This document shows, piece by piece, positions 1-25,792 of a stretch of DNA of 25,792 bases. The notes under the pieces were generated by a model. It saw nothing but the letters and a program-made list of their open reading frames with translations, had not been told where the DNA came from and did not search any database. Source of the stretch: a virus; IMG/VR virus record IMGVR_UViG_3300027821_000025, positions 1-25,792 of that record; one strand, written 5' to 3'. Each line of letters begins with the position of its first letter. Within the stretch, counting starts at the first letter, position 1. Both the position numbers and the translations under genes were made by a program.

Positions 1-60
1 CCCCACAGGCCCCAGCGGACACCAGCCCCAGCAGGCCCCCGGCCCACAGGCCCCGGCCCC
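1..60. other. C-rich edge segment, no gene called
   Basis: This lies downstream of the methyltransferase-like gene on the minus strand. It is very C-rich on the plus strand, and the 12-mer CCCACAGGCCCC occurs twice (2-13 and 43-54). One minus-strand frame reads like a short Leu/Gly/Ala stretch ending near a Cys, but no start codon supports a gene. It may be the beginning of a gene that continues outside the window. Confidence 0.3.
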
Positions 61-663
61 CTACGGCCTTTCGAGAATCACCGCGATGTATTGAACCCGT
101 GCCGGCGTCAGACCCCGAGCGCGCCACCGCCTGGCGACCCGGCCGCCCATGCGCTCGATCACCCCGTTCAGCGCGCGGCCGATCAGCTCGTCGTAGCCCT
201 CGGCGCTGAGGATGGGGGTCTTGAACGTGAGGCCCGCCGCGCGCCGCAGCGCATGAGGAATCAACCCCGTCCGGGTTTTCAGCCAGGTGCCTTCCGTCAG
301 CACGATGCCGACCCGCTCGCCGGCCTTGAGCGGCCGATGCACCCCGAGCAACGTGAGCTGGTCCCACGGGGCACCGTAGGCGTCGAAGTCGAACACGTTG
401 AACTGCGTGAGGTCGATGGCGCGAAGGACGCGCTGGTTGTCCGCGACGTAGGCGGTGCGCCCGTCCTGGTGCCAGCGGGCGTCGCACCCGACGTACCGCG
501 CGGCCTGATGCCACACGGCGTCGAACATGAGGCCGGCCCCGGCGAAGGCGTCGAACACGCGCGCCTGGTCGGCCCCGATCGCGTCGAGGATGTTCTGGCG
601 CAGCTCCACCTTCGCGCGCTTCGCGCCCTTGGCGTTATCGACCTTCGGGATGGGCAGGGCCAT
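61..663 (-). CDS. SAM-dependent methyltransferase-fold protein
   Basis: A 200-residue protein. Residues 36-44 (VFDAFAGAG) match the glycine-rich SAM-binding motif I of Rossmann-fold methyltransferases, and YVGCD ending at D61 fits the acidic motif II at the end of strand 2. The place where an amino-methyltransferase would show (D/N)PP(Y/F) instead has FDFDAYGAPW (residues 91-100), so the substrate class is unclear and catalysis is not proven. The gene follows the ParB-like gene by 3 bp and is part of the terminase-side operon. DNA methylation for protection during packaging or against host restriction is a plausible inference. The fold is fairly sure; the activity is not. Confidence 0.6.
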   Translation of the reverse strand: MALPIPKVDNAKGAKRAKVELRQNILDAIGADQARVFDAFAGAGLMFDAVWHQAARYVGCDARWHQDGRTAYVADNQRVLRAIDLTQFNVFDFDAYGAPWDQLTLLGVHRPLKAGERVGIVLTEGTWLKTRTGLIPHALRRAAGLTFKTPILSAEGYDELIGRALNGVIERMGGRVARRWRARGLTPARVQYIAVILERP

Positions 664-666
664 CGG

Positions 667-1332
667 CTACCACTCCGTTTCGGCGGCCTTGGGCTCATCG
701 CTGACCAGGCCGAGTTCGACCTCGATGCCCTCGATCTCGCCCATGACTTTCTTGAGCCGGTCGAGGGCTTCGGCCTGCGCCTTGAGCGGCCCGCGGATCG
801 CAATCCAGAACTGGTCGTTCACCCCGCTGGTGTCGAGTTCCTTGACGACCGCTTCCTTGGCGCTCTGCTCGCGCATGTGTTTCTTGAGTTCGGCCTCGTC
901 GAAGAACGGCCGCAGCGGCAGCTTGTGCAGCCGGTCGTCCATCAACTGGTCGGCGTCCCACTTCGAGAGCTCGCCCGTCCGGTTGTCGTAGATCGCCAGG
1001 GCGCGCTTGTCCTCCGGCGACAGGCCCACCCGGCGCACCGCGATCAGCGTCTTACCGTCCGTCTCGATGACGCGCACCTTCGTGATGCCGGCCTCGGCCG
1101 CGGCGTCGGCCACGCCGTTGCCCGCGAGGATCTCGTTGTCCTCGTCGATGACGATTGAGCGGGCGGCGCCGACGTGCTCGATGGACTCGAGCAGCATCTT
1201 CGCCCCCCGCGGCGTGTGCTTCCGGCGATTCGTCAGGTCTTGCTTGAGGTCCGTGATTTCGAGCGCGGCGTCCGTGGGCGGGGTCGCCAGCGGCGTGCCG
1301 TTGGGCGGCTTCGGGGGCGGTCGTTTCGCCAT
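667..1332 (-). CDS. ParB/Srx-domain (ParB-like nuclease fold) protein
   Basis: A 221-residue protein. After a proline-rich start, residues 34-75 carry the ParB N-terminal pattern: NRRKHT, a helix with LLESIEHVGAARSIVID, then ILAGNG, which corresponds to the usual hGHxRhxA motif but lacks its His and Arg. DNRTGELSKWD (116-126) is the segment that usually follows in phage ParB-like proteins. The C-terminal third is charged and helical (about 140-200). An AGGAG-type ribosome site lies 6 bp before the ATG. Phage ParB-fold proteins next to methyltransferases and terminases are often annotated as ParB-like nucleases or modification accessory proteins. There is no ParA, so plasmid-type partition is unlikely. 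Confidence 0.75.
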   Translation of the reverse strand: MAKRPPPKPPNGTPLATPPTDAALEITDLKQDLTNRRKHTPRGAKMLLESIEHVGAARSIVIDEDNEILAGNGVADAAAEAGITKVRVIETDGKTLIAVRRVGLSPEDKRALAIYDNRTGELSKWDADQLMDDRLHKLPLRPFFDEAELKKHMREQSAKEAVVKELDTSGVNDQFWIAIRGPLKAQAEALDRLKKVMGEIEGIEVELGLVSDEPKAAETEW

Positions 1333-1342
1333 GTGGATCTCC

Positions 1343-1834
1343 TCACTGGATGGACGTCGGCGGGGTGTCGAACTCGTTGAACGGGTCGTTCGCGGCCGGG
1401 TCGTTGGCCGCCGTCACGCGGGACCGACTCGACGGGGTCAGGCCGAGCTCCGGCCAGAGCTTGATGCACGACTGCAGCGCCCGGGTCGCAATCGACAAGT
1501 AGGGGTTCGGGATGGGGTAGCCACTCGGCGCGAGCGCGATCAGGCCGCGGGCGGCGACCCGTGCCGTCGCCTCCAGGTAGCGCGACCACTCGAGACAGAG
1601 CGCGATCAGCGCGCTACGGTCGGCGCTGCTGATCTGCCGGGCGCGACGCAGCTTCGGGGCCTGGTGCAACCACTCGGCCCGCGCCATGTCGTTCCCGTCC
1701 AGCTCCGGCGGCGGCGTATCGAAGTCCGTGTCGGTCAACGGCGGCAGCTGCGGCTCGTCCTTGTTGAGGCGTCGCTTGCCGGGGTTCCCCTCGAGGATCT
1801 TCTGCGCCGTCGATTTCGGCTTCCGTCCTCGCAC
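1343..1834 (-). CDS. terS: Phage terminase small subunit (P27 family)
   Basis: A 163-residue protein beginning RGRKPKSTAQKILEGNPGKR, the typical P27/HK97 small terminase N-terminus, followed by a proline-rich linker with ELPP-like residues and a helical oligomerisation region (about 50-135) ending in LGLTPSSRSRV, also characteristic of the family. It binds the packaging site and hands DNA to the large terminase. The start is GTG at 1834 with GAGGACGAG upstream; no ATG is available further up in frame. The HNH gene lies 12 bp upstream, as in HK97-like cos phages. The large subunit is not in the window and is expected beyond the left edge. Confidence 0.88.
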   Translation of the reverse strand: MRGRKPKSTAQKILEGNPGKRRLNKDEPQLPPLTDTDFDTPPPELDGNDMARAEWLHQAPKLRRARQISSADRSALIALCLEWSRYLEATARVAARGLIALAPSGYPIPNPYLSIATRALQSCIKLWPELGLTPSSRSRVTAANDPAANDPFNEFDTPPTSIQ

Positions 1835-1846
1835 GATGTCTCGTCC

Positions 1847-2206
1847 TCAGCGTGGCCCGCGACGGGCCGACTTCAGGGTGTTGCAGCTCGTACACAACGA
1901 TTGGCTGTTCGCCGGCGACCGATGCGCGCCGCCGTCGGCGAGCGCGACGATGTGGTCGGTGACGCTGGCGCGAACCTGTCGACCAGACCGAACGCACGCG
2001 GAGTCGTCGCGGTGAAACCGGCCATCAGCCCGTTGCCCGCAAAACGGGAAGCGGCGAAGCCAGTCGCGCGAAAACCGATCCCACGCCGTGTCGTAGCCGC
2101 GTTGCCGCGCCGTGCCACGGGCGGCGTCGCGGGCGAGCGCACACTTTGGACACGGCCCGCGAAAGATGCCGTGGCCGCGCGCACAAGGCCGACGCCCGGT
2201 CTGCAT
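1847..2206 (-). CDS. HNH endonuclease, terminase-associated
   Basis: A 119-residue protein. Its N-terminus has CARGH and CPKC pairs (residues 8-22) that could bind zinc. RQRGYDTAWDRFSRDWLRRF (35-54) is the conserved helix of phage HNH proteins beside terminases. The nuclease core follows: VTDHIVALADGG (D84, H85), N100 in PANSQSLC, and CTSCNTLK (C105, C108, K112). The third signature residue is Asn109 instead of His, an HNN variant that is common in this group. In HK97-like phages such proteins work with the terminase for specific cleavage at cos. The position directly before terS supports this role. Confidence 0.87.
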   Translation of the reverse strand: MQTGRRPCARGHGIFRGPCPKCALARDAARGTARQRGYDTAWDRFSRDWLRRFPFCGQRADGRFHRDDSACVRSGRQVRASVTDHIVALADGGAHRSPANSQSLCTSCNTLKSARRGPR

Positions 2207-2207
2207 G

Positions 2208-2618
2208 TCACGAGATGACGACGCCCCAGGGCTGGCAGGACACGATCGCGCCGGCCCGCATCAGGACGTCCTCGCCATCCCGCTCCGGCGCGTAGGCCCA
2301 GCACGCCACCAGCATGGCGACGATGCACCCGAACTGAAAGTTGCTCAGGCCCAGCGGCGCGAGTTCGGCGAGGACGTCACCGAAGGCCAAGGTCGCCACG
2401 TCGCCCACCCCTCGTCGCCGGGCGTGCATCGCGGTTTCCATCGCGTCGGCCCAGCGTTCCGCGATAATCGGGACCACCGCGCGCGCGAGTGCCCGGCGAT
2501 CGGCGGCAGGGGCCGTAGACGCCCAGGTGGCCCACCCAGCCGAGTCGGCCGGGCACCCGCGCGGGAGCGGGTTCTCATCGACGACCGTCGCCCACACGAA
2601 CGGATCTCGGAGCTGCAT
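2208..2618 (-). CDS. Hypothetical protein (136 aa), early operon
   Basis: Not recognised. The chosen ATG (2618) gives MQLRDPFVWATVVDENPLPR, then an alanine-rich helical region with ADRRALARAVVPIIAERWAD and a hydrophobic C-terminus (FGCIVAMLVACWAYAP). The frame stays open upstream to a TTG at 2777. That longer version would add 53 residues containing three 8-residue repeats of the type HGTPPLDW, encoded by the 24-bp DNA repeats, and would overlap the upstream gene by 71 bp. Neither start has a clear Shine-Dalgarno sequence. It is separated from the HNH gene by 1 bp, so it may belong to the packaging group, but no function can be stated. Confidence 0.55.
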   Translation of the reverse strand: MQLRDPFVWATVVDENPLPRGCPADSAGWATWASTAPAADRRALARAVVPIIAERWADAMETAMHARRRGVGDVATLAFGDVLAELAPLGLSNFQFGCIVAMLVACWAYAPERDGEDVLMRAGAIVSCQPWGVVIS

Positions 2619-2627
2619 CGTCACACC

Positions 2628-2699
2628 ATGCCAGCGCAGCGCAGCCGTGCCGTGCCAGTCCAGCGGCGGCGTGCCGTGCTGGCCCAGCGGCGGCGTGCC
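2628..2699 (-). repeat. Three tandem 24-bp repeats (plus a partial copy)
   Basis: On the minus strand three head-to-tail 24-bp units occupy 2676-2699, 2652-2675 and 2628-2651. The first two share GGCACGCCGCCGCTGG exactly and the third is diverged (GGCACGGCTGCGCTGCGC). A further GGCACGCCGCG lies at 2725-2735. The units sit immediately upstream of the ATG at 2618, or inside the coding region if the TTG at 2777 is used. The period is a multiple of three, so both readings are possible. Confidence 0.8.
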
Positions 2700-2706
2700 G
2701 TCCCCC

Positions 2707-2913
2707 TCAAGCCTTCGTCCAAAACGCGGCGTGCCCGCGGCGTTCAATCCACACGAGCGCGCCGCCCCGTCGCTCAAATCGCGCCCGGATGAGCGCCTCC
2801 TCCAGAGTGAACGCCCGATACGCGACGACCACGCGGCGACCCGTCCCGATGCCGCCGGCCATCGGGCCGTAGCGCCGCACGAGCATCAGGTTGGTGACGT
2901 GCCGATAGGCCAT
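2707..2913 (-). CDS. Hypothetical protein (68 aa)
   Basis: A small basic protein starting MAYRHVTNLMLVRRYGPMAG. It has two predicted strands (RRVVVAYRAF) and a basic tail (RARFERRGGALVWIERRG). The ATG start is 6 bp after the stop of the upstream small gene. No known domain is visible. Its high Arg content and position in the early operon are compatible with a nucleic-acid-binding or host-modulating small protein, but that is only a guess. Confidence 0.55.
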   Translation of the reverse strand: MAYRHVTNLMLVRRYGPMAGGIGTGRRVVVAYRAFTLEEALIRARFERRGGALVWIERRGHAAFWTKA

Positions 2914-2919
2914 GTCTCG

Positions 2920-3099
2920 TCACCGTTTTTGCGGCGTGGTGTCCGCCTCGGCGGCTTCGACCAGGACCTCGCCGCAATCGTCGCAGCGAATCGACACCGT
3001 CTCGAGGGTCACGTTCCCCGCCGCGTTCGAGTAGCGCACGCACCGCAGCGTGTGGCCGACATGCCGGCGCAACGTCTTCCAGAGGTCGTTCTTCGTCAC
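2920..3099 (-). CDS. Small Cys-pair protein (59 aa)
   Basis: A GTG start at 3099 overlaps the stop of the preceding gene as GTGA, and GAGGGG just upstream can serve as ribosome site. This start gives MTKNDLWKTLRRHVGHTLRC. The centre has IRCDDCGEVL, a CxxC pair, with C20 and H13/H16 as possible further zinc ligands, so a small zinc ribbon is possible. The upstream extension in the same frame runs inside the previous gene and was discarded. Function unknown. Confidence 0.5.
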   Translation of the reverse strand: MTKNDLWKTLRRHVGHTLRCVRYSNAAGNVTLETVSIRCDDCGEVLVEAAEADTTPQKR

Positions 3100-3329
3100 G
3101 TCCCCTCGTTCTTGTCGGCGGCCGCTTTCGCGCGATCCTGCTTGCGGATGATCTCGCAGAGCAGCGCGCAGGCCTCGGGATACGGCTTCGAGAGGAGCGT
3201 CCACGTAATGCCGTCCGTCACTTCGACCGGCGCGAGCTCGGGCGCGTGCTCGAGAAACTCGCGGACCTCTTGAATCCGGCGCGAATCGCGCCGCGCCGCG
3301 CGCGAGAGGAACGGCAGGAGGTCAGCCAC
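3096..3329 (-). CDS. Hypothetical protein (77 aa)
   Basis: A GTG start directly follows the TGA of the upstream membrane-protein gene (TGAGTG), with AGGAGG-like bases inside that gene's end. The protein is helical and charged: RAARRDSRRIQEVREFLEH, then a short strand region (VTDGITWTLLSKPY) and a Lys/Arg-rich tail. No membrane segments, no motif recognised. It is translationally coupled on both sides, which supports its reality. Confidence 0.55.
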   Translation of the reverse strand: MADLLPFLSRAARRDSRRIQEVREFLEHAPELAPVEVTDGITWTLLSKPYPEACALLCEIIRKQDRAKAAADKNEGT

Positions 3330-3866
3330 TCAGAAGCGCACCCGCGCCGTGAACGAGTGGGGACTGACCTGGGTGATCTGCACCGTCTGCCCGCCGATGA
3401 CCATGAGCAGGCCGCCGCCGACCGCGAGCGTGCTGCCGAGAATCAGCAGCCCCGTGTTCGGCTTGCAATCGGCGACCGGCAGGCGCGTCACCGTCGGGTC
3501 CGTCCCGCACGGCGCGATGTCCCGGTTGAGGCGCGTGTTCACGTCCTCATGCGTGAGGTCGGAGTCCTTCGCCCACGTGACCGCCGCGATGTCGACAATC
3601 GCGCCCGTCGCCACCAACGTCGCGCCGGACCAGAACATCGCCGGCGACCGCATCCCGGTCGAGTAGGTCGTGGTGCGCGGATACTGCGCGGCCTTCGCGG
3701 CCGCCGCGGTGACGCTGCGTGCGATGGGGCCTTGGGCGCTGGCCGGGACCGTGAGCGCCTGCACCAGCGCCACCGTCCAGACCAGGCGCCGGATTCTCGT
3801 GCCCGTCACCAGGCCCCAGGGCCCGCGGCCCGTGCCCGTCCTGCCCGCGCGGGATTTTTCCGTCAT
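3330..3866 (-). CDS. Secreted/membrane protein with two TM segments (178 aa)
   Basis: The N-terminus has a long basic region followed by LVWTVALVQALTVPASAQ (28-45), a signal peptide with an ASA cleavage site. Two further hydrophobic segments lie at about 76-98 (FWSGATLVATGAIVDIAAVTWA) and 138-158 (LLILGSTLAVGGGLLMVIGG). Between them is a segment with two Cys residues (C120, C134) that could form a disulfide outside the cytoplasm. The ATG overlaps the stop of the lipoprotein gene (ATGA), so the two are probably made together. A role at the host envelope, such as superinfection exclusion or lysis, is possible but unproven. Confidence 0.65.
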   Translation of the reverse strand: MTEKSRAGRTGTGRGPWGLVTGTRIRRLVWTVALVQALTVPASAQGPIARSVTAAAAKAAQYPRTTTYSTGMRSPAMFWSGATLVATGAIVDIAAVTWAKDSDLTHEDVNTRLNRDIAPCGTDPTVTRLPVADCKPNTGLLILGSTLAVGGGLLMVIGGQTVQITQVSPHSFTARVRF

Positions 3867-4267
3867 GGCACTTCTCCGCTCGCTGACACCGAGATGGTGA
3901 AGCCGCTGCCCCGCGCCTCACGGAACAGCACGCCGTTGACGAAGATCTGCACGTCGATGGTGCCGTTGGTGAAGTTGGTGATCGGCGTCTCGGCCGCGAG
4001 GAACAGGAACGGGTGGAGGTCGGCGCTCGTGTAGCTGATGGTCCACGGGAGATCCGTCTTGACTTCGGTCGTCCCCTGCGTGGCCGTGAAGAACGTGATT
4101 TGCGTGTTCGGGATGTCGCCCGTCACGCGGTAGTCGATCCGCAGCGTGGCCGGCGGGGGCGGCGTCGGCGCGGTCGGGTTCAACGGGTCACGCTGCCCGC
4201 TCGCCTCGTTGCTGCAAGCCGCGGCGACCACGAGGACCAGGGCGAGCGGCAGATAACGAGCGGGCAT
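3863..4267 (-). CDS. Phage-encoded lipoprotein, MmpS-like beta domain
   Basis: A 134-residue protein. The ATG at 4267 gives a short signal peptide, ARYLPLALVLVVAAAC, with a lipobox ending at C18, then a Pro/Thr linker (27-40) and a beta-rich domain. The pattern IDYRVTGDIPNTQITFF, DLPWTISYT, IDVQIFVNGVLF resembles the small immunoglobulin-like fold of mycobacterial MmpS-type proteins; this is pattern recognition, not a search result. A lipid anchor places it on the cell surface. Lipoproteins from the early region of temperate phages are often expressed in lysogens and block superinfection. A longer start at 4315 lacks a sensible signal sequence. Confidence 0.7.
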   Translation of the reverse strand: MPARYLPLALVLVVAAACSNEASGQRDPLNPTAPTPPPPATLRIDYRVTGDIPNTQITFFTATQGTTEVKTDLPWTISYTSADLHPFLFLAAETPITNFTNGTIDVQIFVNGVLFREARGSGFTISVSASGEVP

Positions 4268-4280
4268 ACGGAACTCCGTT

Positions 4281-4823
4281 CTACAACGGGTTGATGACGG
4301 GCGCGTTCGGGTCAACCGGCGGCTTCTCGCCTTCAGGCGGCAGCGCCGACTTCGGGATGATCACGTAGCCCACGCCAGGCACGAAGACCGCCACGAGCTC
4401 GATGGGCACGCCCACGGCCGGCGGCACCGGGAAGATGGGGCCGGTCGGTGGCGGCTGGGTCGGAGGCGTCGTGCCTGACGGCGGCAGCGTGTTGTCGGGA
4501 CGCGGCTGCCAGCCCCCCGCCCACGGCGGCAGCTGAATCGGGTTGGTCGGGAAGCCCGGCCCGGTGGACGGATACGGCGGCTGTCCACCACCGGGTCCGA
4601 AGGGCGGCAGTCCCTGATCGGGATGCGGCTGCCACCCGCCAGCCCACGGAGGCAGCTGGATGGGATTCGTGGGGAAGCCCGGCCCCGTCGACGGATACGG
4701 AGGCTGACCGCTCCCAGGCCCGCCAGGTCCGCCGGCCCACGGTGGTTTCGGCTGCGGCTGCGGCAGCGTGTTGTCGGGGTACGGCGCGTCGAGGAACGTG
4801 ATGAGCGCGAGTCGTGAGTTCAT
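4281..4823 (-). CDS. Pro/Gly-rich repeat protein (180 aa)
   Basis: A low-complexity protein built of short phrases such as YPDNTLP, PPWAGGWQP, HPDQGLPP and PPYPSTGPGF. Two copies of a 41-residue unit are arranged in tandem (about residues 38-119), followed by a Thr/Pro linker and a more ordered C-terminus: PIELVAVFVPGVGYVIIPKS (about 140-160). A strong AAGGAG ribosome site lies 10 bp before the ATG. Similar PDNTLP/PDQGLPP-type proteins are seen in environmental phages, always without a known function. It is clearly translated sequence, since the repeats differ mostly at third codon positions. Confidence 0.7.
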   Translation of the reverse strand: MNSRLALITFLDAPYPDNTLPQPQPKPPWAGGPGGPGSGQPPYPSTGPGFPTNPIQLPPWAGGWQPHPDQGLPPFGPGGGQPPYPSTGPGFPTNPIQLPPWAGGWQPRPDNTLPPSGTTPPTQPPPTGPIFPVPPAVGVPIELVAVFVPGVGYVIIPKSALPPEGEKPPVDPNAPVINPL

Positions 4824-4851
4824 GTCGGTTCGTCTCCTTGGGTGCGGTCGG

Positions 4852-5280
4852 TTACATCTCGATGATGGGGAGGCCGTAGAGCGCCTCGAACAATTTCTTG
4901 CGGAGCTGATAGGCCTCCGTCTTCGTCGCCCGTGACTTCGCGTCGATCACCTCGAGCTCGCCGTCACGCACGCAGGTGAAGTCGGCCGTGTAGCGCCCGA
5001 CGACGATGGGCAACCCGTCCTTCTTCGCGGGGACGATCAGCGGAAACACCCGCTGTCGTTGGAGGTGATGAATCCGCCCGACCGCCAGTTCGGCAGCGAG
5101 CTCCTGGTAGACCGTCGCCTCGTGCTTCGAGTCGAACTTCAGGCCATCGACGGTGGTCTTGGTCGCGTGGAACTTGTTCGGCTTCGGCCCGAACGCGCCG
5201 ACGGGCGTGCCCATCGACGTGGCGCCGATCTTCGCCAGGTGCTCGCTCCACTGGTCGCGGTCGTGTTGTTGGGCCTTCAT
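4852..5280 (-). CDS. DUF1064-like PD-(D/E)XK nuclease
   Basis: A 142-residue protein. FDSKHEATVYQEL (residues 49-61, E54) is the hallmark N-terminal helix of DUF1064 phage proteins. It is followed by LQRQRVFPLIVP, YTADF (D100) and LEVIDAKS (D113-x-K115), which together give the E...D...DxK arrangement of the PD-(D/E)XK nuclease fold. Members are usually annotated as endonuclease or resolvase-like proteins in replication/recombination modules. The ATG overlaps the stop of a 25-residue membrane peptide (ATGA). Its location in the early operon supports a role in phage DNA metabolism, such as branch resolution before packaging. Confidence 0.78.
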   Translation of the reverse strand: MKAQQHDRDQWSEHLAKIGATSMGTPVGAFGPKPNKFHATKTTVDGLKFDSKHEATVYQELAAELAVGRIHHLQRQRVFPLIVPAKKDGLPIVVGRYTADFTCVRDGELEVIDAKSRATKTEAYQLRKKLFEALYGLPIIEM

Positions 5281-5354
5281 GCGTTGTTCTTCCCCACCCA
5301 GTAGCCGAGGAGCAGCCCGACCACCACGATGATCACGAGCGCAAGGATTTTCAT
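5277..5354 (-). CDS. Tiny single-span membrane peptide (25 aa)
   Basis: A very short reading frame, MKILALVIIVVVGLLLGYWV plus GKNNA. It begins inside the stop of the upstream gene (ATGA at 5351-5354) and ends inside the start of the nuclease gene (ATGA at 5277-5280). This perfect coupling on both sides and the all-hydrophobic transmembrane stretch after MK make it a believable micro-gene. It could be a holin-like, antiholin or signal-sensing peptide; function unknown. Confidence 0.55.
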   Translation of the reverse strand: MKILALVIIVVVGLLLGYWVGKNNA

Positions 5355-5566
5355 GGCGTGGCGTCCTCGGTGTGGAACAACACGGCGTCTTCCGCCTCGA
5401 GCGTCTTATCAATCACGTAGGTCAGCACGCGACGGCGGGCGCGGTCGGTTGGCAGCGCGAGCAGCTCGCCCATGATCAACACGAGCGCGCGGACGGTCGG
5501 GTCCGCCATCGCGCGTTGCAGCGCCGCGGCTTCCCGACGATTGAGGACTTCGACAGGGGTCTTCAT
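5351..5566 (-). CDS. Hypothetical helical protein (71 aa)
   Basis: The ATG at 5566 overlaps the stop of the preceding membrane-protein gene (ATGA) and gives MKTPVEVLNRREAAALQRAM, then helices with ALVLIMGELLALPTDRARRR and a terminal acidic region. The upstream part of the same frame (up to 5671) lies inside the previous genes and was excluded. No known domain is visible. It looks like a small soluble helical-bundle protein. Confidence 0.55.
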   Translation of the reverse strand: MKTPVEVLNRREAAALQRAMADPTVRALVLIMGELLALPTDRARRRVLTYVIDKTLEAEDAVLFHTEDATP

Positions 5567-5691
5567 CGCCACACCCACCAGACGAACATCACCAGCGCGA
5601 TCGTCACGCACGCCCCGACGAAGATCCGCGTGGCGTTCCAAACCATGAAGATGAGTCCCCACCCGAGCCAATCACTCAGCGACCGCGGCAT
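5563..5691 (-). CDS. Small membrane protein (42 aa)
   Basis: Starting at the ATG at 5691 gives MPRSLSDWLGWGLIFMVWNA followed by TRIFVGACVTIALVMFVWWV, so almost the whole protein is one or two hydrophobic, Trp-rich membrane segments. It overlaps the 3' end of the zinc-finger gene by 20 bp and its stop overlaps the next start (ATGA). The long upstream open frame is an Arg/Ser-rich shadow of the zinc-finger gene. Possible holin or membrane-stress peptide; unproven. Confidence 0.5.
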   Translation of the reverse strand: MPRSLSDWLGWGLIFMVWNATRIFVGACVTIALVMFVWWVWR

Positions 5692-6085
5692 GGACGACCT
5701 CCGGGTGCTGCGTTCGCATGTGCGCCGCGAGCTGCTTGAACGTGCGCTGGCAGTGCGGGCAGACGCCGCACGCGACGCGCTTCTCAAGGCGCTGCGCCTT
5801 GGCCTCGGCCTTACCGCGGCGAATCTCGGCCGACCGCTGCCGCGACTTCGCCCAGGACGCTTCGGACTTCTCGCGCGCGAGCTGCTGCTCGAGCTCCGCA
5901 ATCCGCTTCTCGTCCGGGGTCGGCCCGCTGAACACGCGGCCGTGCCCGTTCGGACACGAGAACCCTTCATGGGTTTTGCGATGCTCCGCGAGCCACCAGG
6001 CCGGCACCGCGAACTCGATCCCGCACTTGCCGCAGACGAGCGTTTCGAGGTCCTGCCGATAGGCCGGTTGCACGACGCCCATCAT
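5672..6085 (-). CDS. Two-zinc-finger coiled-coil protein
   Basis: A 137-residue protein. The ATG at 6085 overlaps the upstream stop (ATGA); a second ATG follows at once. The N-terminal finger has C18-x2-C21 with H35-x3-H39, and an extra C44/H48 pair. A Lys/Glu/Arg-rich coiled coil spans about 57-103 (KRIAELEQQLAREKSEASWA and onward). The C-terminal finger is a classic C2H2: CPHCQRTFKQLAAHMRTQH (C109, C112, H122, H127). DNA or RNA binding is likely; a regulatory or replication-accessory role is inferred from the early operon. Confidence 0.68.
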   Translation of the reverse strand: MMGVVQPAYRQDLETLVCGKCGIEFAVPAWWLAEHRKTHEGFSCPNGHGRVFSGPTPDEKRIAELEQQLAREKSEASWAKSRQRSAEIRRGKAEAKAQRLEKRVACGVCPHCQRTFKQLAAHMRTQHPEVVHAAVAE

Positions 6086-6393
6086 TCGCCTCCCGCGCGC
6101 ACCATCTCGTCGAGCATCGCGCGCGCCCGGGCGCGTTCCTCGGCAGACCGCGGCGCGTGCGGCCCGAGCGCGGCATGAGCCCGCGCCACGGCCTGTTCGA
6201 GCCGCGCGTCCTCCGGGTCGGGCGGTGATGGATTGCGAGGCCCGTAACCCTCCACTAACTCGGCGACGTCGGCGATGCCGCACGCGATGATGATCGCGAC
6301 GGGATCGAACTCGGCGCAGAGCGCCTCGAAGCCACGATCGCCGACCCATTGCCGGGCGTGGTCGAGGTCCTCCTGGTCGTAGGCTGCCATCAC
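6082..6393 (-). CDS. Hypothetical protein (103 aa)
   Basis: An acidic N-terminus, MMAAYDQEDLDHARQWVGDR, a hydrophobic stretch with PVAIIIACGIADVAELVEGY, and a helical, Arg/Glu-rich C-terminus. Start and stop both overlap neighbouring genes by 4 bp (ATGA), which supports coupled translation after the replication-like gene. No recognised motif. Position suggests an accessory role next to replication, which is only an inference. Confidence 0.55.
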   Translation of the reverse strand: MMAAYDQEDLDHARQWVGDRGFEALCAEFDPVAIIIACGIADVAELVEGYGPRNPSPPDPEDARLEQAVARAHAALGPHAPRSAEERARARAMLDEMVRAGGE

Positions 6394-6992
6394 TCGCCTC
6401 CCGCTCGCCGTCGCCCCTCAGCCGTCAGCTTCGCGGTCACGAGCTGGCACCGCAGCTTGGCGAAAGCTTCTCGTCCGTAATTTGGTGGAGGGTCGCTCGC
6501 GCGCTCGCGCGCGGTTCTCTCTAGTTGTTCTACTGACTGATCTCTTACTGATCCTGCGTCAGCAGTGACGCATGTTTGCGACACCGGTGACGTATGTCGC
6601 GACACCAGTGGCGTGATCTCTGTCCCAAATGTCGCATGTCGGTTTTCCGACCATGCGACACGGGTGTCGTTCGCTTCGTCTTCGCTTTCGCCCTCCCCGA
6701 ACAACCGGGCCTGGCGGGTGAACGGGTCGCGGGACGGCAGGGCCTCGGCGTGCAGCCGGTAGAGGATCGTGCGGCCCCGGCCGAGCGCCGTCAGGACGCC
6801 GATCTCGCGCAGCTCCGCGAGCCGGCGCTCGACCGTGCGCCGGCTCACACCGAGCAGGAACGACAGCCGCGCGATCGACGGGAAAATCTTGTCGCCGTCG
6901 TCGGTCCCGAACAGCGCCAGCAAGGCCGCCGTGGGCTTCAACGCGGAGTCGAGCGCCGATTCAAAGACACGCATGGAGAGCTTCGCCGACAT
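6390..6992 (-). CDS. Winged-helix replication-initiator-like protein
   Basis: A 200-residue protein. Residues 20-82 form a helix-turn-helix/winged helix of the HTH_36 type seen in phage and plasmid replication proteins: KIFPSIARLSFLLGVSRRTV followed by ERRLAELREIGVL and a strand GRGRTILYRLH. The rest is hydrophilic and of low complexity, and there is no P-loop, so this is not a helicase. The DNA encoding residues 111-143 carries direct repeats and a large hairpin, an arrangement reminiscent of lambda O, where the origin lies inside the initiator gene. It lies 6 bp after the XRE gene. Transcriptional regulator is the alternative. Confidence 0.62.
   Translation of the reverse strand: MSAKLSMRVFESALDSALKPTAALLALFGTDDGDKIFPSIARLSFLLGVSRRTVERRLAELREIGVLTALGRGRTILYRLHAEALPSRDPFTRQARLFGEGESEDEANDTRVAWSENRHATFGTEITPLVSRHTSPVSQTCVTADAGSVRDQSVEQLERTARERASDPPPNYGREAFAKLRCQLVTAKLTAEGRRRAGGE
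6510..6661. other. Candidate replication origin inside the initiator-like gene
   Basis: Two adjacent direct repeats of the form GTGACG-N-ATGT-(TT or C)-GCGACACC lie at 6565-6585 and 6587-6606. A stem-loop follows: TGTCGCATG TCGG at 6630-6642 pairs with CCGA (6647-6650) and CATGCGACA (6652-6660) around a TTTT loop with one bulged C. The core GCGACAC recurs in both elements. Next to the repeats, 6510-6560 is clearly more AT-rich than the rest. Iterons, hairpin and AT-rich DNA inside an initiator gene fit a theta origin. This is inferred, not demonstrated. Confidence 0.5.
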
Positions 6993-6998
6993 CCGCCG

Positions 6999-7457
6999 CT
7001 ACCGTTCGGCACCGACCAGGCGGCTTTCGCGCGCCCGTTGTTTGCGATCGGGTTCACGGAGTTCCAGCCAGCGATCGACCACGACGCGCGACCAGCGCAT
7101 CCGGTTATCGATCGACGGCAGCGGCTCGGGGAGTTTCCAGGGTTCCTTGCGGAGGACGTTTCGCAGGCGGCGGACGTTGGTCCGCAAGTCGCGGGCTAAG
7201 TCTTGAATGAACAGGACGTCAGGATCGGCCGCGGCGGGTATGAGACTTGCTCCCCACCCCCCCTCGGTGTTCACGGCATGGAGTTCCGCGAGGGACACGC
7301 CGAGCGCCTGCGCGATCTTCTCGAGCGAGCGGGCCTGGACGGCCGGCGGCGACGTGCGCTCCGCCCGAAGGATGGTGTGTTCGGTCACGCCCGCGAGCGT
7401 GCCGAGTTCAAACCGTGACCAACCCCGCGCCTTGCGGAGTTCCTCGATACGCGACAT
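6999..7457 (-). CDS. XRE-family regulator with excisionase-like C-terminus
   Basis: A 152-residue protein. Residues 3-60 are an XRE/Cro-C1 helix-turn-helix: LRKARGWSRFELGTLAGVTE followed by HTILRAERTS and LEKIAQALGVSLAEL. After a linker, residues 85-135 look like a second DNA-binding unit: DLARDLRTNVRRLRNVLRKE, then LPSIDNRMRWSRVVVDRWLE, matching the RWs...V..Wl pattern of AlpA/Xis-type winged helices. It is the first gene of the leftward early operon, next to the att region, so it may act as repressor, excisionase/directionality factor, or both. The ATG has AGGGGCGGG upstream. Confidence 0.72.
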   Translation of the reverse strand: MSRIEELRKARGWSRFELGTLAGVTEHTILRAERTSPPAVQARSLEKIAQALGVSLAELHAVNTEGGWGASLIPAAADPDVLFIQDLARDLRTNVRRLRNVLRKEPWKLPEPLPSIDNRMRWSRVVVDRWLELREPDRKQRARESRLVGAER

Positions 7458-7580
7458 ACGGCCCGCCCCTGGGAAAAGGCGAGTGGACGAACGGGCTCGG
7501 CCGGGAGGACGAGCGGTGGGCGTTCAGGATCGATCTTTGGAGAGGGGGGCTGCTCCAACGAACCCGCAGCGCGAGGGCGA

Positions 7581-7611
7581 AAGATAGCACGCGATTTGTG
7601 CGGGTTGTCAC
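7581..7611 (-). promoter_or_regulatory. Candidate early leftward promoter
   Basis: Read on the minus strand, GTGACA (7611-7606) matches the -35 consensus at five of six bases. TATCTT (7586-7581), preceded by TGC, could act as an extended -10. The spacer is 19 bp, longer than ideal. It would drive the XRE and replication operon from about 7575. Host sigma preference is unknown. Confidence 0.3.
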
Positions 7612-7899
7612 GCGCACACGGCAAGTTCTTTTCGGGCAGATGAAATACCCGACGCCAATTCAATCGTTTGCGTGGATACGAAAAACTGAAAAAAAGTGTT
7701 GACGTGGATGAGTCCCCGCGCGCTTCGATCATGCGCGGAGGGTCGAAGGCCAGCAGGTTGTGGCCTATCTGGTCCCCATCTCATTCACAGGTCGAGGTAG
7801 CTGTCAACAGGTCGGACCTGGGGACCAAGTTTCCGGGGAGTCTGGTCCCCACCCCCCGAGAAAACCTCGAAATCATTCAGCAAACTGCGATAGGTTGCT

Positions 7900-7946
7900 G
7901 CCCTTTCAAGGCTAAAACGCGGGTTCAAATCCCGCCGGGGACGCCA
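7900..7946 (+). other. attP: attP core: 3' half of a tRNA-Glu(UUC) gene
   Basis: The segment matches a tRNA from the anticodon arm to CCA. It has anticodon loop CTTTCAA (7903-7909, anticodon TTC at 7905-7907), a five-base variable region, T arm GCGGG-TTCAAAT-CCCGC (7919-7935), acceptor strand CGGGGAC (7936-7942), discriminator G and CCA (7944-7946). The 5' half is absent: positions 7898-7899 do not pair with 7913-7914 and no D arm or GTCCCCG 5' end lies at the right distance. Tyrosine integrases often recombine at the anticodon loop and restore the tRNA 3' end, so this is best read as attP. Confidence 0.78.
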
Positions 7947-7985
7947 CCACTAACCCGAAGCAAACAAACGACATAGCCTCAGAGC

Positions 7986-8015
7986 TAGACTCTACCTCCG
8001 GCATAAAGCTATAAT
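7986..8015 (+). promoter_or_regulatory. Candidate integrase promoter
   Basis: A perfect -10 hexamer TATAAT lies at 8010-8015, 18 bp after TAGACT (7986-7991), which matches the -35 consensus at four of six bases. Transcription would begin near 8022 and give a leader of about 120 bases that contains two inverted repeats (8062-8082 and 8089-8114) before the integrase ATG. Confidence 0.5.
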
Positions 8016-8141
8016 ACGGCCTATGCGAGAAAAGCCCAGTAAACGGCGGGTTTGGGGTCAAGGTGGTCCCCCGGGGACCACCCCGATTTGGTCCCCACCC
8101 CATTTTGGGGACCAGCCGTGGGCCACAACTTTGGAGGACCG

Positions 8142-9329
8142 ATGACCCTGCCCCCCGGCATCAGTGAAGAACCCGGCCGCGGCTTCGTGGTCGAAGTGCG
8201 CGTACGCCCATTGCCGAAACGCCGGAAGCGGTTTCCGCGCGACACGCCGCTGGCGGTCATGGAAGCCTGGCGCGAGGACCAGCTCGCCGAACTCGCGGTC
8301 GAGCGCAAGGCGGTGCCGACCGCGCCCGTGGTGGCCCCCGTGGTCGGCCCCCAGCGCCGCGTCGTCGGCCGCTTCGTGGGCACGTTGCGCGGCGACGTGG
8401 AAACCTACCTGACCGACAAGCTGCGGCCGTCGATGGACCCGCACAACAAATTGCAGGCACGGCGCTACCTCCGCACGCTGGCCCGCACGGACCTCGGGCG
8501 GTATCCCCGGCAGGCGATCACGGCCACGCAGCTCGAGACGGTGCTCGCGCAGTGGGAGCGCACCGGGGTACCAGCCAGCGTCGAACCCGAAGGCCGGAAG
8601 CGCATCGTGCCGCCGGGACCGCTCGCCCCCGACACGGTGAACAAGATTCGCGGGTACTGGATCGGGTTCTACAAGGCGATGAACCTCGGGCTGGGCCTGC
8701 CGAACCCGGCCCGCGACGTGCCGCGGCGGACGCCCGGCGCCATCCAGAGCCGCAGCATCCCGTTCGCCCTGGCGGTGAAGATCACCGACCACATCGGCAA
8801 GTCGGGCAAGCCCACGAAGACGGCGGCGCGGCTCACGCTGATGTGCGTGCTCGGCGTGCGGCCCTGCGAGATTAAGAAAATCAAACCGGCGAAGCACTGG
8901 AACCAGCAGGAGCGCACGCTGTTCGTGCAGACGGGCAAAGGCGGCAAGCCGCGCACCCTCCCACTCGATGACCGGGCGACCGAGGCGCTGGACACGCTGG
9001 ACCGGCTGAAGGGCTGGGGCGACTTCTCGGCCGCGCCGGCGGCGCGCATGTTCCACGAGGCGGTGAAGGCGGCGAAGCTCTCGCACTTGGAGCCCATCGT
9101 GCCGTACGACCTCCGGCACTGCTTCGGCACCGAGGCCTATCGAAAGACCGGCGATCTCAAGGCCGTCGCGGAAGCAATGGGCCACCGCAACCTGAAGATG
9201 ACCGAACGCTATGTCGAGGGGGCGGTCAGCGAGAAGGTCACGGAACTGTTCAAGGGCATCACCGCATCGACGCCGGTGAGCACGCGCACGAAGAAAGCCC
9301 GGAAGCGAGGGGGCCTCCGGGCCGTCTAG
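8142..9329 (+). CDS. int: Tyrosine recombinase / phage integrase
   Basis: A 395-residue protein with GGAGG 4 bp before the ATG at 8142; a TTG-initiated extension to 8052 would cross the arm repeats and is unlikely. Residues 1-70 look like an arm-binding domain (EVRVRPLPKRRKRFPRDTPL), about 75-190 like the SAM-like core-binding domain, and 200-380 are catalytic. Visible active-site residues are R240 (VLGVRPCEI), K266 (TGKGGKPR), Y322-x-x-R325 (YDLRHCFGT, with Tyr replacing the usual first His), H348 and nucleophile Y357 (GHRNLKMTERYV). It is the only convincing plus-strand gene, next to the tRNA-Glu attP core, and converges on the structural operon. Confidence 0.95.
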   Translation: MTLPPGISEEPGRGFVVEVRVRPLPKRRKRFPRDTPLAVMEAWREDQLAELAVERKAVPTAPVVAPVVGPQRRVVGRFVGTLRGDVETYLTDKLRPSMDPHNKLQARRYLRTLARTDLGRYPRQAITATQLETVLAQWERTGVPASVEPEGRKRIVPPGPLAPDTVNKIRGYWIGFYKAMNLGLGLPNPARDVPRRTPGAIQSRSIPFALAVKITDHIGKSGKPTKTAARLTLMCVLGVRPCEIKKIKPAKHWNQQERTLFVQTGKGGKPRTLPLDDRATEALDTLDRLKGWGDFSAAPAARMFHEAVKAAKLSHLEPIVPYDLRHCFGTEAYRKTGDLKAVAEAMGHRNLKMTERYVEGAVSEKVTELFKGITASTPVSTRTKKARKRGGLRAV

Positions 9330-9523
9330 CCAAGCGCGACCTATTCTGACGTGCCCTTGGGCCTCAGAAGCCTCGGCCTACGGCGCGGGGCCTCTGGGGC
9401 CTCCGGGGGCCTCACCGCGGCCTCAGCGGCCAACACAAGCAGCCTACGGGCCTCCTGCAGCTCAGTCACCAGCGACAGCAGCGGCCCATCCTGAATAGCG
9501 GCCGCATGGACCGCGTAGGCCTC
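9312..9523. repeat. Cluster of eight GGCCTC hexamers
   Basis: Exact GGCCTC on the plus strand starts at 9312, 9360, 9389, 9398, 9408, 9419, 9449 and 9518, spanning the end of the integrase gene and most of the facing small gene. The copies fall in different reading frames, so they are not explained by a peptide repeat alone. Spacing is irregular. Confidence 0.7.
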
Positions 9524-9550
9524 CAGCTCCGTGTCCGTCAGGCGGGTCAC
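9341..9550 (-). CDS. Hypothetical protein (69 aa), end of structural operon
   Basis: A GTG start overlaps the upstream stop as GTGA. The sequence begins MTRLTDTELEAYAVHAAAIQ, is helical through LLSLVTELQEARRLLVLAAE, and ends in a Pro/Arg-rich tail. It is the last leftward gene before the convergent integrase, with an 11-bp gap. No domain recognised; the amphipathic helix suggests a coiled-coil or a small assembly/regulatory protein. Confidence 0.55.
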   Translation of the reverse strand: MTRLTDTELEAYAVHAAAIQDGPLLSLVTELQEARRLLVLAAEAAVRPPEAPEAPRRRPRLLRPKGTSE

Positions 9551-9885
9551 GGGACGGCCACGACAATCCGGTTGGGCGTGGCGTTGGGAAAGAACTCGAC
9601 GTTTCCCGCTCCGTCCGTCACCTGAAACCGCAGGTCGTAGGTCTTCCCCGCGACGAAGTCGGCCGCGTCGGGTTTGAGGTAGACCTTGCCCGTCACCGGG
9701 TCGTCATCCAGGCGGACGTTGTTGCTCATGTCGACGTACGCCCCCGTCGTGCGCGCCTCTTTGATCTTCGCCACGATCTGCGCGGCCGTGAACCCCGTGA
9801 GGTCCAGCGGCGTGCCGTTGGCGCGCAGCGTGAACGCCGGCAATTCCGCCGTCCAGCCCGCCACGAGATTGATGGTGGTTGCCAT
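9547..9885 (-). CDS. Small beta-rich tail-associated protein (BppU-N-like)
   Basis: A 112-residue protein; the ATG at 9885 has GGAGGAG 8 bp upstream. The sequence INLVAGWTAELPAFTLRANG, then LDLTGFTAAQIVAKIKEA, DDPVTGKVYLKP and YDLRFQVTDGAGNVEFFP, forms a single beta-sandwich pattern similar to the N-terminal domain of baseplate upper proteins (BppU) of Gram-positive phages. This domain often attaches fibres to a tail tip. The location after the fibre gene agrees with this. Family assignment is by pattern only. Confidence 0.55.
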   Translation of the reverse strand: MATTINLVAGWTAELPAFTLRANGTPLDLTGFTAAQIVAKIKEARTTGAYVDMSNNVRLDDDPVTGKVYLKPDAADFVAGKTYDLRFQVTDGAGNVEFFPNATPNRIVVAVP

Positions 9886-9887
9886 CG

Positions 9888-10106
9888 CTAGCACTCCTCC
9901 TGGTCCGCCGTGAAGGTCAGCGTGCACACGGCCTCGCACGCGAGGGCGAGGCTCTCGGCGGTCGTGCCGTTCGCGTAGTCGGCGGCCGTGCCGCAGATCT
10001 GCGCGGGGAGCGTGCCGCCGTAATTCGAGAACGCCGGCGCGAGCCCCACGAGGATGAACGTGGGGATGCTCGACGGCGTCCCAATCCCGAGGGTGATGAT
10101 CTCCAT
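9888..10106 (-). CDS. Hypothetical protein (72 aa), tail region
   Basis: The ATG overlaps the upstream fibre stop by one base (TGATG). The sequence starts MEIITLGIGTPSSIPTFILV and contains four Cys residues in the second half (QICG, LACEAVC, final C), suggesting disulfides or metal binding. A short hydrophobic segment near the N-terminus could be a beta strand pair. Unknown function; probably a minor tail or fibre accessory protein from its context. Confidence 0.5.
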   Translation of the reverse strand: MEIITLGIGTPSSIPTFILVGLAPAFSNYGGTLPAQICGTAADYANGTTAESLALACEAVCTLTFTADQEEC

Positions 10107-11242
10107 CAGCTCGCCCGCGAGATCGCGGTCGGGGCCGTCGCCGAGTCCAAGGTCAACGTCATCAGCGCCGTCACCCCATCCGGCTTGAACACCGTCAACG
10201 CGGTGCCGGTCACTTTCCGTTCCAGCAGGAACTGCGCGTTCATGTAGGCCGCCTGGGCGATGGACGGCCGCGCGCCGTCGACCGGCACGGAGTCGGCGAC
10301 GGCCGTGGTCAAGGCGGCGGTGATCTGCGCCAGCACCTCGCTCGGACTCAGGTCGTGCAGCGCGCCCACGGCATTGAGCACGGTCGTGAGGCCGGCGACC
10401 AGGGCCGACGTCGACGCCGGGTCCGCCGGCAGGTTGTCGGTCTTCGCTTTGATCGCCGCGATGCCGGCGTTGTCGGGTTCCGTGTTCCGCACGTAGGACC
10501 CTGCGCCGTGGTCGGTCGTGATCTGCGCGGCCGTCGCCGTCGCCGTGGCGGCCGCCGAGGGGATGTCACTCACCGCCGCCGGGGCGCTCGGGAGGTTGTC
10601 GGTCTTCGCCTTGATCGCCGCGATGCCGGCGTTGTCGGGTTCCGTGTTCCGCACGTAGGACCCCGCGCCGTGGTCCGTCGTGATCTGCGCGGCCGTCGCC
10701 GTCGCCTGGGCCGCGGTGGACGGCGGCTCCGTGTTGCGGATGTAGGACCCTGCGCCGTGGTCGGTCGTGATCTGGGTCGCGGTCGCCGTCGCGGTGGCGG
10801 CGGCCGTCGGGATGTCGCTCACCTGGGCGGCGGTCTTCGCCAGATCGTAGGCGGCCGTGAGCGCATAGCCCACCTTGTCCGTCAACAGCCCGCCCGCCGC
10901 GCCGGCCGCGACGTTGGGTAACGCGGTCAACCCAAGCCGTACCACGTCCTGCGGATCGTACCCAACGACATCGTAGCGATCGTCGGTCGGGTCGGCCCCG
11001 GTCGCCGTCGCATGGAGGACGAGCGGGCCGAGCGTGCCACTGTCGGTCGCGTGCCCGGCGACCTTGTACCACCCGCTCCCGACCTCGGTCACGGCCCCGG
11101 CGGGCGAGCCGAACGTGGCCCCGTTCTTCGAGAGCGTCACCGTCGGCGCCAGCCCCGTCTTGGGGGAGAGATGGTCGGTCGAATCCACCATCAGGAACAC
11201 GAGCGCCTGCGCCGTCTGCGCTTGCTTGAGTGGGTATCCCAT
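10106..11242 (-). CDS. Repeat-rich tail fibre protein
   Basis: A 378-residue protein. The N-terminal 100 residues form a beta domain (APTVTLSKNGATF, GSGWYKVAGHATDSGTLGPL) seen in many phage fibres as an attachment module. The central part has repeats: ATATAAQITTDHGAGSYVRN followed by TEPDNAGIAAIKAKTDNLPS appears twice with a 54-residue period, plus a shorter first copy. Such Ala/Thr/Asp repeats usually form trimeric fibre shafts. The C-terminus (AQFLLERKVTGTALTVFKPD) is a conserved terminal module. It probably contributes to host recognition at the tail tip. Confidence 0.7.
   Translation of the reverse strand: MGYPLKQAQTAQALVFLMVDSTDHLSPKTGLAPTVTLSKNGATFGSPAGAVTEVGSGWYKVAGHATDSGTLGPLVLHATATGADPTDDRYDVVGYDPQDVVRLGLTALPNVAAGAAGGLLTDKVGYALTAAYDLAKTAAQVSDIPTAAATATATATQITTDHGAGSYIRNTEPPSTAAQATATAAQITTDHGAGSYVRNTEPDNAGIAAIKAKTDNLPSAPAAVSDIPSAAATATATAAQITTDHGAGSYVRNTEPDNAGIAAIKAKTDNLPADPASTSALVAGLTTVLNAVGALHDLSPSEVLAQITAALTTAVADSVPVDGARPSIAQAAYMNAQFLLERKVTGTALTVFKPDGVTALMTLTLDSATAPTAISRAS
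10431..10820 (-). repeat. 162-bp direct repeats in the fibre gene
   Basis: The 10-mer AGGTTGTCGG recurs at 10431 and 10593, and the following 110 or so bases are almost identical in the two copies (differences are mainly single substitutions). A shorter third copy of the GACHG/YVRNTEP-coding part lies around 10730-10820. The period is 162 bp, or 54 codons. Confidence 0.85.
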
Positions 11243-11934
11243 TAGTCATTCACCTGGCGGGAACCGATCCGCGTGAACAGGCCGGTGGTGCGTCGAGATA
11301 TGGCGGTGCCCCCGACGACCGGCGGGTCATAGTTCACCGTCAAGAGCGCGCGATTACTCGTGCTGGCGGCCGTGGTGTCGTAGAAGCCCGCATTGGCGTT
11401 CGCGTTCAAGGCCTGGTGAATTGCGAAATGCAACGTCCCCCCGAGCGCGGCTTGAATCGTGGATTGCGTGATCCCCGCAAAGGTTTTTTTGGTCCCGATC
11501 ACGTCCGTCGCGGACACACTAAAGACCCCGACCGCGCCCGGCACGCCGTCCGTCCAGTCGCCGTTGATGTCCGTGCCGTTTCCCCGCGCCCCCGCGGTGT
11601 TCCACGCGCTGCCGGTCTTGTAGTTGTTCCAGGTCGCCTGCGTCACCACCCAGTCCGGGCGCAGTAAGCGCATCAAGTACATGGTGCCACTCACAGTGCC
11701 CGCGGCGTTGCACGTGAGCTGCAGCGACGCGTTGGTGACCGTATTGGTCGGGGAGAGCGACGACAGGTCGAAACTAATCAGGATCACCCGACTGAAGTTG
11801 GCCGACGCCACGGACTTGGCTTGAATGGTCCCGTTGTTCTCGAAGTTCACGGCCGCACTCGTGCCGTCGTTGAGAAAGGTGTCCAAACACCCCGTGTAGC
11901 CGCTCACGCCTTGCTGAAACGTCGCTGTCGCCAT
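11242..11934 (-). CDS. DNRLRE-domain-like tail/surface protein
   Basis: A 230-residue protein. The pattern ISFDLSSLSPTNTVTNASLQ, MYLMRLLRPDWVVTQATWNN, then YKTGSAWNTAGARGNGTDIN, is typical of DNRLRE/disaggregatase-related beta-sandwich domains, which occur in secreted carbohydrate-binding or polysaccharide-degrading proteins. The C-terminus (NRALLTVNYDP) closes the sandwich. In this location it is likely a tail appendage that touches surface glycan. No catalytic residues can be assigned. Confidence 0.65.
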   Translation of the reverse strand: MATATFQQGVSGYTGCLDTFLNDGTSAAVNFENNGTIQAKSVASANFSRVILISFDLSSLSPTNTVTNASLQLTCNAAGTVSGTMYLMRLLRPDWVVTQATWNNYKTGSAWNTAGARGNGTDINGDWTDGVPGAVGVFSVSATDVIGTKKTFAGITQSTIQAALGGTLHFAIHQALNANANAGFYDTTAASTSNRALLTVNYDPPVVGGTAISRRTTGLFTRIGSRQVND

Positions 11935-11938
11935 GTCG

Positions 11939-12130
11939 TCACCAGGGCATCGGAGGCGGTGGCCCCCAAATCACGTAGATGATCGCCAGGGCGCCGACGC
12001 ACAGCCGCAGCAGCTCCACCAGCGGCGCGCTCGGCGTGAGGCCGATCACACTGAGGAACAGCGGCAGGATCAGCAGCAGCAGGAACGCGCAGATCGCCGC
12101 GTAGACGAGTCGCACGAGTAGGTTCTTCAT
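11939..12130 (-). CDS. Two-helix membrane protein, holin candidate (63 aa)
   Basis: A strong AGGAGG site lies 5 bp before the ATG. The protein starts MKNLLVRLVYAAICAFLLLL and contains two membrane helices (about 8-29 and 36-55) joined by a short turn, ending PPPPMPW. Size, topology and location after the tail genes fit a small holin, but no endolysin is adjacent, and small membrane proteins of other function occur in tail modules. Confidence 0.55.
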   Translation of the reverse strand: MKNLLVRLVYAAICAFLLLLILPLFLSVIGLTPSAPLVELLRLCVGALAIIYVIWGPPPPMPW

Positions 12131-12139
12131 GGTGTCCTC

Positions 12140-12871
12140 CTACGCATAGCCGTACGCGCCGCCGACCGTGCCCGCGCCGCCGCCGGCCGGGATCGGAGTC
12201 GCGGCGAGGAACCCGACGACCGCAATCGCTTCCTGCGATGAGCCATTGACGGCGAGCTTGAAGGCATCCGTCGTGCTCGGGTTCACGACCCGCCACGCGG
12301 ACGCCAGGCCGACGTTGCCGCCATTCAACGACGTGAGCAAGCCGCTCCAGTACGCGGGCGCGGCCCAGGGCGTCGACAGCGCGCTCGAGGTCGAGCTATG
12401 CGAGATCGTCATCGCGCCGAGAAAGAACTCGGGGACGGCCGGGTTCGCCGTGATGTTGCCGCTGGTCTGGGCGCTCACGCCGACGTTGGCCGTGCTGCGG
12501 GAACCGAGGACGCCCGTCAGCGCCGCGCCCGCAATCTCATAGACGCACAGCGCGAGCAGGCCCGAGGCGACCGGCGTCACGGTCACGGTATGGCCCGCGC
12601 CGCCGAGACAGTTCGCGGCGTAGTAGATCCCGAGCAGGCCCCCGCCCCCGGAGGTGCCGAAGATCGGCACGGCCGCCACCCACGTGTTGCCCTTGTTGTC
12701 GGTGATCGGCGTCGCGCCGAACGAGCCGGTCCAGACCTGAAAGATGGCGACGAGCAGATTGCCCGGCGTGCTCGTGAACGCGGTCGAGGTCAGGCTCGTG
12801 GCCGACGCCTGGTTGAACGTGCGGTTCTGCACGGGCGGGTCGACCGGCCAGTAGACGCTGTAGGCCGCCAT
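12140..12871 (-). CDS. Putative tail/receptor-binding beta protein (243 aa)
   Basis: A Ser/Thr/Gly-rich, beta-strand-rich protein: FTSTPGNLLVAIFQVWTGSF, then TPITDNKGNTWVAAVPIFGT, LGIYYAANCLGG, a strand-rich middle, and a glycine-rich tail (IPAGGGAGTVGGAYGYA). The sequence resembles viral and phage surface proteins with GNTW-type modules. Its ATG overlaps the stop of the large tail protein by one base, so it is probably a partner in the tail tip. Function is inferred from composition and context. Confidence 0.55.
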   Translation of the reverse strand: MAAYSVYWPVDPPVQNRTFNQASATSLTSTAFTSTPGNLLVAIFQVWTGSFGATPITDNKGNTWVAAVPIFGTSGGGGLLGIYYAANCLGGAGHTVTVTPVASGLLALCVYEIAGAALTGVLGSRSTANVGVSAQTSGNITANPAVPEFFLGAMTISHSSTSSALSTPWAAPAYWSGLLTSLNGGNVGLASAWRVVNPSTTDAFKLAVNGSSQEAIAVVGFLAATPIPAGGGAGTVGGAYGYA

Positions 12872-15753
12872 TACTTCGCAATCCCGTAGAGACGCCCGGT
12901 GCCTTTGAGGAGGTTGCCGGTCGCGGCGTAAATCTGGACGGCGTTGATCGTGGGCGTCTGATTCCAGGTGAAGAAGCCCGACCCGCGGTAGGCCAGGGCC
13001 GCCTGAACGCCATAGACATCGATCAGGGCGGAGCGCCGAACCCCCGGCGCGAGCGGATTGAAGAAGTGTAGCCGCCCCGAGAGGCCGTCGAAGGTGTTGT
13101 CGATTGCGGAAAACAGGGTGACGGCCGTGTCCGGGCTTGCGTGGATTTGCCCCTCCGTGCCGGTATTCGATGTGTAGTGAATGGCCCAGTGATAGTTCGA
13201 GGTTGAATCCCAGGTCGCGCCGCCGTTGGTCGAAATACGCAGCCGGAGATCCTGTGTGTTCGTCGCCGGCATGACACCGAGCAGCTCGAGGAAGTACGCG
13301 TCATAGTCGCTCTGGAAGGTCGCGCCGCTCACGCCCGGTGCATTGCGGGCGGTGAAGTTGACCGAGGCGCTCCCCGACGCCACGTGCGTCTCGAGCAGGA
13401 TGAGTGATCCCGTGGCGACCGGGGCCACCACCGTCGCCGGGATCGCGACGGTGAGCGTGATCGTCAGGCGCGTGATCGTGGCGACGGACGTGAGGTTGAA
13501 GCGCAGCGTGTCGCCCGCCAGGAGGGTAGTGCTCCAGCCGGCGAGCGTGGTGTCCTCGCTGGATTGCGCGCCGCTCAGGGTCGGCGGCGCACTGCCGACA
13601 ATCGAATCGCCGGTCGAGGGCGGGTAGTTCGCGTAGCTGTCTTTCAGGATGTCGAGCACGGCCGACCCCACCTGGTCGGCCAGCATCCGCACGCCGGTAA
13701 TTCGGCACGGGTAGGGCACGGAGAGGTCGCCCTTGATGCCCGTCGTCGGCACGCCGCCCGGATTGATGGTGAACGTGATCGGCCGAATCGCATCGGCGCT
13801 CGTCCCGCCGCCGCCCGCGCCCCACGCCAGGCCGGTCGGCTGCGACGCATCGGCCGTGAGCACCTTCCCATCGGCGACGGGGCCGCCCAGGTCGGTCTGG
13901 TCGATCGGCCGGAACGTCGGGTCGCCGGTCGGGTTGCCGTGGAGCAGCTTCACCGGCGTCCCGAGGTCCCCGAGCGCGCCGACGTTGATGTCGCCCTCGC
14001 CGACCACCAGGGCGTGCAGCGTGAGCGGCATGACGTTGGCGACCGTGCCGCCGCCGCCGCCGCCGCCACCCACCGGGGGTGGCGTGATGCTCCCGCTCGC
14101 CACGCCCACGCTGGCCCCGCCGCCCGCGATGTCCCGCCAGAAGTCGAGCCACGAGGCCTGGGCCGTCGTCCCCTCGAGCAGCGACAGCGTGACGGTGATC
14201 TGCTGGTCGAGGTCGACGATGATCGTGACCTCCGTCACGAGCCATTCGGCGTTGGGCAGCGTGCGCGCGGGCACGTCCATCGGCACCGTGTCGCCGGGGA
14301 GGAAGTCCTCGGCGGCGCGCGTCTTCAGCGTCACCGTGCGCGGCGTGCTCGCGTATTTCGCCAAGAGGCTGTCCGCGAAGGCCTGCGCCTGCGCCTTGTC
14401 GAAGATGTCCGCGCGGTCGACGATGGCTTCGATCGGGAACGTCAGCGCCGACGGCGACTCGGCGACCACCGTCAGCGGGAACTGGACGTTGTAGTCGATC
14501 CAGAAATAATCGCCGACCAGCGGCACCTGCGCGGTGGTCCCTCCGGCCCAGTGGGGAATCGGCGCGCCGATGTTTCGCACGAGCTCCCCGGTCGTCGCGT
14601 CCCACCACCACGGGAAGTTGTTCGCGGCGCTGACGCCGATGGCTTCATGGCCGCCGTAACTCGGCGGCACGGTCGGCACCGGCGGGCCGGGGAAGGGGCC
14701 GCCGACGTAGTTCATCCACCCGATCCAGCCGTTGCTGGCCGGTGCGGGGAAGGTCGGCCGGTAGTCCGGCGTGAAGCGCAGCGTGACGCCGTCGCCGAAC
14801 CAGAGCTGTTGCTTGCCGACCAGGCCGGTCCCGTAGCGGACGACGATGCGGTTGGCGGCCTGCCCCCGCGATTTCGTCCACCGGATCGGCCCGAGGATGT
14901 TCTGGTTCGCGGCCGAGAGCGTGAAGTCGCGCGCGTGGCTGCCAATCGGGAACCACTGAATCTGCTTGTAGGGCGAGAGCCGGTAGACCCACCCGCTCGT
15001 CAGGTCCACGAGCTGATTGAACGCCTCCTCAAGCGTGACGTTGTCGAACGTCACCGCCGGCAGGGCCGGCCCCGCCCCCATCAGCGGGTCGAGCGCGATC
15101 CCGTAGACGGCGAGGTAGGTCGTGACGAGATCCGCCACGACGGTGTGGAGCGTGGTGCCGTCGGCGTAGGTCTTGGTGACCCGGCGCATCCCCGCCGCGA
15201 CCCAATCGTCCACGGCGTCGATCGCCGTCACGGTGCCGACGCCGGGCGCGCCGAGCGGCGTGTCGGTCACGCCGAAGATCGTCCCGACGAAGATCGGCTC
15301 GCCATCGGTGCCGAAGATTTCGACGCGCTGGTCCAGCTGGGGGCGATAGGCCGTCTCGAACGAGTCCAGGTCGAGGACTTCGAGCTTCGCGGTGCCGCGC
15401 GCCCCGAGCTGGTAGGTGATCTCGACCGACGTGTAGCGCGCGTCGATGTTGTGCTCGATGTGGTCGATGAGGATCGACACCGGCGTCTTCGGCCGGATCA
15501 CCGCGAGGCGCGGGAGCTGCGTGAGGCGCGGCGGCGCGTGGTCCGTCGCCTCGACCGTCAGACGCGGCGCGTGGGTGAGGTTGGCCGGCGCGCCGAACTC
15601 CACGACGGCAATCCGCACGGCCTGCGTCACGCGGAGCGACCCGGTCGCGTCCGTGACCGCCAGGCGGGGGGCCTGCGTCGCGCGAATGGGTGCGCCCGAC
15701 GTGTCCGCCGGGACGAGCACCGGCGCCTGGGTGACGTTGACGGGGATTGCCAC
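12871..15753 (-). CDS. Large tail hub/tip protein (960 aa)
   Basis: The GTG start at 15753 has no good Shine-Dalgarno sequence. Residues 1-90 hold five spaced repeats of the type TQAPRLAV. Residues 95-190 resemble the gp27/SPP1 gp21-like tail hub domain (ITYQLGARGTAKLEVLDLDS, VEIFGTDGEPIFVGTIFGV). Residues about 190-540 continue the hub, with EDFLPGDTVPMDVPARTLPN and ITVTLSLLEG. A poly-Gly hinge near residues 563-571 precedes a distal beta-rich receptor region, including LRLRISTNGGATWDSTSNYH and a C-terminal YGVQAALAYRGSGFF strand set. It likely forms the tail tip hub with a fibre-like end. Confidence 0.75.
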   Translation of the reverse strand: MAIPVNVTQAPVLVPADTSGAPIRATQAPRLAVTDATGSLRVTQAVRIAVVEFGAPANLTHAPRLTVEATDHAPPRLTQLPRLAVIRPKTPVSILIDHIEHNIDARYTSVEITYQLGARGTAKLEVLDLDSFETAYRPQLDQRVEIFGTDGEPIFVGTIFGVTDTPLGAPGVGTVTAIDAVDDWVAAGMRRVTKTYADGTTLHTVVADLVTTYLAVYGIALDPLMGAGPALPAVTFDNVTLEEAFNQLVDLTSGWVYRLSPYKQIQWFPIGSHARDFTLSAANQNILGPIRWTKSRGQAANRIVVRYGTGLVGKQQLWFGDGVTLRFTPDYRPTFPAPASNGWIGWMNYVGGPFPGPPVPTVPPSYGGHEAIGVSAANNFPWWWDATTGELVRNIGAPIPHWAGGTTAQVPLVGDYFWIDYNVQFPLTVVAESPSALTFPIEAIVDRADIFDKAQAQAFADSLLAKYASTPRTVTLKTRAAEDFLPGDTVPMDVPARTLPNAEWLVTEVTIIVDLDQQITVTLSLLEGTTAQASWLDFWRDIAGGGASVGVASGSITPPPVGGGGGGGGTVANVMPLTLHALVVGEGDINVGALGDLGTPVKLLHGNPTGDPTFRPIDQTDLGGPVADGKVLTADASQPTGLAWGAGGGGTSADAIRPITFTINPGGVPTTGIKGDLSVPYPCRITGVRMLADQVGSAVLDILKDSYANYPPSTGDSIVGSAPPTLSGAQSSEDTTLAGWSTTLLAGDTLRFNLTSVATITRLTITLTVAIPATVVAPVATGSLILLETHVASGSASVNFTARNAPGVSGATFQSDYDAYFLELLGVMPATNTQDLRLRISTNGGATWDSTSNYHWAIHYTSNTGTEGQIHASPDTAVTLFSAIDNTFDGLSGRLHFFNPLAPGVRRSALIDVYGVQAALAYRGSGFFTWNQTPTINAVQIYAATGNLLKGTGRLYGIAK

Positions 15754-15765
15754 GTGGCTGGCCCG

Positions 15766-16884
15766 TCAGGGCATCAGGAGGCCGGACTCCGAGGCGTTGA
15801 TGCCCGAGATGGTCCACGGCAAGCCGGTCGCGGGGTCCAGCTCGCGGAGGTAGTCGTAGTAGGCGTAGCTGCCCGACGTCGGCGACTGCGGGGTCACGCC
15901 GTCGTAGTTCGTGCCGCCCTTGCGGATGACGTCCATCACCAACTGACTCCCCGCCGCCGACAGCTTCAGGCACGGCCGCGTGAGGAGGAACTTCGGCGTG
16001 CCGAGCGGAATGGCGAGTGCCGGGTAGACATAGCTGTCGCGCTGGCCCGCCGCCGTGCCCTGGTTGTAGCTGGTGTCGTCATCCGCGACCGCCTCGCGCA
16101 CGAGCGTCCCGTGATCGGTGCCCGCCGAGGGCGTGAAGTCGACGTTGCCGCCGTTGCCCGCGTTCGGCAGTTGCACGAGCACGGAGCAGTCGCCCGGGTG
16201 ATCGTTATTGCGCGGCCCCGTGTCGTCGCAGACCACCTGGTCGGTGATGCGATACGCCGGCGGCTCCGCGGGCTCGTTCGTGTTGCATTTGCCGTTGAAG
16301 AACGCGAACCGGCTCCATCCGGCCGACCCCGCATTGCGGGTGTCGATGTTCGTGAAGCCCGCCCCGCCATTCAACTGCTCGATGCGATTCAGTTTGAACG
16401 ACAGCGCCCCCGCCGTGTCGTGGATCGTGCACTTGATGGAGAAGTGGTACCACGTATTGAGCGTGATCGGCGTCGGCACGGTGCCGAGGGTGGTCCCCGG
16501 CGTGAAACTGTTGACGCCCGGCGCGCGCGTGAAGATCAGCGTGTGGTCGTTCCGCATCGCCAGGCCGACGTGCCACACCGTCGCGTCGCCCACCAGCCAG
16601 AAGGGTTGCTCGAACCCCATCAGGGCATAGTCGTACGCGAGGAACGCGAACGAATGAATGATCGTCGCGCTGCCTGGGATGAGCGTCTTCTGTAAGTAGT
16701 AGTTCGTAAACGCCGCGGAGACGGCGGTCATGTTGGCGAACTGCAAGGTGTTCTGTCCCGTGCGCCGCCCGGTCCCGCTCGAGAGGGTCAACCCGCTCGT
16801 ACTGTTCCCCGTCAAGGAGGTCCAGACGCGCCCGAGCTGCGCGAGGTTGTAGTAGTCGGGACTATCCGCCCACAGTCCAGCCAT
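15766..16884 (-). CDS. LamG-like tail protein (372 aa)
   Basis: A clear AAGGAG site lies 7 bp before the ATG. Residues 1-210 show a concanavalin/LamG-like jelly-roll pattern: LIPGSATIIHSFAFLAYDYA, then ITLNTWYHFSIKCTIHDTAG, and LSFKLNRIEQLN. The second half (YRITDQVVCDDTGPRNNDHP, GDCSVLVQLPNAGNGGNVDF, DDDTSYN) is a conserved module in tail proteins of environmental siphophages that sits between the tape measure and the hub. A distal tail or host-glycan-binding function is likely. No enzymatic residues are visible. Confidence 0.68.
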   Translation of the reverse strand: MAGLWADSPDYYNLAQLGRVWTSLTGNSTSGLTLSSGTGRRTGQNTLQFANMTAVSAAFTNYYLQKTLIPGSATIIHSFAFLAYDYALMGFEQPFWLVGDATVWHVGLAMRNDHTLIFTRAPGVNSFTPGTTLGTVPTPITLNTWYHFSIKCTIHDTAGALSFKLNRIEQLNGGAGFTNIDTRNAGSAGWSRFAFFNGKCNTNEPAEPPAYRITDQVVCDDTGPRNNDHPGDCSVLVQLPNAGNGGNVDFTPSAGTDHGTLVREAVADDDTSYNQGTAAGQRDSYVYPALAIPLGTPKFLLTRPCLKLSAAGSQLVMDVIRKGGTNYDGVTPQSPTSGSYAYYDYLRELDPATGLPWTISGINASESGLLMP

Positions 16885-16896
16885 GTCGGTGCTCCT

Positions 16897-19800
16897 TCAG
16901 TGGCCGACGCCGAGGCCACGCATGATCTTCGGCAGCTTGCGCGCGGTGGACTGCGCGATCTTCTCGCCATCGAGATAGATGGTCGTGTTGTAGGTCGAGG
17001 CCTCCACGCCGAGGCCGGCGCCCGTCAGCGGAATCACGGCCTCGGGGCCGGCCTCACCGATGAGCGCATACATGGGACGGCGCACGATGCCGCCCCGCGC
17101 CAGGGCCGGCACGCCCTGCGGCGCCGGGCCGCTCCCGCTCGAGCTCCCCCCGTAGGCGTCCGGGGGCCCGTCGCCCACCTGCTGATACTTGTAGGGGACG
17201 TCGATGGGGTCGATCTTCACGTCCTTGAACGCGCCCTCGATGTCGGCCGCGGCGTCGGCCGCGCCCTTCTTCGTTTTCTCCAGGCCGGCCGGGATGTCCG
17301 CGTTGAACACGTGCGCGATGGCGAGCAGCACGTCGAGGATTTTGTCGTTGACCGACTTCATCGCCTCGCCGACGAGGCCTTGCGCTTCGGCCTGGTCGAG
17401 GATCGCTTGCGTGTTCTCGTCGGTGATCGCCCCATACTGCTGCGACGCCTCCCATAGGGTTTGCAGCACCGGCTGACTGAGCGCCAGCGTGCGCGCCATG
17501 TCGCCGCCCGCATCCACGACGCCCTGGATGCTCGCCCCGATGTCCGCGGCGAGAGCCTGGAAGCCCTCGGGCGACAGGGACTTCGCATCGAACAGCCCCT
17601 TGAGCACCTGGCCGTCCGCTTGGATCGCCTCAAAGAAAGGTTTGAAGTTTGCGTTGTTGATCAGGTCGAAGTTCTTGAGCAGCTCGTCGATGACGGCCGT
17701 GCTCTGAAGCCCGAACTTCTCGATGCCGTCCTTGAGCACCTGGAACGACGGGGCCATCGCCAGCATCGCGCCCATCGCATCGCCGCTGTCCTTCACGATG
17801 CCGGCGAACACGTTCTGCGTGATGACGCCCAGGCGCGCGAACTCGCCCTGCGACGACTTGGCGAGCTCGTTGAGTTTCTGGCTGGCGTTCGCCGCCTCGA
17901 TGAGCGCCTGGTTGCCTTCGGCGGTCCCGTGCCGGTCGCTCGCGGTTTGCAGCGCCGCGTCGCGCGTCTCCGCGAGGGTCTTGAACTTGTCGATGAACGT
18001 CGCCGTGCGCGCGTTCAGCCCGGTGACGGCGTTGTTGAGGGCTTCCACTTTCTTCTTCTCGTCCTCGATGGCGTTGTTCAGGTTCTTCACCGCGGCCTCG
18101 AAGTCCTTCGGGTTTTTGCTGTTGAACGCGCCGGCGAGACTCACGCCGAGTTTGTCCGCGAGCTGCTGGAGCTTCTGCATCCCGCCGTACTGCTGGAGCA
18201 GGTCGGTGCGGCTCTGCGCGAGCTGCTGCGCGATCTCCTTCTGCTTCTTCGACGCGCCGAACAGGCCGCCGATGAGGCCCGCCACACCGCCCACGGCCGC
18301 GCCGATGCCCGCGCCGAGCGGGCCTCCGAACATGAAGCCCACGCCCGCGCCGCTGAGCGCCCCGCTCGCCGCGCCGCCCAGGGCGCCCGTGGTTTTGCTG
18401 CCGGTGGCCTGGCCGAGGCCGTAGCCGCCCATGAAGCTGTCGACGCCCACGCCCGCCAGGGCGAGGACCTTCGACCCGGTCGACAGCTTCGGCGTCAGCG
18501 TGCCCTGCGCCCGTTGCTGCTGCTCGAAGATTCTGGTGAACTGGTCGCCGAACGTCTTCGCCGCGAGGGCGCCGACCGCGGCCCACACCGACGCGCCGCT
18601 CTGCATCGCACGCGCCATGACGTGCGGGAGGTCTTCCGCCATCGACTGGAAGGACTTGCGCCAGCCGTTTTGCACGTTCTTGAGGATCTCGTTGACCTCG
18701 CCGATCTCCTTCTTCGCCCCCGCGCGGGCCGCGCCCCAGTCCTCCGTCATGAAGGGGACGAGCGGGATGTCCTTCTCGAAGTCGATGCCGACCGCGTTGG
18801 TCGCGCGGTCCGCGACGTATTTGATGGACTCCTTCACGGCTTCGAGCACCGAGAGCGCGTCTTCGGCCTCGTCGTGGAAGGCCTTGAACGCCGCCGGGGC
18901 CTCGACGTGGAAGCCCTTCATCTTCTCGATGGCCTCCTGCGTGGCCTTCGAGAGCGCCTTGAGCTGCGTCGTGTTGAGCAGCGCCACGTTTTCGAGGCCG
19001 CCCATCGTCTGGATCATCAAGTACGCGGTCTTGACCTCCTCCAGCCCGAACATGGCATCGCGGGCGTGCGTCAGCCCCTCGGCGACCTTCGGGAGCTTGG
19101 CAATCAGCGCGTCGATCGCGGCGGAGAAGCCGCCGAGGTCGCCCTCCTTCTTGATGAAGCCCGAGAGGTCGCTGTAGGTCTGAATCGAGCGGAGCTTCGC
19201 GGCCGTGGCGTCGGCCGCGTTGCCGAAGTCCTCCAGCGTCTTGCGCCCCGTGCCGAGCACGTCCGTGAGGCCGATCGTTTTGCCCTTGTTCGCCTCGAGC
19301 TGCGCGGCGAGGTCATTAAGTTTCTTGACCGTCCCGCCCATGCCCTCGTCGAAGTCAAACAGGTGGAGCCTCGTCTCGAGGATGTCATCTCCCAACGACG
19401 TGATCGCGGTGTGGGCGTTGTGCGACACCGCCGCGAGCATCCCGAAGCCCTGCTCGAAGCCGGGGAACATCGTCGCCGGGCCCGTCATCGCCCACTTGAA
19501 CGTATTCAGGCCGAAGTCGGCGAGCTTCGCCACCTTCTCCACGATGCTCCGCGTGAGCTCGCTCAGTCTGATGTCGAGTGCGATGAACCAATCGTCCATC
19601 GTCTTGATGCCCTCGACGACCACCGCGGCGATCTTCACGAACAGGATCAGACCCTCGCCGACGAGGCTGACGGCGGTGTTGTTGTCGGCCGAGGCCTGCG
19701 TCAGGCCCCGGATCGCGTCGGACACGAAGTTGATCGCGATCGCCACGTCCTTGTTGCGCGTGATCGCATCGCCCCACGTCGCGAGCAGCGAGGTGTAGGC

Positions 19801-20526
19801 GGTGTCCAACGCGACGACCGAGCCGCTGTAGGTCCGCAGCGAGGCGGCGGCGAGGCCTTGCTGCGACGCGGCTTCGCGGAGCAGGCCGACGTACAGGGCT
19901 TGGCGCGCCGCCGCGCCCTTCGTCTTGCTGTCGATGTCCTGCATCACGAACCCGGCGTCCTTCATGATCATGGACAGGTTCTTCGTGACGCCGGCGTTAT
20001 CGACCTGCACGCTCCGCATGTTCTTGATGCCTTCGGTCGCCGTCCGAATGGCATCGCCGTAGGAATAGGTTTCCTGCCGCGCGTAGGCCGCCGTGTCCTT
20101 GAAGGCCTTCATGATCCCGACCGCCTGGTCGAGGCCGAAGCCCGTCATGAGGAGGTTCTTGAGGCCCGCCGCCGAGTCCCGCAGCGGCAGCAGCCCATCG
20201 GCCGAGAGCGCATGGGCGGCGTCGATCGCCTTGTTCATCCCGACGCCGAAGTGCTCCGCGACGGCGGCCAACGAGACGAGCGCGTTGTTGAAGTTCTGTG
20301 AGGCTTGGATGGCCTCCTTGAACGTGCTCGTGACGAAGCCCGCCACCGAACTGAAGATCCGCTGCAGCGTCGACGACAGGATGTTGCCGCGCGCGATGAT
20401 GGACGACGAGATCCCGTCAAACGCCGCGCCGAAGTTCTTCACCTCCACCGTCAGGTTTTGCAGCTGGGTGGTCGCGGCCTGGGCGTTGACCGAGACGGAG
20501 ATGACGAGGGTGCCGAGGCTCGCCAT
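16897..20526 (-). CDS. Tail tape measure protein (1209 aa)
   Basis: The longest gene. The start overlaps the gp10-like stop (TGATG-type). The N-terminal 250 residues are a tape-measure domain (NAQAATTQLQNLTVEVKNFG, ARGNILSSTLQRIFSSVAGF, ALSADGLLPLRDSAAGLKNL). Long helical segments follow. A Gly/Ala-rich hydrophobic region is at about 688-760 (GALGGAASGALSGAGVGFMF, GAAVGGVAGLIGGLFG). The C-terminus near 1143 has GGIVRRPMYALIGEAGPEAV followed by IPLTG, the common tape measure ending. At about 0.15 nm per residue the tail would be roughly 180 nm (inference). Confidence 0.95.
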   Translation of the reverse strand: MASLGTLVISVSVNAQAATTQLQNLTVEVKNFGAAFDGISSSIIARGNILSSTLQRIFSSVAGFVTSTFKEAIQASQNFNNALVSLAAVAEHFGVGMNKAIDAAHALSADGLLPLRDSAAGLKNLLMTGFGLDQAVGIMKAFKDTAAYARQETYSYGDAIRTATEGIKNMRSVQVDNAGVTKNLSMIMKDAGFVMQDIDSKTKGAAARQALYVGLLREAASQQGLAAASLRTYSGSVVALDTAYTSLLATWGDAITRNKDVAIAINFVSDAIRGLTQASADNNTAVSLVGEGLILFVKIAAVVVEGIKTMDDWFIALDIRLSELTRSIVEKVAKLADFGLNTFKWAMTGPATMFPGFEQGFGMLAAVSHNAHTAITSLGDDILETRLHLFDFDEGMGGTVKKLNDLAAQLEANKGKTIGLTDVLGTGRKTLEDFGNAADATAAKLRSIQTYSDLSGFIKKEGDLGGFSAAIDALIAKLPKVAEGLTHARDAMFGLEEVKTAYLMIQTMGGLENVALLNTTQLKALSKATQEAIEKMKGFHVEAPAAFKAFHDEAEDALSVLEAVKESIKYVADRATNAVGIDFEKDIPLVPFMTEDWGAARAGAKKEIGEVNEILKNVQNGWRKSFQSMAEDLPHVMARAMQSGASVWAAVGALAAKTFGDQFTRIFEQQQRAQGTLTPKLSTGSKVLALAGVGVDSFMGGYGLGQATGSKTTGALGGAASGALSGAGVGFMFGGPLGAGIGAAVGGVAGLIGGLFGASKKQKEIAQQLAQSRTDLLQQYGGMQKLQQLADKLGVSLAGAFNSKNPKDFEAAVKNLNNAIEDEKKKVEALNNAVTGLNARTATFIDKFKTLAETRDAALQTASDRHGTAEGNQALIEAANASQKLNELAKSSQGEFARLGVITQNVFAGIVKDSGDAMGAMLAMAPSFQVLKDGIEKFGLQSTAVIDELLKNFDLINNANFKPFFEAIQADGQVLKGLFDAKSLSPEGFQALAADIGASIQGVVDAGGDMARTLALSQPVLQTLWEASQQYGAITDENTQAILDQAEAQGLVGEAMKSVNDKILDVLLAIAHVFNADIPAGLEKTKKGAADAAADIEGAFKDVKIDPIDVPYKYQQVGDGPPDAYGGSSSGSGPAPQGVPALARGGIVRRPMYALIGEAGPEAVIPLTGAGLGVEASTYNTTIYLDGEKIAQSTARKLPKIMRGLGVGH

Positions 20527-20888
20527 CAGCGCCCGACTTTCGTGGCGTAGGTCTTCATCTCGGCCAGCATCGGGCCGGCCGCGGCTTCCTTGGCGGGACG
20601 GAAGTAGGGGTGCGCCGAGGCGTGAATCGTCCCGAACTCAGGGAAGCGCCAGTAGACGTTGGCGGGGCTGCCCGCCGTGATGCCGACGTAGCCGCGCGTC
20701 TTATTCGCCTTCCACGCGATCGACCGCTTCAACTCGCCCGTGGCGACCGGCGCCAGGCTTCGCGCCATGTACGCGATGCGCAGGCACGTGCCCTTGACGG
20801 TCTGCGCGCCGACCTCGTTGAGGAGGTCGGCGGCTCGGGCGACGTTCTGCGCGACCGCGAATGTGCCGGTGATCGTGATCTGGACCAC
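20526..20888 (-). CDS. HK97 gp10-like protein
   Basis: A 120-residue protein. AGGAG lies 5 bp before a GTG start. Its pattern fits the HK97-gp10/tail-completion family: APVATGELKRSIAWKANKTR, VGITAGSPANVYWRFPEFGT and HPYFRPAKEAA. In HK97 this protein lies between head closure and the tail terminator; here it comes after the tail chaperones and directly before the tape measure, an unusual place. It may still act in the neck or tail completion, or it may have a tail-assembly role. Confidence 0.82.
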   Translation of the reverse strand: MVQITITGTFAVAQNVARAADLLNEVGAQTVKGTCLRIAYMARSLAPVATGELKRSIAWKANKTRGYVGITAGSPANVYWRFPEFGTIHASAHPYFRPAKEAAAGPMLAEMKTYATKVGR

Positions 20889-20889
20889 T

Positions 20890-21225
20890 TCACTCCTTCG
20901 CCCACTTCAGCGCGACGGCCAGCTGCTTCGCGCGCTCGAACGCCGCGTCGTCCTTGGCTTCGTCCCCGCTCGAGGGCAGCGTGTGCAGCCGCGAGCGCCC
21001 GAGCAGCTCCGCCGGCGTCATCTGCTTCTTGCTGTAGGGCGCGAGCACCCACAGGCCGAGCGTCGCCAGCTTTTCCCACGCCCGATCCTCGCGGCGGTGG
21101 AAGCCGGCGCGGAGGAGGTCGAACTCCCGTGGCGTCAGCCGCCAGAACTGGTGGGGGAGCAGCTGCAGCTCGCCGAGGCCGAACTGCTCCGCCCAGGCGA
21201 GCCACGTCCGAAACGCCCAGCTCAC
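20890..21225 (-). CDS. Tail assembly chaperone T domain (made by -1 frameshift)
   Basis: The frame lacks an ATG; the first start-like codon is GTG at 21225, overlapping the G stop. The same frame is open upstream to the slippery site and reads YDGWLPDEPVSWAFRTWLAW from 21252. The product GWLPDEP and its helical region (AEQFGLGELQLLPHQFWRLT, FDLLRAGF) match the T part of G/T tail chaperones. A -1 shift would add 120 residues to 110 residues of G, giving a 230-residue G-T fusion. That fusion binds the tape measure and recruits tail tube subunits in lambda-type phages. Confidence 0.8.
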   Translation of the reverse strand: MSWAFRTWLAWAEQFGLGELQLLPHQFWRLTPREFDLLRAGFHRREDRAWEKLATLGLWVLAPYSKKQMTPAELLGRSRLHTLPSSGDEAKDDAAFERAKQLAVALKWAKE

Positions 21226-21258
21226 TGGCTCGTCTGGGAGCCAGCCGTCGTAGGGTTT
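21216..21258 (-). promoter_or_regulatory. Programmed -1 ribosomal frameshift signal
   Basis: On the minus strand the heptamer A-AAC-CCT (21258-21252) has the X-XXY-YYZ form in the frame of gene G. Seven bases later a perfect 7-bp stem CTGGCTC (21244-21238) / GAGCCAG (21231-21225) follows. Loop bases CCCAG (21238-21234) can pair with CTGGG (21220-21216), giving a possible H-type pseudoknot. The -1 frame continues into the T domain without a stop. Confidence 0.75.
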
Positions 21259-21581
21259 TCGGCCTCCTTGGCCGCGTCGTTCGCGTTCTTGAACAGGCCG
21301 GACTCCTCGAGCGCGTCGTTGATGCCATCGCCGAGCGCGCGGAGCGGCTTGCCTTCCTTCAGATACGTTTCGAGCCGAATGGTCACGAGGTGCGGCGTGA
21401 GGCTGCGGTCTTCGTGCTTCAGGCCCGCCCAGAGCGCGAGCACCATCGCCGTGATGCCGAGATTGGCGAGCCGCTGGATGATCGTGCCCAGCGGTTCGCC
21501 GTTCATCGCGTTCTCAAGGTCGCGGATCGCCGCCAGGTCGTAATGGAGCTGACGGGGCTTGTCGAAGTTGAGTGTGACCAT
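21222..21581 (-). CDS. Tail assembly chaperone G
   Basis: A 119-residue protein starting MVTLNFDKPRQLHYDLAAIR, followed by DLENAMNGEPLGTIIQRLAN, an alpha-helical domain with ALWAGLKHEDRSLTPHLVTI, and an acidic end. This is the standard profile of gp13/G-type tail chaperones located between the major tail protein and the tape measure. Codons 109-110 (AAC CCT) form the slip site for the G-T fusion. The ATG follows an 82-bp gap after the major tail protein that holds no other gene. AAGGAG is not evident; GGAGAGCACG lies upstream. Confidence 0.82.
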   Translation of the reverse strand: MVTLNFDKPRQLHYDLAAIRDLENAMNGEPLGTIIQRLANLGITAMVLALWAGLKHEDRSLTPHLVTIRLETYLKEGKPLRALGDGINDALEESGLFKNANDAAKEAENPTTAGSQTSQ

Positions 21582-21663
21582 TCGTGCTCTCCCAAGTGCG
21601 GCCCGGACGGCAGCGCCGGGCCGGAGTTGTAAGAACCGTAAGAACCCGATTCTTCGCGGGTTC

Positions 21664-22302
21664 TTATGCGTTGCCTGCCATCCACGCGGTGCCGTTCCAG
21701 TGCGCGTGCGTCGCGTCGCCCAGGATGACGTGCTGGCCCACCGTCCACGCGGTGGTCGGGGTCGCCGTGACGCCGGTGAGGCCCGCGAAGTTCGAGGGCA
21801 GCATCGCGCCGCTCGGCGAGAACGTGCCCGGCGTGCCGGCCGTCGCACCCGTCGCCGTCACCACCGGCACGAGATCGCCGCTCCCATCGAACGTGCCGAC
21901 CAGGCGCGTCTGACACCGGAGTTCGGCCGTGCCGGTGATGACGCCGGCCACCGTCGAGACAGGGCCGGTCCAGCTCAGGACGTTGCACGTGCCGTAGATG
22001 CCGATCATCCCGTCGTCATTGCCGAGCGGGCCGTACTGATACGGCAGCCCGGTCTTGCCCTCGACGCTGGAGAAGAACATCTCGGCTTCCGGCGTCCACT
22101 TCGCCGACAGCGAGAGCGCGCGCGTGTGGAAGCCGGCGATGATTTCCTTCGTCGGGTTCGCCACGCCAGGCTGGAACGTGGTGCCGTCGAGTTCGTCCGT
22201 CTGACTCGACGGCGTGACGCCATCGAGGTAGTGGCTGATGTCGCGCATCGTGCCGCTACCGTCGTCCAAGTTGATAAACGACCGAATCCCTGCATACGCC
22301 AT
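21664..22302 (-). CDS. Major tail (tube) protein
   Basis: A 212-residue protein. The first 140 residues show the tail tube pattern: INLDDGSGTMRDISHYLDGV, SQTDELDGTTFQPGVAN, IAGFHTRALSLSAKWTPEAE, and strands to CQTRLVGTFDG. The last 70 residues are a Thr/Gly-rich surface domain ending TTAWTVGQHVILGDATHAHW, a common C-terminal decoration on phage tail proteins, probably facing outward. It lies before the chaperone pair. The ATG at 22302 begins after a run that is a shadow of the small upstream gene. Confidence 0.85.
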   Translation of the reverse strand: MAYAGIRSFINLDDGSGTMRDISHYLDGVTPSSQTDELDGTTFQPGVANPTKEIIAGFHTRALSLSAKWTPEAEMFFSSVEGKTGLPYQYGPLGNDDGMIGIYGTCNVLSWTGPVSTVAGVITGTAELRCQTRLVGTFDGSGDLVPVVTATGATAGTPGTFSPSGAMLPSNFAGLTGVTATPTTAWTVGQHVILGDATHAHWNGTAWMAGNA

Positions 22303-22312
22303 AGCGATCTCC

Positions 22313-22624
22313 CTACGAGCGGAACGATCGGGCAGCCACAGGGGCGGGCCGAGTCGACGGTGTCGTGTGTGGCGCCGGCACGGGCGCTTGCGGGGCCGTG
22401 CTGAGCGTCGTGTCCAACTGCGTGAGCAGGCCGCGCACCACGTAGACAACCCGGTGGTAGCCGCTCCTCCCCTTCGAGTCGTCGAGAAACAACTCACAGA
22501 GCTGCTTCACGTCGGCGGCGAGCGCCTCGCGCGGCGTCTGCTCGACCCACTTCTCAATCGTCGTCAAGCCCCCGCGCGTATGCCGAATCAGCTGCGCGAG
22601 CGCATGAACCGTCTGCTCGTGCAT
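22313..22624 (-). CDS. Hypothetical protein (103 aa), neck/tail region
   Basis: The start MHEQTVHALAQLIRHTRGGL is an ATG 2 bp after the upstream stop. The first 75 residues are helical (EQTPREALAADVKQLCELFL), then a Pro/Ala/Thr-rich tail. No recognised domain. It lies between the tail completion protein and the major tail protein, where many phages carry small accessory or regulatory genes. A helical-bundle adaptor is possible. Confidence 0.55.
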   Translation of the reverse strand: MHEQTVHALAQLIRHTRGGLTTIEKWVEQTPREALAADVKQLCELFLDDSKGRSGYHRVVYVVRGLLTQLDTTLSTAPQAPVPAPHTTPSTRPAPVAARSFRS

Positions 22625-22626
22625 CG

Positions 22627-22857
22627 CTACTCCACCGTCCCGAGCCGCTCCTGGCCGCACACCAGGCACATGACCTTCGCCGGGCCGCCCATCACGCTCG
22701 CGCTGACTTGCATCTCCCGCGGATGCGCGCACTCGGGTTCCTCACCCTCGACCTGTGGCGCCGCTCCCATCTGTGCGCCGAGCTCGTGTTCGACGGTGGC
22801 AATCAGACCGTCGATCATGAGCCGCAAGCCGTACAGCTGTTGCAGGAGCGGCGTCAC
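22627..22857 (-). CDS. Small zinc-ribbon-like protein (76 aa)
   Basis: A GTG start at 22857 overlaps the upstream stop (GTGA). The N-terminus MTPLLQQLYGLRLMIDGLIA is a helix. Then comes ECAHP and later VMCLVCGQERLG, so a Cys-His plus CxxC set could bind one zinc. The longer in-frame sequence upstream overlaps the preceding gene and was discarded. Function unknown; its place in the neck-to-tail operon suggests a minor structural or regulatory role. Confidence 0.55.
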   Translation of the reverse strand: MTPLLQQLYGLRLMIDGLIATVEHELGAQMGAAPQVEGEEPECAHPREMQVSASVMGGPAKVMCLVCGQERLGTVE

Positions 22858-23324
22858 CTGGGTTGCCCTACCTTGATGGTGAACATCACCGGGTAGTGGC
22901 GATAGACGACGCCCGCGAGCTTCTCTTGATAGCTGTCGACGACGACTTCGAGCAGGCACATGCCCTGGCTGTAATCCGCGACCGTCAGCGCCGTGCCGTG
23001 CAGCAGCGCGACGACGCGGTCCACCGTCGTGTAGTTCACGGCCACGTCGGGGCTGGTCGTGACCAGCTTCACCGGCGTCGTCAGCGTGCTGCCCCACTTG
23101 CGGCCGCTGCCCATCGTGGAGTCGTCCGCTTCGGTGAACGGCCCGATCGTGAGGAAGGGCATCTCGGCCCCGTCGGGCACCGAGCCTTCGCTGTAGATGG
23201 CCGGCCCGCCGCCCACGGAGGCCGGGGCGATCGCCAGGCCGGCCACGAGCGGCGCGTCATTCCGCAGGACGGCCCGCATGGCGGCGAGCACCCGCGGAAT
23301 GGCGAGCAGCGCGAGGACGATCAT
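22854..23324 (-). CDS. Tail completion/terminator protein (DUF3168-like)
   Basis: A 156-residue protein. The ATG at 23324 overlaps the upstream stop (ATGA). The sequence VLALLAIPRVLAAMRAVLRN, GGGPAIYSEGSVPDGAEMPF, LTIGPFTEADDSTMG, then VDRVVALLHG and a C-terminal strand pair (YRHYPVMFTIKVG) fits the tail terminator family, in which a subunit ring caps the tail and joins it to the head. Position directly before the tail tube gene agrees. Confidence 0.75.
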   Translation of the reverse strand: MIVLALLAIPRVLAAMRAVLRNDAPLVAGLAIAPASVGGGPAIYSEGSVPDGAEMPFLTIGPFTEADDSTMGSGRKWGSTLTTPVKLVTTSPDVAVNYTTVDRVVALLHGTALTVADYSQGMCLLEVVVDSYQEKLAGVVYRHYPVMFTIKVGQPR

Positions 23325-23740
23325 CGGCCCCCGAAGCCTCCCGCCCACTGGCCGAAGTTGCCGGGTTGCGGGACCGGGGGCACCGTGAGCGCGAAACTGT
23401 TCCTCGGGCCCGCCGAGCCCACACTGTTCGCCACGAGCCAGGGCGTCAACGCGCCGGACGGCGTGCCGGGGTCGAACGTCACCGCCGCACTGAACGACTC
23501 CGGCACGACCGCGGTGCCCCCCGCGCTTTGCCCGACCGTCGTGCCGCCGGCGTTCTTCATCACGATCTGGCACGCGCCTGGCGTGGTCGGGAAGCCGGTG
23601 CCCGTCACCGTCACGAACATCGGGCCCAGGCCGGTGCCCTGCGACGGCGAGACGCCCAGGACGGCCACCGCGAGCGGGTTCACCTCGTCGCGCGGCTCGG
23701 CTTGCTTCTCGTTTCGTTCCTCGTTTTGGTCATGGGTCAC
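23321..23740 (-). CDS. IPT/TIG Ig-like domain protein
   Basis: A 139-residue protein. The GTG start at 23740 overlaps the head closure stop (GTGA) with CAGGAG 8 bp upstream, giving MTHDQNEERNEKQ; a TTG at 23758 is less likely. After a charged N-terminus comes one IPT/TIG-like fold: VLGVSPSQGTGLGPMFVTVT, GTGFPTTPGACQIVMKNAGG, VPESFSAAVTFDPGTPSGAL and ending FALTVPPVP. Such Ig-like domains decorate phage virions and bind cell surfaces weakly. The gene stands where gp10-type proteins usually stand, between head closure and terminator. Confidence 0.68.
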   Translation of the reverse strand: MTHDQNEERNEKQAEPRDEVNPLAVAVLGVSPSQGTGLGPMFVTVTGTGFPTTPGACQIVMKNAGGTTVGQSAGGTAVVPESFSAAVTFDPGTPSGALTPWLVANSVGSAGPRNSFALTVPPVPQPGNFGQWAGGFGGR

Positions 23741-24111
23741 GAGACACGCTCCTGGCAATAGAGTTCCTGATAGCGATGGCCGAGGCCGCGATCGCGGATG
23801 TTGAGGATCTCGAGGTGCCGCTTCATCGTCTCGTCGTCAAACTCGATGAACATGGCGACCGTCAGCTCCTTGCGATACCAGCACGTCACGCGATGGTCGA
23901 TCCGGTTCGTGAGCTGCGCGTCCCCGAGCTGCTCGAGCAGCGGCCGTCCGAGAATCGGCTCGATCCCCGCGAACATCTGGCAGACCAGGACGGGGTCGCC
24001 CGGTACGAGGCCCCCGAGCTCCACGTCGATCGTTTGCGCGGGCCGATAGACGGTCACGTAGTACGTGAGGAGGGCGATGCGAACGTCGCCGGTGGGGTTG
24101 ATGCGTTCCAC
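23737..24111 (-). CDS. Head closure / head-tail joining protein
   Basis: A 124-residue protein. The pattern QTIDVELGGLVPGDPVLVCQ, then a central helix, RIDHRVTCWYRKELTVAMFI and HLEILNIRDRGLGHRYQELY plus CQE fits the SPP1 gp16/HK97 gp7 type stopper protein: conserved THxVxxRY-like, IxxIxD and LxxxCxE elements. It closes the connector below the portal and adaptor ring. One base separates it from the gp6-like gene. The gene order is as expected for HK97-like phages. Confidence 0.8.
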   Translation of the reverse strand: MERINPTGDVRIALLTYYVTVYRPAQTIDVELGGLVPGDPVLVCQMFAGIEPILGRPLLEQLGDAQLTNRIDHRVTCWYRKELTVAMFIEFDDETMKRHLEILNIRDRGLGHRYQELYCQERVS

Positions 24112-24112
24112 G

Positions 24113-24739
24113 TCACGCCACCCACATCAGGCGGTGCGGCGCGATGCAGTCCTCGAAGCCCTGCGGCGTTTCCGAAATCGCAGCGACCGCGCCCGTGATG
24201 GCGAGGTCCTTCCCGAGCGTCAGCATGTGGGCGACGAGCAAGCCGACCGCGTGAATCAGCGTCGGCGCTTCGGCCTTCAGCGCGTCCACGCTGGGCCAGC
24301 CCGCCACGACCGTCAGCTTCGCCCCGACCGTGCCGGCGGGCAGCAGCCAGTCGGTCGTCATCGGCATCATGCCCAGGACGGGCCGCGCCATCCCGATCGG
24401 CACCGGGAACGCGACCGGCGTCCACGCGTCGACGGTGAACGATTGCAGCGGCGTCGATTGCGGCGGCAACGGAATCGGCGCGGTCGGGTCGTAGGGGCAG
24501 AAGTAGATCTCGCGGGTCTGCGTGAGCAGCGCCAGGCCCGTCTCGCGCTCGACCAGGTTGCGGGCCGCCGCGATGTATTGCGCCATCAGCGCCTCGCGCG
24601 GGTCCGTCGTCGGCCAGTCCAGGCCGGCGCGCAGCTTCGCCTCGGCCGCCGTGATCGGTTCCTCAGTCGGAGGCACGGCCAGCAGCGAGTAGCACGCGAG
24701 CGGTTGCCGCCAGGGCGGCACGATCAGCGCGGTCGTCAT
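24113..24739 (-). CDS. Head-tail connector protein (gp6-like)
   Basis: A 208-residue protein. The ATG at 24739 overlaps the upstream stop (ATGA). PPTEEPITAAEAKLRAGLDW, MAQYIAAARNLVERETGLAL, LLTQTREIYF and the late helices APTLIHAVGLLVAHML match the HK97 gp6/phiE125 gp8 adaptor family, which forms the ring below the portal. It is somewhat longer than HK97 gp6 because of a Pro-rich beta insertion in the middle, a usual variation in the phiE125 gp8 group. Confidence 0.82.
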   Translation of the reverse strand: MTTALIVPPWRQPLACYSLLAVPPTEEPITAAEAKLRAGLDWPTTDPREALMAQYIAAARNLVERETGLALLTQTREIYFCPYDPTAPIPLPPQSTPLQSFTVDAWTPVAFPVPIGMARPVLGMMPMTTDWLLPAGTVGAKLTVVAGWPSVDALKAEAPTLIHAVGLLVAHMLTLGKDLAITGAVAAISETPQGFEDCIAPHRLMWVA

Positions 24740-25026
24740 TTCTTGCCCTTGTCGTGGACCTTGTAGCCGCCCGCCGGCGGCGGCACGCTGCGGCGGCGAT
24801 AGGTCTTCGTCGTCACCGGCGCGCTGACGACCGTCGTCGTCTGTTGCAGCGCCGCGACCGTGGCCTGGTCGAGCGCGAGCGGCCGCTGCAGCGGCATGAC
24901 GACCGGGGCCACCGGAGCCCCGGCCGTCAGTAGCGGTTGTACGGGCACGTAGTCCGGCGACGTGCACGTGGTGTGCGGCGCGTCGTCCACCGGACACGGC
25001 CCGGGGTCCCACCAGCGGTTGATCAC
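24736..25026 (-). CDS. Hypothetical small head protein (96 aa)
   Basis: The sequence begins MINRWWDPGPCPVDDAPHTT, with Cys residues at C11 and C21, and continues with a Val/Ala/Pro/Thr-rich middle and a basic tail (KTYRRRSVPPPAGGYKVHDK). It lies 13 bp after the capsid gene and overlaps the connector start. Position suggests a decoration, scaffold or neck protein, but there is no recognised motif. Confidence 0.6.
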   Translation of the reverse strand: MINRWWDPGPCPVDDAPHTTCTSPDYVPVQPLLTAGAPVAPVVMPLQRPLALDQATVAALQQTTTVVSAPVTTKTYRRRSVPPPAGGYKVHDKGKK

Positions 25027-25039
25027 TGACGAGTGACTC

Positions 25040-25792
25040 CTACGGGTAGACGGGCAGTCCGAGGCCCGTCACCTTCCCGAACGCGCCGGGACGGTAGACG
25101 GCCAGGGCGAGCCGTTCCTCGGCGCGAATCGCGACGAGGTTCTTGATGAAGAAGTCCTGATGCGAGTTCGAGGACTCCACACGGATGCCGCCGCGCCGGA
25201 ACACCTGCGCGGCCGTCTGGAACGCGCCCACGACCGCCGTGGCGATGGCGACGACGGGCGTCACCGCGACGGGCAAGCCCCACATCTGCGCGCTCTGGAT
25301 GGGCGCGAAGGGGCCGGCCGTCAGGTAGTTGCCCTGCGCCGTCTTCGTCAGCACGGTGTCGGCCCAATCCTTGGGATTGATGACGACGCCGTCGGGCATG
25401 AGGAACGCGCTCCCGTAGATCGCCATGATCTGCCGGAAGATGGCGTCGGCGTTGCTCTCGGCCGCGGCACGCGCCACCGCCGTTGCCAGCCCTGGCCGAT
25501 TGAGGATGCCGAGCAGGTTCGGCGCGATGCCGCTCCCGTTGACCAGCTGATCCTCCTCGACGAACTGCACGCCGACCCGCAGCCGCGCGTCGATGTAGGA
25601 CGCGATCGCCGCGACGTCTTCGAGCATCTCCTCCGTCACCGGCAGCCAGTGCGCGATCTTCCGCACGGCTTCCGTCACGGACGAGAACGCCAGCGCCGAC
25701 TCGGGCTTCGCGGTGCCTTCCAGCACGGGGGCCGCGGCGTTGGTGAACGCCGTTTCCACCATGTAGGTAATCGCGTTGCTGTTGGTCGTGCC
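25040..25792 (-). CDS. Major capsid protein, HK97 fold (5' end outside window)
   Basis: The C-terminal 250 residues are visible. The frame continues to the window edge, reading GTTNSNAITYMVETAFTNAA, the conserved stretch where the P domain follows the N-arm. It is followed by AHWLPVTEEMLEDVAAIASY, IDARLRVGVQFVEEDQLVNG, APNLLGILN, FLMPDGVVINPKDWADTVLT, WGLPVAVTPVVAIATAVVGA and VESSNSHQDFFIKNLVAIRA, all typical of HK97-family capsid proteins. The N-terminus, scaffold domain and any protease lie beyond the right edge. Confidence 0.93.
   Translation of the reverse strand, partial: GTTNSNAITYMVETAFTNAAAPVLEGTAKPESALAFSSVTEAVRKIAHWLPVTEEMLEDVAAIASYIDARLRVGVQFVEEDQLVNGSGIAPNLLGILNRPGLATAVARAAAESNADAIFRQIMAIYGSAFLMPDGVVINPKDWADTVLTKTAQGNYLTAGPFAPIQSAQMWGLPVAVTPVVAIATAVVGAFQTAAQVFRRGGIRVESSNSHQDFFIKNLVAIRAEERLALAVYRPGAFGKVTGLGLPVYP

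Follow-up and report, generated by a model that had tools for sequence, protein, structure and literature searches.

Why do seven copies of a short motif crowd around a tRNA-like sequence directly upstream of a phage integrase gene? The question is raised by the bases from 7770 to 8114 of a 25,792-base stretch of viral DNA (the window), which is an entire IMG/VR record. The original prediction was that this region is a phage attachment site (attP) in which a core is flanked by arm sites for the integrase. That reading is supported by the conservation of the sites, of the core and of their linkage to the integrase gene in four relatives, and we consider it very likely, as judged from sequence comparison, that the TGGTCCCC repeats serve the integrase as arm-type sites in a lambda-type attP. 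We take the stretch 7770-8114 to be a temperate-phage attP, a hitherto undescribed case of an arrangement that is well understood, and one that comparison with relatives now supports.

Clustered sites in the window and in four relatives

Seven nine-base sites had been predicted, and all seven lay at the expected positions, three to the left and four to the right of the core (Table 1), but only five of them were exact nine-mers (TGGTCCCCA). The remaining two deviated in the last base (TGGTCCCCC and TGGTCCCCG), so the word common to all seven is TGGTCCCC. This word occurs eight times in the record, and counting it throughout, the check originally proposed, placed seven of the eight copies within 345 bases around the core; the sole copy elsewhere is at 16491, as had been noted. 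A further GGTCCCC lies at 13965. With up to one mismatch allowed, the motif was found 13 times in the whole window compared to 5.0 expected. For GGTCCCC in the attP arms of the window the count was 7 compared to 0.33 expected from dinucleotide shuffles, and none of 2000 shuffles reached 7. The perfect inverted pair described among the sites was confirmed, as those at 8089 and 8106 are exact inverted copies, and a perfect inverted repeat also spans 8062-8082 (GGTGGTCCCC-C-GGGGACCACC).

Table 1. Features of the attP-integrase region, in window coordinates unless a relative is named. Offsets give the position of GGTCCCC relative to the first base of CTTTCAA in the core.
Feature	Position	Strand	Remarks
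HTH regulator, Cro/C1-type; candidate repressor or directionality factor	6999-7457	-	Weak similarity to excisionase/regulator family
Regulator in relatives	L007 6438-6875; L008 11651-12100; L011 about 4962 to contig end		
Left (P) arm site TGGTCCCCA	7770-7778	+	Offset -132; window only
Left arm site TGGTCCCCA, inverted	7819-7827	-	Offset -83; counterparts at -85 (L011) and -87 (L009); 3 of 5 attPs
Left arm site TGGTCCCCA	7843-7851	+	Offset -59; at -59/-60 in 5 of 5 attPs
att core, tRNA-Glu(UUC) 3' half	7900-7946	+	GCC-CTTTCAA-GGC anticodon stem-loop through CCA
Putative int promoter	7986-8015	+	TAGACT-18-TATAAT; consensus match only, 10/12
Right (P') arm site TGGTCCCCC	8064-8072	+	Offset +162; at +159 to +162 in 5 of 5 attPs
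Right arm site TGGTCCCCG, inverted	8072-8080	-	Offset +170; counterparts in L007 and L008; +168 to +170 in 3 of 5 attPs
Right arm site TGGTCCCCA	8089-8097	+	Offset +187; counterparts at +183/+184 in L007, L009 and L011; +183 to +187 in 4 of 5 attPs
Right arm site TGGTCCCCA, inverted	8106-8114	-	Offset +204; window only
Tyrosine integrase, 395 aa	8142-9329	+	Phage_integrase 6e-17; phrog_1
Integrase residues 1-58, predicted beta-beta-beta-alpha N-terminal domain	8142-8315	+	Structure prediction

Four relatives were recovered, L007 by an integrase search and L008, L009 and L011 by a scan for the core. Their integrases are 73-74% (L007), 56% (L008) and 50% (L011) identical to that of the window, while that of L009 is 45% identical over the available stretch, its contig stopping within the gene. 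Conservation in relatives had been named as a check on the prediction, and it was borne out: all four carry the same core directly upstream of the related integrase gene, flanked left and right by GGTCCCC at conserved offsets (5, 4, 8 and 6 sites in L007, L008, L009 and L011, respectively). The five attPs hold 30 sites in total, four to eight each, and none of 2000 shuffles reached any of these counts. The sites conform to the consensus (T/C)GGTCCCC(A>G), with T ahead of GGTCCCC in 24 of the 30 and C in six. Only two 7-mers are common to all five arm sets, GGTCCCC and TGGTCCC, the latter being the same word shifted by one base (GGGGACC and GGGACCA as listed). Within the same contigs, the density of GGTCCCC was 9.5-19 per kb inside the arms compared to 0.1-0.9 per kb outside them.

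A single sequence alignment was unreliable outside the core, and positions were compared as offsets from it. Two positions are occupied in every attP and others are shared by some (Table 1); a site at -46/-47 is present in four of the five. When the same numbers of sites were placed at random, conservation in all five attPs at -59/-60 and +159 to +162 arose in none of 5000 trials. As this test ignores relatedness, it was repeated as a control without L008, which has a left arm visibly homologous to that of L007, and the outcome was the same. The number and orientation of arm sites differ among the attPs, within a set of five in which the left arms of L007 and L008 are visibly homologous. Some conserved columns also lie between the core and the right arm.

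We scanned 2.9 million viral contigs for the motif at its distance from a tRNA-Glu-like core. The left-side scan returned the four relatives and three other contigs, and the right-side scan the four relatives only. A scan of IMG/VR with the N-terminal domain of the integrase alone recovered the same four relatives, and one with the full integrase three of them. A lambda-type attP requires repeated arm-type sites flanking its core on either side, and here such sites co-occur with this integrase in five phages. The three other contigs (L032-L034) were attributed to chance, having a single motif near tRNA-Glu-like sequence in apparent phage tRNA clusters. Two integrase scans of GTDB genome contigs gave no match, and therefore neither a prophage nor a named host was found; the ends of the window record showed no terminal repeat.

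A paired-motif scan of IMG/VR without the core gave 11 matches besides the L007 contig. These were not relatives and none had a tRNA core. Eight consisted of direct repeats of 12 bases (GCTGGTCCCCAAGCT and the like) that are probably coding, and in the remaining three (L020, L024 and L027) two or three motifs stood in different contexts. The only integrases in these records, G008 and G010, have no GGTCCCC near them. The repeat arrays of L019, L021, L022, L023, L025, L026, L028 and L029 are built in multiples of 12 bases, with TGGTCCCCAAG, TGGTCCCCACG or TGGTCCCCAAC, and probably encode a short peptide repeat.

The tRNA-Glu core

All five phages target the same tRNA, tRNA-Glu. A contig carrying an undivided tRNA-Glu gene (L010; identified as tRNA-Glu ttc by ARAGORN) provided a host-type site (attB) for comparison. 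It has no GGTCCCC near this gene, and one YGGTCCCC in 50 kb. In three of the five attPs (window, L009 and L011), continuous identity with attB starts at the GCC that immediately precedes the anticodon loop, and in L007 and L008 it starts some bases farther left. When the 5' half of the L010 gene was joined in silico to each phage core, an intact tRNA-Glu(ttc) resulted in all five cases, while no tRNA was detected in any of the five attPs by themselves. The core is thus shared with a host-type site, as expected of a lambda-type attP, both by direct comparison with L010 and by these junctions. A search of the attP region against Rfam gave nothing above the cut-off.

The window core differs from L010 at three bases, two of which form a compensated T-stem pair, and L010 may not be the host of the window phage. 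Compared to the other cores, it differs at one T-stem pair, changed from A-T to G-C, and at one T-loop base; as the T-stem change is compensated, the stem is kept. Strand exchange would most plausibly take place within the seven-base anticodon loop (7903-7909). For mycobacteriophage tyrosine integrases, a common core that includes the tRNA 3' half and restores the tRNA is the usual situation (PMC10865867). The same holds here, and this is therefore not a case of tRNA-dependent lysogeny.

Candidate binders of the repeated sites

The integrase has the C-terminal catalytic part of a standard tyrosine recombinase, as a lambda-type integrase should. The top folds matched by a model of the full protein, which is of moderate confidence only, include XerA, Tn1549 Int and lambda Int. 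The N-terminal domain was predicted as three strands and a helix with a pLDDT of about 80-90, both within the whole protein and alone, and contains a conserved EVxVRPxP motif. The arm-binding domains of lambda and Tn916 integrases have the topology predicted here, and residues 1-58 may be such a domain. This domain had no match to Pfam arm-binding families and no significant PDB fold (Foldseek) or PDB sequence match, which is unsurprising for a domain of ~60 residues known from five sequences. Among sequenced phages and plasmids the integrase itself has no close relatives; GenBank phage integrases, those of Gordonia and Mycobacterium phages among them, gave local matches of about 26-32% only. 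A literature search for GGTCCCC together with an integrase found nothing relevant at the level of titles and abstracts. At residues 322-325 the integrase has YDLR (YAMR in L011) where tyrosine recombinases usually have HxxR, and Tyr takes the place of His in all four integrases that could be read through this region.

By comparison among the phages, the sites belong with the attP-int unit rather than with any one protein. The integrase is their parsimonious binder. Could the neighbouring HTH regulator, the leading alternative, bind them instead, as an excisionase, a directionality factor or a repressor of int? We consider this unlikely. The regulator gene does adjoin int in all four phages whose contigs reach that far (window, L007, L008 and L011), and residues 74-144 of the protein weakly match phrog_66, an excisionase/regulator family (E 4e-4). 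A single GGTCCCC also precedes the regulator gene by about 30-50 bp in L007 and L008 only; the motif is missing from this position in L011, and the copy closest to the gene in the window belongs to the left arm, more than 300 bp off. The sites of a directionality factor usually form a short row on a single arm, whereas sites on both sides of a core, in mixed orientation, are typical of integrase arm sites. Moreover, the regulator and the genes that follow it are on the opposite strand to int in the window but on the same strand in L007 and L008, so the attP-int cassette (window 7770-9329) was inverted as a unit in one lineage, and the motifs moved with int and not with the regulator. A scan with the regulator returned L007 and L008 again, and three proteins that share the HTH part only. 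Its C-terminal part is conserved (PWKLPExLPSxDxRxRWxRxxVDxWLE in the three full copies) and may be a fused excisionase-like domain.

The repeats might alternatively work at the RNA level, folding into hairpins in the int leader that serve as a terminator, attenuator or riboregulator, an explanation that would account for the inverted pairs at 8062-8082 and 8089-8114. The leader folded better than shuffled sequences in L007 (z -3.5) and L008 (z -3.1), but folding was weak in the window (z -1.5) and L011 (z 0.3). In L011 all copies on the right arm have the direct orientation, as do most of those in L009, and no terminator-like site was found. A candidate int promoter sits between the core and the right arm, with promoter-like hexamers at about the same place that are weaker in L007, L008 and L011 and weakest in L009; the left-arm sites are upstream of it. 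Overall, we regard hairpins as very improbable. Equally improbable are two further readings, that the repeats are iterons belonging to a replication origin or that they arose by chance in GC-rich DNA: short repeats clustered ahead of a gene can look alike and a replication-initiation-like protein is encoded at 6390-6992, but the sites adjoin int rather than that gene, and enrichment far above shuffles at fixed positions about a tRNA core in five phages, together with the conserved linkage to core and integrase, contradicts both.

Proposed mechanism and comparison with known systems

With the repeats read as integrase arm sites, integration would proceed as follows. The integrase would bind the tRNA-Glu half-gene at core-type sequence surrounding the anticodon loop, and the N-terminal domain of the integrase would bind the TGGTCCCC sites on the left (P) and right (P') arms. 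DNA bending between arm and core would allow one integrase molecule to bridge both, and this bridging would build an intasome that captures the host tRNA-Glu gene (attB). Strands would then be exchanged within the anticodon loop, the phage 3' half replacing that of the host, such that tRNA-Glu would be restored. If the candidate promoter is real, the right-arm sites lie just downstream of the start of int transcription; as they are between this promoter and the int start codon, their occupancy would probably also reduce int transcription.

This scheme resembles the lambda attP/Int intasome, which combines core sites for strand exchange with arm sites that lie at a distance, on the P as well as the P' arm, and are bound by the small N-terminal domain of Int (PMC4880445); the counterpart of that domain in the window is predicted only. 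The window departs from lambda in the word shared by its sites, TGGTCCCC, in having a tRNA-Glu half-gene as core, and in the distance of about 160-205 bases that separates the anticodon loop from the right-arm sites. The nearest layout that we found is the attP of mycobacteriophage Pixie, which also combines a tRNA-gene common core with a tyrosine integrase, and arm sites in mycobacteriophages have been predicted from repeats of this kind (PMC3203893). The predicted arm sites of Pixie, a direct pair and one inverted site on the left and three direct sites on the right, have the counts and orientations of those in L011. The arm sites were compared by number and orientation, and Pixie uses tRNA-Lys where the window phage uses tRNA-Glu. 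For KplE1 IntS, the att region overlaps the int promoter and this leads to autoregulation (PMC2951348). The window resembles the attL/promoter overlap of KplE1 in having arm sites in the int control region, which predicts negative autoregulation, although the int promoter of the window is a consensus match only.

The locus provides an attP-integrase pair with an eight-base candidate arm site and four natural variants, and swapping among the five pairs would allow tests of arm-site recognition. It could also be used as a tool for integration at tRNA-Glu in hosts that have been little studied. The general picture of how integrases work is unchanged.

The identity of GTCCCC in the motif with the 5' end of tRNA-Glu genes, pointed out in the original prediction, was also seen in L010, whose tRNA begins with GTCCCC. 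In this attB, the acceptor stem places GTCCCC (5' end) at offset -32 and GGGGAC (3' end) at offset +34. As the arm motif contains this acceptor-stem hexamer, target choice and arm recognition could conceivably be linked, either because the N-terminal domain also touches the attB tRNA gene or because the arm sites derive from a duplicated acceptor stem, but we think such a link distinctly doubtful.
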